From Thermanaerothrix daxensis (lineage in GTDB: Bacteria > Chloroflexota > Anaerolineae > Anaerolineales > Anaerolineaceae): a stretch of DNA of 64,000 bases. Shown one piece after another: positions 1-64,000 of this stretch. Each line of letters begins with the position of its first letter. The first letter of the stretch is position 1. The notes under the pieces are model-generated. The model was not told the DNA's origin. It ran no database searches and saw only the letters and a program-made list of their open reading frames with translations. The stretch covers positions 1-64,000 of the forward strand of contig NZ_LGKO01000005.1 in NCBI RefSeq assembly GCF_001306145.1, given 5' to 3'. The translations under genes and the position numbers were made by a program.

Positions 1-320
1 GAGAGGGAGCAGAAGGGGAGGACGTGGAAAGGGTGGGCGTGGATGACCGCCTGGACGTTCGGGAAGGTTTGGTAGATGAGGAGATGGGCTTTGCCCTCCC
101 GGGAAAAGCGGGGGTGATGGAGCCAGTGGTCCAACGTCAGGGGGCCGCTGAGGATGTCCTGAGGGGACAGTTGCCAGTGGTATCGGCTGCCGCTGTATTT
201 GGGGGTGATGTAGAGGGTGTCGCCTTCTCTGGCACTGATGTTGCCTCCGGACATGTCGGTCAAGCGTCGTTCAAACATTCGGCGCCCGATTTGAGCAATT
301 TGTTCGGGAAGAGATGCCAT
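1..320 (-). CDS. class II aldolase/adducin family protein (N-terminal part, cut by window edge)
   Basis: The frame is open from an ATG at 320 to the left edge, giving 106 residues. It starts with a helix-rich segment, then GGNIS at residues 25-29, the substrate-loop signature of the L-fuculose/L-rhamnulose-1-phosphate aldolase fold. A Glu at residue 75 sits where the catalytic Glu is expected. HAHP at 94-97 supplies two of the zinc-binding histidines; the third should lie beyond the edge. The family cleaves phosphorylated ketoses by a zinc-dependent retro-aldol reaction, but substrate and subfamily (aldolase, epimerase or dehydratase) cannot be told from this part. AAGGA lies about 8 bases before the ATG. 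The gene is divergent from the LacI regulator, so a role in sugar breakdown is plausible. Confidence 0.85.
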
Positions 321-479
321 TAGGAACATCCTTAAAAATAATTTTATAAATTGTATCATATTGTCGAATGTCAATAACAAAAGAAAAACTTTTTGGGCCT
401 CTTTGCTATGTGATATTCCTAAAAAGGTAAAGTGCTCATAGATGGGGTAAGCATTGGTTACACCCATTGGTCAAAATGG

Positions 480-509
480 TTGACAAGCATTTCCCGTCAA
501 TGGTATAAA
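480..509 (+). promoter_or_regulatory. sigma-70-type promoter of the lacI-family gene
   Basis: TTGACA at 480-485 and TATAAA at 504-509 are separated by 18 bases. The 14-bp operator-like palindrome at 513-526 begins 3 bases after the -10 box, over the expected start site. The rest of the 321-547 spacer is AT-rich and should also hold the promoter of the divergent aldolase: TTGACA-like TGTCAA at 369-374 on the minus strand, without a well-spaced -10. Confidence 0.7.
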
Positions 510-512
510 AGG

Positions 513-526
513 TGAAAGTGCTTTCA
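513..526. promoter_or_regulatory. LacI-type operator, copy 1
   Basis: TGAAAGTGCTTTCA is an inverted repeat with 6-base arms around a central TG, the size and symmetry typical of LacI/CcpA-type operators. It covers the predicted start site of the regulator gene, which suggests autorepression. A copy matching 13 of 14 bases lies at 1618-1631. Confidence 0.7.
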
Positions 527-547
527 TCAGTTGTTAGAGGTTGTTTT

Positions 548-1555
548 ATGATCAATGGAAACAAAAGGCCAACCATATATGATGTGGCCAGGCATGCCGG
601 GGTCAGCATTACCACGGTCTCGCGTGTGCTCAATGATCCCGGCAGGGTCAATCCCGAGACGCGAAGAAAGATATTGGCTTCCATAGATGCATTGGGCTTT
701 GTCCCCAAGGCCGAGGCACGTGCCCGTGCAATGCAGAAGAACGGTCGTATTGGGGTGGTAACCCCCTTCTTTACGGCTCCGTCATTTGTTCAGCGTTTGC
801 GGGGCATTGCCACGGTTCTATCCTCGAAAAACTTTGAATTGGTGATTTATCCGGTCTATTCGGCCGATCATTTACAGCGCTACCTTTCCACACTGCCGCT
901 GACCGGTAACCTGGATGGGTTAATTGTCCTGTCGCTGCCGGTCAACGATGAAGAAGCAGAGAGGTTGATTCGGCACAATCTGCCAACGGTCTTGATCGAG
1001 TATCCTCACCCTGCCCTGAACTGCGTAGAGATTGATGATGTGGAGGGCGGGCGCATGGCTGCCAATTATCTGCTCAGCAAGGGGCACCGCCGGATTGCCT
1101 TCCTGGGAGACACGGATCTGCCGGAGTATGCGATTCATCCGGTCAGCCTACGCCTGAGCGGCTTTCGTCAGGCATTGAAGGAAGCGGGTATAGATCTCCC
1201 TGAGGCCTTTGTGCGCCTCGCCCCTTATACGCAGGAGCAAACCCGGCAAGTGGCCAAGGAATTGCTTGAGTTGCCCGAGCCACCCACTGCCATATTTGCG
1301 GCCACGGATTTCCAGGCGTTGGGAGTGCTTAAGGCAGCCCGCCAATTGGGGGTGGAGGTGCCGGGCCAGCTGGCGGTAATTGGGTTTGATGACCTGGATA
1401 TGGCGGAGTATGCGGATCTAACAACCATAAGCCAGCACCTGGACGAATCGGGAAAACTGGCAGTGGAGATATTGTTTGCGCAATTAGAATCACCATCGCG
1501 CTTGCCGAGGCACGTAAAGCTCCCACTCACGTTGATCGAACGAAAAACCGCCTGA
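548..1555 (+). CDS. LacI family transcriptional regulator
   Basis: The 335-residue protein starts with a LacI helix-turn-helix and hinge (residues 9-29, with YDVARHAGVS and TTVSRVLN), followed by a periplasmic-binding-protein-like sensor domain to about residue 330 containing the family strings GHRRIAFLG and AVIGFDDLDMAEY. It should bind a sugar and release operator DNA. The ATG at 548 was chosen over an upstream ATG at 512 because AGAGG precedes it by about 7 bases and the upstream ATG lies in the operator. Matching operators at 513-526 and 1618-1631 suggest it represses itself and the promoter at 1582-1610. Sucrose phosphorylase 0.5 kb downstream points to sucrose or a related glucoside as effector. 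That link is inference. Confidence 0.9.
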   Translation: MINGNKRPTIYDVARHAGVSITTVSRVLNDPGRVNPETRRKILASIDALGFVPKAEARARAMQKNGRIGVVTPFFTAPSFVQRLRGIATVLSSKNFELVIYPVYSADHLQRYLSTLPLTGNLDGLIVLSLPVNDEEAERLIRHNLPTVLIEYPHPALNCVEIDDVEGGRMAANYLLSKGHRRIAFLGDTDLPEYAIHPVSLRLSGFRQALKEAGIDLPEAFVRLAPYTQEQTRQVAKELLELPEPPTAIFAATDFQALGVLKAARQLGVEVPGQLAVIGFDDLDMAEYADLTTISQHLDESGKLAVEILFAQLESPSRLPRHVKLPLTLIERKTA

Positions 1556-1581
1556 ATATCGAAAGGCTCTTGGAATGGATA

Positions 1582-1610
1582 TTGACTTTTTAGTGGATTT
1601 GTTGTACTAT
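1582..1610 (+). promoter_or_regulatory. promoter upstream of the esterase remnant
   Basis: TTGACT at 1582-1587 and TACTAT at 1605-1610 have an exact 17-base spacer. The second operator copy at 1618-1631 begins 7 bases after the -10, so it covers the start site exactly as at the lacI promoter. It probably reads through the remnant into sucrose phosphorylase, since no terminator is evident between them. Confidence 0.7.
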
Positions 1611-1617
1611 CTCACTT

Positions 1618-1631
1618 AGAAAGTGCTTTCA
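1618..1631. promoter_or_regulatory. LacI-type operator, copy 2
   Basis: AGAAAGTGCTTTCA differs from the copy at 513-526 only in the first base. Same position relative to its promoter as copy 1. Confidence 0.7.
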
Positions 1632-1864
1632 TGTTACTTCTTTCTAACAGCCTGATTGTTCTTCAACTATATATGGCGTGTGGTGTTGATGACGAACTTT
1701 ATGATATGAGCATTAGATTCCGCGACCTGGCTAATGAACACGGGATTGATTTGACTTATGAAGAGGGCCCCGGGGCGCATACTTGGGAATTCTGGAATGA
1801 GTACTTTCCTCGCGCATTGGAATGGCTCGATCGAAACTTTATCCAGGAAAAACGCACTCATTAA
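1631..1864 (+). pseudogene. C-terminal remnant of an EstA/esterase D-type alpha/beta hydrolase
   Basis: The 77-codon frame ends with about 65 residues that resemble the C-terminus of tributyrin-esterase/S-formylglutathione-hydrolase proteins. ACGVDDELY carries the usual catalytic Asp region, and a Gly-x-His segment (GAHTWEFW) carries the catalytic His. The nucleophile Ser and roughly the first 200 residues are missing. The ATG at 1631 overlaps the operator and has no Shine-Dalgarno, so the start is probably only the deletion junction that fused the regulated promoter to the gene's 3' end. I infer an internal deletion; a free-standing small protein is the less likely alternative. Confidence 0.7.
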
Positions 1865-2040
1865 AAATACGCTCTTGGTTTTTGTGGGATGGTTAGGAAA
1901 GGGTGGGCTTTGGTGTGGCGGTATTTTTTTGTGACAATGGGCGACTTTTGTGACGTGAGTTGCGGTTTGCTTCTCTCGGAAAAACACCCGGGCAGACCCT
2001 TTGAAGGCAACACCTTTATGCTACGACATATCGGGGTACT

Positions 2041-3555
2041 ATGAAAAACCAAGTTCAACTCATCACCTACGTAGACCGCCTGGGAAGCGGTAACATCAAA
2101 ACACTCCACCAATTGCTGCGTGGCCCCCTGGCTGGCTTATTCGGCGGTGTCCACCTTCTCCCCTTCTATTACCCCATTAAGGGAGCCGATGCCGGGTTTG
2201 ATCCGATTGATCACACCCGGGTTGACCCCTGTCTGGGCAGTTGGGAGGATATCAGGGCATTGGGGCAGGATGTTGACTTAATGGCGGACTTAATCGTTAA
2301 CCATATTTCATCGTCCTCGCCCCAGTTCCTGGATTATTTGGAGAAGGGGGACGACTCGATCTACAAAGATTTGTTTCTTACGATGAGCAGTGTTTTCCCG
2401 AACGGTGCCACCGAAGCCGACTTATTGACCATTTATCGCCCCAGACCCGGTTTGCCTTTTTCTTATATAACCCTGAAGAACGGCCAAAAACGTTTATTGT
2501 GGACCACCTTCTCCAGGCAGCAGATTGACATCAATGTATTGCACCCTATGGGGAGAGAGTACCTGCACTCGGTATTGCGCACTCTGCATGAAAACGGCAT
2601 TCGCATGGTGCGTCTGGATGCTGTTGGGTATGCCGTCAAAAAGGCGGGAACCACTTGTTTTATGATCCCCGAGACGTTTGATTTTATTGAAAACCTGACC
2701 CATCAAGCCCAGGAATTGGGGATGGAGGTCTTGGTCGAAATCCACTCGCACTATCGCAAGCAAATTGAGATTGCCCGTCAGGTGGATCGTGTCTACGATT
2801 TTGCTTTGCCCCCCCTGGTTCTGCACGCCATATTCAATCGCACGGCATACTACCTAAAGCAATGGCTGAGTATCAGCCCGCGCAATGCGATTACCGTTCT
2901 GGATACGCATGATGGCATTGGGGTGATTGACATCGGCGCCGACAGCAGTGATCCACAAAACTACCCCGGTCTCATTCCTCCGGAAGAATTAGAGGCTTTA
3001 GTGGAGCAAATTCATCTTAACAGCAACGGGCAGAGCCGTCTGGCCAGCGGTGCCGCCGCCTCCAACTTGGATTTATATCAGGTGAATTGCACTTTTTATG
3101 ATGCGCTCGGGCGCAACGACCGTGATTATTTGTTGGCACGCGCCATTCAGTTCTTCTCGCCGGGCATCCCTCAGGTTTACTACGTGGGTTTGCTGGCGGG
3201 CGAAAATGACATGGATCTGCTGGCCCGCACGGGTGTCGGGCGTGATATCAACCGGCATTACTACACCCTGGAGGAGATTGCCCAGGCCATCCAGCGCCCC
3301 GTGGTGCAATCGCTGTTCCGGCTGATTCGCTTTCGCAACCAGCACCCCGCTTTTAACGGGGCGTTTAGCATGCCCGAATCCCCGGATTCCCGGCTCATCT
3401 TGCGTTGGGATAATGGGGCAGCCTGGGCGGTATTAGAGGTGGATTTTGCTGCCGGGACCTTTTCCATTTCCGGTTCGCCGTTAGAGGGGGCGGAACCCAT
3501 AGAGGCGTTACCAGGTGCCCACCCAGACAACCGCTACGGGGGTATCGCCACTTAA
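2041..3555 (+). CDS. sucrose phosphorylase (GH13 subfamily 18)
   Basis: Converts sucrose and phosphate into alpha-glucose-1-phosphate and fructose, saving one ATP in the cytoplasm. The protein has 504 residues, the length I recall for the Bifidobacterium adolescentis enzyme, and follows it closely throughout (GADAGFDPIDH, LTMSSVFPNGATE, LDTHDGIGVIDIG). The nucleophile is Asp193 in RLDAVGY, the acid/base Glu233 in VEIHSHY, and the transition-state Asp291 in THDG. The C-terminal beta domain is present. The Shine-Dalgarno is weak (GGGG about 5 bases before the ATG). It lies downstream of a LacI gene and a LacI-operator promoter, and a strong terminator follows. Sucrose-6'-phosphate or glucosylglycerate phosphorylase are close relatives, but the B. 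adolescentis-like pattern favours sucrose. Confidence 0.93.
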   Translation: MKNQVQLITYVDRLGSGNIKTLHQLLRGPLAGLFGGVHLLPFYYPIKGADAGFDPIDHTRVDPCLGSWEDIRALGQDVDLMADLIVNHISSSSPQFLDYLEKGDDSIYKDLFLTMSSVFPNGATEADLLTIYRPRPGLPFSYITLKNGQKRLLWTTFSRQQIDINVLHPMGREYLHSVLRTLHENGIRMVRLDAVGYAVKKAGTTCFMIPETFDFIENLTHQAQELGMEVLVEIHSHYRKQIEIARQVDRVYDFALPPLVLHAIFNRTAYYLKQWLSISPRNAITVLDTHDGIGVIDIGADSSDPQNYPGLIPPEELEALVEQIHLNSNGQSRLASGAAASNLDLYQVNCTFYDALGRNDRDYLLARAIQFFSPGIPQVYYVGLLAGENDMDLLARTGVGRDINRHYYTLEEIAQAIQRPVVQSLFRLIRFRNQHPAFNGAFSMPESPDSRLILRWDNGAAWAVLEVDFAAGTFSISGSPLEGAEPIEALPGAHPDNRYGGIAT

Positions 3556-3582
3556 TGGGTTTATGCTTCACCGCGTTGTTGA

Positions 3583-3621
3583 AAAACGCTCACCCAAGGT
3601 TGCTCCTCGGGTGAGCGTTTT
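3583..3621 (+). terminator. intrinsic terminator after sucrose phosphorylase
   Basis: AAAACGCTCACCC at 3583-3595 pairs perfectly with GGGTGAGCGTTTT at 3609-3621, a 13-bp stem with a 13-base loop. A-tract and T-tract flank the stem, so it may work in both directions, also for the lipoprotein gene transcribed toward it. The 3622-3730 stretch shows nothing else. Confidence 0.85.
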
Positions 3622-3730
3622 ACCCGCTAACGAGGTGCTCATGAGGTGAGGGGTTGATCCCCTGCGGCAGTTGTGCGAAGCACTTGCGACAAGGCGCCCT
3701 GTGATCAGAAGAGAGGGAGAAACCCCGCCG

Positions 3731-4135
3731 TTACTTCACCTCAAACTCGACCGTCTTGGCCAGTTTGTCGTCCAGGTAGAGCTCGACCTTGTACTTGCCT
3801 TGTGGCCAGGGGTTGTTGTTGCTTAGACTGAAGTGAACAAGCCCGCTCCCAGAGACAAACTCGGTCTCATAAATGGTGAGATTGGGATCCGCGCCTTCCA
3901 CATCTACCGCGATCCAGACCGCTTTGAGCCTGGTGTCATCGGGCGCATTGCGCAAATCGGCCTGGACGTAAAAGACGGCGTTCGGCGTATAAACCGTAGT
4001 ACGATTATTGCCCTCTTCGTCTGTGGACATCCAGGCATCGGCAATGTTGGCTGTGGTAACACTTCCGCTGCAGGCCAGGACGGACAACACGATCACCAGC
4101 AGCCCGATCAAAATGGGTAGTTTGTTGGAACGCAT
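3731..4135 (-). CDS. small lipoprotein of unknown function
   Basis: The 134-residue protein starts with a lipoprotein signal peptide: a basic start (MRSNK), a hydrophobic core and the lipobox LSVLAC, so it should be lipidated and exported. The mature part of about 110 residues is polar and probably beta-rich, with strings such as VELYLDDKLAKTVEFEVK resembling an Ig-like or CalX-like beta sandwich. I do not recognise the family. The ATG at 4135 was chosen because GGAG stands before it and it directly precedes the signal peptide; the longer frame upstream has no signal sequence at its start. It lies downstream of the ABC-2 exporter genes on the same strand, 350 bases away. Confidence 0.75.
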   Translation of the reverse strand: MRSNKLPILIGLLVIVLSVLACSGSVTTANIADAWMSTDEEGNNRTTVYTPNAVFYVQADLRNAPDDTRLKAVWIAVDVEGADPNLTIYETEFVSGSGLVHFSLSNNNPWPQGKYKVELYLDDKLAKTVEFEVK

Positions 4136-4485
4136 TATTGGGGTCTCCTCTCTAAAATGGGGGATGGCTTTCAGAATTGCCGCCTGGGGGAATGTGCTCA
4201 GCGGAGCGAGGGCGCGCCGGAAGAGCAAAGGGTCCAGCCGGGTGTGCCTAATTGGTTTTAAACCTAAAAACCTAATTTGAGATATTGTACCGCTTATTTG
4301 AGTACGGGCTACCCTCCATAACCCCGGATATCGGTGTTCTTGGGACTTGCGCGCCCTTACAGGCATGGGGGATGGAGCGGTGCGTGCTCTCTTGCCCCGT
4401 ATATACGAGGTACCGCGGCACCTGCTCCTTTGCCCCGTGGGGCGGTCTTCGCTCACGGGGACATCCCTCTCTGCTGAGTGGGGGG
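4136..4485. other. intergenic stretch with no recognisable gene
   Basis: No convincing coding frame. It should hold the promoter of the lipoprotein gene: a minus-strand TACAAT lies near 4284-4289 without a clear -35. Two adjacent copies of AAACCTAA occur around 4260-4276, and a short palindrome GCCCCGTGGGGC near 4433-4444. I see no terminator with a T-tract behind the exporter operon. Confidence 0.4.
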
Positions 4486-5715
4486 TCAGACCTTACCGAT
4501 CAGCGCGCGGAAGAAGAGGCCCAGGTTAAACGGTTGCCCCGAGAGCAGGTTTTGAGCGCGGAACATGCCTGCCACCACGCGAATCACCAGGAAAGCCGTG
4601 AGGGCCTGCAGCACGGCACCCAGCCCCAACTGCCAGGTCGGCACCGGCTCCGCCGCCAGACGCGTCATCATGGCCACCGGCGAGGTAAACGGGAACAGGC
4701 TCAGGACGAGGGATAAAGCCGAATCGGGGCGGTTGATCAGCAGTTGAAGGAACATGAGGGGGATGATGAGCGGCAGAATTACCAGAGAAGTGACTTGCGA
4801 GGCTTCGCGCAGGTTGGGTGCCAGGGCACCGATGCCCCCCATCAGCGCGGCGAAAATAGTGTAGCCCAGGATGAAGTACAAGATGCCCCACCCCAGGAGG
4901 TTGGGGGGTAGTTGAATCCCCTGCAAGGCGGTAAAGGTCCTGCTGCTGAACTGCAACAGCCACAGCCCGGCTGCCAGCCAGACCGTCATCTGCAGCAAGC
5001 CCACCAGCCCCAAGCCGATGATTTTTCCGGCCATCATTTGCGAGGGGGTGGCTGAGGAGAGCAGGATTTCAATGACGCGGTTTTGTTTCTCTGTGTTGAC
5101 ACTGCTCAATAAGAGCGAGGAGGTGCCCAAAATAAAAAGATAAAAGAACATGGCAATGCCGTAAGGCACAAAAAAGGCAACCGTCTCATTTGTGGCGCGC
5201 GGCGGTTTTTCCGAAGCCACCCGTTCCACGCTCAGGTTCATTGAGACGGTAATGCGGTCAAACAGGGCCGGCCGGTCTTTGAACAGGTTGTAGGAAATGA
5301 GCCAATCAACCGGATAAGCGGTGCGGGCATCCTGAAACGGGTTGATTTCTTGTGCGTAGAGTTCAATTTTCCCACTGCTAAGGTAATCCGGCGCGACCAC
5401 GTAGAGCATGGTGATCTCGCCGGCCTGCAAAGCGCGCAGCCCGGCCTCCGGGCTGGGGTAAGGGCGCACCTGCCCTTCCATTGCGGGGGGAATTTCCCGG
5501 ATCAGACCGCTCAGATCCACCACCCCTTTGATGGGGGGCTTTTCTGGGGTGAGCAAGGTGATTGGGTCTGGGCTGGGGTTGCGGCGTTGAAGGGCACCCG
5601 CGATCAGCAGGATGATGAAGGAAACCAACGGTACCAGGATCAAGGCCAGAAGGAACGAACGGCTGCGCAGGGTGGTCAGGGCCTCGTGACTCAGAATAAG
5701 CCAGGTTTTGTGCAT
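4486..5715 (-). CDS. ABC-2 type exporter permease (NatB-like), second copy
   Basis: The 409-residue membrane protein has the ABC2_membrane_3/NatB layout: one N-terminal membrane helix (about residues 20-42), a large extracytoplasmic domain to about 185, then a block of five or six helices. The string KQNRVIEILLSSATPSQMMAGK is the family's conserved amphipathic loop before helix 2. It should pair with the other permease and the ATPase upstream to export an unknown substrate, perhaps sodium or a small peptide. Third gene of an operon with the genes at 5734 and 6933, with 18 bases between the permeases. The two permeases are clear paralogues. Substrate unknown. Confidence 0.85.
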   Translation of the reverse strand: MHKTWLILSHEALTTLRSRSFLLALILVPLVSFIILLIAGALQRRNPSPDPITLLTPEKPPIKGVVDLSGLIREIPPAMEGQVRPYPSPEAGLRALQAGEITMLYVVAPDYLSSGKIELYAQEINPFQDARTAYPVDWLISYNLFKDRPALFDRITVSMNLSVERVASEKPPRATNETVAFFVPYGIAMFFYLFILGTSSLLLSSVNTEKQNRVIEILLSSATPSQMMAGKIIGLGLVGLLQMTVWLAAGLWLLQFSSRTFTALQGIQLPPNLLGWGILYFILGYTIFAALMGGIGALAPNLREASQVTSLVILPLIIPLMFLQLLINRPDSALSLVLSLFPFTSPVAMMTRLAAEPVPTWQLGLGAVLQALTAFLVIRVVAGMFRAQNLLSGQPFNLGLFFRALIGKV

Positions 5716-5733
5716 TGGAGGAGCCTCCCTTTG

Positions 5734-6936
5734 TCAGCGGGAACGGAGGATTTGAGCCAGGGTCAATCGCTTTCCGTAAAGCAGCATGCCCAGGCGAAAA
5801 GCACGGCTTGCCAGCCAGATGGCGGCGGCAGCGGCTGCCCACAGCACGGCGACCGAAAGGACGATTTGCCAGACTGGGAGGTTTGTCACCATGGCGCGCA
5901 GGGGCAGAGTCATTGGTGCGGTGAAGGGGAAGAGGCTGAATCCGATGGCCAGAGGGCTATTGGGATGCTCGATGATGGCGCCCATAAACCAGAAAGGCAC
6001 GATGGCTGGTAAGGTGAACAAACCAGCAATTTGCTGAGCCTCGCGCGATTCGGTGGCCGTTGCCCCGACCGTGGTCATCAGCGCGGCGATCATTACGAAT
6101 CCCGGGAGAAATGTGAGCGCCACCAACCCGAAAAAGGAGGCGTTGATCTCCATGCCTTGAAAATCGGGGAAAGCCCGCAGCGCAAACAGGGCGGCCAGCC
6201 CACCCATGAGCAGCCAGAACAGCAACTGGGTGAGTCCAACACACAAGTTGCCCAGCACCTTGCCGACCATGAGTGAGTCGGTGGAAATAGAGGTCAATAT
6301 CACTTCAATCGTGCGGTTTTCTTTCTCCTCCACAACTGCCCGGAGCAGATACCCGCCGCTGGTGCTGATGGCGATCACGAATATGACGCCGCAGAACAAG
6401 GCGACCAGCAAACTGAAGAAGTTGCGGGAGCCAATTTTCTGGTTGCTGGTGAGGGTGTGCAAGGTCAGGTTCGGCCCTTCCAGAACGCGGTCACGCACGG
6501 TGGGGTCTTCATCCTTCAACAAGTGGGTCAGCAGAAACTTCGAAAACTGACGGTGAATATCTGCCTCTACGGTATGGCTGGTCACCAACCTGACATTGCC
6601 CGTGCGGAGATAATCTGCCGCGATCACGTAATAAGCCTGAATTTCACCGGCTTCGAGGGCACGGCGGGCGGCGGCTTCATTCTCAAAGGGACGCATTTCT
6701 ACATCACGGTCCAGCCAGCCGGTGTTTTGGGGCGGCAGGGGCTGTGCATTGGCAAACAATCCCGAAAGGTCCACATAACCCACCGGCCGCATGTCCTCGC
6801 TCGAGAGAGCCGCCACGATGCTGATCCCCATGCTCACGACCAGGAAGATGGGAATGGAAAGCAGTCCCAGAATGAAGCCTTTGCGCTTGACATGGCGCAG
6901 GTATTCATGACGGAAGACAATCCAGGTCTTGCTCAT
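5734..6936 (-). CDS. ABC-2 type exporter permease (NatB-like), first copy
   Basis: The 400-residue protein has the same layout as its downstream neighbour: N-terminal helix at about 20-45, an outer domain including the repeated VGYVDLSGLF-type segment also found as VVDLSGLI in the neighbour, then a C-terminal block of membrane helices preceded by EKENRTIEVILTSISTDSLM. Two different permeases suggest a heterodimer with the ATPase encoded just upstream. Its start overlaps the ATPase stop by 4 bases (ATGA), indicating translational coupling. Confidence 0.87.
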   Translation of the reverse strand: MSKTWIVFRHEYLRHVKRKGFILGLLSIPIFLVVSMGISIVAALSSEDMRPVGYVDLSGLFANAQPLPPQNTGWLDRDVEMRPFENEAAARRALEAGEIQAYYVIAADYLRTGNVRLVTSHTVEADIHRQFSKFLLTHLLKDEDPTVRDRVLEGPNLTLHTLTSNQKIGSRNFFSLLVALFCGVIFVIAISTSGGYLLRAVVEEKENRTIEVILTSISTDSLMVGKVLGNLCVGLTQLLFWLLMGGLAALFALRAFPDFQGMEINASFFGLVALTFLPGFVMIAALMTTVGATATESREAQQIAGLFTLPAIVPFWFMGAIIEHPNSPLAIGFSLFPFTAPMTLPLRAMVTNLPVWQIVLSVAVLWAAAAAAIWLASRAFRLGMLLYGKRLTLAQILRSR

Positions 6937-7838
6937 AGGGGTTCTCCGCGCGCGGTGACGATCTGGATGAAAATCTCATCCAGCGTGGGCAGGGCCACTT
7001 CAAAGCGCTCCAGGGCCACCCCTTGTTCAACCAGGTGTTTTAGAATGGCCTGGGGATGGGTGTGTTCTGTCAGGTGTAGCAGGTAGCCGGAGTTTTCCCG
7101 CTCGATGCGCTGGACACCGGGGAGATCGGCGGGCAAATCCCCCAGGGGACACACCAGAATTTTGCGCGCAGCGTAGCGCCGGCGGATTCCGTCCAAATCC
7201 CCATATAACATGACCTTTCCATGATTGATCAGTACCAGCCGGTCGCAGAGTTCCTCGACCTGATGCATTTGATGGGTGCACATGATGATGGTCTTTCCGC
7301 GCTCCCGTTCCTCGCGCAACAGGTCTTTGACCATTTGAGTGTTAACCGGATCCAGCGCGCTGAAGGGTTCATCCACGATGATCAACTCCGGATCGTGGAC
7401 CAGGGTGGCGATCAACTGGGCTTTTTGCTGCATTCCTTTGCTTAATGCTTTGACCTTTTTCTTGCGATGTTCGTAAAGGTCAAAGCGTTTCAGGCTTTGT
7501 TCAATGCGGTGAGCCGCCTCTGTCGGCTTCAGACCCTTTAAACGAGCCAGGTAGTTCAGGCAAACTTCCAGCGAGATATCCTGATACAATCCCCGCTCTT
7601 CGGGCAAGTAGCCGATGCGGTTTTTCTTCTCCTCGTTCATGGGCCCGCCAAGGACCTCGACCTCGCCGCTGTCGGGTTTGAAAATATCCAGGATGATCCG
7701 AATGGTGGTGGTTTTACCGGCGCCGTTTGGGCCCAGAAGACCGAAGATTTCGCCGCGTTGAACTTCAAAGGAGACGTGATCCACAACTTGTTGATTGCCA
7801 AAGCGTTTGGTAATTTGATTAACTTTGACCGTTGACAT
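6933..7838 (-). CDS. ABC exporter ATP-binding protein (NatA-like)
   Basis: The 301-residue ATPase has Walker A GPNGAGKTT (about residues 36-44), Q-loop region IGYLPEERGLY, signature LSKGMQQK (the usual LSGGQ is altered, as is common in NatA-type exporters), Walker B LIIVDEPFSALD and the H-loop histidine in IIMCTHQMHQ. The C-terminal 80 residues form the DUF4162-type extension of this subfamily. The ATG at 7838 was preferred to 7871, which lies near a palindrome and has no Shine-Dalgarno; AAGG stands about 10 bases before 7838. Start of the ATPase-permease-permease operon. Confidence 0.9.
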   Translation of the reverse strand: MSTVKVNQITKRFGNQQVVDHVSFEVQRGEIFGLLGPNGAGKTTTIRIILDIFKPDSGEVEVLGGPMNEEKKNRIGYLPEERGLYQDISLEVCLNYLARLKGLKPTEAAHRIEQSLKRFDLYEHRKKKVKALSKGMQQKAQLIATLVHDPELIIVDEPFSALDPVNTQMVKDLLREERERGKTIIMCTHQMHQVEELCDRLVLINHGKVMLYGDLDGIRRRYAARKILVCPLGDLPADLPGVQRIERENSGYLLHLTEHTHPQAILKHLVEQGVALERFEVALPTLDEIFIQIVTARGEPL

Positions 7839-7866
7839 GGGAACTTGGCCTTTCTCAGGGAACGTG

Positions 7867-7933
7867 AGCATTATGTTTACGTAAATGCTGAGACGCTGGT
7901 TTCAGTCGGGGCGAGCATCTCCATTTGATTATA
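7867..7933 (-). promoter_or_regulatory. candidate promoter -10 and palindrome upstream of the ABC-2 operon
   Basis: The minus strand carries TATAAT (plus-strand 7928-7933) but no good -35. Between it and the start codon lies TTTACGTAAA (7876-7885), a perfect palindrome flanked by AGCATT and AATGCT arms (7867-7872, 7884-7889). This could bind a regulator. The rest of the 7839-8208 interval shows no gene. Confidence 0.35.
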
Positions 7934-8208
7934 AAGAATTGCCTTGCAGAACCTTCCCCAAATGCGTCAGCGGATTGCCCAAATGGGGGCAGGCTCTGCC
8001 TGGCCGTTGGGTTGAAGCGGGCGCTTCCCGATGAGGTTTGGGTGGAACTCGGGGTGGGAAGGCAGACTTCTTGCATTCGTGCGGGTAAATGAGGGGGCAG
8101 CGTTACCTGGCGCGATAGCGACACCTGCCACGGGCGCAACCGCGATGGGGGATTAGAGGGCGGCACCCCGCCAGATGGCCGATGACCGTGTTATAATAAT
8201 TGCACCGC

Positions 8209-8282
8209 GCCCCAGTAGCTCAAAAGGATAGAGCAAGGCACTCCTAACGCCTTGGTTGGGGGTTCGAGTCCCTCCTGGGGCA
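8209..8282 (+). tRNA. tRNA-Arg (anticodon CCT)
   Basis: A complete cloverleaf of 74 bases: acceptor GCCCCAG pairs with CTGGGGC (8275-8281), the D-arm contains AGCTCAAAAGGATAGAGC, the anticodon loop is CTCCTAA with anticodon CCT for AGG codons, and the T-arm contains GGTTCGAGTCC. The CCA end is not encoded. TATAAT at 8192-8197 is the likely -10 box. Confidence 0.95.
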
Positions 8283-8298
8283 CACCCCCCATAGAAAC

Positions 8299-8327
8299 AG
8301 CCCCTTCCCAGATGCGGAAGGGGCTTT
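8299..8327 (+). terminator. intrinsic terminator after tRNA-Arg
   Basis: AGCCCCTTCC pairs with GGAAGGGGCT around a 7-base loop, followed by a short T-run. It may also end transcripts of the gene at 8362-8718. Confidence 0.75.
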
Positions 8328-8361
8328 GGGTTGTCATGAAAGCAGGGAGGTGCCGCCGCGC

Positions 8362-8718
8362 TCAGTTGTTGTAGTCGTCGCGGTCTTCAAAATCGCTGCC
8401 GATCTCCTCGGCTTCTTCGTGCTTGTGGCGCACCCACAAGAAGAGCACCTGCCCTTCGGGGGTCTCGACCGAGCGCGCCGCCAGGATCGGCACGCGTTCT
8501 TCTAGCCCCAGCGGGTTGCGGAAGTGAAGGTAAATCGGCTGCTGGCGCCGCCACATGCGGTGACAACGTTCGACCAGCGCCGTGCCGTTAAAGGTGCGCA
8601 GGCGGGTCAGCGCCATATGATACAGGTTGGGGCTTTCATTGAGCCCCAGTGCCCACCCGTCATCCACTTCTTCAAATACCGGGGGTGGGCCTTCAATGAT
8701 CGTGATTCGGTCGTCCAT
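8362..8718 (-). CDS. conserved hypothetical protein, acidic, 118 residues
   Basis: I do not recognise a named family. The frame has a good start: GAGGTG stands about 10 bases before the ATG. The protein is soluble with no signal or membrane segment, has a compact mixed core (FEEVDDGWALGLNESP, WRRQQPIYLHF, EERVPILAARSV) and ends in a strongly acidic tail (EEAEEIGSDFEDRDDYNN). It is a single gene between tRNA-Arg and the divergent GntR operon. Codon use matches its neighbours, so I take it as a real gene. Confidence 0.65.
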   Translation of the reverse strand: MDDRITIIEGPPPVFEEVDDGWALGLNESPNLYHMALTRLRTFNGTALVERCHRMWRRQQPIYLHFRNPLGLEERVPILAARSVETPEGQVLFLWVRHKHEEAEEIGSDFEDRDDYNN

Positions 8719-8830
8719 AGGTCAGTTCACCTCAAGCCCCAATCATATCACAAAGCCAGCAAAAGCGGGAATAGGAAAACCCCTCAACCTTAAAAATTTG
8801 TCGGTCCGGCTTAAAAAATGCGCTGGCCTA

Positions 8831-8859
8831 TTGATTTTCTCCTTCGATTTCTATATAGT
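8831..8859 (+). promoter_or_regulatory. promoter of the amino-sugar operon
   Basis: TTGATT at 8831-8836 and TATAGT at 8854-8859 have a 17-base spacer. Downstream, GTCATGATGTCAT at about 8880-8892 contains a repeated GTCAT and may be the operator of the GntR protein; it does not match a HutC/NagR consensus that I know. Confidence 0.6.
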
Positions 8860-8922
8860 AAAAATATCCACGTCCCAACGTCATGATGTCATAACAATAT
8901 ATTTACCCCGTCCCTCTGGTTC

Positions 8923-9651
8923 ATGCTGAACGCAAATAGCCCCATTCCCCTCTATCACCAATTGAAGAGTTACCTTCAGGATCAGATCCTGCAGGGGCTG
9001 CTTAAGCCGGGTGAACGCATTCCCACGGAAAGAGAATTGGAGAAGCGCTTCAAGATCAGCCGCACCACGGTGCGCCAGGCGATTGGAGATTTGATCAACG
9101 AGGGATTGCTGGTGCGGGTGCACGGCAAGGGCACGTTTGTGGCCCAGCCGCGCATCCAGCAGCATCTGGGGTTGCTCACCTCATTTACGCAGGATATGGA
9201 AGCCCAGCGCCGCACGCCCGCCTCGCGCGTCCTGCAGTTTGAAATGCTGCCGGCCTCGCCGCAGGTAGCGCGGGCTTTGCAACTTAAAATCGGCGAGATG
9301 GTGATCGTCCTCAAACGGGTGCGGCTGGCCGATGGACAACCCCTAGCGCTGGAAACCGCCTACCTCCCGGCGGGACCGTTTCGCGCACTGCTTGACCTGG
9401 ATATGAGTCAGCGTTCTCTCTATGCCACCCTCAAGGCACACTTTGGGGTGGAGCCGTGGCGAGCCCTGCAGCAAATTGAAGCAGTGGCCTGCCCGGCGGA
9501 AGAAGCCCGTCATCTGCAGGTGAGCAAGGGCGGGCCGATTCTCCATATCTACCGCACCACGTTTGATCAGTCCAATCACCCTTTTGAGTTTGTGGAATCT
9601 TACTACCGCAGTGATCGCTACTTCTTCACCGTCGAAATCTGGAGTAGGTAA
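8923..9651 (+). CDS. GntR family (HutC/UTRA) regulator, probable amino-sugar repressor
   Basis: The 242-residue protein has a GntR winged helix at residues 1-72 (PLYHQLKSYLQDQI, RIPTERELEKRF, SRTTVRQAIGDL, VHGKGTFV) and a UTRA ligand-binding domain from about 80 to 235. This is the HutC subfamily, which includes NagR/YvoA, known to respond to phosphorylated amino sugars. It is the first gene of an operon containing nagA and a nagB-II-like gene, so an amino-sugar-phosphate effector is likely. The next gene begins 25 bases downstream. Confidence 0.9.
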   Translation: MLNANSPIPLYHQLKSYLQDQILQGLLKPGERIPTERELEKRFKISRTTVRQAIGDLINEGLLVRVHGKGTFVAQPRIQQHLGLLTSFTQDMEAQRRTPASRVLQFEMLPASPQVARALQLKIGEMVIVLKRVRLADGQPLALETAYLPAGPFRALLDLDMSQRSLYATLKAHFGVEPWRALQQIEAVACPAEEARHLQVSKGGPILHIYRTTFDQSNHPFEFVESYYRSDRYFFTVEIWSR

Positions 9652-9676
9652 CCCGCATTTTGATGGAACAAATGCA

Positions 9677-10660
9677 ATGAACACCCTCGCCATTGGTATT
9701 GACATTGGTGCTACCAAGATCGCCGCGGTTCTGGTAACCGCAGAGGGTCAGGTGCTGGAGGCGCGGCATCTGCCCACCCTGCCCCAACGCGGTCCGGCGG
9801 CGGTGCTGGATGATATTGGAACTGAGATCAACCGGCTGAGCGCCGTGGCGAATGCGTATGGGGGAAATCTCCAAGGTGTGGGGATGGGCAGTCCCGGTCT
9901 GGTCAACCCTGTGGAAGGCAGTGTGCGCAATGCGGTTAACCTGGGCTGGGAGGAGGTCTTCCTGGTGCGCGAGGTGCAGGCGCGCCTGAGCACTCCGTTG
10001 CCAGTCTGGATCGAGAAAGACACCAACGCCGCCGCACTGGGCGAATACTACTGGGGGGCGGCGCGGGGGTGCGAGGATTTCGTTTTCCTGGGCATCGGCT
10101 CGGGGCTGGGCGGAGGCATCATTGCCCATGGCGACCTGATACGCGGCGCAGATGGCAATGCCGCGGAGGTTGGCCACATTGCATTGGATCCCGAGCATGG
10201 GCGGCTGTGTGCATGTGGTTTGCGCGGCTGTGTGGAGACGGTGGTTTCCGGGCCGGGGCTGGTGGCGGTTGCCCGGCGGCTTTTAGCCGCACAGGCGCAC
10301 CCCACGCACCTCTCGGTAGAGGCGGTGCAGGAAGCGCATGCTGTGGTTCAGGCTGCCGCAGCAGGTGATCCGCTGGCGCTGGCGGCAATAGACGAAGTGG
10401 CCGCCGCGTTGACCACCCTGGTTGCCTTCATTGTGGGGTTACTCAACCCCGCCCGCATTGTAATCGGCGGAGGTTTGGGGCTGGCGATTTTTGATCACCT
10501 GCGGGCGCGTTTACAGCGCGATTTGCCCCGGCGGGTTCTGCCGGCCAGCCACCAGAACCTGCACATCGTCGCTTCCCAATTGCAGAATCCGGCGCTGGGG
10601 GCGGCGTGTCTGGTCTGGCAGGCCGCCCGGCGCGCAGAGAAGAAAGGAGGTGGTCGGTAG
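9677..10660 (+). CDS. ROK family sugar kinase, probable N-acetyl-amino-sugar kinase
   Basis: The 327-residue protein has the phosphate loop DIGATKIAA at the N-terminus, catalytic Asp in EKDTNAAALGEY, the ROK string GIGSGLGGGIIA, EVGHIAL, and the zinc site CACGLRGCVE. ROK kinases phosphorylate glucose, N-acetylglucosamine, N-acetylmannosamine or similar sugars at O6 with ATP. Genes for NagA and a glucosamine-6-phosphate deaminase-like protein in the same operon favour N-acetylglucosamine or an isomer. The ATG at 9677 starts directly at the ROK domain; a longer frame upstream runs into the gntR gene. The Shine-Dalgarno is weak. Confidence 0.9.
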   Translation: MNTLAIGIDIGATKIAAVLVTAEGQVLEARHLPTLPQRGPAAVLDDIGTEINRLSAVANAYGGNLQGVGMGSPGLVNPVEGSVRNAVNLGWEEVFLVREVQARLSTPLPVWIEKDTNAAALGEYYWGAARGCEDFVFLGIGSGLGGGIIAHGDLIRGADGNAAEVGHIALDPEHGRLCACGLRGCVETVVSGPGLVAVARRLLAAQAHPTHLSVEAVQEAHAVVQAAAAGDPLALAAIDEVAAALTTLVAFIVGLLNPARIVIGGGLGLAIFDHLRARLQRDLPRRVLPASHQNLHIVASQLQNPALGAACLVWQAARRAEKKGGGR

Positions 10661-10741
10661 CCGAAAGTCATACAAACTGGACCCGGTTGCCTCGATGTGT
10701 GTCCCACCAATCTTGAATTCTGAGAAATGAGGAGGAAGAAG

Positions 10742-12079
10742 ATGCGTAAGCAAGTGTTTCTGGCCATGTTGCTTCTGATAGCGCTGGTGCTTTCTGCCTG
10801 TGCGCAAGCCACCCCTACCCAGGCTCCCCCCGCAGGTGAGGCGACCCAGCCCCCCGCAGCCGGCGAAGCCACTCAGCCACCTGCCGCGGGTGAAAAGGTC
10901 ACTCTGATCATTGAATCCTGGCGCAACGATGACTTGCCCATCTGGCAGGATGTGATCATCCCCGCTTTTGAGGCAAAGCACCCCGATATCCATGTGGTGT
11001 TCAGCCCCACCGCGCCGGCAGAGTACAACGGCGTGCTGAACTCTAAACTGGAAGCGGGCACCGCGGGCGATTTGATCACCTGCCGCCCCTTCGATGCCTC
11101 GTTGAAACTCTATGAGAAGGGCTACCTGGCTCCGCTCAACGACCTGCCCGGAATGGAGAACTTCACCGATTTTGCCAAGACCGCATGGAGCACGGACGAT
11201 CTTTCCGTGACCTTCTGCGTGCCGATGGCCTCGGTGATCCACGGCTTCTTCTACAACAAAGAGGCGTTTGATAAATTGGGCCTTCAGGAACCCACCACCT
11301 GGGATGAGTTCTACCAGGTGCTGGATAAGATCAAGGCCGATGGCACCTACATCCCGCTGGTAATGGGGACGGCGGATATGTGGGAAGCCGCCACCATGGG
11401 GTTCCAGAACATTGGGCCGAATTACTGGAAGGGTGAGGAAGGCCGCTTGGCGCTCATCCGCGGCGAGGCCAAGTTCACCGATGAACCCTACATCAAAACC
11501 TGGCAGCAACTGGCGCGCTGGCGCGATTACCTGCCGCCGGGCTTCGAATCGGTGAAGTACCCGGATGCGCAGGCGCTCTTCACGCTGGGCAAGGGCGCCA
11601 TCTACCCGACCGGCTCGTGGGAGATTGCCCTGTTTGAGAAGCAGGCCTCCTTCCCGTTGGGCATCTTCAAGCCCCCGGTGGAGAAAGCCGGCGATCAGTG
11701 CTACATCAGCGATCACGTGGATATTGCGCTGGGCATGAACGCGGCCACCAAACATCCCGAAGCGGCGCGGACCTTCCTCTCCTGGGTGGCTTCTGCCGAG
11801 TTCGCCGAGTTGTACGGCAACGAACTGCCCGGCTTTTTCCCGCTCCACAGCACGCCGGTTGAGTTGAAGGACCCGCTGGCGCAGGAATTCGTCTCCTGGC
11901 GCAATGAGTGCAAATCCACCATCCGCAACTCGTACCACATCCTCTCGCGGGGTGAGCCCAACCTCGAGAACGAGTTGTGGCGCGTGAGCGCAGCGGTGAT
12001 CAACGGCACTCTGACCCCCGAACAGGCCGCGCAGGAAATCCAGGCCGGTCTGGATAAGTGGTATAAACCCAAGCAGTAG
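10742..12079 (+). CDS. sugar ABC transporter substrate-binding lipoprotein (family 1)
   Basis: The 445-residue protein has a lipoprotein signal peptide with lipobox LSAC (lipidated Cys20), then a Pro/Ala/Thr linker with near-identical repeats of the type GEATQPPAA (about residues 28-50), then a family 1 solute-binding domain. Typical strings are NSKLEAGTAGDLI, FFYNKEAFDKLGL and a Trp-rich ligand region (YPTGSWEIALFEK). It should deliver a sugar, probably an amino sugar or its oligomer, to the two permeases encoded next. The ATG at 10742 is preceded by GGAGG with 6-base spacing, better than the ATG at 10727. No ATPase gene is in the operon, so a shared MsmK/UgpC-type ATPase must serve it. Confidence 0.92.
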   Translation: MRKQVFLAMLLLIALVLSACAQATPTQAPPAGEATQPPAAGEATQPPAAGEKVTLIIESWRNDDLPIWQDVIIPAFEAKHPDIHVVFSPTAPAEYNGVLNSKLEAGTAGDLITCRPFDASLKLYEKGYLAPLNDLPGMENFTDFAKTAWSTDDLSVTFCVPMASVIHGFFYNKEAFDKLGLQEPTTWDEFYQVLDKIKADGTYIPLVMGTADMWEAATMGFQNIGPNYWKGEEGRLALIRGEAKFTDEPYIKTWQQLARWRDYLPPGFESVKYPDAQALFTLGKGAIYPTGSWEIALFEKQASFPLGIFKPPVEKAGDQCYISDHVDIALGMNAATKHPEAARTFLSWVASAEFAELYGNELPGFFPLHSTPVELKDPLAQEFVSWRNECKSTIRNSYHILSRGEPNLENELWRVSAAVINGTLTPEQAAQEIQAGLDKWYKPKQ

Positions 12080-12160
12080 GGCAGATAGGGCAGAAGGGGG
12101 TGGCCTTCCTGACATGGGGTCACCCCCGCCCCAATTCCAATTAGCGTTGGAGGGGTGAAC

Positions 12161-13087
12161 GTGAGCACAAAACCCGGGTCACGCGCTTTTCCTATCCATA
12201 TTGTGGTTTTTCTGGCGCCGGCGGTCATTGTTTATACCCTGTTCATGATTTATCCGCTCATTGATTCCCTGCGTCTCTCGTTTTTTGCTATCGGATCGGA
12301 CAACCGGGAGTACTTCGTCGGGTTGCGCAATTACGTCCTTTTATTTACCGATTCCAATTACGCCCCGCGTTTCTGGGGGGCACTCAAAAATAATATTGTT
12401 TTCTTCCTGGTGCACATGCTGGTGCAGAATCCCATCGGGCTTTTGCTGGCGGCACTGCTTGCCAGTGGTGGGTGGGGGCGCAAATTTTATCGCACCGTGC
12501 TCTTCATGCCTACGGTGCTTTCCTTTGTCATCATTGGTTTTATCTGGAACCTGATCCTCAGCCCGCTGTGGGGCGTGGCTGAAAGCATTCTAAAGGCGGT
12601 GGGGCTGGGCTCGCTTTTCCGCCCCTGGCTGGGGTTGGAAAGCACGGCCCTGGTGACCATCTCTCTGATCTCGGTGTGGCAGTTTGTGGGAATTCCCATG
12701 GTGCTCTTTTACGCCGCGCTCATCGGCATTCCTGAGGAGTTGCTTGAAGCAGCCCGGGTGGATGGGGCTACCGGCTGGCAGGTGTTTTGGCGCATCAAGT
12801 TCCCGCTCATCCTGCCCACCGTGGGTATTGTGGGCATCCTGACCTTTGTGGGCAATTTCAATGCCTTTGATCTCATCTACACCATCAAGGGAGCGCTGGC
12901 CGGACCGAACTTCTCCACAGACATCATGGGCACCCTCTTCTACCGCACTTTCTTCGGCCAGCAGTTGCAATTGGGCAACCCGACCATGGGCGCTACCGTG
13001 GCTGCGATGATGTTCATTATCATCCTGAGTGGCGTTTTGATTTACATGTTCTTGTGGCAGCGGCGTATCCAAGCGGTTGAGATGTAA
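12161..13087 (+). CDS. sugar ABC transporter permease (MalF type)
   Basis: The 308-residue membrane protein has six predicted helices and the EAA loop EELLEAARVDGATGWQVFWR that contacts the ATPase. It belongs to the CUT1 carbohydrate importer class. I chose the GTG at 12161 because GGAGG lies 7 bases before it; another GTG two codons earlier overlaps that Shine-Dalgarno. It sits 81 bases after the binding-protein gene and 10 bases before the second permease. Confidence 0.9.
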   Translation: MSTKPGSRAFPIHIVVFLAPAVIVYTLFMIYPLIDSLRLSFFAIGSDNREYFVGLRNYVLLFTDSNYAPRFWGALKNNIVFFLVHMLVQNPIGLLLAALLASGGWGRKFYRTVLFMPTVLSFVIIGFIWNLILSPLWGVAESILKAVGLGSLFRPWLGLESTALVTISLISVWQFVGIPMVLFYAALIGIPEELLEAARVDGATGWQVFWRIKFPLILPTVGIVGILTFVGNFNAFDLIYTIKGALAGPNFSTDIMGTLFYRTFFGQQLQLGNPTMGATVAAMMFIIILSGVLIYMFLWQRRIQAVEM

Positions 13088-13097
13088 GGAGGCCTGG

Positions 13098-13979
13098 ATG
13101 AGCACCTCTTCGCGTTCCCTCACCTACGGCAAGGATTTTGGCCTGCTCTACCGCCTGCGCCTGCTGTTGGGCGGGTTTGTGCCACACCTGATCCTGACCA
13201 GTTACTCCCTGCTGGCTGTTTTTCCGGTGGTGATGATCTTGATCAACTCGTTCAAGACGCGCAAGGCCATCTTTGGCGAACCGTTCGCTTTCCCCAACGC
13301 TTCCACGTTCAGTCTCATCGGTTATGAAACGGTGCTGAGCCGTTCCAATTTCACGCAGAACTTCATCAACAGCATTGTGGTCACCGGGGTGTCGTTGTTG
13401 TTCATCCTGTTGTTTGGCTCCATGGCGGCCTTTGCCCTCTCGGAGTACAACTTCCGTGGTAACACCCTGACAGCACTTTACCTTTCGATTGGGATCATGA
13501 TCCCCATCCGTCTGGGCACGGTCAGCTTGCTGCGTTTGATGGTTAAATTGGGGCTGGTCAATACCCTGACCGGGTTGATCCTGGTTTATATTGCGCAGGG
13601 GTTGCCGCTGACCATCTTTATTTTGAGTCAGTTCATGCGTCAGGTGCCCAAAGAATTGAAAGACGCGGCCCGTATTGATGGGGCCAGCGAATACCGCATC
13701 TACACCATGGTCCTGCCGTTGGTACGTCCGGCGCTGGGTGCCATCGGCATCTTCACCATGATTCCCATCTGGAACGATTTGTGGTTCCCGCTGGTGATCG
13801 CTCCCAGTGCCAAAACGGCGACCATTACCCTGGGGGTGCAGCAGTTCCTGGGGCAGTTTGTCAGTGATTGGAACGCCGTGCTTTCCTCGCTCAGCCTGGC
13901 CATGGTGCCGATTCTCATCCTCTATGTGATCTTCTCGCAGCAGATGATCCGCAGTATTACTGCGGGTGCGCTCAAATGA
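13098..13979 (+). CDS. sugar ABC transporter permease (MalG type)
   Basis: The 293-residue membrane protein has six predicted helices and the EAA loop PKELKDAARIDGASEYRIY. It forms a CUT1 importer with the preceding permease and binding protein. AAGGAGG stands 5 bases before the ATG at 13098. The stop overlaps a spare ATG; the next gene's better start is 21 bases downstream. Confidence 0.9.
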   Translation: MSTSSRSLTYGKDFGLLYRLRLLLGGFVPHLILTSYSLLAVFPVVMILINSFKTRKAIFGEPFAFPNASTFSLIGYETVLSRSNFTQNFINSIVVTGVSLLFILLFGSMAAFALSEYNFRGNTLTALYLSIGIMIPIRLGTVSLLRLMVKLGLVNTLTGLILVYIAQGLPLTIFILSQFMRQVPKELKDAARIDGASEYRIYTMVLPLVRPALGAIGIFTMIPIWNDLWFPLVIAPSAKTATITLGVQQFLGQFVSDWNAVLSSLSLAMVPILILYVIFSQQMIRSITAGALK

Positions 13980-13999
13980 TCTCTATCAGGGAGGTTTCC

Positions 14000-15007
14000 A
14001 TGCGCGTTGGAATTGCCGGAGTTGGTTTTATGGGCTCCACCCATGCGGCGGCGTGGGCGGAGACCGAAGCGCAAATTGTGGGGTTTGTGGCAGAAACCGT
14101 GGAGGAGGCCCAACCCATTGCCCAGCAGTACGGCGCCAGGGTCTTCCCGGATTTTGCCTCAATGCTCGAAGCGGTGGATGTGGTGGATATCTGCACCCCC
14201 ACCCACCTGCACGTGCCGATGATCCTGGAAGCGGCCGCCAGAGGCAAGCACATCATCTGCGAAAAGCCCCTGGCCCTTTCCGTGGAAGATGCGCTGGAAG
14301 CCGTGCGTGTCTGCCGCCGCGCCGGGGTCCAGCTCTATGTAGCCCACGTGGTGCGCTTTTTCCCGGAGTACGCCCTGGCTAAGCAGATTATCGCCCAGGG
14401 GCAAATTGGGCAGGTGGCCACCCTGCGCTTGCTGCGTGGCAGTTATCGCCCTAAGAAGCCCGTGGGCAACTGGTTCCTGGATGAGACCAAGTCGGGTGGC
14501 ATCCTGATGGATTTGATGATTCACGATATGGATTATGCCCGTTGGGTGGCCGGCGAGGTGGAAAGCGTCTTTGCCCGCAAGGTCAGCGCGGTGCACCAGG
14601 GCAGCCCCGTGGATTATGGTCTGGTCATCCTCAAACACCGCAACGGTGCGATCTCCCATGTGGCGGGGGCCTGGGCCTATCCCCCGCCCACGTTCCGCAC
14701 CCGCTTTGAACTCTCGGGGGATCGTGGGATGATCGAATTCGACTCACAGGCCACTTCGCCCATTGAGAGCCTGATCATCAAGCCCCATGCCGAAGCGCCG
14801 GACGTGGGGTTGCCATCCAGCCCGGTACGCGAAAGCCCTTACACCACGGAGATTAAAGAATTCTACGTAGCCCTCAAAGAGGGCAAGACACCGCGCGTAA
14901 CCGCCGAGGACGGTCTGGCGGCTGTGCAGATTGCGGCTGCTGCCGTGCAATCTGCGCAGAGCGGTAAGGTGGTCTATCTCGAATCGTTAGGGGAGAGGCT
15001 GCTATGA
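14000..15007 (+). CDS. Gfo/Idh/MocA family oxidoreductase, first of a pair
   Basis: The 335-residue protein has an intact NAD(P)-binding Rossmann motif GIAGVGFMG (residues 4-12), the EKP motif at 88-90, which normally supplies the catalytic Lys, and a C-terminal alpha/beta substrate domain. HDMDYARW carries the His usual for the active site. The family oxidises sugars, inositols or sugar acids with NAD(P). Its place between the sugar importer and nagA suggests action on an amino sugar or an oxidised derivative before deacetylation. The ATG at 14000 has GGGAGG 5 bases before it. The gene overlaps the next one by 4 bases. Confidence 0.88.
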   Translation: MRVGIAGVGFMGSTHAAAWAETEAQIVGFVAETVEEAQPIAQQYGARVFPDFASMLEAVDVVDICTPTHLHVPMILEAAARGKHIICEKPLALSVEDALEAVRVCRRAGVQLYVAHVVRFFPEYALAKQIIAQGQIGQVATLRLLRGSYRPKKPVGNWFLDETKSGGILMDLMIHDMDYARWVAGEVESVFARKVSAVHQGSPVDYGLVILKHRNGAISHVAGAWAYPPPTFRTRFELSGDRGMIEFDSQATSPIESLIIKPHAEAPDVGLPSSPVRESPYTTEIKEFYVALKEGKTPRVTAEDGLAAVQIAAAAVQSAQSGKVVYLESLGERLL

Positions 15008-16014
15008 GCATCCGAATTGGGATTATGTCCTTTGCCCATTTACACGCCGAGGCGTATATCCAAAATCTGCGCGCCATCCCCGGCGTGGAGATGATTGGCC
15101 TGGCTGATGATGACCCTCAGCGGGGAGAGCACTTTGCGCGCCTTTTCGGGGCGCATCGTTTTCGCAGTTACGAGGAACTGCTGGAAGCCAGACCCGATGG
15201 GGTGATCATCTGTTCCGAGAACAGCCGCCACCTGCCTCTGGTTAAACTGGCGGCGGAGGCGGGGGCCCACATTTTGTGCGAAAAGCCGCTGGCCACAACG
15301 GCCCAGGATGCGGAAGCCATTGTGCGTACCTGCCGCCAGGCGGGGGTATTGCTGATGACGGCTTTCCCCATGCGCTTTTCCACGCCGCTTCTGGAAGTTA
15401 AATCCCGTCTGGATGGGGGTGAACTGGGGCAGGTCTACTGCTTCAACTCCTCCAACCAGGGCGAACTTCCCAAGAAGCATCGCGCCTGGTTTGTGGACAA
15501 AGCGCTGGCGGGGGGCGGTGCGATCATGGATCATACGGTTCACCTGGTGGATATCATGCGCTGGTACCTGGGCAGTGAAGTGACCGAGGTGTATGCGGTT
15601 GCCAACCGCATCTTCCATGCGGATGAAGTGGAGGTAGAGACGGGCGGGATGGTTTGGGTGACCTTCGAAAATGGGGTCTTCGCCACCATTGATTGTTCCT
15701 GGTCGCGCCCGCCTTACTGGCCATCGTGGGGTGGTCTGTCGTTTGAGATGGTAACCGACCGCGGCGCCGTGTGGGTGGATGCTTTTCGGCAGAATCTGAC
15801 CGTCTTCACCCATGCCCTGCAACGTCCCTACTGGGCGTTCTGGGGCTCAGATCCCAACCAGGCTATGATTGAGGACTTTGTTCAGGCCATCCGTGCTCAA
15901 CGTCCACCGCGGGTGAGCGGCGAAGATGGTCTGCGCGCGGTCGAGGTGGTTGAAGCCGCCTACCGGTCTGTGGAGAGCGGCCAGCCGGTGCACCTGGAAC
16001 GGCGCCAGGTCTAG
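15004..16014 (+). CDS. Gfo/Idh/MocA family protein with altered nucleotide motif
   Basis: The 336-residue protein keeps the EKP motif (93-95, CEKPLATT) and the C-terminal domain with the active-site-like DHTVHLVDIMRW. The usual glycine-rich loop is replaced by GIMSFAHLHA (residues 6-15), with two histidines where GxGxxG is expected. It is not a close copy of the gene before it, so the two are unlikely to be a recent duplication. It may bind NAD differently, hold it tightly as some family members do, or act as a partner of the first protein. Translational coupling (ATGA) suggests equal expression of the pair. Confidence 0.82.
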   Translation: MSIRIGIMSFAHLHAEAYIQNLRAIPGVEMIGLADDDPQRGEHFARLFGAHRFRSYEELLEARPDGVIICSENSRHLPLVKLAAEAGAHILCEKPLATTAQDAEAIVRTCRQAGVLLMTAFPMRFSTPLLEVKSRLDGGELGQVYCFNSSNQGELPKKHRAWFVDKALAGGGAIMDHTVHLVDIMRWYLGSEVTEVYAVANRIFHADEVEVETGGMVWVTFENGVFATIDCSWSRPPYWPSWGGLSFEMVTDRGAVWVDAFRQNLTVFTHALQRPYWAFWGSDPNQAMIEDFVQAIRAQRPPRVSGEDGLRAVEVVEAAYRSVESGQPVHLERRQV

Positions 16015-16051
16015 GCAATGGATGCCGGGCCATATCACCCTCGAGATAACC

Positions 16052-16068
16052 CCTTCGATCCTCGAAGG
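16052..16068 (+). other. short hairpin before nagA
   Basis: CCTTCGA and TCGAAGG form a 7-bp stem with a 3-base loop in the 71-base spacer, ending 2 bases before the AGGAGG ribosome site of nagA. It could stabilise a processed mRNA end or tune translation. Confidence 0.4.
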
Positions 16069-16085
16069 TAGGAGGAGACCCTTGC

Positions 16086-17276
16086 ATGCTTCTCATTGAC
16101 AATGCCACACTCTATACCCCTACCGAATGTTTTCACCCCGGCCGGCTGTTAATTGAGGATGGGCGCATCCTTGCGTTGGGAACGCCAGAGCACCTGACGG
16201 CGCCTGCGGAGACGCCCACCCTGGATGCTCACGGCCTTATGGTGACCCCGGGGTGGCTGGAACTGCAAATCAACGGCGGGTTCGGTCACGATTTTACCGA
16301 AGCCCCGGCCACCATTTGGGAGGTGGCGCGTCACCTGCCCCGTTACGGCGTGACCGCTTTTCTGCCCACCATTGTTACCAGCCCGCTGTCGCAGGTGGAA
16401 ACCGCCATGGAAGCCTGGCACAGTGGTCGCCCTGCCGATTTCCACGGCGCCGAGCCGCTTGGCTGGCATGTGGAGGGGCCTTTCCTCAACCCGGGGCGCA
16501 AGGGAGCGCACAACCCGGCTCACCTGCAACTCCCCAGCCTGGGCGCAGTGGAGGGCTGGCAGCCGGCCAATGGGGTACGGCTGGTCACACTGGCGCCGGA
16601 ACTGCCGGGGGCAGATGCAGTGATCCACTACCTGGTCAGCACCGGAGTGCGCGTCTCCGCCGGGCACAGCCTGGCGACCTACGAGCAGGCGCTACATGCG
16701 TTCGATCTCGGTGTAACTTACGGCACGCACCTCTTCAATGCCATGCCGCCGTTGGAACATCGCGCGCCGGGTTTGGCGGGGGCGTTGCTCACCCACCCCG
16801 ATTTGACGGTGGGTCTCATTGTAGATGGCATTCACGTTCACCCCGCCATGGTTGCGCTGGCCTGGCGGGCCAAGGGGCCAAACCGCTTGAATTTGGTCAC
16901 GGATGCCATTGCAGCGTTGGGGATGCCCCCGGGCGAGTACCGCCTGGGTGACCTGGAAATCCGCGTAGATGCCACCTCGGTGCGCCTGCCCGATGGCACT
17001 CTGGCCGGCAGTCTGCTCAGCCTGGATGCGGCCGTGCGCAACCTGATGGCCTTTACAGGGTGTACCCTGCCGGAGGCTCTCTGCACGGTGACCACGACCC
17101 CTGCGGCGGTGTTGGGGTTGAGCGATCGCGGCCGACTGGCGCCGGGTTACCGCGCCGACCTGGTTTTGCTCTCACCTCAGCACGAGGTGGTCATGACCCT
17201 GATCGGTGGGCAACCCGCATTCGGGGCTGAGGCCTTTGAAGAACGCCTGCACGGGCGGGTGGAGAGAAGCCCATGA
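16086..17276 (+). CDS. nagA: N-acetylglucosamine-6-phosphate deacetylase
   Basis: Removes acetate from N-acetylglucosamine-6-phosphate. The 396-residue amidohydrolase has a small beta domain at both ends and a TIM barrel. The metal ligands are visible: Glu130 in WHVEGPFLNPGRKGAH, His194 in SAGHS and His215 in THLFNAMPP. The catalytic Asp273 is in LVTDAIAALG, and LIVDGIHVHP is the substrate loop. Start ATG has GGAGGAG ahead of it. The 3' end overlaps the following gene by 4 bases. Together with the next gene it should convert GlcNAc-6-P to fructose-6-phosphate. N-acetylgalactosamine-6-phosphate (AgaA-type) is a possible alternative substrate. Confidence 0.93.
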   Translation: MLLIDNATLYTPTECFHPGRLLIEDGRILALGTPEHLTAPAETPTLDAHGLMVTPGWLELQINGGFGHDFTEAPATIWEVARHLPRYGVTAFLPTIVTSPLSQVETAMEAWHSGRPADFHGAEPLGWHVEGPFLNPGRKGAHNPAHLQLPSLGAVEGWQPANGVRLVTLAPELPGADAVIHYLVSTGVRVSAGHSLATYEQALHAFDLGVTYGTHLFNAMPPLEHRAPGLAGALLTHPDLTVGLIVDGIHVHPAMVALAWRAKGPNRLNLVTDAIAALGMPPGEYRLGDLEIRVDATSVRLPDGTLAGSLLSLDAAVRNLMAFTGCTLPEALCTVTTTPAAVLGLSDRGRLAPGYRADLVLLSPQHEVVMTLIGGQPAFGAEAFEERLHGRVERSP

Positions 17277-18310
17277 GCCTGGAAAATGAGATTTTTGAGC
17301 AGCCCCGAACGTTGCAGCGTTTATTAGATGAGGGCTGGCCGCGCATCCAGGCCATTGCCGAAGGACTTCAGCGCCAGCCGTTTGATTACGTCTTTCTGGC
17401 GGCGCGGGGCACCTCGGATAATGCGGGGCGGTATGCTCAGTACTTGTGGGGGGCGTTCAACCGCCTGCCCATTGCCCTGGCTACCCCCTCGCTCTTCAGC
17501 CTCTATCAATCGCCTCCGCGTTTGAGCGGCGCACTGGTGGTGGGTATTTCACAATCCGGGCGCTCTCCGGATCTTCTCAGTGTCATGCACGAAGCGCGCC
17601 GTCAGGGTTGCCCGACCCTGGCGATCACCAACACGCCCGATTCGCCCCTGGCCCAGGCCGCCGATTTTGTGGTGGATATCCTGGCCGGTCACGAAGAGGC
17701 GGTGGCGGCTACCAAGAGTTACACCGGGGAATTGCTGGCCATTGCCTTGCTCTCTATTGCCCTGGCCGGGGATGCGGAGCGCCTGGCGGTGCTGACTCAT
17801 CTGCCCGAATGGGTGGAAGCCATGCTGGCCCAGCATGCGGCCATTCAACAACTGGCGCAGCGCTACCGCTTCATGGAACAGTGTGTGGTCCTGGGACGCG
17901 GCTTCAACTATGCCACGGCGTTTGAGTGGTCGCTCAAATTGAAGGAACTGTGCTACATTGCGGCAGAGCCCTACTCCTCCGCCGATTTTCAGCACGGCCC
18001 TATTGCACTGGTGGAGCACGGCTATCCGGTGATGGCGGTGGTACCAGCAGGCAGAGTTTACGCCGGTATGTTGGAGTTGCTCCGTTACCTGCGCCATGAG
18101 CGCCACGCCGAACTCCTGGTGCTTTCGGATCAACCCGAGGCGCTGCGCCTGGGGCAGGCAGCCGTGGCGCTCCCCGCCGAAGTGCCCGAATGGCTCACGC
18201 CGCTGGTCAGCATCATTCCGGCGCAATTATTTTGCTACCACCTCAGCGTGGCACGCGGTTTTAGCCCCGAACGTCCGCGCGGCCTGCGCAAGGTAACCGA
18301 GACCGAGTGA
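17273..18310 (+). CDS. SIS-domain glucosamine-6-phosphate deaminase (NagB-II type)
   Basis: The 345-residue protein has two sugar isomerase (SIS) domains like the C-terminal half of GlmS (AARGTSDNAGRY, GISQSGRSPDLL, AATKSYTGELLA, LGRGFNYATAFEWSLKLKEL, FQHGP), but no N-terminal glutaminase domain. This is the layout of NagB-II and of AgaS, which deaminate hexosamine-6-phosphates in catabolism rather than make glucosamine. Overlap by ATGA with nagA supports joint action: deacetylation, then deamination and isomerisation to fructose-6-phosphate. Last gene of the operon. Galactosamine-6-phosphate is the main alternative substrate. Confidence 0.88.
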   Translation: MSLENEIFEQPRTLQRLLDEGWPRIQAIAEGLQRQPFDYVFLAARGTSDNAGRYAQYLWGAFNRLPIALATPSLFSLYQSPPRLSGALVVGISQSGRSPDLLSVMHEARRQGCPTLAITNTPDSPLAQAADFVVDILAGHEEAVAATKSYTGELLAIALLSIALAGDAERLAVLTHLPEWVEAMLAQHAAIQQLAQRYRFMEQCVVLGRGFNYATAFEWSLKLKELCYIAAEPYSSADFQHGPIALVEHGYPVMAVVPAGRVYAGMLELLRYLRHERHAELLVLSDQPEALRLGQAAVALPAEVPEWLTPLVSIIPAQLFCYHLSVARGFSPERPRGLRKVTETE

Positions 18311-18319
18311 AAGGCGAGT

Positions 18320-18345
18320 GCGGGTCAGGGTTGCTCCTGGCCCGC
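18320..18345. terminator. hairpin between the amino-sugar operon and the DUF488 gene
   Basis: GCGGGTCAGG pairs with CCTGGCCCGC (one G-T wobble) around a 6-base loop, just after the stop of the NagB-II-like gene and over the last codons of the convergent gene. There is no T-tract, so its role as terminator is uncertain. Confidence 0.4.
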
Positions 18346-18690
18346 CCGTCGCAATAAGTACTCCCGCAGCGCTACTGCCTGGTTGTGTGCCTCATCCCGC
18401 GCTGCAAACAACAGGGTGACCCGCTGTTCGCGTGCCAGCGCCAGCAGATGTTCCACGGGCTGAGGGTTGGCATCTAACTCGGCAAAGTAGCGGTTCTTGA
18501 AGGCCTCCCAGCGCGCGGGAGCGTGCCCAAACCACTGCCGCAGGGCTGTGCTGGGGGCTACTTCTTTAAGCCACAGGTCGGCGTGCAAGGCCTCGCGCGT
18601 CATTCCGCGCGGCCAGACGCGATCCACCAGGATGCGCACGCCGTCCTCCGCTGTGGCTGGTGCATACACGCGCTTAACCCGAATCTCCAT
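18325..18690 (-). CDS. DUF488 family protein (YeaO-like)
   Basis: The 121-residue protein matches the short DUF488 proteins: RVYAPATAEDGVRILVDRVWPRG at the start, then WLKEVAPSTALRQWFGH and FKNRYFAEL. The function is not established; the family is common in bacteria. The ATG at 18690 is better placed after AGG than the one 9 bases upstream. Single gene, convergent with the amino-sugar operon. Confidence 0.85.
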   Translation of the reverse strand: MEIRVKRVYAPATAEDGVRILVDRVWPRGMTREALHADLWLKEVAPSTALRQWFGHAPARWEAFKNRYFAELDANPQPVEHLLALAREQRVTLLFAARDEAHNQAVALREYLLRRAGQEQP

Positions 18691-18864
18691 GTCATACACC
18701 TGCTTGTAACAAATAGCATAACACTAAAAGAGGCCGGGCATAGGGGTGATTTTTGATGCGGATGTTCGGCATTGGGGGATAGAAAGGGGCGGGGATTTTC
18801 TAATCACCAGTCGGTGGGAGAAGATTGCCGGCCCGATGCGTCCCTGGTTTGGGGTGGATGGGAG

Positions 18865-18870
18865 TATAAT
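18865..18870 (+). promoter_or_regulatory. -10 box of the rarD-like gene
   Basis: TATAAT lies 24 bases before the start codon. No good -35 is visible at the right distance. Confidence 0.4.
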
Positions 18871-18894
18871 CGCCAGAACGTAGAGGAGGAAGCC

Positions 18895-19881
18895 ATGAGA
18901 ACAAAGTTGAACAGCGGTGTGCTCTTCGCCGCAACGGCCTACACGCTGTGGGGCTTTTTTCCGATTTACTTTAAGGCCCTTCAGGGGGTGCCGGCCCTTC
19001 AAGTGCTGGCCCATCGCATCGTGTGGGCTTTCCTCTTTCTGCTCGTTGTGCTGGCTTGGCGAGGAGAGATAGGCCATTTGCGGCGCTTGCTCACCCCACG
19101 CATCGGGCTGAGTTACCTGGGGGCGGGGGTTTTGCTGGCAATCAACTGGCTGACCTATGTTTGGGGGGTCACGGCCGGGTTGATTGTCGAGACCAGCCTG
19201 GGCTATTTCATCAACCCGCTGGTGAGCGTGGTGTTGGGGGTGGTCTTTCTGCGTGAGCGTCTGCGCCCCCTGCAGTGGCTGCCGGTGGGCCTGGCGGCAG
19301 TGGGTGTGACTTACCTGACCCTGGCCTATGGCCGGTTGCCCTGGCTGGCTCTGGTGCTGGCTTTCTCCTTTGGGTTTTATGGGCTGCTCAAGAAATTAGC
19401 GCCGCTAAACGCGCTCCACGGTCTTACCCTGGAAACGGGTAGCGTCTTCCTGCCGGCGCTGGGTTACCTGGTGGCTGTGGAAATTGGCGGTCAGGCAGCG
19501 TTTGGGCATGGGCCGGCCAACCAGACCCTGCTGCTGGCGCTTTCGGGTGCGGTTACGGCCGTACCTCTTTTACTCTTTGCCGGTGGGGCACGGCGTGTGC
19601 CCCTCAGCACGCTGGGGCTGTTGCAGTACATCGCGCCTTCCCTCCAGTTCTTGCTGGGGGTCTTTGTTTACGGCGAGCCGTTCGGAACCAGCCGCTTGGT
19701 GGGCTTCAGTCTGATCTGGCTGGCGCTGGCGCTTTTTTCTGCCGAGAGCGCGCTGGCCCAGCGCCGCCATGTTTCGGCCACCTCCGCCGCGGTTGGCAGT
19801 GGCTATGAATACGCAGAGGGGACGGTTGCCGGCGCCGGCTCTGGGTGCACGGTCACATCCGCATCGGGTAAAAGCGTCTGA
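18895..19881 (+). CDS. rarD: EamA/RarD family transporter
   Basis: The 328-residue protein has ten predicted membrane helices in two EamA repeats. The start (TAYTLWGFFPIYFKAL, HRIVWAF, INWLTYVWGV, ETSLGYFINPL) follows RarD, a drug/metabolite superfamily permease named from a chloramphenicol-sensitivity gene of uncertain substrate. The ATG at 18895 is preceded by GAGGAGG; the longer frame upstream contains the -10 box. The last 79 bases overlap the convergent CDF gene, and about 45 residues after the last helix are low in complexity (Ala, Gly, Ser, Thr). Confidence 0.88.
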   Translation: MRTKLNSGVLFAATAYTLWGFFPIYFKALQGVPALQVLAHRIVWAFLFLLVVLAWRGEIGHLRRLLTPRIGLSYLGAGVLLAINWLTYVWGVTAGLIVETSLGYFINPLVSVVLGVVFLRERLRPLQWLPVGLAAVGVTYLTLAYGRLPWLALVLAFSFGFYGLLKKLAPLNALHGLTLETGSVFLPALGYLVAVEIGGQAAFGHGPANQTLLLALSGAVTAVPLLLFAGGARRVPLSTLGLLQYIAPSLQFLLGVFVYGEPFGTSRLVGFSLIWLALALFSAESALAQRRHVSATSAAVGSGYEYAEGTVAGAGSGCTVTSASGKSV

Positions 19882-20726
19882 ATAGTGCGCTCCACGTCTT
19901 CGGTCAGGGTGTGCACGGCGGTAAAATCCATCTCCGGTGCGACCAGGATATGCACATCCGCGAAGGGCTGGGGGCCGGCATAGCGCAGACGCACGTGGTG
20001 GCAATCCACCACCCCCGGCAAGCGCTCGACGGCTTGTTTGATGGCATTGGCTTTGTCGCGGGGGGCGGCGTCTAGAAGGGCCTGGATGGCACGTTCGCCC
20101 AGTTGCAGGCTGATGTAGATCACGATGAGCGCCACCACCAACGCAGCCATAGCATCCGCCTGGCGCAGGAAACCCAACTGGGGGTGGATCGCGGAAAGTT
20201 TTACCCCGATCAATCCCAAAATTACCACGCTACTACTCCAGATGTCGGTGCTGAAGTGGAGCGCATCGGCTTCTAGGGCCTGGCTGTTGTGCTTGCGAGC
20301 CGCCCGGTAGAGCACGCGCGAGCGGGTGAGATCCACGGCAATGGACACGAACATGACCAGGAAAGCCCAGAACGTGACCTCGATCTCCACATGGCGGAAG
20401 AAGAGCCGTTGCACGGCTTCATAGATGATCCACACACAGGTGATCAGGAGCAGGAGCGTCTCGAAGAGAGCGGAGATGTTTTCGATCTTCCCATGGCCGT
20501 AGAGATGCTGATCGTCGGCGGGCTTGCTGGAAAGGCGCACGGCAAAGAAGGTCATGAGGGCAGCCAGTAAATCCAGTCCTGAGTGGGCGGCTTCGGCCAG
20601 GATGCCCAGACTGCCGGTGCTCACCCCGACAACAAGTTTGAAGGTGGTCAAGCCCACAGCGGCCACTACCGAAGATAGGGCCGCCGCATGTTTTTCGCCA
20701 TCCGCGGTTTGCAGATAGGAGGTCAA
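19803..20726 (-). CDS. cation diffusion facilitator (CDF) metal exporter
   Basis: The 307-residue protein has six predicted membrane helices and a cytoplasmic C-terminal domain. Metal-site motifs are visible in helix 2 (AEAAHSGLDLLAAL) and helix 5 (EADALHFSTDIWSS), and the C-domain has VVDCHHVRLRYAG and VTVHPEP. The family exports zinc, iron, cobalt or manganese in exchange for protons. A GbsR-type regulator gene lies 3 bases upstream on the same strand and probably controls it. The 3' end overlaps the rarD-like gene tail to tail. Confidence 0.9.
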   Translation of the reverse strand: MTSYLQTADGEKHAAALSSVVAAVGLTTFKLVVGVSTGSLGILAEAAHSGLDLLAALMTFFAVRLSSKPADDQHLYGHGKIENISALFETLLLLITCVWIIYEAVQRLFFRHVEIEVTFWAFLVMFVSIAVDLTRSRVLYRAARKHNSQALEADALHFSTDIWSSSVVILGLIGVKLSAIHPQLGFLRQADAMAALVVALIVIYISLQLGERAIQALLDAAPRDKANAIKQAVERLPGVVDCHHVRLRYAGPQPFADVHILVAPEMDFTAVHTLTEDVERTIQTLLPDADVTVHPEPAPATVPSAYS

Positions 20727-20729
20727 GGT

Positions 20730-21206
20730 TCAAGCCTCCGAAGCGGGGGATAGAGGATGAAGTGGAGCCGCGGTCTGCTGGCGGACGCGACGCGCCGCCT
20801 CCATATCGGCAAAGACCGCCGGCAGGCGCGCCTCCAGAGCGGAAAAGAGATCGTGGGCTTCCAGCAGGCGCTGTTGGTTCTCGGGGGTGGGATGAGCGAG
20901 CAGGGTCAGCCCATGCTCTGAAAGCGCGTGCAGGGTACGCAGATGGTCCAGCCATTGTTGCAGGTAGGCAACCCACCCTCCGGGTTTGAAACGGTAGTAG
21001 TCCCGGCGCGCATGTAGCCCGGGCACTTGCTCGATCAGCCCGCGCTCGGCTAACAATCGCACCATCTGGCTGACGGCGCCTTTGCTGGCGTTCAGGGCAG
21101 CGGTCATTTCGCCCAGGGATTGGGCGGGTGGCTCACAAATGAGCAGCCAGGCCAGGATGCGCCCGGCCAGGCGGGGCAGGCCAGCGGCTTCCAGTGCCAG
21201 CGCCAT
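20730..21206 (-). CDS. GbsR/MarR family transcriptional regulator (start uncertain)
   Basis: The 158 residues after the ATG at 21206 contain the winged helix of the GbsR group (GLPRLAGRILAWLLICEPP, ASKGAVSQMVRLLAERGLIE, RDYYRF) and a helical dimerisation tail. The usual family N-terminus continues upstream: the same frame reads GEAQQQFVDA just before this ATG, but has no start codon before a stop. The ATG at 21206 has no Shine-Dalgarno. Either this ATG is used or the gene begins in another frame (ATG at 21282) and has a frameshift. It is cotranscribed with the CDF exporter and probably regulates it. Confidence 0.8.
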   Translation of the reverse strand: MALALEAAGLPRLAGRILAWLLICEPPAQSLGEMTAALNASKGAVSQMVRLLAERGLIEQVPGLHARRDYYRFKPGGWVAYLQQWLDHLRTLHALSEHGLTLLAHPTPENQQRLLEAHDLFSALEARLPAVFADMEAARRVRQQTAAPLHPLSPASEA

Positions 21207-21591
21207 GGCGTCAACAAACTGCTGCTGCGCCTCACCTGGCGCGGTGGTATAGAAGAGGGAGCATGATGCTGCGTTCTTGTTTTCATTGTTTCGTGATTAT
21301 AAAACTTTCCAAACATCGTCAATGGTATTGGGTTCTTGCCTGGCAGGGTCTTTAGCACGATTGGATGGTTTCTCGCCAGGCTGGATGGTCCAGAAGGTCA
21401 TCGCCCCCGACAATGGGATGACCAGGCTGATGCGTACCCAGGGAGGCTCGGCCGGTATTATCAAGGCCATGCTTGCGCAATTGACACAGCGCCGGCAACC
21501 CCGCACCCGCCGGCCTAGTGGGGGCAGCAGGTCGGTGGCTTGCGTGCAAAAAAACAGCACCCCCAAAAAGTCCCTTCATAGCCGGTAGGCC
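21207..21591. other. intergenic stretch with the gbsR promoter
   Basis: On the minus strand TATAAT (21296-21301) follows TTGACG (21317-21322) with a 15-base spacer, a likely if short-spaced promoter of the GbsR-CDF unit. The remaining bases carry only short overlapping frames without family resemblance; I see no gene. Confidence 0.45.
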
Positions 21592-23115
21592 TCAGGGGGT
21601 GTGCTCAAATGTGAGGATCCACAGGTCGCCGTAGCGCTCGCGGGCGCGTGGGGTAAAATGCTCGGAAAGCCAGCGGATGATAGCGTGCTCGGTGTACCCC
21701 ATTTCGTGGTATTCCTGAATGGCCTTCTCAAAGACGATGAACGCCACTGCGTCGCATCCCTGGACGGCGGCCTCAATGGAAGGGGTGGGGAACAGGCCAA
21801 TGGCCGCTTGCGTGGCCGGGGCGTAGGTATCGTTGTGCGAGCCGGGCACATCCGCCAGGAAGGTCTGCGGCAGGTCACGGGCGTAGAAATGGCTGGGGAA
21901 GAAACTCAACTTATTATCGTGCACAATACATAAACGCTTGCTCTCGGAAGCGGCGCGCCGGGAAATCTCCTGCACGCTCTGCATGGCGGCTTGAAAGGGG
22001 GAGCGTGGAAATGCGGCATACCCGGCTTGGTAGAGGAGGCCGCCCAGGCTGCCCACTGTCAACAAAATTCCCAGGAGTACTGCCGGTGCGCGCCGAGTCG
22101 GGTGGGTCAGCACCCGGCTGCAAAAGAGAAAATACACCACCTGGCTGAGCATGAAAGCCCGTGGGACGAAGATAGGGCGCATCAGGTAGGAGGCAATGAA
22201 GAGCAAGGCGGGTGGGAGCAGGCCAGCCGTGAGCAATAACCCTTCTTCGGCCCGACGGGGCTGATAACGCAGTGTCTCAAACACAACCAGCGTCACGCCG
22301 GTAAGGGTGATGAAGAGCGCTCCGCCCAGCCAGAGGGATGGCAGGGGCAGATTGGTGTGGAAGATGACCAGCGCCTGTAAAATTTCCACTACGCCCGGGC
22401 GCGGTGTCCAAAAGGCAGCCTGGATCTTTGCCACTTGCCCCGGCACCAGCCACAGCCAGGGCAGGCTCAGTAGCCCGATCCCCGCCATGGCCCCCAGCCA
22501 GTTACGCAGCAGCCGCCATTCCCGGCGGATGAGTAAAAACACCCCCGGAAAAACCAGGGTGAAGGGCGCCAGGTTGTGGGTGTACATGGCAAGTGCACCC
22601 GTCAGGACCAGCCCTACCCAGGCGCGCCAATCCTGCCGTTGCCCGGCCCGGTGAGCCTGCCAGAGGCGCACAAAGGCCAGGGTGTAGCCTACCAGCATCA
22701 AGGTTAGCAAGGCGTACATGCGCACTTCCTGCGCGTGGTAGACCTGCAACGGTGAAAGGGCTGTCAGCCAGGCGGCTGCCAGGCCGCTTGGGGCGTTCCA
22801 GAGCCGCCGGCCCAGGGCATACACCCCCAGGATGATCGCACAGGAGAGGATCACGTTCAAGCCGCGGATGAAGGCGATGGAATTCCCCAGGTGCAGCCAT
22901 CCATGCAGAAGGAAGTAGTACAGCGGCGGCATGGTGTCTGCCGCCGTGCCCTGGATGATGGCGCTCAAGGGACGCTCGGACAGGAAGATTGAGAAGGCGT
23001 CATCGTACCAAATCCCCCGATCGGCGAGGTGATAGAGGCGCACGCCCACTCCCAGAAGCAAAATGGCTGCCAGCATCCAGCCGTGGGTGTGGGTGGAGCG
23101 TTTATCCGGTTTCAT
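21592..23115 (-). CDS. membrane glycosyltransferase (GT39/GT83-like, PMT_2 fold)
   Basis: The 507-residue protein has about ten membrane helices after a short basic start and a C-terminal outer domain of about 120 residues (from about 385). The first outer loop has the acidic pair Asp38-Asp39 in RGIWYDDAFS, the usual active-site position of C-type transferases that use polyprenyl-phosphate sugars, followed by MPPLYYFLLHGWLHL. It should move a sugar onto a lipid, protein or polysaccharide outside the membrane. It overlaps the upstream GT87-like gene by 14 bases. Donor and acceptor are unknown. Confidence 0.82.
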   Translation of the reverse strand: MKPDKRSTHTHGWMLAAILLLGVGVRLYHLADRGIWYDDAFSIFLSERPLSAIIQGTAADTMPPLYYFLLHGWLHLGNSIAFIRGLNVILSCAIILGVYALGRRLWNAPSGLAAAWLTALSPLQVYHAQEVRMYALLTLMLVGYTLAFVRLWQAHRAGQRQDWRAWVGLVLTGALAMYTHNLAPFTLVFPGVFLLIRREWRLLRNWLGAMAGIGLLSLPWLWLVPGQVAKIQAAFWTPRPGVVEILQALVIFHTNLPLPSLWLGGALFITLTGVTLVVFETLRYQPRRAEEGLLLTAGLLPPALLFIASYLMRPIFVPRAFMLSQVVYFLFCSRVLTHPTRRAPAVLLGILLTVGSLGGLLYQAGYAAFPRSPFQAAMQSVQEISRRAASESKRLCIVHDNKLSFFPSHFYARDLPQTFLADVPGSHNDTYAPATQAAIGLFPTPSIEAAVQGCDAVAFIVFEKAIQEYHEMGYTEHAIIRWLSEHFTPRARERYGDLWILTFEHTP

Positions 23116-24343
23116 CGTGGCTCCTTGCCAACCCTGCCCGCCGTGCCCAGAGCAGCCCGATCAGGCAAAAGAACGGTAACGGCGGGTACATCCATGGCGA
23201 TTCCGTATTTCCCTCCAGAGTAGCAAAAAACAAAACCCAGTGTCCCACAAATAGCAACAGCGCCCATCCCCAGACCCACGCGCGGCCCCATTGTTCTCTG
23301 CGCTCTTCAATGGCTCGGAAGATCAAAAACACGGCCGGTAATAGTGCTGTGTAGTGGGGGGTGGCTGTGCGCAAGGCGATAAGATTGGTGATCGTCAGGG
23401 TTAACAGGGTGGCAAAAAGGAATTTCTCTCGGTCCTTGCCGAGGGCGCGCCACCATTCTACTGCCAGATAGAGGGCGCATCCTGTATGGAGGATGACGTT
23501 GAGCGGTGTTTCCAATCCGGGCACCTGACTGGCAAGGATGGAAAGGGTAGAGCCAATCCGGTTGGTGTAGGAGGGATACTCCAGTAACTGACGCAAAAAT
23601 TGCATTGGCCAGCCAGGAAGCAGCGCCAGCGAGCCGAGCATCAGCAGGGTTAATCCCCCTACCAGCCCGCCCGCGAGGCGCCATCGGCGCGTGGAGAGTG
23701 CCCACAGCAAGACGAAAGGCAGCAGCAGGAAGGTCATCTGAGGTTTGCTGGCAGTGAGGGCCAGCACCAACCCACCTTCCAAATCACGCCTGTGGTAGAT
23801 GAGAGCAATGCCGACTACGATGAGGAATGCATTCAGCCCGGCAAATTGTCCCAGGATGATGGTGCGAATGCCAATATACCCCAAGAGGCCGAAGAGCACC
23901 CACAGCGCCAGCGCCCCACCGCGCGCCCGATACCCTGCCAAACGCAGACTGAGCGGGGTGAGCGCCACCAGGGTTACTTCCAGCACGGTCATCCATAAGG
24001 CCCGCGCCAGTGTGTAATCGAGCAGGCCGAAGGGGGCAAAAAAGAGCATGGAGAAGAGAGGATAGACAAAATGGGCAATATCCTCCCCTTGGCTTGCGTC
24101 AGCAGGGCGCCCATAAATGGCGTATTGCGAAGCCAGGCTGACCCGGTCGTCGTAAGGGCTGAGCCCCTCTTTCAACCACATGTGGGCGCCCATCCAGCGG
24201 GCCAGGAAGTCGTTGCCGCCGGGGTTGGCAAGGGCAAAACGGTAGTTCATCCAGGTCAGGCCGGCCAGGGTGACCAGTACCAGGAGCATGACCCCCAGGT
24301 AGGTCCACAAAGTGGGTTGTGCCGTCCGTGCTTGGGAGGGCAT
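23102..24343 (-). CDS. GT87-like membrane mannosyltransferase-type protein (DUF2029)
   Basis: The protein has about ten membrane helices and resembles the GT87/DUF2029 group: GGNDFLARWMGAHMWLKEGLSPYD in the first outer loop, then YPLFSMLFFAPFGLL and ASKPQMTFLLLPF. Known members transfer mannose from polyprenyl-phosphomannose. The start is uncertain. A promoter at 24364-24392 puts the transcript start near 24357, so ATGs at 24355 (almost leaderless) or 24343 (13-base leader) are possible, while the longest frame begins inside the promoter. First gene of a two-gene unit with the GT39-like protein. Confidence 0.82.
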   Translation of the reverse strand: MPSQARTAQPTLWTYLGVMLLVLVTLAGLTWMNYRFALANPGGNDFLARWMGAHMWLKEGLSPYDDRVSLASQYAIYGRPADASQGEDIAHFVYPLFSMLFFAPFGLLDYTLARALWMTVLEVTLVALTPLSLRLAGYRARGGALALWVLFGLLGYIGIRTIILGQFAGLNAFLIVVGIALIYHRRDLEGGLVLALTASKPQMTFLLLPFVLLWALSTRRWRLAGGLVGGLTLLMLGSLALLPGWPMQFLRQLLEYPSYTNRIGSTLSILASQVPGLETPLNVILHTGCALYLAVEWWRALGKDREKFLFATLLTLTITNLIALRTATPHYTALLPAVFLIFRAIEERREQWGRAWVWGWALLLFVGHWVLFFATLEGNTESPWMYPPLPFFCLIGLLWARRAGLARSHDETG

Positions 24344-24363
24344 GGTTGACCCCATACAGGATG

Positions 24364-24392
24364 ATTCTATCCAAGGTGGGCACATGGGTCAA
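24364..24392 (-). promoter_or_regulatory. promoter of the two-gene glycosyltransferase unit
   Basis: On the minus strand TTGACC (24392-24387) and TAGAAT (24369-24364) have a 17-base spacer. Confidence 0.6.
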
Positions 24393-24542
24393 ACCGGAGT
24401 GTGCGCTGTTCTTGCCAGTGGGTGACCGGGGGTACAGGCCGGCTGTTTGCTTGCGTGGAGGGTGCTCTCAGGTTGTAACTTTTTGTCAGGTGGTGCATCT
24501 AATCAAACGGATTAATTCTCACGCGGAGGGAAAAAGCGAGGT

Positions 24543-24800
24543 ATGAGCACTGGCACGACGTCTCAACCCCGGGTGATTGTATTTTCTACCCCGAACTGCC
24601 CCTTCTGCAACATGGCGAAGCGCTATTTGCGCGAACGGGGCATCAAGTTTCGCGATGTAGATGTCAGCCGCGATGCCGCTGCGGCGCGGGATATGGTGCG
24701 CCGCTCTGGTCAGCAGGGCGTCCCGGTCATTGACATCAATGGCAAAATTGTGGTCGGTTTCGATCGGCCAAAAATTGACCGCCTACTAGGCCTGAAATAA
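24543..24800 (+). CDS. glutaredoxin-like protein (CPFC)
   Basis: The 85-residue thioredoxin-fold protein has the redox motif CPFC in STPNCPFCNMAKRYL and the conserved cis-Pro in GVPVIDINGKIVVGFD. It falls in the small glutaredoxin/NrdH-like group of anaerobes, which is often reduced by thioredoxin reductase rather than by glutathione. It is the first gene of a run with groES and two flavoproteins on the same strand; a thioredoxin reductase 350 bases downstream is a likely partner. GGAGGG lies 12 bases and a weaker GCGAGG nearer before the ATG. Confidence 0.9.
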   Translation: MSTGTTSQPRVIVFSTPNCPFCNMAKRYLRERGIKFRDVDVSRDAAAARDMVRRSGQQGVPVIDINGKIVVGFDRPKIDRLLGLK

Positions 24801-24805
24801 TCCTG

Positions 24806-24811
24806 TATAAT
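24806..24811 (+). promoter_or_regulatory. -10 box before groES
   Basis: TATAAT lies between the glutaredoxin stop and the groES ribosome site. TTGACC at 24775-24780 is too far upstream (25 bases) for a standard promoter. I see no CIRCE element (HrcA operator), which usually marks groE promoters in many phyla. Confidence 0.4.
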
Positions 24812-24835
24812 GAACATACTAAGGAGGTTCTGATT

Positions 24836-25123
24836 ATGAGCGAAACCCTTACCAATCCCCCCATTCAACCCCTGGGTTCACGGGTGCTCATTCGCCCACT
24901 GGATCAGGAAGCACGCACGGCCTCGGGTATCCTGCTCCCCGAGACGGCCAAGGAGAAGCCCCAGACCGGTGTTGTGGTGGCGGTTGGGGACGATGAAGAG
25001 ATCAAGGTGCAGGTGGGCGACAAGGTCATCTTTGCCAAGTACACCGGCACTGAGTTTCGTCATGACGGCACAGAATATTTGATCATGGAAGCCAGTGATA
25101 TTCTGGCCAAGATCACGCAGTAA
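24836..25123 (+). CDS. groES: co-chaperonin GroES, without adjacent groEL
   Basis: The 95-residue protein has the GroES fold throughout: PLGSRVLIRPLDQEARTASG at the start, the mobile loop (about residues 25-40, GILLPETAKEKPQTG), GVVVAVGDDE, VGDKVIFAKYTGTEF and a typical end (YLIMEASDILAKI). It caps GroEL during protein folding. AAGGAGG stands 8 bases before the ATG. No groEL lies within this window, and the gene sits between glutaredoxin and thioredoxin reductase genes, which is unusual. The mobile loop ends in ILLPETA, a normal GroEL-binding string, so it should still work with a GroEL encoded elsewhere. Confidence 0.93.
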   Translation: MSETLTNPPIQPLGSRVLIRPLDQEARTASGILLPETAKEKPQTGVVVAVGDDEEIKVQVGDKVIFAKYTGTEFRHDGTEYLIMEASDILAKITQ

Positions 25124-25147
25124 ACCAGATTTGAAAGGAGGTTGCGC

Positions 25148-26134
25148 ATGGGCCTGGAATTCGGTTTGGAACTACCCCTCGGCGGTGAAGAAACCGTCTA
25201 TGATGTGGCGATCATCGGTGGAGGGCCGGCCGGTACAACCGCGGCCATCTACACCGCCCGTGCCAACCTCAAAACGGTGGTGATTGACAAAGGCCTCACG
25301 GCCGGCGCCCTCGGCATCACCAGTAAGATTGCCAATTATCCCGGCATTCCGGAAGAGATCAGCGGAGCCGAGTTGCTTCTGCGCATGCGGCGGCAGGCGG
25401 AGCAATTTGGGGCGCAGTTCATTCAAGATAAAATCCAGGGCTGCGAACTGCAGCGCGACCCCAAGGTGCTTTACGGTAATAACGGCACCTACCTGGCACG
25501 GACGGTGATCATCGCCACTGGCTCGATGGGGCGCGGCAACCGCGTGCCGGGTGAGGACCGCTTGCTGGGGCGCGGAGTTTCGTACTGCGCGACTTGCGAT
25601 GCGGCCTTCTTCCGCGATCAGGAGGTGGTGGTGGCGGGTAACAACGATGAGGCCATCGAGGAGGCCCTCTTTTTGACTCGCTTTGTCCGTCGCGTGCATT
25701 TCCTCTCGCCCACTCCCGATCTCAAAGCCCCGGCTGAATTGGCGGAGGAGTTGCTTCACCATCCCAAGGTCACGTTCTACCCCGGTGCGGTTTTGAAGGA
25801 GATCGTGGGTGAGGAACGGGTTGAGGGGGTGCGCTTCCGCCAGCGCGGTCAGCCCGAGCAAACCCTCTCGGTCAGTGGTGCGTTCATTTACCTGCAAGGT
25901 GGTCAACCAATTACCGATTTCCTGCAGGGGCAATTGCCGCTGAGCGAAACCGGCTGCTTGATCGTGGACCGCGAGTTCCAGACCGCCATCCCGGGGGTTT
26001 TTGCTGTGGGGGATGTACTGTGCAATCACGTCAAGCAAGCCGTGGTGGCGGCAGCGGAGGGGGCCGTAGCCGCCATGGCCGTGGAAAAACTGCTGCGCGG
26101 GCGCGAGAAACTGGCCGTGGATTGGTCGAAGTAG
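25148..26134 (+). CDS. thioredoxin reductase-like flavoprotein lacking NADPH-binding motifs
   Basis: The 328-residue protein has the two-domain fold of low-molecular-weight thioredoxin reductase. FAD motif GGGPAG lies at 24-29, the redox pair Cys147-Cys150 in SYCATCDAAFF, and the second FAD motif VFAVGDV near 284-290. In the NADPH domain the usual GxGxxA is replaced by AGNNDEA (163-169), and the HRRxxxR motif that grips the NADPH phosphate is replaced by SPTPDLK (187-193). Known pyridine-nucleotide-independent relatives (ferredoxin:flavin thioredoxin reductases of clostridia) show such losses. It probably reduces thioredoxin or the nearby glutaredoxin with another electron donor. GGAGG stands 6 bases before the ATG at 25148. 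Confidence 0.88.
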   Translation: MGLEFGLELPLGGEETVYDVAIIGGGPAGTTAAIYTARANLKTVVIDKGLTAGALGITSKIANYPGIPEEISGAELLLRMRRQAEQFGAQFIQDKIQGCELQRDPKVLYGNNGTYLARTVIIATGSMGRGNRVPGEDRLLGRGVSYCATCDAAFFRDQEVVVAGNNDEAIEEALFLTRFVRRVHFLSPTPDLKAPAELAEELLHHPKVTFYPGAVLKEIVGEERVEGVRFRQRGQPEQTLSVSGAFIYLQGGQPITDFLQGQLPLSETGCLIVDREFQTAIPGVFAVGDVLCNHVKQAVVAAAEGAVAAMAVEKLLRGREKLAVDWSK

Positions 26135-26155
26135 CCGCTTGCACGGAGGTTGTCC

Positions 26156-27505
26156 ATGCCCCGTCTGGTCGTTATCGGCGGTGGCCCGGCTGGGGTCACC
26201 GCCGCCCTTGAGGCTGCCCACCGGGGAGCCCAGGTCACCCTGGTGGAAGCGGCGCATCTGGGCGGACGTGCCACCTGGCACAGCCTGGTGCCCAGCAAAG
26301 TCTTTTTGAGCGCTGCCGAAGCCCTGGGCACTGCCCGGCCCTGGCTGGATGCGCCTCTGCCGCGCCCACCGCTGGCACTCCTGCGTGAGCGCATTCACGC
26401 CCTGGCAGTCGCTCAAAGTCGGGCTCAGCAGGAAGCGTTGATCCATGCCGGAGTGACTCTGGTTCAGGCGGTGGCGGCCTTTGAGTCTCCGCACATCTTG
26501 CGTCTGGAAGGCGAGGATGGTCGTCAAATGCGCCTGGAATTTGATATAGCCATCCTTGCCACCGGTTCCGAGCCAATCTTCCTGCCCCAATTGAAGCCGG
26601 ATGGTAAGCGTCTGCTGGCGCCGCGTGCCATGGCGCATCTGGAAACCTGGCCTGAGCACCTGATCATGATCGGCGGTGGGGTGACGGGCAGTGAGTACGT
26701 CTCCTTTTTTAACCAGATGGGCGTGCCGACTACCTGGGTGACCGATCTGCCCACCTTCCTGCCGCGTGTGGATGCGGATGTGGCGGCGGCTTTTGCTGCC
26801 ATCATGGCGGCGCGTGGGGTTGCGCTTTATCCCAATGCGCCGGTGGAGGCTGCCGAGAGCGATGGCCAGGGGGTACGGGTGGTGCTGCGCGATGGGCGCG
26901 TTCTGGAGGGCAGCCACGTGTTCATCGCCATCGGACGACAAGCCGATACCGCCCGACTCAACCTTGCGGCAGTCGGGCTGAGTGCCAGCCGCCGGGGTCT
27001 GGTAGTGGATGCGTTTGGGCGTACGGCGCTCTCTCATATTTATGCCATTGGCGACGTGGCCGGCCCACCTTACACGGTCAACCGTGCCCAGGCCCAGGCG
27101 CGCGTGGCGGTTCGACATGCGCTGGGGCTGCCCACTTTGCCCCTGGATGCGGTAGTCACCGCAGAAGCCATTTACAGCGATCCTCAGGTTGCGCAGGTGG
27201 GGTTGGGGGAGGATGCGGCGCGCCAGCAGGGGCGCATGGTGCGCATATTGCGGGCCGATTTTGCCCAAGGGCTCAAGCCCCAACTCGGGGCTCATGCACA
27301 GGGCTTTCTAAAACTGGTGGTGGAGGCCCAGAGCGGGCATCTGTTGGGCGCCGCCGCACTTGGCAGTCATGCTGCCGAACTGATCAATGCGCTGGCGGTT
27401 GCCGTTCAAATGCGGGCAACGCTGGATGATCTGGCCCGCTGGGCGCCTGCCTACCCTACCCTGGGAGATCTGGTCGGCATTGCTGTGCACGGGTATGGGG
27501 TGTGA
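26156..27505 (+). CDS. Lpd-fold FAD-dependent oxidoreductase lacking the redox cysteines
   Basis: The 449-residue protein has the lipoamide dehydrogenase/mercuric reductase fold: FAD motif GGGPAG near the start, NAD(P)H motif GGGVTGSE, YAIGDVAG and a C-terminal dimerisation domain. The redox-disulfide segment, normally GGTCxxxGCIPSK, reads GGRATWHSLVPSK: both Cys are replaced (Ala39, Leu44). The active-site HPTxxE at the C-terminus reads YPTLGD (Tyr433, Asp438). It cannot work as a disulfide reductase. Cys-less relatives such as mycobacterial LpdA act as NAD(P)H:quinone reductases. GGAGG lies 6 bases before the ATG at 26156, 21 bases after the thioredoxin reductase-like gene. It may feed electrons to that protein (inference). 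Confidence 0.87.
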   Translation: MPRLVVIGGGPAGVTAALEAAHRGAQVTLVEAAHLGGRATWHSLVPSKVFLSAAEALGTARPWLDAPLPRPPLALLRERIHALAVAQSRAQQEALIHAGVTLVQAVAAFESPHILRLEGEDGRQMRLEFDIAILATGSEPIFLPQLKPDGKRLLAPRAMAHLETWPEHLIMIGGGVTGSEYVSFFNQMGVPTTWVTDLPTFLPRVDADVAAAFAAIMAARGVALYPNAPVEAAESDGQGVRVVLRDGRVLEGSHVFIAIGRQADTARLNLAAVGLSASRRGLVVDAFGRTALSHIYAIGDVAGPPYTVNRAQAQARVAVRHALGLPTLPLDAVVTAEAIYSDPQVAQVGLGEDAARQQGRMVRILRADFAQGLKPQLGAHAQGFLKLVVEAQSGHLLGAAALGSHAAELINALAVAVQMRATLDDLARWAPAYPTLGDLVGIAVHGYGV

Positions 27506-28069
27506 TTATCCAGCGGCGCGCTTTGCCCGTCGGTAGAAGCGGAACACGATCCACGACGTGACGATGATCAGCACACAGGCAATCACAACCGGCACCACCA
27601 CGGCGAGGATGGAGACCAGGGTGGCGGTCAGGTCTTCCAGGAGGCTGACCGGCACATTGCCCGCTCCGCCGGTGGTGGCGGTGACCGCCGGGCGCACGGC
27701 CAGGGTTTTGGTCGCGTGCACGCCCCCGGCCACCAGCAGTCCCAGCGCCAGTGCCAGCACGGGGTGAATCTCGGTGATCACGTTGGCGCTGGCGGCAAAA
27801 ACGATGGCACCGGCAGTTGGACGCACGAAGGTTTGGAGGATGTCGTTAATGTGATTGACGGCGGGGATTTTATCGGCAAAGAACTCAATCAGCGCCAGCA
27901 CAACCAGCAGGGCAATGATCCAACCATTGCTCAGGGTGTCCCAGGGCGGGCGCAGGGTGATTAATGTGGTGTAGCGCCCGAGCAGTGCCACGACCAGCAG
28001 TGGGATGTAGGCGTTTAGCCCCGCGCTGGCGGAGAGGCCAAAAGCCGAAAAGATGCCCAGTACTTCCAT
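27506..28069 (-). CDS. DUF4126 membrane protein
   Basis: The 187-residue protein has five or six predicted membrane helices and the DUF4126 pattern: SASAGLNAYIPLLVVALLGR at the start, FADKIPAVNHINDILQTFVRPTAGA in the middle and a long last helix. Function unknown. Its stop codon directly abuts the stop of the convergent flavoprotein gene. Probably cotranscribed with the DUF2085 gene 18 bases upstream. Confidence 0.85.
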   Translation of the reverse strand: MEVLGIFSAFGLSASAGLNAYIPLLVVALLGRYTTLITLRPPWDTLSNGWIIALLVVLALIEFFADKIPAVNHINDILQTFVRPTAGAIVFAASANVITEIHPVLALALGLLVAGGVHATKTLAVRPAVTATTGGAGNVPVSLLEDLTATLVSILAVVVPVVIACVLIIVTSWIVFRFYRRAKRAAG

Positions 28070-28087
28070 AACTCCCTTCCTTCTCGC

Positions 28088-28888
28088 TTAGGGAAGCACA
28101 AAGCCGGCCCAGGTGCCGGTGAGAAAGAAACGCACGCCATCTACCAGAAAAATCTGAAGCAAGGCGGTGCCCAGCCCGGCCAGCAGGAACCCACGCAGGG
28201 CGTTCCAATCGCTGAAGGAATTCTCACGTTTCAGCAGGAGAATCCAGAACAGGGTGTAGCACAGGGTGAGCAGGGTCAGCACGCCCAGCGCGCTAAGCAG
28301 CGCCAGCGGAAGGACGAGAATCGGAATGTGAGAGGCAATGCCAAGCGCGCCCAGTGCTGTGGTGCCAAGCAAGCCGAATAACTGCCACCCCTGCGACAGA
28401 GCCGGCTCGGGGCAAGGATCGGTCCATACCACCTGGCTGAAAAGAGGGACAAGCAAGACCGATATCCCCAGTCCGAAGCCGCTGCCGGTGGCCAGGCGTA
28501 GGAGATTATTGGGTGGGTAGAGTGCAGGTAGGTGAGGTATCAGACTGAGGAATGAATTGACCCCATCCAGTACAAAAGCCAGGGCAAAGGCAATGAATAC
28601 CAGCCGGAAGGGCCAGGAAGGGGCCAGGGCACGCCGTCCGCGGGGCAGTTGAAAAGTCAGCCCGATCAGGGCGCCCAGAAAAGTGCCGCTGCAACGGGCG
28701 CACAGGGGGAGCGGACGGTCGCCGAGGAAGAACGAGTGCGAGGGGATGCGATGGCAAACGGCGTAACCAATGGCATCGGCTTTACCCAGCACCCCCGGTG
28801 GGGTGAATTCCCACCAGGCCAGCAACACTCCCAGGGCCAAAGCCCCCAGGCCTGCCTTCAGCCACAGTTGCCAGGGTGGGCGCTGCAT
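28088..28888 (-). CDS. DUF2085 membrane protein
   Basis: The 266-residue protein has about six membrane helices. The DUF2085 signature is clear: CHRIPSHSF (residues 45-53) and PLCARCSGTF (61-70), a Cys/His pattern that suggests metal binding at the membrane face. Function is not established. It lies 25 bases downstream of the TauE/SafE gene and 18 bases upstream of the DUF4126 gene, so the three probably share a transcript. Confidence 0.88.
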   Translation of the reverse strand: MQRPPWQLWLKAGLGALALGVLLAWWEFTPPGVLGKADAIGYAVCHRIPSHSFFLGDRPLPLCARCSGTFLGALIGLTFQLPRGRRALAPSWPFRLVFIAFALAFVLDGVNSFLSLIPHLPALYPPNNLLRLATGSGFGLGISVLLVPLFSQVVWTDPCPEPALSQGWQLFGLLGTTALGALGIASHIPILVLPLALLSALGVLTLLTLCYTLFWILLLKRENSFSDWNALRGFLLAGLGTALLQIFLVDGVRFFLTGTWAGFVLP

Positions 28889-28913
28889 GAAGGTATTTTA
28901 GCACAAATGGGGG

Positions 28914-29678
28914 TTAGCCCCGCACAAAGTAAATGAGAGCCACCAGGATGCCGATGGTGACCACGATCCAGCGCAAGACGATGGGGCGTACCCGCCCGGC
29001 CAACATGCCGCCCAGCATGCCCCCCACCAGGGCTCCCACAGCCATTACCACAGCCGCCGACCAGAGCACCCGGCCCGAGGCCACGAAATACAGCGCCGCG
29101 GTCAGGTTGGCGGCCAACGAAAGCCCCTGCTTGAGCGCGTTGAGGCGGGTGAGGGTGTCTTCGAGCACCAGGCCCAATACGGCCAGCAAGATCACGCTCA
29201 GCCCGGCGCCGAAATAGCCCCCATACACACAAGCCAGGAAGATGGGTAAAAAGGCCAGGGCTTCGCGCGAGGCGCCAGGTTGATGGGGGTCGGGATGAGC
29301 GAATACACGTCGGCGGATCTCATCCTGGACCGCCAGCAAAAGCGCGGCAAAGAGGATCAGGTAAGGTACCAGGGCGCGGAAGAGACGCTCGCCGCTGAGC
29401 AGAAGCAGCAGCCCGCCCACCAGGCCGCCTGCCAGCGCGGCGGGCAGCAGCACGCGCAGGCGATTGCCCTGCCCCTGGAGGTCGGTGCGTTGGGCCCAGG
29501 TGCCGCCCAGGTAACCCGGCAACAGGGCCACGGTGTTGGTCACATTGGCAACCACCGCTGGCACTCCCACTGCCATCAGTGTGGGGAAGGTGATCAGGGT
29601 GCCGCCGCCGGCCAGGGCATTCACCGCCCCCGCGGCCACTGCGGCCAGGGCGATGCTGAGGTAGGATAACCAGTCCAT
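28914..29678 (-). CDS. sulfite exporter TauE/SafE family protein
   Basis: The 254-residue protein has about eight hydrophobic helices in two repeats: [20 protein letters not shown] with [13 protein letters not shown] in the first and [20 protein letters not shown] with [20 protein letters not shown] in the second. Family members export sulfite, sulfoacetate or organosulfur ions, but most are uncharacterised. First gene of a run with DUF2085 and DUF4126. No sulfur-metabolism gene is adjacent; the ComB-like gene is 4 kb away on the same strand. Confidence 0.88.
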
Positions 29679-29831
29679 AGATGATACCTCGATGAATGGA
29701 GCATTAACCGCGCCAATGATAACATACCCCTTGCCGTCTGGCGGATTTCAGGGCTGGCGAGACGAATCCCACTGGGGATTGAGGGTTGTCACGCCTGGGC
29801 GCCTCCCCCGGTGCAGATTCTATGTGTCGGG

Positions 29832-30455
29832 CTAGCGCTCGGCGCCAAACCGGGCGGATTGGGGTACGTAGGCCACGGTGCGGGTGTGGAAATCTTGCAC
29901 CAGCGCGTTGCGGGGCAGGGTGAACAACCAGCCAACGATCATGACATCGCCAATGGCCCCCGCCGCGTTCATCGTCAGTAAGGCCCAGGTGGGCACAATC
30001 CAGGATTCCGGCAGGAGAGGTGCCAGTGCCAACCCCAGCAGGCTGATCCCGAATAACGGAAGCAGCCCGATGATGGCGTAGGCCGGGAGGGTGAAGTACC
30101 ATCCGGGCGCTGAGGCTGAGGCGTACCAACCCTTGAAGGTAAATTGAGGCCGGCTGCGGGTAAAGAGCCAAAAAGCCAGGCCGTGCAGTCCTTCGTGCAA
30201 AACGATCATCAACACCAGCAGGACGAGGAAGGTCAGCAACGTGCTCAACACTTGCCACGGCGTCTCGCTGCGGAAAATCAAGATGAACTCGCCTGTGTGT
30301 GGGCGCAGGCGGGTGAACAGCACTGCGAACAACCAGCCTGCGCCGACCAGCAGCACCAGACCGATCAGATTCATGGCCATGAGTAGGCGCGAATTTTCCA
30401 GGTTAAATTCGCCTCGTTCTACATAATCGGGTGGCAGTTCGGAATAGGCTCTCAT
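29832..30455 (-). CDS. DUF3267 membrane protein with HExxH motif
   Basis: The 207-residue protein has four predicted membrane helices. HEGLH at residues 87-91 (IVLHEGLHGLAF) lies within a helix, as in membrane zinc metallopeptidases and in DUF3267 proteins. An Asn-Ala-Ala-Gly-Ala-Ile-Gly-Asp segment near residue 165 could supply a further ligand. Proteolysis has not been shown for the family. The start overlaps the thrB stop by 4 bases, so it is translationally coupled to threonine synthesis genes, which may be only an expression arrangement. Confidence 0.82.
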   Translation of the reverse strand: MRAYSELPPDYVERGEFNLENSRLLMAMNLIGLVLLVGAGWLFAVLFTRLRPHTGEFILIFRSETPWQVLSTLLTFLVLLVLMIVLHEGLHGLAFWLFTRSRPQFTFKGWYASASAPGWYFTLPAYAIIGLLPLFGISLLGLALAPLLPESWIVPTWALLTMNAAGAIGDVMIVGWLFTLPRNALVQDFHTRTVAYVPQSARFGAER

Positions 30456-31393
30456 GGGGGTGTTTCCTCAACGGGCGGAAATTCAGGCACACTGACCCAC
30501 TCCCAGGTTGCTCCGCCTGGGCTGAGATGGAGTTGCCAGGTGCGTGCCGGCAGACCAGCCCCTTCAAAGGCGGTCTGCATGGCCTCCGCCAGGGGCTCGG
30601 TGTGGGTACGGGTAAAGGCGATCACGCTCGGTCCTGCCCCTGAAAGGGCAGCGGCAGCTCCCAGGCGCTGCGCCGCCTCCAGGGCCTGCGCTGCTCCGGG
30701 GATCAGCGGCAGGCGATAGGGTTGGTGGAGACGATCTTGCATGGCCCGGCGCAGCAGGGGCAGGTTGCCCTGGATCAGCGCCTGCACGACCAGCGCGGTG
30801 CGCCCCAGGTTGTACACAGCCTGCTCCAGGCTTACCTGGCGCGGCAGGGCCGCGCGTGCGGCGTGGGTCGGAAGGTCAACCTGCGGCAGCGTCACAACCG
30901 CCCGCCAGGGGGCCGGGTTGAAGCGGTGGGCAATCCAGCGGTCCTCGTCGTTCAATACGACCACCAGCCCACCCAGCAATGCCGCTGCTGCATTGTCGGC
31001 ATGGCCTTCCAGATCCACTGCCAGGTTGAGCAAGGCGGAGGCATCCAGGGGATGCTGGCTGAGGGCACTGGCGGCCAGCAAACCGGCCACGGTCGCCATC
31101 GCACTGGAACCCAGGCCTGAGCCGGGCGGAATGCGGTTATATTGGAGAATTTCCAGCGGGGGCGGGGCACTCTGCAAGCATTGCTGGTAAAAATAGTGAA
31201 TGGCCTGCACCAAGCGGTTGGCTTCCAGGGGCAGGTCGCGTCCTTCGCCTGCGATGCGCACCTGGGTGCCCCTTGGGCTTGGGCGCACCCAGGCTTCATT
31301 CCACATCTCCAACGCCAGGCCAAGGGCATCAAAACCCGGGCCCAGGTTGGCTGTGGTGGCCGGTACGCGTACGTGCACCCAAGCGGCGTTCAT
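30452..31393 (-). CDS. thrB: homoserine kinase
   Basis: Phosphorylates homoserine to O-phosphohomoserine for threonine synthesis. The 313-residue GHMP kinase has the N-terminal VRVPATTANLGPGFDALGLAL, the ATP loop PPGSGLGSSAMATVAG (about residues 89-104) and the C-terminal AALSGAGPSVIAF. Normal length. It overlaps thrC upstream by 4 bases and the DUF3267 gene downstream by 4 bases. Confidence 0.95.
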   Translation of the reverse strand: MNAAWVHVRVPATTANLGPGFDALGLALEMWNEAWVRPSPRGTQVRIAGEGRDLPLEANRLVQAIHYFYQQCLQSAPPPLEILQYNRIPPGSGLGSSAMATVAGLLAASALSQHPLDASALLNLAVDLEGHADNAAAALLGGLVVVLNDEDRWIAHRFNPAPWRAVVTLPQVDLPTHAARAALPRQVSLEQAVYNLGRTALVVQALIQGNLPLLRRAMQDRLHQPYRLPLIPGAAQALEAAQRLGAAAALSGAGPSVIAFTRTHTEPLAEAMQTAFEGAGLPARTWQLHLSPGGATWEWVSVPEFPPVEETPP

Positions 31394-32457
31394 CGCACCT
31401 CCGTCAGAAGAGCCTCGGTCAGTGCTTCCAGGCGGGCGGGAAGGGTGCGCGGGGGGGGGCTCCAGCGGGTGACGATATCGGGATCCTTGAGCCCGTGCCC
31501 GGTGCAGACCACCACAATGCGCTGACCGCGCGGGTTAAGACGGCCTGAGGCGATCTCGTGGGCCAGGCCGGCAGCGCCCGCGGCAGAAGCCGGTTCCACC
31601 CAAACGCCGTGGCTGGCCAGACGGCGTTGCATGGCCAGGATCTCATCATCCGTGACGGCAATGATGCGTCCGCCGGATTCCTCGGCGGCTTGCAGGGCCT
31701 GCTCGCCCCGCGCTGGTCGCCCAATGCGGATGGCCGTGGCAACCGTCTCGGGTTTTTCTACCGGGTGTCCCAGGACCAGTGGGGCTGCACCGGTGGCCTG
31801 CACACCCAGGAGATGCGGCAACCCACTCCCCTGCCGGGCGTGGTACTGGCGAAAGCCCATCCAGTAAGCGGTAATGTTGCCGGCGTTGCCCACCGGCAGA
31901 CACAGCCAGTCGGGGGCCGCTCCCAGCGCATCGCAGATTTCGAAGGCCGCGGTTTTCTGACCTTCCAGGCGGTAGGGGTTGAGCGAATTGACCAGGGCAA
32001 TGGGGTAGTTCTGGCTGATTTCCACCACCAGTGCCAGGGCATCATCAAATGAACCGTCAATTTGGATGACTTCGGCGCCGTAGGCCAGGGCTCCTGCCAG
32101 TTTGCCCAGGGCCACCTTGCCCTGGGGGATGAGCACAATGGCGCGCAATCCAGCGCGGGCGGCATAGGCAGCGGCTGAGGCCGCGGTGTTGCCGGTGGAG
32201 GCGCAGATGACCGCGCGCACCCCGCGCCCGAGCGCCTCGCTAATGGCGGCCGTCATGCCGCGATCTTTGAACGAGCCGCTGGGGTTTAGTCCCTCGTATT
32301 TGATATATAGTTCAAACCCCCCACCGAGTTCCTCGGCCAGGCGCGGCATGGGGATGAGAGGGGTATTGCCTTCCAAAAGGGTGACGGGGTGGGTGTAAGG
32401 GGGCAGGTCAAGCCATTCCCGGTAGCGATGGAGCAAGCCTGAGTAGGGCGTATGCAT
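31390..32457 (-). CDS. thrC: threonine synthase
   Basis: Converts O-phosphohomoserine to threonine with pyridoxal phosphate. The 355-residue protein has the PLP Lys in NPSGSFKDRGM, the phosphate loop VGNAGN, CASTGNTAASAAAYAARAG and VVVCTGHGLKDPD near the end. GAGGT stands 6 bases before the ATG; TATAAT lies on the minus strand at 32507-32502 as the probable -10. Length and pattern fit the shorter threonine synthase class. Forms a thrC-thrB operon. Confidence 0.95.
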   Translation of the reverse strand: MHTPYSGLLHRYREWLDLPPYTHPVTLLEGNTPLIPMPRLAEELGGGFELYIKYEGLNPSGSFKDRGMTAAISEALGRGVRAVICASTGNTAASAAAYAARAGLRAIVLIPQGKVALGKLAGALAYGAEVIQIDGSFDDALALVVEISQNYPIALVNSLNPYRLEGQKTAAFEICDALGAAPDWLCLPVGNAGNITAYWMGFRQYHARQGSGLPHLLGVQATGAAPLVLGHPVEKPETVATAIRIGRPARGEQALQAAEESGGRIIAVTDDEILAMQRRLASHGVWVEPASAAGAAGLAHEIASGRLNPRGQRIVVVCTGHGLKDPDIVTRWSPPPRTLPARLEALTEALLTEVR

Positions 32458-32602
32458 GATAGACCTCGGCGGTCAATAAGGTGCCGTGGGAGATTGGATT
32501 GATTATACCTAAAAATAAAACGAGGGATCCGGATTTGGAGAGAGTTGAATAAGAGATGGGGCACAATGGTTCGATCCGATGTGTGGAGTTCGAAATCAAG
32601 GA

Positions 32603-32631
32603 TTGAATCCCATGTTCTATCGTGTCATAAT
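32603..32631 (+). promoter_or_regulatory. promoter of the aldolase/phosphatase gene
   Basis: TTGAAT (32603-32608) and CATAAT (32626-32631) have a 17-base spacer. The inverted repeat CGTGTCA (32621-32627) with TGACACG (32643-32649), 15 bases apart, overlaps the -10 and the start site and may be an operator. Confidence 0.5.
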
Positions 32632-32705
32632 GTTAATAAAATTGACACGTTGACATCGTACTTGCCACCATCGTTGCCGTGTACCTGAAGAAAAGGGAGG
32701 GAGCC

Positions 32706-33806
32706 ATGGCAACGCTAACGTTAAGTGTGATCAAAGCCGATGTGGGCGGTTTTGTGGGGCATTCCGCCTGTCACGAGGCCCTGCTTGAGGAAGCGCGCAC
32801 TTTGCTGGCACAGGCTCAGGCAAAAGGGCTGTTACTGGATTTCTACGTTACCGCGTGTGGGGATGATTTGCAACTCATTCTCACCCATCGCCATAGTACC
32901 GATCATCCTGAAATTCACCACCTGGCCTGGGATGTCTTCAAGGCCTGCACCGAGGTGGCGCGTCGGCTCAAACTTTACGGCGCAGGGCAAGACCTGCTGG
33001 CGGATGCTTTTTCAGGCAATGTGCGCGGCATGGGACCGGGTGTTGCCGAGATGACGATTGAGGAACGCCCCTCCGAGCCGGTGATCATCTTCATGGCGGA
33101 CAAAACCTCCGCCGGGGCGTGGAACCTGCCCCTCTACAAGATGTTTGCCGACCCTTTCAACACGGCAGGACTGGTGATCTCGCCCAGCATGCACGCGGGC
33201 TTTCGCTTTGAGGTCCACGATGTGCTCGAGCATCGGCGCATCTTTTTCGATACCCCCGAGGAGGCTTATGATCTGCTGGTTTTCATCGGGGCGGCGGGAC
33301 GTTACATGGTCAAGGCGGTTTACACCAAGAGCGGTACCGTTGCCGCGGTGTCCTCTACCCAGCGTTTGGCCCTGATTGCCGGTAAGTATGTGGGGAAGGA
33401 TGATCCGGTGTGCATTGTGCGCTGTCAGGGCGAATTTCCGGCGGTGGGAGAGGTGCTGGAGCCTTTCACCCTGCCCCACATCGTAGAAGGGTGGATGCGC
33501 GGCTCGCACTACGGCCCACTGATGCCGGTGCCGGTGCGCCATGCCACGCCTAGCCGGTTTGACGGTCCGCCGCGCGTGATTGCGCTGGGCTTCCAGCTCG
33601 CCGAGGGGCACTTGATCGGCCCGCGTGACCTGTTTGATGATCCCGGGTTCGACGAAGCGCGCCGACTGTGTAATCAGTTAGCGGATGCCTTGCGCCAGCA
33701 TGGTCCGTTTGAGCCGCACCGCCTGCCGATGGAGGCCATGGAGTATACCACCCTGCCCGAGGTGATGGCGCGCCTGGCCGAGCGCTGGCAGCCCCTGGAA
33801 GAGTGA
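32706..33806 (+). CDS. bifunctional fructose-1,6-bisphosphate aldolase/phosphatase (type V FBPase)
   Basis: Joins triose phosphates and removes the C1 phosphate, making fructose-6-phosphate irreversibly in gluconeogenesis. The 366-residue protein follows the archaeal-type FBPA/P closely: LSVIKADVGGFVGHS, TACGDDLQLILTHRHS, FSGNVRGMGPGVAEM, ADKTSAGAWNLPLYKMFADP, and the Lys/Tyr region YTKSGTVAAVSS. Several Asp residues for magnesium are present. GGGAGG lies before the ATG at 32706. The enzyme is typical of archaea and deep-branching, often thermophilic bacteria. It stands alone, with its own promoter, convergent with the ComB gene. Confidence 0.93.
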   Translation: MATLTLSVIKADVGGFVGHSACHEALLEEARTLLAQAQAKGLLLDFYVTACGDDLQLILTHRHSTDHPEIHHLAWDVFKACTEVARRLKLYGAGQDLLADAFSGNVRGMGPGVAEMTIEERPSEPVIIFMADKTSAGAWNLPLYKMFADPFNTAGLVISPSMHAGFRFEVHDVLEHRRIFFDTPEEAYDLLVFIGAAGRYMVKAVYTKSGTVAAVSSTQRLALIAGKYVGKDDPVCIVRCQGEFPAVGEVLEPFTLPHIVEGWMRGSHYGPLMPVPVRHATPSRFDGPPRVIALGFQLAEGHLIGPRDLFDDPGFDEARRLCNQLADALRQHGPFEPHRLPMEAMEYTTLPEVMARLAERWQPLEE

Positions 33807-33815
33807 GGGACGTCC

Positions 33816-34529
33816 TCAGGTGATCTGATGCGGGTCAACTGCTTGCAGAACCCACAGGTCGCCTGTGCGGGTCGCCACCATGGCGAAGTTGAAGCGGTCT
33901 ATGGCCGTGCAATAATCCAGATCGGAGGGTGGAAAATCTGGGCTGCCAAGGGCCAGGAATTTACGCGCGGTGGAAGACTCGCGTACCCGTTGAATGAAAG
34001 GCTCGGGGGCAGGATTCTGACCGCTTAAAAGCGCCTCGATGTAGTCGGCACAGGCGGCGTCCTCTTCTCCGCCGTCCTCGGCGCGCTGGCCTGTGATGAC
34101 GAAGGTGATGGTGGTGGGTGATAGGCGGCGCAGGTACTCGGCGGTGGCGTGAGCCGTGCAGAAGGCAGTTGCCAGCAGGGGCTGTGCCTGCCGGCTGCGT
34201 ACGATTCCCTGCGTGCCAGCGGTGGTGCGCTGGATGAGGGTACGTCCGTGCAGATCGCGGCCCACGATTTGGGTGGGCGAGTTGCAGAAATCAAACCCCG
34301 GCACGCTGAAGCCGTTGACCTCGCCGATTATCAGAGCGCCGGGGAAACGTTGTTTGAGCGTGAAGGCTTCCTCAACCTCGCCGACCAGCAGGATGCGTTC
34401 GGCGCCCGCGGCAAATGCATAAGCCGCAGTGCTAAACGCACGTAGAACATCAATGACCACCACGGCGCCGGTGGCCTGAGCGCAGGTTTCGAGGGTGGCG
34501 CGCTGGAAGGTGAAGGAAGAGGGGGGCAT
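33816..34529 (-). CDS. ComB family 2-phosphosulfolactate phosphatase
   Basis: The 237-residue protein has the ComB pattern: AVVVIDVLRAFSTAAYAFAAGA at the start, LIIGEVNGFSVPGFDFCNSP, RTTAGTQGIVR and GEEDAACADYIEALL. ComB releases phosphate from 2-phosphosulfolactate in coenzyme M synthesis in methanogens; many bacteria without that pathway carry homologues of unclear role. No other sulfolactate or coenzyme M gene is in the window, so the substrate may differ. Confidence 0.88.
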   Translation of the reverse strand: MPPSSFTFQRATLETCAQATGAVVVIDVLRAFSTAAYAFAAGAERILLVGEVEEAFTLKQRFPGALIIGEVNGFSVPGFDFCNSPTQIVGRDLHGRTLIQRTTAGTQGIVRSRQAQPLLATAFCTAHATAEYLRRLSPTTITFVITGQRAEDGGEEDAACADYIEALLSGQNPAPEPFIQRVRESSTARKFLALGSPDFPPSDLDYCTAIDRFNFAMVATRTGDLWVLQAVDPHQIT

Positions 34530-34585
34530 GAGGTGTCTCCTGAAGAAGGGGGGTATTATAAACTCGGGTCTATTATAGCCTGGCA

Positions 34586-34608
34586 GGCATTCTCAGAAGG
34601 AGAATGCC
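34586..34608. repeat. perfect 9-bp inverted repeat
   Basis: GGCATTCTC and GAGAATGCC flank a 5-base loop in the 222-base spacer between the divergent ComB and glycosyltransferase genes. There is no T-tract. Minus-strand TATAAT boxes occur at 34559-34554 and 34577-34572 without clear -35 elements. Confidence 0.45.
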
Positions 34609-34751
34609 GAAGCGTTATTCGGAGCTTTTCTAAATCTGACGCGCACTGCATATCAGGAAGGGGCTGATGGCGCTTCCCTATAACCTGAGCCCTCCATGAA
34701 GCCCCAAAGAGCGGTGCAAATCTGAAAAGGGGAGGGCGGTGGCTTCAACGG

Positions 34752-36854
34752 ATGGGGCAAATCTATTGTAAAATTCAGGCACAATCCCTGTGTGCGCATT
34801 CTCCTAATTCTGTGATAACATCCGGGTTTTCCTCTTCTGAGCACTCCCCTACCTCTCGCGATCCCGCTCGCGGCTGGCTGCTGGGATTAATTTTGCTCAA
34901 TCTGGTGGTTGCGCTCTTTACGTTTGATGATTTTGGCTTCGCCTGGGACGAGCCGCTTTTTTACGCCTACGGGGATGCGGTGGATTATGCCTACTCGATC
35001 TCGGCGCGTCTGAGCGGGAATTTCGACATCGAGAACGCCTACGGCCCGAGTGCTGGCGACCATAAGTATTACGGCCCGGCTTACCTTCTGCTGGTGCGCC
35101 CCCTGGTGGATGCCCTCCGCCAGTTACCTGTGCCCGGTGTGCATCGGGATGAATGGTGGCATTTGGTGAATTTTCTCACCCTGCAAGTCGGTGTCGTGTT
35201 TTTCTATAAATTGGCTCGTCGTTGGGTGGGGCCTTGGGCAGGGCTGGGGGCCGCTGCGCTCTTTGCCACTCAGCCGGTGGTGTGGGGACATGGCATGATC
35301 AATCCCAAGGATATGCCGTTCATGGTTTTCTTCATCCTGGCGGTGGAAAGCGGGCTGACCCTGGTGGATCACTTAAGGGCAACCTCTCCCCCAGCCTCTA
35401 CTGAAGCCGCACCGCCGGGGGAAGTCTTTGCACTGGCGCGGTGGACGCTGTGGCGGGTGGCCGTGTTGGTGGTAGGGAGTATGGTGCTGCTCACCTATCT
35501 CCTCGCGGGCCCGATCCAGAATGGGATTCGCGCCCTGGTGGAGGCGGCCTATCAAGCAGCACCGGGTAGTTTGCTCGGGCGGTGGTTCCTCTGGGTGGCT
35601 GCCCGCGCACCCGAGACTCCGCCAGACGCCTATGTTAACAAGGCCTGGGCCCTATTCCTGCGCCTGCGCACGGGGGTCACGGTGCTGAGCGTGCCACTGG
35701 TGCTCCACACGCTGGTGGGGCTGATCTGGCCGGCGGGGATGCAAAATCTGGGCCGGGCCCTAAGCGCGCGCCTGGCTCCGTTGCCGACCTGGCCGCAGTG
35801 GCGGGCCGGTGCACCTTTCCGATGGCGCAATGCGGGTTGGCGCCTGGGTGTGGCGGCGCTGATGCTGGGGCTGTTGACCTCAATACGAGTGCTGGGGCCG
35901 CTGGTCGGGGCGCTGGTGGTGCTCTATTTTCTCCTTCAATCTTACCCACGCAGTTGGAAGCCTTTGCTCGTGTACGGACTGATCGCAGCAGGGGTGACCT
36001 ACCTTACCTGGCCGTTCCTGTGGGACAATCCCCTTGTTCGACTCATTGAAGTGGCCCGCCACATGGCAAACAATCCGCACATCTTGCCGGTGCTTTTCAA
36101 TGGGCAGGTATTCCCTTCCAATCAACTCCCGCGCAGTTACCTGCCAACGCTGCTGGGGCTGACCCTGACCGAGCCGGTCTTCCCGCTGTTGGTGCTCGGC
36201 TCAGGCGTGGGGCTGGTGCGTTTCTGGCGGCGGAGCCTGGAATGGCGGTCCTTCTTAATCCTTCTCCTCTGGGTGGGCCTGCCCCTGGCTTACGTGCTGT
36301 GGCGTCGCCCCCCCATGTACGATGGGTATCGTCACTTTCTGTTTTTACTGCCGCCGCTCTTTGTGCTGGCCGGCCTGGGCCTGGATGCGCTCTTTGGGTG
36401 GCTGCGCCGGGGGTGGCAGCGTGTGGGGTTGGGTTTCCTTCTGCTCCTCCCGGGGGTGATTGGCCTGGTACGCTTGCATCCTTATCCATATGCCTACTAC
36501 AATGCGTTCATGGGCGGGGTGGGGGGTGCGTTTCGCCGCTATGAAACCGACTACTGGCTGACCTGCTACAAGGAAACCATGTGCTTGATCAATGCAGAGG
36601 CCAGGGATCATCCAGTGACCCTGTTTGTCCTGCGCCAACCCCAGATTGCTCGTCGTTATGCGGCGCCGGGGGTTACGGTGCAAAGTTTTGATCCGGCAAA
36701 TGATGCTACCTACCCGGGCAGTTGGCTGTTGCTCATCACCCGCTATAACCAGGATTTGACCAACCATCCGGAAGATCCGGTGCGCTACGCGGTGGGACGC
36801 GCCGGAGCGGTTTTCTGCGTGGTCAAAGAGGTGGGAGGGACGGCAGTCCCATGA
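34752..36854 (+). CDS. large membrane glycosyltransferase-like protein (PMT_2/GT39 type)
   Basis: The 700-residue protein has roughly a dozen membrane helices. The first outer loop carries Asp66-Glu67 in FGFAWDEPLFYAYGD, the active-site position of polyprenyl-phosphate-sugar transferases, followed by YYGPAYLLLVRPL. NPKDMPFMVFFILA and a C-terminal soluble part from about residue 590 are also typical. A stretch near 205-325 looks like an inserted region with extra helices. No good Shine-Dalgarno stands before 34752; GTG at 34812 is an alternative start. Overlaps the next gene by 4 bases. Confidence 0.75.
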   Translation: MGQIYCKIQAQSLCAHSPNSVITSGFSSSEHSPTSRDPARGWLLGLILLNLVVALFTFDDFGFAWDEPLFYAYGDAVDYAYSISARLSGNFDIENAYGPSAGDHKYYGPAYLLLVRPLVDALRQLPVPGVHRDEWWHLVNFLTLQVGVVFFYKLARRWVGPWAGLGAAALFATQPVVWGHGMINPKDMPFMVFFILAVESGLTLVDHLRATSPPASTEAAPPGEVFALARWTLWRVAVLVVGSMVLLTYLLAGPIQNGIRALVEAAYQAAPGSLLGRWFLWVAARAPETPPDAYVNKAWALFLRLRTGVTVLSVPLVLHTLVGLIWPAGMQNLGRALSARLAPLPTWPQWRAGAPFRWRNAGWRLGVAALMLGLLTSIRVLGPLVGALVVLYFLLQSYPRSWKPLLVYGLIAAGVTYLTWPFLWDNPLVRLIEVARHMANNPHILPVLFNGQVFPSNQLPRSYLPTLLGLTLTEPVFPLLVLGSGVGLVRFWRRSLEWRSFLILLLWVGLPLAYVLWRRPPMYDGYRHFLFLLPPLFVLAGLGLDALFGWLRRGWQRVGLGFLLLLPGVIGLVRLHPYPYAYYNAFMGGVGGAFRRYETDYWLTCYKETMCLINAEARDHPVTLFVLRQPQIARRYAAPGVTVQSFDPANDATYPGSWLLLITRYNQDLTNHPEDPVRYAVGRAGAVFCVVKEVGGTAVP

Positions 36855-38407
36855 AGGCATCCCGTTGGAACGAAGCGATCTTCTTTGTTGGGGGATCATT
36901 GCTCTTGAGTGTGGTGGGAGGGGTGTGGCTCTCTACCTCAACCCCCTATGGAATGGGGTTGGTCAATGATTCGGCAGTATATATTGGTGGGGCGCGCAGC
37001 CTGTTGGCCGGGAATGGGTATATGCGCCTGTCAGGTGACTTAGGGCTTAAGCCGATCACGCATTTTCCACCCCTCTTCTCGTTGACGCTGATGCTGGCAG
37101 CGCTGGTAAGCCAGAGCGATCCTCTGCTGGCAGCGCGCTGGCTGATGCCGTTGCTCTTTGGCCTCAACATCTCCTTGTTGGGCGGGTGGGTGTATCTGAT
37201 GACGCGGAGGCGGGACCTGGCTTTGCTGGCTTCTGCGTTGTGGGCTTTTTCTGATTGGGGATTGAACCTGCATACGTATGTGCTGAGTGAACCCCTGTTT
37301 TTAACCTTCTTTTTGCTGGCGTTCATTACCTGGTTGGCGTACCAGCACCAGCCCCGTCCGTATTGGGCCGGGTTGAATGGCTTTCTGGCGAGCCTGGCTT
37401 ACCTGACGCGCTACGCAGGAGCAACGTTGCTGGCGACGTTTGGCCTGCTGTTGCTGGGGTATGCCTGGCGGGAGCAGCGCCGCTGGAAGGATCTGAGGCG
37501 TTGGCTGATTGGAGCGTTACCTCTGCCGGCATTGTGGACCCTCTACACTTGGCGGGTGGGTGAGGGGGTGGGCAACCGACAAATTGCCTGGCATCCCATT
37601 CCCTTGGATACCTTGCGGCACGGGCTGCAAAACAGCCTGAACGCGCTGGCACCGGATTGGTTGATTCGCCTTTTTCCACCGCTGGGAAGCCTTTTCTCGG
37701 CGCTGGGATTATTGGCCAGCCTGGGGCTGGTGATTGGTATCGGGTTAGGGGTCTGGCGGGTGTGCCGGCAGCCGAAGGCAGTGTTTCCGCAATGGCTGGC
37801 GCCGGTCTTGTTTGGAGGAAATTACTGGGGCTTTTTGGTCCTTTCCATCAGCCTGCTGGATGCCAGTACACCTCTGGATGACCGCGTCCTGGGGCCGCTC
37901 TATCTCACCCTCCTGGCCTTGAGCTTGGTGGGGTTGGGGTGGCTTTTGCGCTACCCTGGGCGCTGGTTGCGCCTGATTGCTCTGATAGGGGTGGTGGTAG
38001 GGGTGCCGCTTCTGATGGGAGATGGTGTGATGCGGGGGCAAGCCTTGCGTCAGGAGGGGCTGGGTTTCGCTCACCGTGAAGTACAGACCACGCGCTTGTG
38101 GGACCTGCTCCGCCAGTATCCGGCGGGGAAGTACGTGTACAGTGATCGTCCAGCGGCCATTCATCTTTATGCTGAACGCCCCTGCTTGCCCCTGCCTGCG
38201 CCCGTGGACCCGGTGCAGGCGCGGTTTCGCCCGGACTATGAGGCGGATCTGGCGGAGATGAAGGCGCGCATTCGTGCTGGCCAGGCCATTCTAGTGCTAT
38301 TTGATTTGCACCGCAGTGGTGATGCAGCCTATCTGGGCGAGATCACGGCTGACCTGGGTGATCCGCAGATGGTGGATTTTGTGTGGGTGTACGGTGTCCT
38401 CAGGTAA
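36851..38407 (+). CDS. membrane glycosyltransferase-like protein
   Basis: The 518-residue protein has ten or more membrane helices. The first outer loop (GMGLVNDSAVYIGGARSLL) has the acidic residue Asp40 and the ARxLLxGxGY pattern seen in GT-C type proteins, then THFPPLFSLTLML and YTRYAGATL-like strings. The last 110 residues look soluble. Translationally coupled (ATGA) to the 700-residue protein, so both probably act in one glycan or lipid-linked pathway. Specific function unknown. Confidence 0.75.
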   Translation: MKASRWNEAIFFVGGSLLLSVVGGVWLSTSTPYGMGLVNDSAVYIGGARSLLAGNGYMRLSGDLGLKPITHFPPLFSLTLMLAALVSQSDPLLAARWLMPLLFGLNISLLGGWVYLMTRRRDLALLASALWAFSDWGLNLHTYVLSEPLFLTFFLLAFITWLAYQHQPRPYWAGLNGFLASLAYLTRYAGATLLATFGLLLLGYAWREQRRWKDLRRWLIGALPLPALWTLYTWRVGEGVGNRQIAWHPIPLDTLRHGLQNSLNALAPDWLIRLFPPLGSLFSALGLLASLGLVIGIGLGVWRVCRQPKAVFPQWLAPVLFGGNYWGFLVLSISLLDASTPLDDRVLGPLYLTLLALSLVGLGWLLRYPGRWLRLIALIGVVVGVPLLMGDGVMRGQALRQEGLGFAHREVQTTRLWDLLRQYPAGKYVYSDRPAAIHLYAERPCLPLPAPVDPVQARFRPDYEADLAEMKARIRAGQAILVLFDLHRSGDAAYLGEITADLGDPQMVDFVWVYGVLR

Positions 38408-38519
38408 AGAGTGACCGAGGTGGGGCACTTAGCAATACTTTGCCCTTACCCTTTCTTTGCATCTATTGGGAAGATTGTGCGAACTTGAGGGAGAAGTTAT
38501 ACTACCTACTAGAGTCAAT

Positions 38520-38993
38520 TCACCATTGGCAAGATGCCCTCATCTTGGACATGGTTCGAATGATTAGTTTTCCAGCGCGCCGAGTGCTGTCTTCCCCTTC
38601 TGGATAAATGCGTCGTCCAATCGTAAGGTCAGCATTTTGTTGCCTATGGACCTCCAACATCGCGGGTATATCTTCTAAACAGTGCTGACCATCGGCGTCA
38701 ATGGTAATTAGGTAGGGAGTGGTGCATTGGCTGATGCCGGTTGTAAGGGCCGCTCCATAGCCTCGATTGACCTTGTGATGAATAATCCGAACAAGGGGGT
38801 GGTGAGCGTAATTGGCAAGGATTGCGGCTGTTTGATCGCGAGATCCATCGTTGACGATGATCAATTTCCAGTTATTGGTTTCGCAGAACTTAATAATCTC
38901 AGGCAGAACCCGTGGAAGTGCCTTTTCTTCGTTGAAGCAAGGCATCACAATGGTGAGTTCGTGGAGAGAGCTGTTGGGTTGGGTTTCTTCCAT
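38520..38993 (-). pseudogene. truncated GT2 glycosyltransferase (dolichyl-phosphate-mannose-synthase-like)
   Basis: The 157-codon frame starts as a normal polyprenyl-phosphate GT2: IVMPCFNEEKALPRVL, IIVNDGSRDQT, GYGAALTTGI, the DxD site in TIDADGQHC, LTIGRRIYPEGEDSTRR. It then stops after about 155 residues, where intact relatives continue for 70 to 170 more, including the acceptor loop and any membrane anchors. GC content is visibly below that of neighbouring genes. I infer a gene cut at its 3' end. It might keep partial activity, but this is unlikely. Confidence 0.7.
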
Positions 38994-39052
38994 GAAACTT
39001 TTACCCCGAAGAACTTGAATGGGTTTTGCTCAACATGAAATAAAGATAATTG

Positions 39053-39274
39053 TTATAGTGCGCCAGGTTCATACTGGTCATCCGAGTTAATAAAGCCAAT
39101 GATCTCGCCTTGGCAAATGCGCAGGCCTTTGTTGAGTGCATGGGATTGTCCTCGATCGGGTTCGTTCCACCACCGGATCCGGTCGGCGTATTTCTCTAAA
39201 ATTTCTTGGGTTCCATCTGATGAGCCACCGTCAAAAACCAAGTACTCCGGGTCGGGGTAATTTTGCCCTAACAT
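39053..39274 (-). pseudogene. internal fragment of a second GT2 glycosyltransferase
   Basis: The 73-residue frame begins at MLGQNYPDPEYLVFDGGSSD and ends at NSDDQYEPGAL, which corresponds to about residues 25-100 of family 2 transferases that have DGGSTDG and EPDRGQSDAxNKG strings. The first strand (PSFNxxxFLExTI) and everything after the DxD-containing segment are missing. The fragment starts 5 bases after the FGGY kinase stop codon. Together with the truncated gene at 38520 it marks a decayed region. Confidence 0.7.
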
Positions 39275-39278
39275 CTCT

Positions 39279-40838
39279 CTATTCGTTTCCCGCTTTCTCC
39301 ATCTCCTCCATTTCGGCGTAGAGCGGGCGGAGGCGGTCGTAGAGGCGACGGTAGATGCGGTGGTACAGGGCGTTGTAGCGCCGATGGTGTTCCGGGATGG
39401 GCTCAAAACGTTTGCCCGGACGGGTCATGGCTTGCGCAGCGCTCTCAAAATCGCGGTGCAGGCCCAGCCCTACCGCCACCACAATGGCGGCGCCAAGCCC
39501 CGAGGCTTCGTAGATATGTGGACGGGACGCCGGCAGGCCGAAGATATCGGCGGTCAGTTGCATGGCCGCTTCGCTTTGACTGCCACCCCCGGCCACGCGC
39601 AATTCACGGATCGGCACGCGCGTGCGCCGCACAATGCGTTCGCCCCCTTCGCGCAGGGCATAAGCCACCCCTTCCAGGATGGCGCGGTAGAGGTGGGCGC
39701 GGGTGTGCAGATCGCGAAAGCCAATCACCGCGCCGCGTGCCTCCGGTCCCGGTTTCTTCAGCCCGGGGGACCAGTAGGGCTGCAGGATCAATCCATCGGC
39801 ACCCGGCGGCACGGCATTGACCAGGCGATCAAAGAGCGTTTCCGGTTCCTGGCCCTGCTCCCGTGCCAGCGCTTCTTCGGGCTGGCCGAACTGACTGCGG
39901 AACCAGGTGACCATCCAATAGCCCCGGTACACCTGCACTTCCAGGCTGTAGGCACCGGGCATCGCCGAGGGATAGGGGGGTAGCAACGGCGTGACTTCCA
40001 GGTAGCGCTGCGAGGTCACGTTGATGGTGGCGGTAGTGCCGTAACTCAGGCAGGCCAGGTCCGGCAGCAGGCAACCGCTACCCAGCACTTCACAGGCTTT
40101 GTCCGCGGCGGTAGCAATCAGAGGCAGCCCTGCCGGTATCCCGGTGGCCTCAGCGGCGGTGGGGGTGATATACCCAAGGACCTCGCCCGGGCGGCGCAGC
40201 GGTGGCAGGGCTTCGCGTGGCAGTGGGACCACTTGCCATTTCCAGTCCCAGGCGGCGGCCCAGTCCTGCTTTTTGTAGTCGAAAGGCAGGTAGCCCACCT
40301 GGCAGCCGGTCGAATCCACCAATTCTCCCACCAGACGGTAGGTCAGGTAGCCGGAGAGCAAGACGTACTTGTGGGTCTGAGCCCAAATTTCGGGCTGGTG
40401 GGTGCGGATCCAGGAAGCCTCGGCCTCGGCCTGCAGGTAATTGACCGTGGCGGTCATCCCGCTGAGGCGGAAAGCCAACCCCCACAGCCCACCGATGGGC
40501 TTAAGCCCCGGCGTACGCCGCTGGTCCATCCACACAATGGCCGGACGTAGCGGGCGCAAGTCGCGATCCAGGTTAATGACCGTGGCACGCTGGGTGGTCA
40601 GCCCCACACCACGGATGCTGGCCTTATTCACGCCTGGCTGCTGCCATAACTTCTGGCAGGCAGAGCAAATGGCCTGCCAGAAAACTTCGGGGTCCTGTTC
40701 GGCCCAGCCGGGTGCAGGGGAGTAGTAGGGTTCGATTTTTTGCTGTCCTTTGGCCAGCAAATTGCCCTGCAAATCAAAAAGAAGCGCGCGGGCGCTCTGG
40801 GTGCCCATATCAATGGCCAGCAGTGTCGGTTCGCTCAT
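39279..40838 (-). CDS. FGGY family carbohydrate kinase
   Basis: The 519-residue protein has both FGGY domains: the phosphate loop [48 protein letters not shown] (the catalytic Asp region), [12 protein letters not shown], and [23 protein letters not shown] near the C-terminus. The family phosphorylates glycerol, xylulose, gluconate and similar polyols. Because GlpD and an alkyl-DHAP-synthase-like protein share its operon, glycerol, dihydroxyacetone or a related three-carbon compound is plausible; the sequence alone does not fix it. GGGAGG lies before the ATG, 1 base after the stop of the upstream gene. Last gene of the operon. Confidence 0.88.
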
Positions 40839-40839
40839 C

Positions 40840-42582
40840 TTACCCTCCCTGGTTTTTACCCCAGCGTTTAGCGGCTTGCTCCGGGGTCATATCCAGTCCC
40901 AGCGTACCCCCCGGATTGAGAATGTGGTGGGGATCAAAGTAATTCTTCAGGGCGCGCAGGACACCCATGGCGGTGGAATCCAATTGTTCTACCAACCAGG
41001 GGGCCGTCTGCTTACCGACCCCGTGGTGGTGGCTAACCGCTGCACCGCTTGTTTGAATGGCTTCGATCAGGGCATATTGTACATCCAGATAGTCGGCGAT
41101 GGAGGTGTAGGGGAGGATGAAGATGAAGTACAGGTTGGCGCCCTGGGGATAGACATGGGAGATGTGGGTCATGACCAGGGGGACCCCGTGCGCCTGCGCG
41201 GCGGCACGCACCGCCTGGTAAGTGATTGGGAGGCGCGTCCAGGTACCTGCACATTCGAGTGTGTCAATGACAACGCCGAAATCCAGCAAGTCCTCGCGCA
41301 AATAGGGGTCGCGAAAGCGCTCACGCTCCCAGCGCTGCGTGATGGGCAGAAGGCTGAGGTTAAGAGCGCCGTGATCGCCGCAGATTATGCGGATGCGTCG
41401 TTGCAAATGACTGCAAAAGCCGCGTTCGCCATCGCAGGAGCCGATGAGCAGGCAACGCTCCCAGGGGCGGTAGCCCAACCGGGTAAGTAGCCCATCCAGG
41501 GGGGTGCCGGCCAGGCCGTACATGTGCATGGCCACCTCGGTTTCGTCCCCGTCAGAAAGGCGGAAGATGGAGGGAGCACCGGCCTCATCCTGCATGATCT
41601 CGCGCAAGGCGGCCTGACCCTGCTCCCAGGACTTGAAGAGGAAAGCAAAGCGGCGCGTGTTTTCGGGCTGGTAGCGGAAAATGCGCAGGGTGGCATTCAG
41701 CAGGATTCCATAGGCCCCTTCACTGCCGATCATAATCTGGTCCAGGTCGGGCCCAATCGCGGCGCGTGGATAGGGGGGCGTCCGCAGTCGCCCAACCGGG
41801 GTGGCGTATTCCTGTGCCAGCACCAGATCTTCGATCTTACCGTAGTAGGTGGAGTTCTGGCCGGCCGAACGGGTGACAATCCAACCTCCCAGACTGGAAT
41901 ATTCGAAAGATTGGGGAAAATGCCCGCAGGTGTAGCGTCGTCTGGCTGCGAAACGCTGGGGGGCCTGGTTGAGCGCCGCTTCCAGGTCAGGGCCACGGAT
42001 GCCGGCTTCGGCGGTCACGGTTTGATCGGTTTCGCTAAAGTCCAGAATGCGGTTTAGGTGGCGGCTTAGATCGAGCGCTACCCCACCCAGCACGGCTTCA
42101 CGTCCGCGGGTGACCGTGGAGCCACCGCCGTACACATAGAGTGGAATGCGCTGGGCATGGCAGTAATCCACAATTGCCTGGACCTCATTCGGTGTGCGGG
42201 GACTGAGCACGGCGGCGGGCAGGTTTTCCAGAATGCCCAGGCGCAGGCGCAGTTGATCTACCATGCCCGCACCGTAGGAGGCGCGTACCCGGCTAAAAGG
42301 ATCCGTCCGCACATTCTCTGCACCCACCAGATCGCGCAGGGCGTTCAGGTGGGTACCCTCTAGAGGGATGGGAAGCGCTTCCGGCAAGGGACGTAGCCCC
42401 AGCCATTCTGGGGTTGGCTCGGTTCGGAAGGCGATCCCCAGGCGGTCCTGCAAGAGGCGCACCAGGCCGAGGTTGGGGTGCTTGAACGTGTGTGGGTCGC
42501 CCCATTTGAAGATGGCACGAAATGAGCCGGGAGGGGGCGGGCTTTCAATCCAGCGGGGCGCGGAGACGGAGTTGGGTGTCAT
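40840..42582 (-). CDS. FAD-binding oxidase of the alkyl-DHAP synthase (AGPS)/YgcU type
   Basis: The 580-residue flavoprotein has a PCMH FAD-binding domain (about 135-320: [46 protein letters not shown]) and a C-terminal cap with SHHHGVG at 517-523, the AGPS signature, and LYFIFILPY where AGPS has its Tyr-rich strand. AGPS swaps the acyl chain of acyl-DHAP for an alkyl chain; bacterial relatives may instead oxidise hydroxy acids. E. coli pairs a similar protein (YgcU) with an FGGY kinase (YgcE). Here it lies between glpD and the kinase, with AGGAGG before its ATG. Confidence 0.85.
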
Positions 42583-42600
42583 GCAAACCTCCTGAGGGGA

Positions 42601-44190
42601 TTAGCCGGTTGGACGAGGGCTGTAAAAACGCCACCAGGTTTCACGATAGGCATTGACCTCTGCTTCCCAGCGAGCATCTTCCCAACCTAATTCGGTTTGT
42701 ACCAGAGCCCGAATGCGGTCGAGGTGGTCCATTCCGCCGTTGGGCAGGAGTAGCCCCAGGCGCACCCGGCGCAGGAGCAGATCTTCCAAGTGCACCACTC
42801 CCTCATGGCGGGCTGCCCAGCGCACTTCTGCCCACACGTTGGGCAGGGTAGGAATGGGTTGCCACTCTGCAGGGGGCATTTCGGCAAGAAACTGGGGCAA
42901 GTCGGGGCCGAGTCGCCCGGCCAGGTAAGCCAAGGTTTCAAAATCGAGATCGGGGGCTGCTACTTCCGCCGGGGCAGGGGAAAAGAAGGAGGCGCGCGGG
43001 CGAGGAACTGCGCGCAGGTTCAGGTATGGAGCGGCCAGGCGCAACGTGTCCAGTGCCATGCGCCGGAAGGTGGTCAATTTTCCCCCGGTGATGGTGATCA
43101 GCCCTTGCTCGTCCCAGACGCTGTGGGCACGAGATTCCTTGGAAGGATGCTCCGCCCCACTGCGTATAATCGGGCGCAAGCCGGCAAAAGTGGCGATGAG
43201 ATCCTGATCGCCAGCCTCTACGCCGGGGAAGACGGTGTGCAGGGCTTCCAGCAAGTAGTCAATCTCCTCAGAGGTGGCAAACGGTTCGCGATCTTCCCAC
43301 TCTTTGGGGTGATCCAGGTCGGTGGTGCCGAGCAGGGTTACCCCCTCCCAGGGGATGGCGAACATGGCGCGGCGATCGCGCGGGTGAAGCAGGGTAACGG
43401 CTTCGCTGAGTGGGAAGCGTGCATGGGGGAAGACCAGGTGGCTACCGCGAGTGCGGCGCAGGCGAGGAACCCCGCCGACTTGCTGACGCAGGTCATCCGT
43501 CCAGGGGCCGGTAGCGTTGATCACCACCCGGGCGCGTATTTCAGCGGTGCGTTCGTGGGGGTCGGCTTCATCCCGCACCACGGCGCCGCACACCTGCCCG
43601 GAGGCGGTGCGTAACAGTGCAGTGGCACGGGCGTATGAAAGGGCGACAGCCCCGGCCTGAACGGCCTCACGTAGCAGGCGCAACACCAGGCGCGAATCAT
43701 CCACCCGTGCATCTCCATAATAAACTCCACCTGCCAGGTCGGTGGGGTTGAGCCAGGGACAGCGTGCCAGCAGATTCTGCGGGGTGAGTTTTCCGTGCTG
43801 CCAGCGCAGGGCCATGCCATCGTAGATAAGTACCCCCATCTGAAATTGGCGCAAGGATGCGCGGTAATAGGGGTAAACCGGCAGGACAAAGGAGAGCGGC
43901 GTCACCAGGTGCGGTGCGGCACGCAGCAGCCATTCCCGCTCGCGTACCGACTCGAAGGTGACATTGAACTGACGATTGCGCAGATAGCGGAAACCCCCAT
44001 GCACCAGTTTTGAGGAACGACTGGAAGTACCGAAAGAAAAATCGCGAGCCTCAATCAGCAAGGCGCGCAGTCCGTAAAACGTGCACAAGCGCAATAAACC
44101 GGCCCCGGTCACCCCGCCCCCGATGATGAGCACATCCCAGGGGCGATCCAGAGATGCCCAGACGGCATCGCGCCAACCACGAGACCACAT
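42601..44190 (-). CDS. glpD: FAD-dependent glycerol-3-phosphate dehydrogenase
   Basis: Oxidises sn-glycerol-3-phosphate to dihydroxyacetone phosphate, passing electrons to the quinone pool or another acceptor. The 529-residue protein has the FAD motif GGGVTGAG (24-31), TSSRSSKLVHGGFRYL, GVYYGDARVDDSRLVL, INATGPWTDD, RGSHLVFP, TDLDHP, GLRPII and GGKLTTFRRMA, all typical of GlpD/GlpA. The C-terminal DAO_C domain is present. The ATG at 44190 was chosen because AGGAGG stands 8 bases before it; the longer frame has poor spacing. It lies 52 bases after the FadR-type gene. Confidence 0.93.
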   Translation of the reverse strand: MWSRGWRDAVWASLDRPWDVLIIGGGVTGAGLLRLCTFYGLRALLIEARDFSFGTSSRSSKLVHGGFRYLRNRQFNVTFESVREREWLLRAAPHLVTPLSFVLPVYPYYRASLRQFQMGVLIYDGMALRWQHGKLTPQNLLARCPWLNPTDLAGGVYYGDARVDDSRLVLRLLREAVQAGAVALSYARATALLRTASGQVCGAVVRDEADPHERTAEIRARVVINATGPWTDDLRQQVGGVPRLRRTRGSHLVFPHARFPLSEAVTLLHPRDRRAMFAIPWEGVTLLGTTDLDHPKEWEDREPFATSEEIDYLLEALHTVFPGVEAGDQDLIATFAGLRPIIRSGAEHPSKESRAHSVWDEQGLITITGGKLTTFRRMALDTLRLAAPYLNLRAVPRPRASFFSPAPAEVAAPDLDFETLAYLAGRLGPDLPQFLAEMPPAEWQPIPTLPNVWAEVRWAARHEGVVHLEDLLLRRVRLGLLLPNGGMDHLDRIRALVQTELGWEDARWEAEVNAYRETWWRFYSPRPTG

Positions 44191-44242
44191 AATCATAACC
44201 TCCTGAAGGGGTAAAAGCACGAAATGAAGGCGAGCGAGGGCT

Positions 44243-44953
44243 TCAGAGCGCCGAATTCCCGTTGCGAACTGTGGCTTCCCACAGGCGGATGCTCTCCAGC
44301 ATGACGGCTCGTGTCAGGGCTTCGGCGGCATCCGGCTGATTCTGGCGGGCATATTCGAGCAAGCCCTCATAATAGGCGCGCGAGCGGGCGCGGGCGGCGG
44401 CGCGAGCGAAGTAGCGCCGGGCCATGCTCAGGTAGAGTTCGCGAAACCCGTTGAGAATGAGCGTGAATACCGGGTTGCCCGAAAGCACGGTCAGAGTGTG
44501 ATGCAACTGCCAATCTGCGGAAGCAAAGGCATCTGCTTCGTCGGGGACTCCACACAAGGTTTCCAGCAGGGCTTCTACCTCACCGCGGGCGCGCTCGAAA
44601 GCCAGGCGACAGTAGGCCGGTGTCAGCAGGACACGTACCTGCAGTAAATCCGGGATGAACGTGGGGGGAAGGGCTTCGGGGTGGTTGATGAGCGCGCTCA
44701 GGATGTTGAGGTTGCCCTCGCGCCAGTAGTCGCGCACACGAGTGGGCTTGCCGTGGTGAATCTCGATCCAGCCATCCCGCGCCAGGCGTTGGAGTGCCTC
44801 ACGTAGCGTGGGACGGGTAATGCCCAGGCGGGCCGCCAGATCACGTTCGTTGGGCAGGGTGCTACCTGGGGGGAACGTGCCGGTGAGAATGGCTTCGATG
44901 AGGCGGTTTTCGGCGATTTCGGCAGGGCGGGGGGGAGGGGGCAGCCAATCCAT
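44243..44953 (-). CDS. GntR family (FadR-like) transcriptional regulator
   Basis: The 236-residue protein has a GntR winged helix at about 15-75 (STLPNERDLAARLGITRPTLREALQRLARDG) and an all-helical ligand domain that resembles FadR more than generic FCD proteins: GNLNILSALINHPEALPPTFIPDLLQVRVLL is the conserved linker string in FadR. FadR senses acyl-CoA. This and the AGPS-like gene hint at lipid-derived substrates. A palindrome at 44969-44984 between its promoter and start codon is its likely operator. First gene of the glpD operon. Confidence 0.88.
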   Translation of the reverse strand: MDWLPPPPRPAEIAENRLIEAILTGTFPPGSTLPNERDLAARLGITRPTLREALQRLARDGWIEIHHGKPTRVRDYWREGNLNILSALINHPEALPPTFIPDLLQVRVLLTPAYCRLAFERARGEVEALLETLCGVPDEADAFASADWQLHHTLTVLSGNPVFTLILNGFRELYLSMARRYFARAAARARSRAYYEGLLEYARQNQPDAAEALTRAVMLESIRLWEATVRNGNSAL

Positions 44954-44968
44954 AAGAGGCTCCTGATA

Positions 44969-44984
44969 GGTAAGAGGTCATACC
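44969..44984. promoter_or_regulatory. probable operator of the FadR-like regulator
   Basis: GGTAAGAGGTCATACC reads as GGTAnGAnnTCnTACC, symmetric in 12 of 16 bases, and lies over the predicted start site of the regulator's own promoter, 15 bases before its ATG. Confidence 0.6.
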
Positions 44985-44990
44985 AGTTAC

Positions 44991-45019
44991 AGTATAGTGA
45001 AGTCGGACCCAAAAAGCAA
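44991..45019 (-). promoter_or_regulatory. promoter of the fadR-glpD operon
   Basis: On the minus strand TTGCTT (45019-45014) and TATACT (44996-44991) have a 17-base spacer, directly upstream of the palindrome at 44984. Confidence 0.6.
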
Positions 45020-45029
45020 GTGGTTTTTC

Positions 45030-45038
45030 TGATATACT
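45030..45038 (+). promoter_or_regulatory. extended -10 promoter of the GT2 gene
   Basis: TGATATACT is an extended -10 element (TGnTATACT) without an obvious -35, 36 bases before the predicted start. It is divergent from the fadR promoter. Confidence 0.45.
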
Positions 45039-45073
45039 TACTTTGAACTTATTTCCTGACGATTGTTCCTGCG

Positions 45074-46078
45074 TTGATCTCAAAAAACGCTCTCCCCTCT
45101 CAGGTTGCCATTGTGGTGCCGGTTTACAATGAAGAAGCCGTGGTGGACGCGTTTCATCAGCGTCTGCGCAGGGTGATTGACGTGCTTCCCGTTACCTTTT
45201 CGATCATTTACGTCAACGATGGTTCTACCGATGGTACCCAGGTTGCTCTTGAAGCAATAGCGCAGGCGGACCCGCGGGTCGTCGTGGTGGAACTGAGCCG
45301 CAACTTTGGGCATCAGGCCGCCCTGACCGCGGGTCTGGATCAGGTCGAGGCCGAGTGGGTCATCAGCATGGATGGGGATGGTGAGCATCCTCCTGAACTG
45401 ATTCCCGAAATGCTGGCGCTGGCAACCCAGGGCTACGAGGTGGTGCTGGCTCAGCGGCAAGAGCCCCAACAGGCAGGTTGGTTCAAGCGCTGGACCTCGG
45501 AGGCTTTTTACTACCTGATCAATCGAATCGCCTCCACTCCCATTCCACCGGGGGTTTCGGATTTTCGCCTGCTCCATCGCCGGGCTTTGGAAGCCCTCCG
45601 TCAGATGCGCGAATATCACCGCTTTCTGCGGGGGATGGTGGCCTGGGCGGGCTTTCGTACGGTGATTTTGCCTTATGCGCCCACCCCACGCCTGGGCGGG
45701 CACTCGCACTATTCTCTGCAAAAAATGTTACGCCTGGCGTTCAATGCCATCTTTTCTTTCTCCTTGGTTCCTCTCTATCTCGGGATTTCGCTGGGGGGCG
45801 TCTTCTTGTTCCTGGCCCTGCTGGAAGCCCTCTATGTGCTCAGTTTCTGGTTAACCGGGCGCCAGGCCAGTCTGGCGCCGGGCTGGTCTTCGCTCATGTT
45901 TGTTCTGCTCTTTGTGGGCGGCTCTTTGATGATCATGTTGGGAATCATTGGGTTGTACGTGGGGTATATCTTCCAGGAGGTTAAGCAGCGCCCCATCTAC
46001 TTTATCCGACGGATGGTCACCTTTTCCTCGGATGCTGAGTCCAAGCATGACCCGCATGCCCCTACGACGCCTGATTGA
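45074..46078 (+). CDS. polyprenyl-phosphate sugar GT2 glycosyltransferase (GtrB/DPM1-like) with membrane anchor
   Basis: The 334-residue protein has a complete GT2 domain (VAIVVPVYNEEAVVDAF, VNDGSTDGT, ELSRNFGHQAALTAGL, metal site MDGDGEHPP at 99-107, GVSDFRLLHRRALEAL) and two C-terminal membrane helices (about 235-310) as in GtrB. It should transfer a sugar from a nucleotide sugar to undecaprenyl phosphate at the inner membrane face. The start is a TTG at 45074 with a poor ribosome site; the exact start is uncertain. It overlaps the next gene by about 32 bases and may supply its lipid-linked donor. Confidence 0.87.
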   Translation: MISKNALPSQVAIVVPVYNEEAVVDAFHQRLRRVIDVLPVTFSIIYVNDGSTDGTQVALEAIAQADPRVVVVELSRNFGHQAALTAGLDQVEAEWVISMDGDGEHPPELIPEMLALATQGYEVVLAQRQEPQQAGWFKRWTSEAFYYLINRIASTPIPPGVSDFRLLHRRALEALRQMREYHRFLRGMVAWAGFRTVILPYAPTPRLGGHSHYSLQKMLRLAFNAIFSFSLVPLYLGISLGGVFLFLALLEALYVLSFWLTGRQASLAPGWSSLMFVLLFVGGSLMIMLGIIGLYVGYIFQEVKQRPIYFIRRMVTFSSDAESKHDPHAPTTPD

Positions 46079-48086
46079 GTTTCTGCATACCCTTCCTTTC
46101 CCCCTGTGGTTGGCCGGGATTCTCCTTCTTGCCTATGGCCCCTTCCTGCCCTGGCTGGGATTCTACTGGGATGATTTGCCCCTATTATGGATTGCCAATA
46201 CTTACGGTGCAGAAGGGTTACAACGTTATTTTTCCACGAATCGCCCGATCTGGGGGGTGTTTTACCAAATCTCGATGAGCTTCATGGGCACGGTGCCCTG
46301 GCAATGGCAACTCTACGCGCTGTTCTGGCGCTGGATGGCCGGTCTCACGTTGTGGTTGACCCTGCGGCAGGTTTGGCCGCAGCGCTCGGCAGAGGCGGCC
46401 TGGATGGCTTTGGGGTTCAGCCTGTATCCCGGCTTTGGGCAGCAACCGATCAGCATCGTGTACAGCCACTTTTTCATTGTTTTAACGGCGTTTTTTACCT
46501 CGCTCTATGCCATGCTGCGCGCGGTTCGTTCCTCTTCTCGTGGCTGGGGCTGGCATCTCCCTGGTCTGGGGCTAAGTGCGATCAACCTGCTGAGCATGGA
46601 GTATTTCTTCCTGCTCGATCTGTTGCGTCCGCTGTTGTTGGCGCAGATACTGCCGGGGGAGTACACCCAGCGCTGGCGCAAGGCCCTTCGCCTTAGCCTG
46701 CCCTACCTGGCAGTGTTTGTGGGGGTGGCGCTTTGGCGTGCCTTTTTCTTCCCCTACCAGACCTATAATTATCAGCCGCACCTCCTGCAATCCCTGAGCC
46801 TTCAGCCCCTGGCCGTGTTGGGGCAACTGCTGGGGCGCATGCTTCGCGACATTCTGCTTACCGGCATATTGGCCTGGTTTCACCCCTTAGCCCGTCTGAC
46901 GGCACTCCCCGAAGCGGGTCCGCGTACATTGCTCCTCACCGCAGGGGTTCTGGTTGTGGCGCTGGGAGTATTTTATTGGCTGGTGCGGTGGGTCTGGCCA
47001 CTCTGTGGGGGTAGCCGTCTGGTGGAGCGGTGGGCAGAGGCACGCCCTCTCCTGATCCTGGGTGGGGTTAGCCTGCTTCTGGCTGGCTGGCCGTTCTGGC
47101 TCACCGACCTGCCGATCCAACTTGGTTTCCCTTACGATCGCTTCACGTTGCCCTTCATGCTTGGGGCGGCATGCCTGTTGGTGGGTCTGGCGCGACTTCT
47201 GCCGGCAACTTGGGGGACGGCAGCCCTGGGGATTGTGGTTGGGCTGGCTGCGGCCTTTCAAACCCAGAATGCGGGTGAGTACCGGCGGGATTGGGAGACC
47301 CAGCGCGCGTTCTTCTGGCAAATGGCCTGGCGCATTCCTGATCTTAAGCCTGGGACTACCGTGGTTGTGCAGGGACTGCCGCTAACTCATTACAGCGATA
47401 ACTCCCTGACTGCGCCGCTGAACTGGATTTACGCTCCGGAAAACCGCACCCAGCAGATGGACTACCTGCTGATGGACCTTGACGTGCGTCGTTCTTATCC
47501 GGCTCTTCAGGCAGGCATTCCGCATCAACCGGTGGTGTTGGATTATCTGGCCGCCACATTCAATGGAACTACCGATCAGGTGCTGGTGCTTTTCTTCCGG
47601 CCCCCTGCCTGCCTGCGGGTCATTGACCCTGCCCTGGAGGCCGACAACCTGTTCTTACCCCCACAATTGCGTCGGGTGGCCGCACGACTAGGTGCCCCGG
47701 CGCAAATTGAGGCTCAGGCCGATCCGCCCAGCTTGCCTGCGTTTTACGGCCGTGAACCGGCGCATGGCTGGTGTTACTACTACGAGCAGGCCGATTTAGC
47801 CCGCCAGCGTCAGGACTGGGAGACCGTGGTGCGTCTGGCTGAAGCCGCTTTTGCCCTCGGCGATTACCCCAACGATCCTGCCGAGCGCCTGCCCTTCATT
47901 GAAGGGTACGCCCATGTGGGTGAGTGGGAGCATGCGCTGACCCAGAGCCTGGAAGCCGCCCGGGTGGCTCCGACCATGCAGGAGGTGGTATGCCGCTTGT
48001 GGCAGCGTCTGCTACGTGAGACCGCGCCAAGCCCACAGCGTGACCGGGCAACCATGACTTTACGTCAAGAAATTACCTGCCCTTAG
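46047..48086 (+). CDS. large membrane protein, probable GT-C glycosyltransferase
   Basis: The 679-residue protein has about ten membrane helices after a short cytoplasmic start, and a first outer loop with the acidic pair Asp42-Asp43 in LGFYWDDLPLLW, as in GT-C transferases. The C-terminal 230 residues are soluble and end with helical repeats (EQADLARQRQDWETVVRLAEAAF, AHVGEWEHALTQSLEAAR) that look like tetratricopeptide-type helices. It starts within the last codons of the GT2 gene, so the two are probably coupled. I chose 46047; the ATG at 46056 is equally possible. Specific function unknown. Confidence 0.75.
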   Translation: MTRMPLRRLIEFLHTLPFPLWLAGILLLAYGPFLPWLGFYWDDLPLLWIANTYGAEGLQRYFSTNRPIWGVFYQISMSFMGTVPWQWQLYALFWRWMAGLTLWLTLRQVWPQRSAEAAWMALGFSLYPGFGQQPISIVYSHFFIVLTAFFTSLYAMLRAVRSSSRGWGWHLPGLGLSAINLLSMEYFFLLDLLRPLLLAQILPGEYTQRWRKALRLSLPYLAVFVGVALWRAFFFPYQTYNYQPHLLQSLSLQPLAVLGQLLGRMLRDILLTGILAWFHPLARLTALPEAGPRTLLLTAGVLVVALGVFYWLVRWVWPLCGGSRLVERWAEARPLLILGGVSLLLAGWPFWLTDLPIQLGFPYDRFTLPFMLGAACLLVGLARLLPATWGTAALGIVVGLAAAFQTQNAGEYRRDWETQRAFFWQMAWRIPDLKPGTTVVVQGLPLTHYSDNSLTAPLNWIYAPENRTQQMDYLLMDLDVRRSYPALQAGIPHQPVVLDYLAATFNGTTDQVLVLFFRPPACLRVIDPALEADNLFLPPQLRRVAARLGAPAQIEAQADPPSLPAFYGREPAHGWCYYYEQADLARQRQDWETVVRLAEAAFALGDYPNDPAERLPFIEGYAHVGEWEHALTQSLEAARVAPTMQEVVCRLWQRLLRETAPSPQRDRATMTLRQEITCP

Positions 48087-48115
48087 TTGGAGGATGCGCC
48101 AAAATCGTCTATAAT
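48087..48115 (+). promoter_or_regulatory. promoter of the galE gene
   Basis: TTGGAG (48087-48092) and TATAAT (48110-48115) have a 17-base spacer. Confidence 0.6.
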
Positions 48116-48152
48116 CTCACCCGTGTGAGCATTTCCATCCCCAAGGAGGCGT

Positions 48153-49244
48153 ATGAAGATTCTAGTCAGCGGTGGTGCCGGTTATATTGGGAGTACCATC
48201 TGCTCCGCTCTGCTGGATGCCGGCCACACCCCCATCATCCTGGATAATCTCTCCACCGGGCGGGTGGAATTCACCCGCGGGCGCATTTTTTACCATGGTG
48301 ACATTGCGGATGTCGTGCTCCTGGAACGCATTTTTCGGGAGCATCCCGACATCCACGCGGCCATTCACTGCGCGGCGCTGATTGTTGTCCCGGAGTCTAT
48401 GGAGAAGCCCTACGAGTACTATCGCGAGAATGTGGGCAAATCCATAGAATTTTTCTACCACCTTCAGCGGCTGGGTTGTAAGCGCGTGGTCTTCAGTTCC
48501 TCTGCCTCGCTGTACGATGTGGTGCCGGGGTTCATGGTGCGTGAAGACTCGCCGCTCAAGCCTTCCAGCCCCTATGCACGCACTAAATATATGATGGAGA
48601 TGGTGCTGCGGGATTACTGCCTCAGTTATGGCATGTACGGCATTGCCCTGCGCTACTTCAACCCCATTGGGGCCGACCCCAAGATGCGCAGTGGCATCCA
48701 TGTGGAAAATCCCACCCATGTTTTAGGGCGGATGGTGGACACCGCATTGGGGAAGTACCCCTATTTTGAGATTACCGGCACCCAATGGCCAACCCGCGAT
48801 GGCACGGGGATTCGTGATTACATCCACGTTTGGGATCTGGCCGAGGCCCACCTGGCCGCCGTCCTGGACTTCGACGCCGTCTTTGAACGGGCTGGCAACC
48901 CACCGGATCGCTATCTGGTGATCAACCTGGGGACGGGCCGTGGGGTGACCGTGCGTGAATTGCTGGAGGCCTTCCAGAAGGTCATTGGGCGGTCCATCCC
49001 GGTGCGGGAAGCCCCGCCGCGCCCCGGCGACATTGCGGGCTCCTACGCCAACGCGGATACCGCAGAGCGCTTGCTGGGGTGGAAGGCGCGCCTTTCAATT
49101 GAGCAGGGCATCCGGGATGCGTTGCGCTGGGCGGAGATCCGCCGGCAGATCTTAAACGCTGGAAATGCCGGCACAGTCTCGCTCCAAAGCGCGGTGTCTG
49201 AAGTGGATTCGTCGGCTTTAGATCACGGCCCGGTGCACCCGTGA
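48153..49244 (+). CDS. galE: UDP-glucose 4-epimerase family protein
   Basis: The 363-residue extended short-chain dehydrogenase has the NAD motif GGAGYIGS (7-14), VVFSSSASLYDV for the catalytic Ser, YARTKYMMEM with the YxxxK pair, RYFNPIGADP, and a GalE-like end (NLGTGRGVTVRELLEAF, GWKARLSIEQGIRDALRW). GalE interconverts UDP-glucose and UDP-galactose, supplying glycans. Normal GalE is 330-340 residues; about 25 residues at the C-terminus are extra. AAGGAGG precedes the ATG. Its position after glycosyltransferase genes fits a role in envelope polysaccharides. Confidence 0.88.
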   Translation: MKILVSGGAGYIGSTICSALLDAGHTPIILDNLSTGRVEFTRGRIFYHGDIADVVLLERIFREHPDIHAAIHCAALIVVPESMEKPYEYYRENVGKSIEFFYHLQRLGCKRVVFSSSASLYDVVPGFMVREDSPLKPSSPYARTKYMMEMVLRDYCLSYGMYGIALRYFNPIGADPKMRSGIHVENPTHVLGRMVDTALGKYPYFEITGTQWPTRDGTGIRDYIHVWDLAEAHLAAVLDFDAVFERAGNPPDRYLVINLGTGRGVTVRELLEAFQKVIGRSIPVREAPPRPGDIAGSYANADTAERLLGWKARLSIEQGIRDALRWAEIRRQILNAGNAGTVSLQSAVSEVDSSALDHGPVHP

Positions 49245-49250
49245 GGCATT

Positions 49251-50639
49251 TCACTCAAAAGTGAACACGCGCCCGGTGAGGCGGGATTCCTCAGCAGCAA
49301 AAGCCAGACGGTGGCTCTCCAGCGCCTCGCGCGCTGTTTGCAGTACCTCGGCGGGGTTGCCCCCGGCCCGCACGCAGGCAACAAAGTGTTCCATCAACCC
49401 CATATCGCCGCCGCCGTGTCCCTGGCCCGGGGGTGGGCTGGTATCGTAGGTGCGGCGGGTAAGGGTGCGGTGCTCCTCGACTTGAATCCATCCCCCGCCA
49501 TTGCCAGCGATGCTCATCAAGCGTCCGCGGGTGCCTTCGATGCGCGTGGAACGGTGCTCCACATGCGAATGCCCGTGCATGGTCAGGGTGACCGTGGTGC
49601 CGTTGTCGAATACCATGCTCACTACCTGATGATCTACCACGTCGTTATCGCAGTGGTAAACGCAGCGTCCATAGGGACCGAGACGCAGGGCCTCCAGCAG
49701 GTTTTCGGGCGTGGGATCAAGCGCCAGGACCGTCAGCGGCCAGCCGCGGTACTCGGTGATCTGGCGCAGGTCAGGGTAGACTCGACTCAGGGCACGCACC
49801 AGGCCGGGCCGCTTGACCTGCTGCTGGGTGGCCCAGCGGGCAATACCGCGCGGCGCTGTCTCGGCGTAGTTGTGCCAGAAGGGCTTCATCTCCAGGTAGA
49901 TGTAAGGCGCGTAGTAGGGGCAGGTTTCTGCTGCCGGACAGCCATCCAGGCAGCGCTCCGGAGCACCGGGGGGAGCATTTTCGGGGCGGAAGTGCAGCAG
50001 GCTGCCCACGCTGTAAAGGCGGCGGCAGCGCTGCCCCAGGGCCCAGGGCAGCATATCCAGGTCGTGGCAGCATTTGGCCAGAATCATTGGGCTGGAAAGG
50101 GCCTGATTGCGCCAGTTGCCGCGGACGTAGGAGTGTGCCATGTGCCAGAATGCAACATTCTCGCGGTGATCCACATCCACAATTTGCCCCAGCACACCGG
50201 ATTGCACAATCTCGCGCAGCAGGCGGTAGTGGCGGGTATAGCGCATGACGTGCCCCACGTGCAACTGCCGGCCGGTGGCTTCGCTGGTCGCCACGAGTCG
50301 CTCGCACTCCTCCAGGCGCGGGGCAAGGGGTTTTTCCAGCAGGATGTGGTAGCCGGCACGCATTGCCGCCAGTGCGGGGGCGGTGTGCAAGGTATCCTGA
50401 GTGCAGATCAGCGCGGCGTCGGCCATCTGGGGTTCATCCAGTAAATCTTCCCAGGTGGTGTACTGACGCTCGCGTGGAATGTGGTGCTGGGCAGCGAAGC
50501 GAGCACGACGCTGGGGATCCGGCTCGGCGACCGCCACAAATCGCAATTGATCGGGGTGTTGTAAGGCGTAAGGGGCGTAGGCTTCGGCGCCGCGTTGTCC
50601 GGCGCCGATCAGCACAGCGGTGACAGGTTGCGAGGGCAT
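49251..50639 (-). CDS. Gfo/Idh/MocA family oxidoreductase with a cysteine cluster
   Basis: The 462-residue protein has a Rossmann motif (LIGAGQRGAEAY), EKP in LLEKPLAPRLEE, and a longer C-terminal domain than the 335-residue proteins at 14-16 kb. A segment with four cysteines (CLDGCPAAETC, then one more Cys in the YHCDNDVVDH region) is found in a subgroup of these enzymes and may bind a metal. Substrate unknown, probably a sugar or glycoside. The ATG at 50639 has GGAG 9 bases before it. It lies downstream of the oligosaccharide/peptide importer operon, behind that operon's terminator. Confidence 0.83.
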   Translation of the reverse strand: MPSQPVTAVLIGAGQRGAEAYAPYALQHPDQLRFVAVAEPDPQRRARFAAQHHIPRERQYTTWEDLLDEPQMADAALICTQDTLHTAPALAAMRAGYHILLEKPLAPRLEECERLVATSEATGRQLHVGHVMRYTRHYRLLREIVQSGVLGQIVDVDHRENVAFWHMAHSYVRGNWRNQALSSPMILAKCCHDLDMLPWALGQRCRRLYSVGSLLHFRPENAPPGAPERCLDGCPAAETCPYYAPYIYLEMKPFWHNYAETAPRGIARWATQQQVKRPGLVRALSRVYPDLRQITEYRGWPLTVLALDPTPENLLEALRLGPYGRCVYHCDNDVVDHQVVSMVFDNGTTVTLTMHGHSHVEHRSTRIEGTRGRLMSIAGNGGGWIQVEEHRTLTRRTYDTSPPPGQGHGGGDMGLMEHFVACVRAGGNPAEVLQTAREALESHRLAFAAEESRLTGRVFTFE

Positions 50640-50804
50640 TGGCAGGGCTCCTTCCAGAGTACGGGCTGGAGGGGGGATCATGACACCCACTCCCGGCTAA
50701 TTATATCTGCCTTGCGACTGCGGGTGGGGCGCGTTAGCAGGGCATTTTTCGTTGCCGTTGGTGTGCTCGGTGGAGAGGCAGTGCCATGCCCTCCCAAACG
50801 ACTC

Positions 50805-50829
50805 AAAACGCCGGGCATATAGCCCGGCG
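50805..50829 (-). terminator. intrinsic terminator of the ABC importer operon
   Basis: CGCCGGGC (50809-50816) and GCCCGGCG (50822-50829) form a perfect 8-bp stem with a 5-base loop, followed on the minus strand by TTTT. It lies 28 bases after the stop of the last importer gene. Confidence 0.8.
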
Positions 50830-50856
50830 CTGGGTCGCTGAGCAATCGAAGGAGGC

Positions 50857-51855
50857 CTATACCCGGTAGCAAGCGGCTAGGTGGCCCCCGCCTTTATCTT
50901 CCAGAGGGGGGTGGTCATTATCTTCACAGACTTTGGCGGCAATGGGGCAGCGCTCGAAGAAGCGGCAGCGCGGGGCCGGGTTGATGGGCTTGCTGATACT
51001 GCCTTTGATCTCGGGTGTGCCGCGCTTGAAGGTCGGATCGGGCACCGGCACGGCTGAGATCAGCGCACGGGTGTAGGGGTGCAGAGGGTGATGCAGTACC
51101 TCCTCGGTGGGCCCGTATTCCACGATTTTGCCCATGTACATCACGGCCAGCATGTCGCTGGTGTAGCGCGCCACGGCCAGGTCGTGGGTGATGTAAAGGT
51201 AACTCACCTCGAGTTGCTGGGCCAGGTCCATCATCAGGTTCATGACCCCGGTGCGGATCGAGACATCCAGCATGGAGGTGGGCTCGTCGGCAACCACAAA
51301 ACTGGGGTTGATCACAAGAGCACGGGCAATGGCCACGCGCTGGCGCTGCCCGCCCGAAAGTTCATGGGGGTAGCGGAACATGAACGAGGTGGCCGGGGTC
51401 AGCCCAACCTGCTCCAGCATCCTGGCAACCATGACCTCGCGATCCAGCACGGTCCCGATGCCCTGTACCGCCAGCGGCTCGGCGACGATGTCGAAGATGG
51501 TGAGGCGCGGGTTGAGCGACTCATACGGGTCCTGGAAGATCATTTGCACCCGGCGGCGGAAGCGTTTCAATTCCTTGCCTTTGAGCGCGGCCAGGTCCAC
51601 CAGATTGTTTTTCTCGTCGGCAATGAGGATCTTGCCCTCGGTGGGATCAATCAGGCGGGTGAGCAACTTGCCGGTGGTGGTCTTCCCGCAGCCCGATTCG
51701 CCGACCAGGCCGAGGGATTTGCCGGCGAGGATGGTGAAAGAAATATCATCCACGGCGTGCACTTTGAGCCTGCCAGGATTGAAGATGTTCCCCCCCACCG
51801 GATAATATTTCTTGAGACCTGTGACCTGTACCAGAGGGATGCCGTTTGGGGTCAT
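50857..51855 (-). CDS. peptide/oligosaccharide ABC importer ATPase (OppF/DppF type)
   Basis: The 332-residue ATPase has Walker [10 protein letters not shown], signature ELSGGQRQRVAIARAL, Walker B FVVADEPTSMLD, and the Opp-type C-terminal extension with CRFFERCPIAAKVCED, a Cys cluster typical of DppD/DppF proteins. It couples ATP hydrolysis to uptake through the neighbouring permeases. The ATG at 51855 overlaps the stop of the upstream ATPase gene by 4 bases and has GGAGG before it. Last gene of the operon, followed by a strong terminator. Confidence 0.92.
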   Translation of the reverse strand: MTPNGIPLVQVTGLKKYYPVGGNIFNPGRLKVHAVDDISFTILAGKSLGLVGESGCGKTTTGKLLTRLIDPTEGKILIADEKNNLVDLAALKGKELKRFRRRVQMIFQDPYESLNPRLTIFDIVAEPLAVQGIGTVLDREVMVARMLEQVGLTPATSFMFRYPHELSGGQRQRVAIARALVINPSFVVADEPTSMLDVSIRTGVMNLMMDLAQQLEVSYLYITHDLAVARYTSDMLAVMYMGKIVEYGPTEEVLHHPLHPYTRALISAVPVPDPTFKRGTPEIKGSISKPINPAPRCRFFERCPIAAKVCEDNDHPPLEDKGGGHLAACYRV

Positions 51856-52838
51856 GATTGCACCTCCGCCACCGGAGCGGGATTCCAGCAAGCCAGGTAG
51901 TGGCCGCCGCCGATATCTTCAAAGGGGGGCTGTTGCTGTTTGCAGATATCCAGTGCGCGCGGGCAGCGAGGGTGGAAGCGGCAGCCCGGGGGCGGGAAAA
52001 GGAGATCCGGGGGCTCGCCGCCCAGCGCAACCAACGGACGCTTCTCGCCGACGATGCTGGGGAAAGCCGACATCAAAGCCACGGTGTAGGGGTGACGCGG
52101 GCGCTTGAAGATTTCCACCGCATCGGCCAGTTCACATAAGCGCCCGGCGTACATGATGGCAATGCGCTCGGCCACTTCGGCGATCACGGCGATATCGTGG
52201 GAGATGTAGATCATGCTCATGCCCATCTGCTTCTGCACCTGGCGCAGTTCACGCAGCACCTGGTCCTGGACGATCACGTCCAGGGCGGTAGTGGGCTCGT
52301 CGGCGATGATCAGGTCGGGGTTGCAGGCCAGGGCCATGGCGATGATGGCGCGCTGACGCATCCCGCCGCTGAATTCGTGGGGGTAGCGATCGGCCATTTT
52401 AGGGTCAATGCCCACCAGGTGGAAGAGGGCTTCCACGCGCTTGCGTGCTTCGGCGGGGTCAATATCCCGCTCGTGACGCTCGATGGCTTCGATGATTTGA
52501 TCGCCCACTTTATACACCGGGTCCAGGGCATTCATCGCCGCCTGAAAGACCATCGAGATGCGCTTCCAACGCACGTTCTGCATCTCTTCTTCGCTGAGTG
52601 TGGTCAAGTCCATTCCATCCAGCAGGATTTGCCCGCCGGTGATCTGCGCGTTGTCGGGCAGAAGGCGCAAAAGCGCCATGGCCACCGAGGTCTTCCCGCA
52701 GCCCGATTCGCCGACCAGGCCAAGGGATTCACCGCGCTTCAAATCGAAAGAGACGTCATCAATGGCCGAGACCGGGCCTTTGCGCGTCTTGTAGATCATG
52801 GTGAGGTTGCGAACCGAAAGCAAGGGTTTTTCTGCCAT
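51852..52838 (-). CDS. peptide/oligosaccharide ABC importer ATPase (OppD/DppD type)
   Basis: The 328-residue ATPase has Walker [10 protein letters not shown], signature [16 protein letters not shown], Walker [13 protein letters not shown], the His of [10 protein letters not shown], and the C-terminal [16 protein letters not shown] cluster. Partner of the OppF-type ATPase. The ATG at 52838 has GAGG 8 bases before it; the longer upstream frame would overlap the permease gene. Confidence 0.92.
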
Positions 52839-52854
52839 AGGTCTATCCTCGGGT

Positions 52855-53811
52855 TTAGCGCCGACGCAGGCGCGGGTTGACCACTTCGTCCAGCGCACGC
52901 CCTACCAGGTAAAAGGCACTGCACAGGAGGGTGATCGCCAGGCCTGGCGGAACGATCAGGTACCAGTATTTCCAACCGCCCAGCAGGTAACCTGCGGCCT
53001 GGGTGGTGTTGATCATGATGCCCCAGGACATGCGCAGGTTGAGCAGGCCAAAGAAGGATAGAGCCGCTTCAGAGAAGATGGCTCCGGTGACGGTAAACAT
53101 CATGTTGAGGAAAGCTAGGGGCATCAGATTGGGGACAATGTGGCGGAAGATGATATGCAGGTCGCTGCCTCCGGCCACCTTGGCGGCTTCGATGTAGGGC
53201 TTGACCTTAATGGTCAGCGCCTGGGCTTTGAAGATGATGGTAGTGCCGCCAAAGCCGGAGAGGATTCCGATCAATAGCGCCAGTTCAATCATCCCAAAGT
53301 CGAAAAAGGCTGTCAGCACCACCAGGAGGGCGATAAAGGGCAGAATGTTAATCAGGTCGGCCAGACGCATGAAGAAAGCATCCAGCGCACCACCAAAGTA
53401 GGCCGAGATGGCGCCCACCGAGGTGGCAATGGTTACGGTGACGATGGCAGCCAGCAAGCCCAGGACGAACTCCGATTGCGTGCTGTACATTAACTGGCTG
53501 AGCACATCCCGTCCGACCGGGTCGGTGCCCAGCAGGTGACGTGCTGAAGGTGGGGAGGGGTGCTGCAAAATTGTGGGGTCGTTGCCGATGAAGGGATCGT
53601 AGATGTTCGGTTCCCACACCGTGTGCATCAGAATGGGGTGCGCCAGTGCCATCAAGCCGAAGAAGACGATGATTCCCAGCCCCACCAGGCCGATTTTGTT
53701 CTCGGTAAAGAGGGCCCAGCTCTGCTTCAGCCCTTTCCAGGCGATGCGCAGGCGGATTTTCCACAGCGGTTCCTGTATGTGAAAAGCGGTTTCGGCAGGT
53801 GCAGTGGTCAT
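52855..53811 (-). CDS. ABC importer permease (DppC/OppC type)
   Basis: The 318-residue membrane protein has the OppC N-terminal domain, a first helix around 35-60, a periplasmic loop with HLLGTDPVGRDVLSQLMYSTQ, and the EAA loop KPYIEAAKVAGGSDLHIIFRHIVPN in the C-terminal helix block. Forms the channel with the DppB-type permease encoded 12 bases upstream. GGGAG precedes its ATG. Confidence 0.9.
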   Translation of the reverse strand: MTTAPAETAFHIQEPLWKIRLRIAWKGLKQSWALFTENKIGLVGLGIIVFFGLMALAHPILMHTVWEPNIYDPFIGNDPTILQHPSPPSARHLLGTDPVGRDVLSQLMYSTQSEFVLGLLAAIVTVTIATSVGAISAYFGGALDAFFMRLADLINILPFIALLVVLTAFFDFGMIELALLIGILSGFGGTTIIFKAQALTIKVKPYIEAAKVAGGSDLHIIFRHIVPNLMPLAFLNMMFTVTGAIFSEAALSFFGLLNLRMSWGIMINTTQAAGYLLGGWKYWYLIVPPGLAITLLCSAFYLVGRALDEVVNPRLRRR

Positions 53812-53823
53812 GATTCGGCTCCC

Positions 53824-54978
53824 TCAGGCATAACGAATACGCGGATCCAGGAAGGCATAGGCAATATCTGCCACCAGGTGGGCCAGCAGGGCCAAGGTTC
53901 CGATGAACAGGAAGGACCCCATGACCAGGGGGATATCCCCTGTGGTAGAAGCCGTGAGCAGCGTTAACCCCAACCCCTCCCAGGAGAAAACGGTTTCGGT
54001 GATGATGCCGCCGCCGAGAATGAAGGGCAAAGAGATGATCAGGCTGGTGAAGACCGGCAAGACCGCATTGCGTGCGGCGTGCTTATCGCGCACTACACGT
54101 TCCGGCAAGCCCTTGGCGCGGGCTGCCATGATGTAGTCTTCGCGCAGGGTTTCCAGCATGGTCGTACGGGTGAGGAGCATGGTGCCCGAGAAGTTGATCA
54201 GGGTCAGCACGATGATGGGCAGCGCCATGTGGTAGAGAATATCCCAGGCGTACTTAGCCACTGGCGAGGCTGCCCAGTAGCCCACGACAATGGCGGCACC
54301 GCCGATCAGAGCGCTCCAGCGGAACAGCGAGGCGCGGTAGGGGTTCATACGGCGGGTGAGGTAGTACACCACCACCAGAGCGACTGCCAGGAGGGTCATG
54401 GTGAGCAATAAGTTGATAAAGATTTGATTGGCCGTCAGCCCTTTAGGAGCGGCGCGCCAGAGAGTCACATCCAGGAACTTGCCAATGGGGAACCACTTAA
54501 GGGTGAACCCAAACAGGTAAATCATCATTAACGCAAACCAGGGTGTGAAGACGGTGTAGAAGAAGGCTCCTACGACTGTGATCCCGTATTCCAGCCCCGT
54601 TCCGCGCTGCCAGGCCAGCACGCGTCCTAACCAGTAGCCCACGAAGAACTCGATCAGAGTTGCCGTGAGAAAGAGAAAGATGGTGCGCGGCGCGCGCTCG
54701 AGGAGGACATCCATGACCGGTTTGCGATACTGATACGATTCGCCCAGGTCACCGCGCAGGGTGTTGCCCATCCACTGGAAAAACCGCACGTAAGCGGGCT
54801 TGTCCAGCCCCAGGCGGCGGCGCAGGGCTTCGCGCTGTTCCTTGGTGAACTTGGGGTTGTTGACGTATTGGAGAGTGATGTCGCCGGGTTGGGCATCCAG
54901 AATGAAGTACGTCAGCGCGAAAAACACGAACAGGGTGACCACAATCTGCAACAGGCGGTTGGCGATATACTTGAGCAT
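53824..54978 (-). CDS. ABC importer permease (DppB/OppB type)
   Basis: The 384-residue membrane protein starts with the OppB helix and the DAQPGD/EALRRRLGLDKP segment and has the EAA loop EDYIMAARAKGLPERVVRDKHAARN. It is about 50-70 residues longer than standard OppB (near 310-335), because the loop between helices 3 and 4 (about 175-250) contains two extra hydrophobic stretches. GAGGAG stands before the ATG. It follows the binding-protein gene after a 216-base gap that holds a strong hairpin. Confidence 0.88.
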   Translation of the reverse strand: MLKYIANRLLQIVVTLFVFFALTYFILDAQPGDITLQYVNNPKFTKEQREALRRRLGLDKPAYVRFFQWMGNTLRGDLGESYQYRKPVMDVLLERAPRTIFLFLTATLIEFFVGYWLGRVLAWQRGTGLEYGITVVGAFFYTVFTPWFALMMIYLFGFTLKWFPIGKFLDVTLWRAAPKGLTANQIFINLLLTMTLLAVALVVVYYLTRRMNPYRASLFRWSALIGGAAIVVGYWAASPVAKYAWDILYHMALPIIVLTLINFSGTMLLTRTTMLETLREDYIMAARAKGLPERVVRDKHAARNAVLPVFTSLIISLPFILGGGIITETVFSWEGLGLTLLTASTTGDIPLVMGSFLFIGTLALLAHLVADIAYAFLDPRIRYA

Positions 54979-55120
54979 CCCAACTCCTCAGCGTGGATTA
55001 GATACCAGATTGTGCAATCTTATCATGATCTTAATGACATGTCACCCCAAGTACGGGTAACAAATATCAGTCAAAGCGGATGATTTTTGACCCAAGATGA
55101 TTGAACAAACCCTCTTTGTG

Positions 55121-55163
55121 ATCATAAAAACGAGGTTGAGGGGGGAGAGTCCCCTCAACCTCG
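55121..55163 (-). terminator. internal terminator/attenuator between binding-protein and permease genes
   Basis: CGAGGTTGAGGGG and CCCCTCAACCTCG form a perfect 13-bp stem with a 7-base loop, followed on the minus strand by TTTTT. It lies 31 bases after the stop of the binding-protein gene. It should give much more binding protein than permease; no separate strong promoter for the permeases is visible in the rest of the gap. Confidence 0.85.
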
Positions 55164-55194
55164 CAGGTTACCGCTTCAGGTGCGCACCTGGGGG

Positions 55195-57264
55195 TTACTG
55201 AGCGGCAGGTTTGGCAATAGTGGGCGCACCATAGAGCCCGGAGCCGATTCCATCCAGCACCTCGGTGTAGGGGTATTCGAGGTTGCGGAAGGCATCGTAG
55301 ATCGGGTTGGTGAAGAGTGTGATATAGGGCAGTTCGGTCGCCAGGATGTTCTGGATTTCGAACGCCAGCTCTTTGGCCTTATCAACATCGGTCTCGAGCA
55401 GGAAGGCATCGCATTTTTCCTTCAGCGCGGCGCTCTCGTACCCATAGGGGTTGGTGGGCACGCCGCTGTCGAAGAAGGTGCAGATGTAATCCGGATAGAT
55501 GCTCAAGCCCCAGCCGAGGATGAACATGTCGTAATCACCCGTGTCGTAGACGGCGGAGAGGATGTTGTTGAAGTTGGTCAACTCAGCCGTGGCGGGGATG
55601 CCTAACTGGCGCATCCACTGCTCAATATACACACCCGTGGTGGCGCGCAGGGGGTCATAGCCCGCGGAGGGCGCCAGTAATTTCACCTCGGGGAACTTCT
55701 CGCCGTTGGGCAGTTTCAGCCCCTGACCGTACTCCACCGAACCGCCGCGAGCAGGGTTCCAGGTGGGCTCTTTCTCCCAGGTGAAACCAGCGTCCTTGAG
55801 AATCTGCACGGCTTTCTCCATGCGGGTCTTGGTATCATCCCCAACGCACCACTTGGGCACATCCGGGTTGTGCCAGAAGCCATTGCCCTCGGGCACTAGC
55901 GTGTACACCGGTAGTACCGCGCCCTGGAGCACGCGCTCAGTGAGGAAGTCCAGGTCAATCATGCAGGCAATGGCCTGGCGCAGGGCCTTACCCGCCTCGC
56001 CCTTGAAGTAAGAGCGGTTCTGGTTGAAAGCCAGGTAGCGGAAGCCGTTCTGCTCGTTCTCCACGATGGTGATATTGGGATCTTCTTTCAACTGATCCAC
56101 AAAGCCCTGCTGCAAGCCGCTGGGGTTGAGCAGGAAATCTACATCGTTGTTGCGCAGGGCCAGCACGGCGGCATCCGGATTGCCGTAGAGGGTGTAGAGC
56201 GCGCTGTCAAAGTACGGACCGCTCTTGTACTCAAGCACCTTTTCGCCCTCGGGGGTGCCGTAGGCGACGAATTCATAGGAGCCGTCTTCCTTGTACTCGC
56301 GGTAGGCGCCGTTGGCGTATTCCTCAACTACCGTGCCGATGAAGAAGTTATTTTCATTGACGCGGTTCTCAGCGAAAGCGCCGACTTCCCACTTCTCCAG
56401 CCGCCAGGCGCCGAAGGTGGGCTCACCTTCATTGTCCAATTTGTGCAGGATGTCCACGGCTTCAGCAAGCTTGGCATCCAATTCGGCCTGCTTGGCATCC
56501 AGTTCTTCCTGGGTAGCGGTGCCTTCCTTGACAGCCTTCTCGAGGTCGGCGACTTCCTGTTCAAGCGCCTTGTACTCGTCGCTCTCCAGCACGGCCAGTG
56601 CTTCGGCGACTTTGGGCTCCCAGTAGGCCTTGCTCACAAACGGAGTTTGTAGAGCCCCGTACTGCCACAGTGAAAGGCCCGGAATCTGGTTGTAGTAGTA
56701 CTTCACCGTCAAGGGATCCACCGCTTCGGCCTTGACCAGGAAGTCGGGATTGTAACCCGATTGCCAGTTGAGGCCCAGTTTGAACTTAAGGACGGTGTTG
56801 ACGGTGAAGGCCACATCCTCGGCTGTGACCGGGCTGCCATCGCTCCACACCAGCCCGTCTTTGAGTTTCACCGTGGCAACGTAGAGGTCACCTTCCTGAG
56901 TGAAATCGCTGGGGAAATCGGCCGCTACTGCGGGGATGAAATCATAGCGCTGATCCGAGAGGGTGAACAGCGTAGGCCAGTGATAAATCTGGACGACATA
57001 GTTCCAGTAGGACGCTCCTACATCATCGAAAAGGGCCCATACGTTGGTGGTGGTCAAGTCCTCCAGCGTAGCGAAGCGGATGACCGGCGCTCGCTCAGTA
57101 ACGGGCTGGGTGGGTTGTTCTGCCGGAGGTTGGGTGGGCTGCTCCTGCGCGGGCGGTTGCGTGGCTGCAGCCGGGGGTTGGGTCGGCGTGGCCTGAGCGC
57201 ACGCAGCCAGCACCATGCTGGCAATGAGCAGCAGGCTGAAAACGAACAACAGATGACGCTTCAT
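55195..57264 (-). CDS. family 5 ABC substrate-binding lipoprotein with a coiled-coil insert
   Basis: The 689-residue protein has a lipoprotein signal (lipobox LAAC, Cys22), a Gln/Pro/Thr linker to about residue 58, and an SBP_bac_5 domain (KLKDGLVWSDGSPVTAEDV, ALRNNDVDFLLNPSG, GEAGKALRQAIACMIDLDFL, YITLFTNPIYDAFRNL). Residues 219-279 form an insertion rich in Glu, Lys, Ala and Leu with heptad-like spacing, probably a helical hairpin or coiled coil absent from standard members, which are 500-600 residues. It binds peptides or oligosaccharides for the Dpp-type transporter. GGAGGAG precedes the ATG. First gene of the operon with a clear promoter 190 bases upstream. Confidence 0.9.
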   Translation of the reverse strand: MKRHLLFVFSLLLIASMVLAACAQATPTQPPAAATQPPAQEQPTQPPAEQPTQPVTERAPVIRFATLEDLTTTNVWALFDDVGASYWNYVVQIYHWPTLFTLSDQRYDFIPAVAADFPSDFTQEGDLYVATVKLKDGLVWSDGSPVTAEDVAFTVNTVLKFKLGLNWQSGYNPDFLVKAEAVDPLTVKYYYNQIPGLSLWQYGALQTPFVSKAYWEPKVAEALAVLESDEYKALEQEVADLEKAVKEGTATQEELDAKQAELDAKLAEAVDILHKLDNEGEPTFGAWRLEKWEVGAFAENRVNENNFFIGTVVEEYANGAYREYKEDGSYEFVAYGTPEGEKVLEYKSGPYFDSALYTLYGNPDAAVLALRNNDVDFLLNPSGLQQGFVDQLKEDPNITIVENEQNGFRYLAFNQNRSYFKGEAGKALRQAIACMIDLDFLTERVLQGAVLPVYTLVPEGNGFWHNPDVPKWCVGDDTKTRMEKAVQILKDAGFTWEKEPTWNPARGGSVEYGQGLKLPNGEKFPEVKLLAPSAGYDPLRATTGVYIEQWMRQLGIPATAELTNFNNILSAVYDTGDYDMFILGWGLSIYPDYICTFFDSGVPTNPYGYESAALKEKCDAFLLETDVDKAKELAFEIQNILATELPYITLFTNPIYDAFRNLEYPYTEVLDGIGSGLYGAPTIAKPAAQ

Positions 57265-57436
57265 TTTTCTCTCCTCCTTACCTTGGAATGGGAATTAAGA
57301 GGGACTTACTTAACAAAACGGCATGGGGAAGCCCCGGACTGCCCTCTCGACAGCCCACCGGTCCAGTCCCATAGCAGAAAGGGGTGAGTGAGCCGGTGGT
57401 TTTCCAGTCCATGCAGGCATTCTCCAGCCTGACAAC

Positions 57437-57450
57437 TGCCCATGTGGGCA
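57437..57450. promoter_or_regulatory. operator-like palindrome at the importer promoter
   Basis: TGCCCATGTGGGCA has perfect 6-base arms around a central TG and covers the predicted transcription start. Size and layout are like the LacI operators at 513 and 1618, but the arms differ, so a different LacI-type or other dimeric regulator encoded elsewhere is likely. Confidence 0.6.
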
Positions 57451-57455
57451 AGGAA

Positions 57456-57485
57456 AGTATAGCATAAATAAAAAATAGGCGTCAA
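57456..57485 (-). promoter_or_regulatory. promoter of the family 5 ABC importer operon
   Basis: On the minus strand TTGACG (57485-57480) and TATACT (57461-57456) have an 18-base AT-rich spacer, with TGC before the -10. The leader to the start codon at 57264 is about 185 bases; CCACCGG and CCGGTGG near 57355 and 57395 could pair in it. Confidence 0.7.
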
Positions 57486-57520
57486 GTTAAATACCAAATG
57501 GGACTAATTGTCTCTACAAT

Positions 57521-58021
57521 TCAAGGGCGAAACAAGGAGCGCAGGCCACTCAGGAGTGCCAGCCCCTGGGGAGAAGCGGTGTGGGTTTGCAGTTCTCCCA
57601 GGGCTGCCAATGCCTGCAAGCGCTCTTCCTGGCTCAGCGGCAGGGCGGCGAACTCCTCTTCATCCAGTACTTTTTGCTGTCCATCGGGGTAGATCAGCAG
57701 ATCCAGGGCCAGGTCCACGTATGCGATGGTTTCCGTGCCGATTTCAGCCGGGCGGGTGATGTTGGCATACCAGGCTTTCAGGGCATCGGTATCGCGGTCG
57801 TGAATTTCAAAGATGTTGTACCAGCGATCGCCGAAATAGGCTTCGAGGAAGCGATCGCCTGGGCGCAGAACGAGGCCGAAGAAGGGCATCTCGGCGCGGT
57901 CGAAAAAAGCCTCCAGAAGCACCCTTTGCGGCTGTCGCTCCAGCACCCGCCCGCGGTAGCGCCACACCTCGCGCCCATGCAGGTCTTTTTTGATCACCCA
58001 CACCCATTCGGGGCCGGTCAT
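57521..58021 (-). CDS. DUF402 domain protein
   Basis: The 166-residue protein fits the DUF402/FomD-like fold: WRYRGRVLERQP, RFLEAYFGDRWYNIFEIHD, WYANITRPAEI and YVDLALDLLIYPDGQ, where the Asp residues would bind metal. Characterised relatives hydrolyse nucleoside di- or triphosphates or nucleotide-linked intermediates. It overlaps the ABC ATPase gene upstream by 4 bases, so it is translated after it. Confidence 0.82.
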   Translation of the reverse strand: MTGPEWVWVIKKDLHGREVWRYRGRVLERQPQRVLLEAFFDRAEMPFFGLVLRPGDRFLEAYFGDRWYNIFEIHDRDTDALKAWYANITRPAEIGTETIAYVDLALDLLIYPDGQQKVLDEEEFAALPLSQEERLQALAALGELQTHTASPQGLALLSGLRSLFRP

Positions 58022-59076
58022 GGCTCGGACTCCAGCACCAGGATGCCAGCCGGGTCTAGGCTGAGAGTCAGGGAAGTGCCGGGTTGGACCGCGTGGCTCA
58101 GGGTGAAACCCAGGCGCAGTCCGGTGGAAGTGCGCAGTACCAGGCGGTAACCTTCACCCCGAAAGGTGACATCTTCTACCAGGCCCTCGATGCGGTTGGG
58201 GGCGGCCGTGTCCGGCGCAACCGTGCGGGCCGCAGCGGGCCGAAGCAGTGCGGTAACCCGCTGGCCGATTTGCCAGGGCAGGGCTGTGCCATCATGGGCG
58301 GCTTCCAGTATTCCCAAGGGGGTTTCCAGGCGTAGGGGAGAAACGCTCTGCACCCGTGCCGGGAGCAGGTTGGTCAGGCCGAGGAAACGCGCTACCCAGG
58401 GGGTGGCCGGGCGGGCGTAGACGGCGTCTGGCGGGCCGTCCTGGACCACCTGCCCCTCGTGGAGCAGGATCAGGCGATCGGCGATGGCAAAGGCCTCCTC
58501 CTGATCGTGGGTCACGTAAATGGTTGGGATGCCACTTTCGTGCAGGAGACGGCGTAGGAACTCGCTTAGTTGTTCACGCAGGGCACGATCCAGTGCACCT
58601 AGGGGTTCATCCAGCATCAGCAGGCGCGGTCGGGGGGCCAGCGCACGCGCCAGTGCCACCCGCTGCTGCTCACCGCCCGAGAGGTCGGTGACACGGCGAT
58701 GGGCAAAATCGTGCAGGTTGACGCGGGCGAGGGCTTCTGCTACGCGGCGGGCTATCTCCGTACGAGGTAGCCCCTGCATGCGCAGGCCAAAGGCTACATT
58801 CTCGGCCACGGTGCGGTGTGGGAAGAGGGCGTAATCCTGGAACATTAACCCAAAGCGGCGCTGGTGCACCGCTACCCCGGCCAGATCCTTCCCCTCCCAC
58901 AGAACCTGCCCCTGTTCGGGGGCTTCTAACCCGGCAATGATGCGCAGGAGGGTGCTCTTGCCACTGCCTGAGGGTCCCAGCAGGCATACCGTTTCGCCGG
59001 CCTGCACCCGGAACGAGACCCCGCAGAGTAAGGGCTGGCCTTCGTAGGATTTCCAGATGTTGCGGACTTCAAGCAT
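58018..59076 (-). CDS. ABC transporter ATP-binding protein (PotA/FbpC/UgpC class), without adjacent permease
   Basis: The 352-residue ATPase has Walker A GPSGSGKST, signature LSGGEQQRVALARAL, Walker B LLMLDEPLGALD, the H-loop in IYVTHDQEEAF and a C-terminal TOBE-type beta domain from about residue 240. This class serves sugar (MsmK/UgpC), polyamine, iron or molybdate importers. No permease or binding protein is adjacent, so it could be an orphan ATPase shared with the sugar importer at 10.7-14 kb, which lacks one. The spermidine/iron-like FQDYALFPHRTVAENVAFGL string is common to the whole class. The ATG at 59076 has AGAGG before it. Confidence 0.88.
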   Translation of the reverse strand: MLEVRNIWKSYEGQPLLCGVSFRVQAGETVCLLGPSGSGKSTLLRIIAGLEAPEQGQVLWEGKDLAGVAVHQRRFGLMFQDYALFPHRTVAENVAFGLRMQGLPRTEIARRVAEALARVNLHDFAHRRVTDLSGGEQQRVALARALAPRPRLLMLDEPLGALDRALREQLSEFLRRLLHESGIPTIYVTHDQEEAFAIADRLILLHEGQVVQDGPPDAVYARPATPWVARFLGLTNLLPARVQSVSPLRLETPLGILEAAHDGTALPWQIGQRVTALLRPAAARTVAPDTAAPNRIEGLVEDVTFRGEGYRLVLRTSTGLRLGFTLSHAVQPGTSLTLSLDPAGILVLESEP

Positions 59077-59195
59077 GGTGCGCCTCTTGCTTGTGCCGGG
59101 ATGCGTTCTATATCCTACCATAAAACGCCGCCGGGGCGGCCAACGGAGGGCAGTGTGGGCGAGGGATGAGGCGTGTTATAATTTGACCCGGCAAT

Positions 59196-59219
59196 AAAAA
59201 AGGCGCCGCCAGGGACGCC
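59196..59219 (-). terminator. terminator of tRNA-Leu
   Basis: On the minus strand GGCGTC pairs with GGCGCC (one G-T wobble) around a 6-base loop, followed by TTTTTT. Confidence 0.7.
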
Positions 59220-59248
59220 AAACCGGGTTGAAAGGATCGGGAAGTTAG

Positions 59249-59330
<82 letters not shown>

Positions 59331-59344
59331 TGGTTGCGCTTCTT

Positions 59345-59373
59345 AGTATAATGAGAACTCTTTTCAGGGTCAA
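59345..59373 (-). promoter_or_regulatory. promoter of tRNA-Leu
   Basis: On the minus strand TTGACC (59373-59368) and TATACT (59350-59345) have a 17-base spacer. On the plus strand TATAAT at 59347-59352 may be the -10 of the divergent ychF gene, so the two promoters would overlap. Confidence 0.65.
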
Positions 59374-59385
59374 GGGATATTAATC

Positions 59386-60453
59386 ATGCGTCTTGGAATC
59401 ATCGGGTTACCTCAATCGGGAAAGACTACTATCTTTAATGCGCTCACCCGTGGTCACCAGCCCACCGGTCTCTCAGCCGGTAAGGTGGCCATGCACACCG
59501 CGGTGGTGGATGTGCCGGACCCGCGAGTGGATCGCCTGGCGGCGATGTTCAATCCCAAGAAGGTGATTTACGCTAAGGTAACCTACGTGGATATTGCGGG
59601 GATTGAGGGCACGCGCAGTCAGAGCGGGCTGCCAGGCCCACTGCTGAACCAGTTAACCCAGATGGATGGTTTTATCCAGGTGGTGCGCTGTTTTGAGGAT
59701 GATGCATTGCCTCACCCGCTGGGGAGCGTGAACCCCCAGCGCGACATTGACGTCATGGAGAGCGAATTCATCCTCAACGACTTGATTGCGGTGGAGCGCA
59801 AATTGGAACGCCTGAACGAAGAACGGCGCAAGGGGGCACGCGATAAAGGCAGTCTGGAACGAGAGGTGGCGCTCTTTGAGCGCCTGCACCAGGCGCTCAG
59901 TGCCGAAACGCCACTGCGTGATCTGGAACTCAGCCCCGAGGATGAGCATATGCTGGCGGGGTTTGGCTTCCTCACCCGCAAGCCCATGCTGATCGTGCTT
60001 AACCTAGCGGAGGGGCAGACGCCCCCTACAATCTCCTATCCTCATCAGCGCAGTCAGGTGGTGCCTTTGCAGGGAAAATTAGAAATGGAGATCGCTCAGT
60101 TGCCTCCTGAGGAAGCCACGGAATTCATGCAAGCCTACGGCTTGAGTGAGCCCAGCCTCAACCGCGTGATTCGTCTTTCGTATGAATTGTTGGGGTTGCA
60201 GTCGTTCTTCACGGTTGGGCCGGATGAAGTGCGTGCCTGGACGGTGCACCGGGGTGCCACTGCGCCCGAAGCGGCGGGTGAGATCCACACCGATATGCAG
60301 AAAGGCTTCATCCGCGCTGAGGTCATCAGTTACGAGGACCTGATGGCGCTGGGCGGGATGAGCGAGGCGCGTGCCAGGGGAAAACTGCGCTTGGAAGGCA
60401 AGGAGTATGTGGTGCAGGATGGCGATATCCTGACCATCCGCTTCAGCGCCTAG
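59386..60453 (+). CDS. YchF/OLA1-like P-loop NTPase
   Basis: The 355-residue protein has the Obg-related YchF layout: P-loop GLPQSGKTTIFNALTRG (residues 7-23), switch region YVDIAGIEG, a coiled-coil segment around 120-170 (ERKLERLNEERRKGARDKG) and a C-terminal TGS domain (FFTVGPDEVRAWTVHRGATAPEAAG, QKGFIRAEVISYEDL). YchF binds ATP or GTP and the ribosome. The P-loop reads GLPQSGKTT instead of the usual GLPNVGKST, and the base-specificity loop is VLNLAEG, so this is a divergent form. Paired with a nearby tRNA gene, divergent. Confidence 0.87.
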   Translation: MRLGIIGLPQSGKTTIFNALTRGHQPTGLSAGKVAMHTAVVDVPDPRVDRLAAMFNPKKVIYAKVTYVDIAGIEGTRSQSGLPGPLLNQLTQMDGFIQVVRCFEDDALPHPLGSVNPQRDIDVMESEFILNDLIAVERKLERLNEERRKGARDKGSLEREVALFERLHQALSAETPLRDLELSPEDEHMLAGFGFLTRKPMLIVLNLAEGQTPPTISYPHQRSQVVPLQGKLEMEIAQLPPEEATEFMQAYGLSEPSLNRVIRLSYELLGLQSFFTVGPDEVRAWTVHRGATAPEAAGEIHTDMQKGFIRAEVISYEDLMALGGMSEARARGKLRLEGKEYVVQDGDILTIRFSA

Positions 60454-60491
60454 GCCGGCGCGGAAATGATAGCAATTTTGTTCTATTGCTA

Positions 60492-60520
60492 TTGTCTGAA
60501 CCGGGCAGACGTGGTAAAAT
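60492..60520 (+). promoter_or_regulatory. promoter of the gene at 60548
   Basis: TTGTCT (60492-60497) and TAAAAT (60515-60520) have a 17-base spacer. An 8-bp inverted repeat (ATAGCAAT at 60469-60476, ATTGCTAT at 60485-60492) just upstream may act as a weak terminator of ychF. Confidence 0.55.
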
Positions 60521-60547
60521 CAAACCCAGAAAAAGCGGCGCTTCGGT

Positions 60548-61561
60548 GTGAGACCTGGAGTTGGCACGATAAAGGCGCGACCTTTTAACTGGGCTGATTT
60601 AGTAACCTTATATCGCTACCGTCATCAAATTGCGTGTCTGGATAGTATCCTGGCGCTGACGCGTGGCCAGCCGTTAGGATTCTGGGTGGTTTTGCGCCAC
60701 CTGCGGTTAGAAGAGAATGCCTTTACCACCGTCCTGCATCCCAGCGATGGCAAGCCTGCGCTGATTGGTCAGGCTAGCCTGCGCAACGGCGGCAGTTTGG
60801 GCCAGATGACCTTCGTCCTGCCGGCTGTTGCAAGCCAAACCGCATTGGTGCCGTTCCTGATCGAGGAACTGGTACGGCAGGTGGGGCAGCAGGGAGGGCT
60901 GGGTCTGCTTGCGGCAGTGGATGAAGAGAGTCCACTGTTTGAGGGACTGCGCCACAGCGGGTTTGCGGTATATGCCTGGCAACGCATCTGGCGGCTGATG
61001 GGAGCGCCCCTGATGGGCAACGGCCAGGGCGATTGGCTGCCGACGACCGGGCTGGATGAATTCGCCATTCGCAGCCTGTACCAGGCGCTGACACCCCCGT
61101 TGGTGCAGCGAGCCGAACCCCTTGCTGAGCGTGCGCTGGCGGGCATGGTCTTCCAGCAGGAAGGTGAGATCCTGGCCTATATGGAAGCCCACTTTGGGCC
61201 GCGTGGCATTCTGCTCTTCCCGCTCTTCCACCCCGATGTGCAGCGGCCGGCAGAGGTGCTAAAGGCTTACCTGCGCGGTCTGCACTTCTCGCTGGGACGG
61301 CCCGTGTACGTGGCGGTGCGCTCCTATCAGGCGTGGTTGGAGGATGCGTTGACCGATCTCCAGGGCGAACTTTATCGCCAGCAGGCCCTCATGGTGCGCT
61401 ACCTGACGGTGACGACGCGGTCAGCGGTGTGGGCGCCAGTCAAGGCAGGGCGCGACAACCGCCAGCCGGCGTTGATCGGCCCCCTGCCCAGAGAGATGTG
61501 CGTGGCGCCAATCCAACGTGTGACTGAAACCGCTACGTTGAGCGAAACTCATTACAATTGA
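60548..61561 (+). CDS. hypothetical protein, possibly with a GNAT acetyltransferase-like fold
   Basis: The 337-residue protein has no clear named family. The first 150 residues look like a degenerate GNAT domain (KARPFNWADLVTLYRYR at the start, LIGQASLRNGG, FLIEELVRQVGQQGGLGLLAAVDEES, LFEGLRHSGFAVYAWQRIWRL), and a second half repeats similar elements (RALAGMVFQQEGEILAYMEAHFGPRG, PVYVAVRSYQAWLEDALTDLQG). No membrane segments. GTG start with no Shine-Dalgarno, so the start is uncertain. It precedes the Ycf45-like ATPase and dTMP kinase genes on the same strand. Confidence 0.6.
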   Translation: MRPGVGTIKARPFNWADLVTLYRYRHQIACLDSILALTRGQPLGFWVVLRHLRLEENAFTTVLHPSDGKPALIGQASLRNGGSLGQMTFVLPAVASQTALVPFLIEELVRQVGQQGGLGLLAAVDEESPLFEGLRHSGFAVYAWQRIWRLMGAPLMGNGQGDWLPTTGLDEFAIRSLYQALTPPLVQRAEPLAERALAGMVFQQEGEILAYMEAHFGPRGILLFPLFHPDVQRPAEVLKAYLRGLHFSLGRPVYVAVRSYQAWLEDALTDLQGELYRQQALMVRYLTVTTRSAVWAPVKAGRDNRQPALIGPLPREMCVAPIQRVTETATLSETHYN

Positions 61562-61603
61562 AATATGAACCTTTTGGAACGAAGTAACAGGTGAAGAACG
61601 ACT

Positions 61604-63232
61604 ATGACACAACTGCGAATTACTGATGACTTGCAAGCCTTGTTGGATGTCCTGCCGCCGCGGGTCGCTGAGGCGGTGGTGCGCGTGGACGACAGCGACA
61701 ATTTACTGGAGATTATCCTCGATCTTGGGCGGCCTCCCATGGCGCGCTTCGTAGATCGAGAGGTCGTTTTACTGGAAGAAGAGGTTACCCACGAGGACAT
61801 TCAAACGGTGGTCTCCAGGGTGGGTGAATTTGATGCCGACAACCGCGCTGGCCTGGAGCGCACCCTGCACCGCATTTCGGCCATCCGTAATCGCAAGGGC
61901 TACATTGTGGGGTTGACCTGTCGGGTGGGGCGCGCTGTTTACGGCACCATTGACATCATCCAGGACCTCATCGAATCGGGTAAGAGCATTTTGCTCCTGG
62001 GACGCCCCGGCGTGGGTAAAACCACCATGCTGCGCGAGGCAGCGCGCATTTTGGCCGAGAAGGCACGCGTGGTGATCGTGGACACCTCGAATGAAATCGG
62101 TGGGGACGGCGATGTGCCGCACCCGGCCGTGGGCAAAGCCCGCCGTATGCAGGTGCCCACGCCCTCGCTCCAGCACGAGGTCATGATCGAGGCGGTGGAG
62201 AACCACAACCCCGAGGTGATCATCATTGACGAAATCGGGCGCGAACTGGAGGCCCAGGCGGCCCGCACCATTGCCGAACGTGGGGTGCAACTGGTAGCCA
62301 CGGCTCACGGGCGCACTCTGGAAAACCTACTGCTCAACCCCACCCTTTCTGACCTGGTGGGAGGCGTGGAGTCGGTGACCCTTTCGGACGAGGAGGCGCG
62401 CCGCCGCGGCACGCAGAAGACGGTGCTGGAGCGCCGTTCTCCGCCCACCTTTGATGTGCTGATTGAGATCCAGGAGCGCAACCGCTTGCACGTTCATGCG
62501 GATGTGGCGGCCGCCGTGGATGCCCTGCTGCGAGGGTACCCGATCCCGCCGGAAGTTCGCTACCGCGATGAAAACGGCGAGATTCACATCGAGCGCCCGG
62601 CGGCGCCGGCCATGCCGCGTGCCCTACCGAGCGGTCTGCGGCGTGCCTTTGGCAATGCCAGCGAGTACGCCCCGGCCACCGGGCGGGGGACACGCACCCC
62701 GGCCACGCCCTCGCCTTCACCTTCCCTGCCGGAGTACGAGCCGGCTTCGCCTTCCACCCCCACCCCGCTGCCGACCATTCGCATCTACCTATATGGGGTG
62801 GCGCGCAATCGCCTGCTGCAGGCTGCCAAGCGCCTGGGCGTACCGGCCATCGTGGTGCCCACGCTAGAAGAGGCGGATGTGCTGATGACCCTGCGCACCT
62901 ACTACCGCTCCCGCCAGCAGCCGGTGGTGATGGCCGAGGAGCGGCAGATGCCGATTTACGTCCTGCGTGCCAACACCATCAACCAAATGGAGCAATCGCT
63001 GGTGGAGATTTTTAACCTGACCCCAGAAAATACGCCAGCGGAGTGGGAAGTCATTGCGGCGCAGACTCAGATTGCCATTCAGAGTGTGCTGAACGGCCAG
63101 CGCTATGTGGATTTACCTCCCGCTTCGGCAGAAGTGCGCCGCTTCCAGCACCAGATGGCCCGGCAGTACAATCTGGTCTCGCATTCTTACGGCAAGGAAC
63201 CCAACCGCCGGGTGCGCATTTTTCGCGATTAA
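61604..63232 (+). CDS. Ycf45/SpoIIIAA-like AAA ATPase with C-terminal R3H domain
   Basis: The 542-residue protein has a RecA-like ATPase: Walker A GRPGVGKTT (133-141), VVIVDTSNEIGGDGDVPHPAVGKARRM, Walker B VIIIDEIGRELEAQAA (205-220) and ATAHGRTLENLLLNPTLSDLVGG. A Pro/Thr/Ser-rich linker spans about 345-390. A small alpha/beta domain follows, then R3H-like DLPPASAEVRRFQHQMARQY and HSYGKEPNRRVRIFR at the end, a single-strand nucleic-acid-binding module. It is usual in cyanobacteria and Chloroflexota and resembles ATPases of secretion type. Role unknown, perhaps RNA binding. The next gene, dTMP kinase, follows after 31 bases. Confidence 0.87.
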   Translation: MTQLRITDDLQALLDVLPPRVAEAVVRVDDSDNLLEIILDLGRPPMARFVDREVVLLEEEVTHEDIQTVVSRVGEFDADNRAGLERTLHRISAIRNRKGYIVGLTCRVGRAVYGTIDIIQDLIESGKSILLLGRPGVGKTTMLREAARILAEKARVVIVDTSNEIGGDGDVPHPAVGKARRMQVPTPSLQHEVMIEAVENHNPEVIIIDEIGRELEAQAARTIAERGVQLVATAHGRTLENLLLNPTLSDLVGGVESVTLSDEEARRRGTQKTVLERRSPPTFDVLIEIQERNRLHVHADVAAAVDALLRGYPIPPEVRYRDENGEIHIERPAAPAMPRALPSGLRRAFGNASEYAPATGRGTRTPATPSPSPSLPEYEPASPSTPTPLPTIRIYLYGVARNRLLQAAKRLGVPAIVVPTLEEADVLMTLRTYYRSRQQPVVMAEERQMPIYVLRANTINQMEQSLVEIFNLTPENTPAEWEVIAAQTQIAIQSVLNGQRYVDLPPASAEVRRFQHQMARQYNLVSHSYGKEPNRRVRIFRD

Positions 63233-63263
63233 GCCTGCCGGTTGACTTCAGGAGCATGCCACG

Positions 63264-63923
63264 GTGTTCATCACTCTGGAAGGACCGGAAGGCAGTGGAA
63301 AGACGACCCAGGCGCGGGAACTGGCCGAGTTCCTGCGCCAGCAGGGTTATGCCATTCTGACCACGCGCGAACCCGGGGGAACCAGCATTGGGGATCAGGT
63401 GCGGGCGATCCTGACCGATTTGCAGAATGCGACCATGCATCCCCGCACCGAGATTTTGCTTTTCCTGGCTGCGCGTGCGCAACTGGTGGAAGAGGTGATT
63501 CGTCCGGCGCTGGCACGGGGCTATGTGGTGCTGTGTGACCGTTATGCCGATTCCACCCTCGCTTATCAAGGATACGGGCACGGTGTCAGTCTGGAGACCC
63601 TGCGCGCCTTGCTGGCTTTTGCCACCGGGGGGCTGATTCCCGATTTGACGCTGTTGCTGGATGTGGACCCTGAGGTGGGGCTGCAGCGGCGCAGGCGAGC
63701 CGGGCAGTGGAACCGCCTGGATGCCTACGACTTGGATTTTCACCGGCGGGTGCGTCAGGGCTACCTGGAATTAGCGCGCCAGGAACCTCACCGTTGGTTC
63801 GTGGTAGATGCGTCGCAACCGGCAGAGGTGGTACAATCTACCCTGCGGCAGGTGGTGATGGAGCGCTTGCGCCTTCACCCTGCCTCAGCGACTCCAGCTG
63901 AAAGAAAGGATCCCCTTGCATGA
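63264..63923 (+). CDS. tmk: dTMP kinase
   Basis: Phosphorylates dTMP to dTDP for DNA synthesis. The 219-residue protein has P-loop GPEGSGKTTQ (residues 7-16), TREPGGTSIGDQVR, the DRY motif in LCDRYADSTLAYQGYG and the LID-type RRRRAGQWNRLD. GTG start at 63264 with GGAG 10 bases before it. It overlaps the following lipoprotein gene by 4 bases. Confidence 0.95.
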   Translation: MFITLEGPEGSGKTTQARELAEFLRQQGYAILTTREPGGTSIGDQVRAILTDLQNATMHPRTEILLFLAARAQLVEEVIRPALARGYVVLCDRYADSTLAYQGYGHGVSLETLRALLAFATGGLIPDLTLLLDVDPEVGLQRRRRAGQWNRLDAYDLDFHRRVRQGYLELARQEPHRWFVVDASQPAEVVQSTLRQVVMERLRLHPASATPAERKDPLA

Positions 63924-64000
63924 GGAAATTACTCTGGTTAATCCTTCTGAGCCTGGTCGTGGGTGCTTGTGCGCCTGCTACCCCAGCCCCCACGCCCACC
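63920..64000 (+). CDS. lipoprotein, N-terminal part (cut by window edge)
   Basis: Starting at the ATG overlapping the tmk stop, 27 residues are visible: a lipoprotein signal peptide with lipobox VGAC (MRKLLWLILLSLVVGAC) and the start of an Ala/Pro/Thr linker. It is an exported lipid-anchored protein of unknown kind, translationally coupled to tmk. Confidence 0.8.
   Translation, partial: MRKLLWLILLSLVVGACAPATPAPTPT

Follow-up and report, generated by a model that had tools for sequence, protein, structure and literature searches.

An operon joining a FadR-type regulator to an AGPS-family flavoprotein in Thermanaerothrix daxensis: a candidate oxygen-independent route for alkylglycerol breakdown

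A four-gene operon and its proposed role

Four minus-strand genes of Thermanaerothrix daxensis may provide for the O2-independent breakdown of 1-O-alkylglycerols, the remnants of ether lipids, a reading drawn from sequence comparison to which we give about an even chance. The genes lie at 39279-44953 of the window, the whole 64,000-nucleotide stretch of DNA that was analysed, and encode a FadR-family regulator (44243..44953, minus strand; Pfam GntR and FadR_C, the latter at 4e-35), a GlpD-like FAD-dependent G3P-type dehydrogenase (42601..44220, minus; DAO and DAO_C), an AGPS-family flavoprotein that is a putative alkyl-DHAP cleaver (40840..42582, minus; FAD_binding_4 and FAD-oxidase_C) and an orphan FGGY kinase (39279..40838, minus; FGGY_N and FGGY_C). 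The coordinates, the Pfam domains and the gaps of 22, 18 and 1 nt, counted from the FadR end, confirm the single operon that the first-pass annotation had placed here. The same arrangement recurs in related genomes and is thus far beyond chance. None of the GlpD-like, AGPS-like and FGGY proteins passes an NCBIfam cut-off, so that their exact functions are not given by annotation.

In the proposed route, the FGGY kinase would phosphorylate 1-O-alkyl-sn-glycerol at sn-3, and the GlpD-like enzyme would oxidise the resulting alkyl-G3P to 1-O-alkyl-DHAP. AGPS works through a flavin adduct, in a reversible reaction. With this chemistry reversed, the flavin of the AGPS-like protein would attack C1 and expel the fatty alcohol, and the DHAP unit would be handed to water or to a fatty acid, yielding DHAP or acyl-DHAP. 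FadR, on an operator over the start site, would repress the operon until released by a long-chain ligand, a likely sign of lipid breakdown. At loci with no kinase gene nearby, the pathway could begin at alkyl-G3P.

The flavoprotein belongs to the AGPS family

By sequence, fold and active-site positions, the operon flavoprotein is a member of the AGPS (alkyl-DHAP synthase) family, with a correspondingly predicted activity. Its best solved relative is the AGPS 2uuu (4.6e-60), and its profile scores 416.5 bits to 2uuu versus 154.7 to D-lactate dehydrogenase. It has the full mammalian AGPS fold (residues 22-562, VIA Z 37.8 to 5ae3). The structure matches ranked 1-11 are all AGPS and start at residues 16-23, whereas the LDH matches begin at residue 74 and lack the N-terminal AGPS part. 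Seven of the nine AGPS positions checked are identical (H300, R419, R515, Y578, H615, H616 and H617) and are kept in 22/22 Chloroflexota clade rows and 69/69 wider-clade rows, while D303 is changed to Q and T309 to S. The SHHHGVG motif (residues 517-523; 41014..41034, minus), on which the AGPS-like reading of the first-pass annotation was based, aligns its HHH with H615-H617 of guinea-pig AGPS, and that reading holds at all three levels. Catalytic or binding positions of AGPS are R419 and Y578, for which PDB titles name the mutants R419H and Y578F, and presumably H300, R515 and the HHH at 615-617. Equivalents of R419, Y578, H615 and H616 are absent from the GlcD reference. The eukaryotic AGPS proteins (2uuu, 4bby) thus have this fold and these seven positions in common with the operon protein at about 28% identity, but the operon adds a kinase and a G3P-type oxidase and has no acyltransferase or FAR partner.

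The kinase and the dehydrogenase

The best solved relative of the GlpD-like protein is the G3P dehydrogenase 3da1 (1.7e-71), and its GGKLTT(Y/F)R and G(V/L)RP regions align with E. coli GlpD. It misses the GlpD equivalog cut-offs (257.3 bits vs 360 for NF008899 and 245.9 vs 352 for NF009906) and is therefore named GlpD-like.

For the FGGY kinase, glycerol kinase 2zf5 (9.8e-45) and AI-2 kinase 5ya0 (1.4e-44) are the best solved relatives. In an active-site comparison with E. coli GlpK, the catalytic residues are kept, with R83, D245, D10 and W103 retained. Of the glycerol kinase signature given in PMC3245297 (R83, E84, Y135, D245 and F270), only R83 and D245 are kept, E84 being replaced by A, Y135 by L and F270 by T, and we rejected an assignment as GlpK. 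A canonical GlpK is encoded separately in the same genome, on contig C3, adjoining a DAO protein. An assignment as the xylulokinase XylB was likewise rejected: this best NCBIfam model (TIGR01312) scores 263.9 bits, under its cut-off of 380.25.

E. coli YgcU/YgcE, to which the operon had been likened at first, also combines an AGPS-like protein and an FGGY kinase in one region, and the likeness is partial, YgcE having Q14, R83, W103, D245 and K246 in common with the operon kinase. YgcU appears to fall outside the clade of the operon protein, on a 3.64-long branch of a quick tree, and the surroundings differ, with ygcQR, ygcS and ygcN present and no GlpD. We therefore did not retain YgcU/YgcE as a close model.

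The gene set recurs at AGPS loci

Similarity to AGPS was the only criterion for choosing 80 loci; a flavoprotein of the G3P-dehydrogenase type lies near AGPS in 68 of them, a kinase in 60 and both in 52. In the 52 loci with full flanks, the corresponding counts are 47, 42 and 38, with neither gene in one. These neighbours were counted by tblastn; the mechanical ORF script with which genes in the loci were called missed a few AGPS genes lying under longer overlapping frames. The dehydrogenase type switches among the 80 loci (GlpD-type in 10, GlpA-type in 59), and at L054 and L056-L059 the same FadR/GlpD/FGGY operon contains a distant paralogue of AGPS (31-37%). The kinase next to AGPS and GlpD is of the lipid-kinase type (DAGK_cat/YegS_C) in Tsukamurella and Streptomyces fungicidicus, which suggests that the kinase acts on a lipid glycerol. 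Nonomuraea L178 has GlpD and AGPS with no DAGK match, and L179 has AGPS only. The kinase is absent near AGPS in 20 of the 80 loci, and also in L165-L169, L172 and L174-L176, of which L168 and L169 end at contig ends. The gene set occurs in many anaerobe lineages and includes no oxygenase. The order of kinase, GlpD and reversed AGPS, floated in the first-pass annotation, is partly borne out: it fits a conserved gene set, and the same roles are elsewhere filled by dehydrogenases and kinases of other types.

The Clostridial examples scanned have no FadR; they are regulated by a GntR-UTRA and a TetR protein instead, and acyl control is therefore not general. No lipase, fatty-alcohol dehydrogenase or transporter was recurrently linked in the loci inspected. 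Several further neighbours were seen. Acyl-CoA-ligase-type and HAD genes adjoin AGPS in six close Clostridial loci, and L120 has a FakA-like gene; both are suggestive and too narrow. Among the non-actinobacterial loci scanned, the sole DAGK-type gene lies near FadR at L041, which has no FGGY gene nearby and comes from the same genome as L072; an estimate puts this at about chance, and it was not counted as support. For the Clostridial GlpA-type protein, a BON-like domain at the N-terminus was rejected (2/8 members, best 9.3e-4, member 1 under the curated cut-off). AGPS-like proteins are also encoded on plasmids of polyether and dioxane users, in clusters that include CoA-ligase and GST genes, and ABC permease genes adjoin a second AGPS-like group that has FGGY kinases.

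A FadR regulator with a conserved operator

The regulator has 1hw1 as its best solved relative (1.5e-49), passes the NCBIfam FadR model NF003444 (216.8 bits, cut-off 189), misses the other (207.4 vs 249.2) and is the sole FadR_C protein in the genome. Across the Chloroflexota FadR proteins, the DNA-contact residues T44, R45, T47 and R49 are kept in 24/24, R35 in 23/24 and H65 in 15/24, and T46 is P in 21/24. Of the acyl-CoA ligand residues, S219 and W223 are kept in 24/24 and G216 is Met in 24/24; R105, Y179 and Y193 are also conserved, and R213 is kept in only 14/24. The Met at G216 and the variable R213 count against the proposed route, in which acyl-CoA is a possible ligand. This comparison and the distinct counts leave aside L071 and L072, repeat genomes of L043 and L041; L068 repeats L038.

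A predicted 17-mer FadR operator, AACTGGTATGACCTCTT (44972..44988, minus), is the sole match with no mismatch in the genome, the next best having two, and it recurs before FadR genes in related loci at the position expected of a repressor site. As expected for a gamma-type FadR, an operator of the TGGTNNGACC type, which we take to be that of E. coli FadR, precedes the target genes, and binding is predicted. L048 offers a case in trans, where GlpD and AGPS each have a perfect operator in front and FadR lies on a different contig; at L038, where AGPS is unlinked to FadR, no operator was found within 2 mismatches. FadR-type control of the operon, suspected from the start, is thus supported by an operator that is conserved, perfect and unique in the genome, and its place over the start site suggests repression. 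A generic promoter scan (at least 4/6 per hexamer) returned no sigma-70 site before FadR; a laxer scan, taking the best-scoring hexamer pair of each stretch, gave a putative promoter (TTGCTT, 17 nt, TATACT; 44991..45019, minus). A wider regulon was rejected, the core CTGGTNNGACC having 25 matches versus 39 and 52 for the reversed pattern, and thus no enrichment. A 3-mismatch operator match near the canonical GlpK (C3:282993) is taken as chance.

Strong AGPS matches occur in 23/23 relatives with strong FadR_C, and strong FadR_C in 0/34 without strong AGPS, at cut-offs chosen after the scores were seen (FadR_C >90 bits and AGPS >230 bits among relatives) and with the weaker FadR_C matches of G002, G008, G015, G022, G026, G027 and G028 excluded. 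The operon FadR has FadR_C, the DNA-contact residues other than T46 and the operator type in common with E. coli FadR, and differs in being tied to one operon with a single perfect genomic site and in the Met at G216.

Alternative explanations

The main rival, unlikely in our judgement yet to be taken seriously, has AGPS running forward in ether-lipid synthesis or acyl-to-alkyl remodelling. GlpD would supply DHAP for it, or the kinase would act on monoacylglycerol, GlpD would turn lysophosphatidate into acyl-DHAP and AGPS would swap acyl for alkyl, dispensing with a DHAP acyltransferase. As a source of DHAP, a dedicated G3P oxidase would be superfluous, because DHAP is already a glycolytic intermediate; the actinobacterial DAGK-type kinase is compatible with monoacylglycerol too. 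Repression from the start site would match the E. coli fad (breakdown) genes, though synthesis is still compatible with it, and the best FAR-type (PF07993) matches in the organism's own genome, which reach 60 bits and lie in frames some 310-390 aa long, look like those of ordinary epimerases, which counts against synthesis without being conclusive. AGPS is biosynthetic in animals, and the reports at hand speak for such a role and hence against breakdown: MXAN_1676, likewise a bacterial AGPS homologue within an operon, is described as a minor contributor to Myxococcus xanthus ether lipids (PMC9131029), and GPD2 as feeding DHAP into ether-lipid synthesis in tumour cells (PMC9830446). However, the biosynthetic partners that PMC9131029 gives for MXAN_1676, a FAR1/GNPAT-like fusion and an NAD-dependent epimerase-family protein, set it apart from our operon, which has no FAR or acyltransferase partner.

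The same three steps could instead release a non-lipid group from some other glycerol substituted at C1, such as a short glycerol ether, a glycosyl-glycerol or a sulfo-glycerol, which we consider rather improbable. At residues that contact glycerol according to PMC3245297, the kinase pocket differs from that of GlpK, and the polyether and dioxane plasmid clusters and the Clostridial examples without FadR would fit such substrates. Against them stand the conserved residues S219, W223, R105, Y179 and Y193 and the operator of the Chloroflexota FadR, the lipid-kinase partner in two actinobacteria, and R515, which is kept in the clade of the operon protein and replaced in the polyether-type proteins (M, M, K, M). 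A simple sugar or 2-hydroxyacid pathway, with a GlcD/LDH-type dehydrogenase and a pentulose-like sugar kinase, would agree with XylB as the best kinase model and with the AGPS-like group beside ABC permease genes; the sub-threshold XylB score, the profile preference for AGPS, the residues missing from GlcD and the N-terminal part missing from the LDH matches make it very unlikely. We give hardly any credence to a redundant glycerol operon with an incidental flavoprotein: kinase and GlpD do resemble glycerol enzymes, but three of the five GlpK signature residues are lost, a canonical GlpK lies elsewhere, and AGPS recurs with the same partners across the 80 loci.

Implications of alkylglycerol breakdown

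According to a review (PMC7911779), the alkylglycerol monooxygenase AGMO, which requires O2 and tetrahydrobiopterin, is so far the sole enzyme known for alkylglycerol breakdown. The operon would likewise free the 1-O-alkyl chain, but with no oxygenase. The titles and abstract openings found on bacterial alkylglycerol and ether-lipid breakdown, mostly from outside the subscription literature, do not describe such a pathway. Somewhat more tentatively, a pathway of O2-independent ether-lipid cleavage could have spread through anaerobes among the Chloroflexota, Clostridia, Spirochaetes and some deltaproteobacteria, with AGPS, the known maker of the ether bond, reused as its breaker behind a dedicated alkylglycerol kinase and a G3P-type dehydrogenase. 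More broadly, AGPS-like flavoproteins, including those on polyether- and dioxane-user plasmids, might be general carbonyl-adjacent ether-exchange enzymes. If the proposed breakdown is correct, three enzymes that can be purified would allow a direct test of how anaerobes of guts, digesters and sediments could recycle ether lipids. A FadR regulator and its operator would also be placed outside the gamma-proteobacteria, to which FadR is said to be exclusive (PMC4259882).

Organization of the FadR/GlpD/AGPS/FGGY operon

The first-pass annotation described an operon of four genes, which is borne out here. All four lie close together on the minus strand, in the order FadR (44243-44953), a GlpD-like flavoprotein (42601-44220), a flavoprotein resembling alkyl-DHAP synthase (AGPS; 40840-42582) and an FGGY kinase (39279-40838), with gaps of 22, 18 and 1 nt, and the families are concordant in Pfam, NCBIfam and PDB searches. 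FadR passes one of the two NCBIfam FadR cut-offs and the other three proteins reach none, so annotation leaves the gene set unexplained. Each of the protein families is already known; in the titles and abstract openings of the open-licence papers that our literature search covered, no description was found of an O2-free ether-lipid route built from this gene combination. The T. daxensis genome comprises 3.0 Mb in 6 contigs, and at 55-61% the AGPS gene has its named relatives in Anaerolineae/Chloroflexota MAGs. Directly 3' of the operon are two glycosyltransferase-like frame pieces (38520-38993 and 39053-39406, minus strand; family assigned by eye) that look truncated.

The AGPS-like protein

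In a single-sequence search the AGPS-like protein matched the AGPS structure 2uuu at 4.6e-60, and a 46-sequence AGPS profile scored 416.5 bits to 2uuu versus 154.7 to D-lactate dehydrogenase, the best other family. The AlphaFold model (pLDDT 88.8, pTM 0.88) superposes as a predicted structure on mammalian AGPS with a Z-score of 37.8 and an rmsd of 1.9 Å over 501 residues, the match starting at residue 22. The top eleven entries of the structure ranking are all AGPS, followed by D-lactate dehydrogenases (Z 32.3), which match from residue 74 only.

Seven of the nine guinea-pig AGPS positions compared are identical (H300, R419, R515, Y578, H615, H616 and H617), the differences being D303 to Q and T309 to S. 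The same seven are identical in all 22 Chloroflexota clade rows and in 69/69 wider-clade rows. PDB titles name AGPS mutants altered at R419 and at Y578; the other conserved positions are regarded as catalytic or binding ones. Only one of six YgcU-type rows has an arginine at the R515 equivalent, which four polyether/dioxane-plasmid proteins and GlcD have also lost. A quick tree places the protein in a 33-row clade (support 100) of Chloroflexota, Clostridia, Spirochaetes and others, whereas YgcU and eukaryotic AGPS both fall outside it on long branches, with unsure placement. In a distant paralogue group of eight rows, H616 is Q throughout while R419, R515, Y578, H615 and H617 are kept in every row.

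Plasmid-borne AGPS-like flavoproteins were also seen at L151:8974-10641, L153:8974-10629, L155:6974-8626 and L152:9253-10596, loci of polyether or dioxane users and others (Xanthobacter dioxanivorans, Sphingopyxis macrogoltabida, Aminobacter and Mycobacterium dioxanotrophicus). GST and acyl-CoA-ligase-type genes mostly adjoin them, and they are possibly ether-cleaving enzymes. On plasmids of Moraxella osloensis and Acinetobacter towneri (L181:6752-11107 and L182:6752-11107), with identical protein accessions, an AGPS-like gene accompanies a gamma carbonic anhydrase and an acyl-CoA synthetase near Tn3-family transposases.

FadR and its putative operator

The genome holds one copy of FadR_C, a domain found among 14 control genomes in E. 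coli only. Of 61 relatives, own genome counted, 23 have a strong FadR_C and all 23 a strong AGPS; four have AGPS without a strong FadR_C and 34 neither (Fisher 4.7e-13, with cut-offs chosen afterwards and related genomes). Of these 23, 19 have both genes on one contig. When 201 genomes from across the phylum were sampled (thresholds 1e-20 for FadR_C and 1e-60 for AGPS), AGPS accompanied FadR_C in 10 of 11 genomes, occurred alone in 16, and both were missing from 174 (Fisher 2.3e-9, six of the 11 belonging to one family). In the eleventh, G193, an AGPS gene cut by the contig end adjoins FadR.

Across 24 FadR rows, S219, W223, R105, Y179 and Y193 are invariant; G216 is replaced by Met in every row and R213 is kept in 14. 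According to PMC4259882, G216, S219 and W223 bind the ligand, and R35, T44, R45, T46, T47, R49 and H65 contact DNA. Candidate ligands are acyl-CoA and other long-chain compounds, alkyl-DHAP for example.

The putative operator AACTGGTATGACCTCTT lies directly upstream of FadR at 44972-44988, 35 nt before the start codon. This site is the sole perfect match to AACTGGTNNGACCWCTT in the 3.0 Mb genome, the next best having 2 mismatches; matches with up to 3 mismatches (54 + 42) are fewer than for a reversed-pattern control (136 + 173). Of the 26 FadR loci in the first set, from 24 distinct genomes, 25 have the motif, with 2 mismatches in L044; the one other, L058, has a copy with 1 mismatch. FadR of L048 lies on a different contig, and here perfect operators precede GlpD by 65 nt and AGPS by 94 nt; L038, where FadR is also unlinked, has none within 2 mismatches. 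Apart from L048, no scanned locus without FadR has an operator with 0 or 1 mismatch. Among 12 stretches fetched from the phylum sample, unused in defining the motif although not all independent of one another or of the first set, the operator occurs on one strand with no more than 1 mismatch in 9/9 with FadR, and in 0/3 with AGPS but without FadR.

In 17 of 25 loci (15 of 23 once the two duplicates are left out), the distance from the start of the inferred -10 hexamer to the operator is 8 or 12 bp, a spacing from which the operator would cover the transcription start, i.e. a repressor position. The putative promoter in the window is missing from a generic scanner's list because TTGCTT fits just 3/6. 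At 44968-44988, ACC(A) follows the operator in most loci and together with AACTGGT gives a longer imperfect inverted repeat; there may be a second, overlapping half-site.

Kinase signature and proposed direction of the pathway

In PMC3245297, the glycerol-kinase signature is R83, E84, Y135, D245 and F270. The operon kinase keeps R83 and D245 and has A, L and T for E84, Y135 and F270. All 13 Chloroflexota orthologues likewise keep R83 and D245 and have L at 135 and T at 270; a further 54 AGPS-linked kinases all keep R83, D245, D10 and W103, with D at position 84 in 46 and T at 270 in 48. A canonical GlpK with all five residues is encoded on contig C3 of the same genome, and a nearby DAO-family protein is 29% like the GlpD of the operon. 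Because of the changed signature and this second kinase, the operon is unlikely to serve as the cell's ordinary glycerol pathway.

What the data show directly is the order and families of the genes, the residues of the active sites, the predicted fold, the conservation of the operator and the recurrence of the module; all substrates and the direction of reaction are inferred. Ether-lipid breakdown is favoured over synthesis, in line with the initial proposal of a kinase, GlpD and then AGPS-like chemistry in reverse, because AGPS is paired with a dedicated G3P-type oxidase despite the DHAP supply from glycolysis, the kinase is unlike glycerol kinase, FadR control is of repressor type and no FAR/acyltransferase partner is linked, in contrast to the Myxococcus AGPS-homologue operon (PMC9131029). 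Synthesis or remodelling of ether lipids, the less favoured role, is compatible with all four points, and the same three enzymes would serve a monoacylglycerol-fed route to alkyl-DHAP.

Recurrence of the module in other genomes

One scan of a contig collection with the AGPS protein, AGPS similarity being the sole criterion, yielded 80 loci. Within 6.5 kb of AGPS, an FGGY kinase occurs in 60, a G3P-dehydrogenase-type flavoprotein in 68 and both in 52; restricted to the 52 loci whose flanks are complete, the counts are 42, 47 and 38, with neither in one. The dehydrogenase is GlpA-type in 59 of the 80 loci (e.g. L076, a DAO + Fer2_BFD protein ahead of a Pyr_redox_2 protein and DUF1667) and GlpD-type in 10. 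Among 15 Chloroflexota relatives in the clade, GlpD is near AGPS in 14 and the kinase in nine. L054 and L056-L059 have FadR, GlpD and FGGY genes as in the window, but a distant AGPS paralogue (31-37% identity).

In Tsukamurella and Streptomyces fungicidicus, the AGPS-like gene neighbours GlpD, a TetR regulator and a DAGK_cat/YegS_C lipid kinase, whose gene overlaps the AGPS end in Tsukamurella. The same order is known from Mycobacterium tuberculosis Rv2249c-Rv2252. A third actinobacterium, Nonomuraea, has GlpD and AGPS with no DAGK_cat/YegS_C match. This recurrence of functions with exchangeable proteins is the strongest pathway clue, hinting at a glycerol lipid that is phosphorylated, oxidised at C2 and acted on at its C1 substituent.

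A second AGPS-like group (L061 and L064; about 475-480 aa, near 30% identity) lies beside an FGGY kinase, GlpD and further DAO and CCG-domain proteins, with ABC permease genes in L061, and probably belongs to a different, sugar-type pathway. In six related Clostridial loci (L102, L107, L115, L099, L093 and L116), HAD-type and acyl-CoA-ligase-type genes adjoin AGPS, followed in L102 by Trk potassium transport genes.
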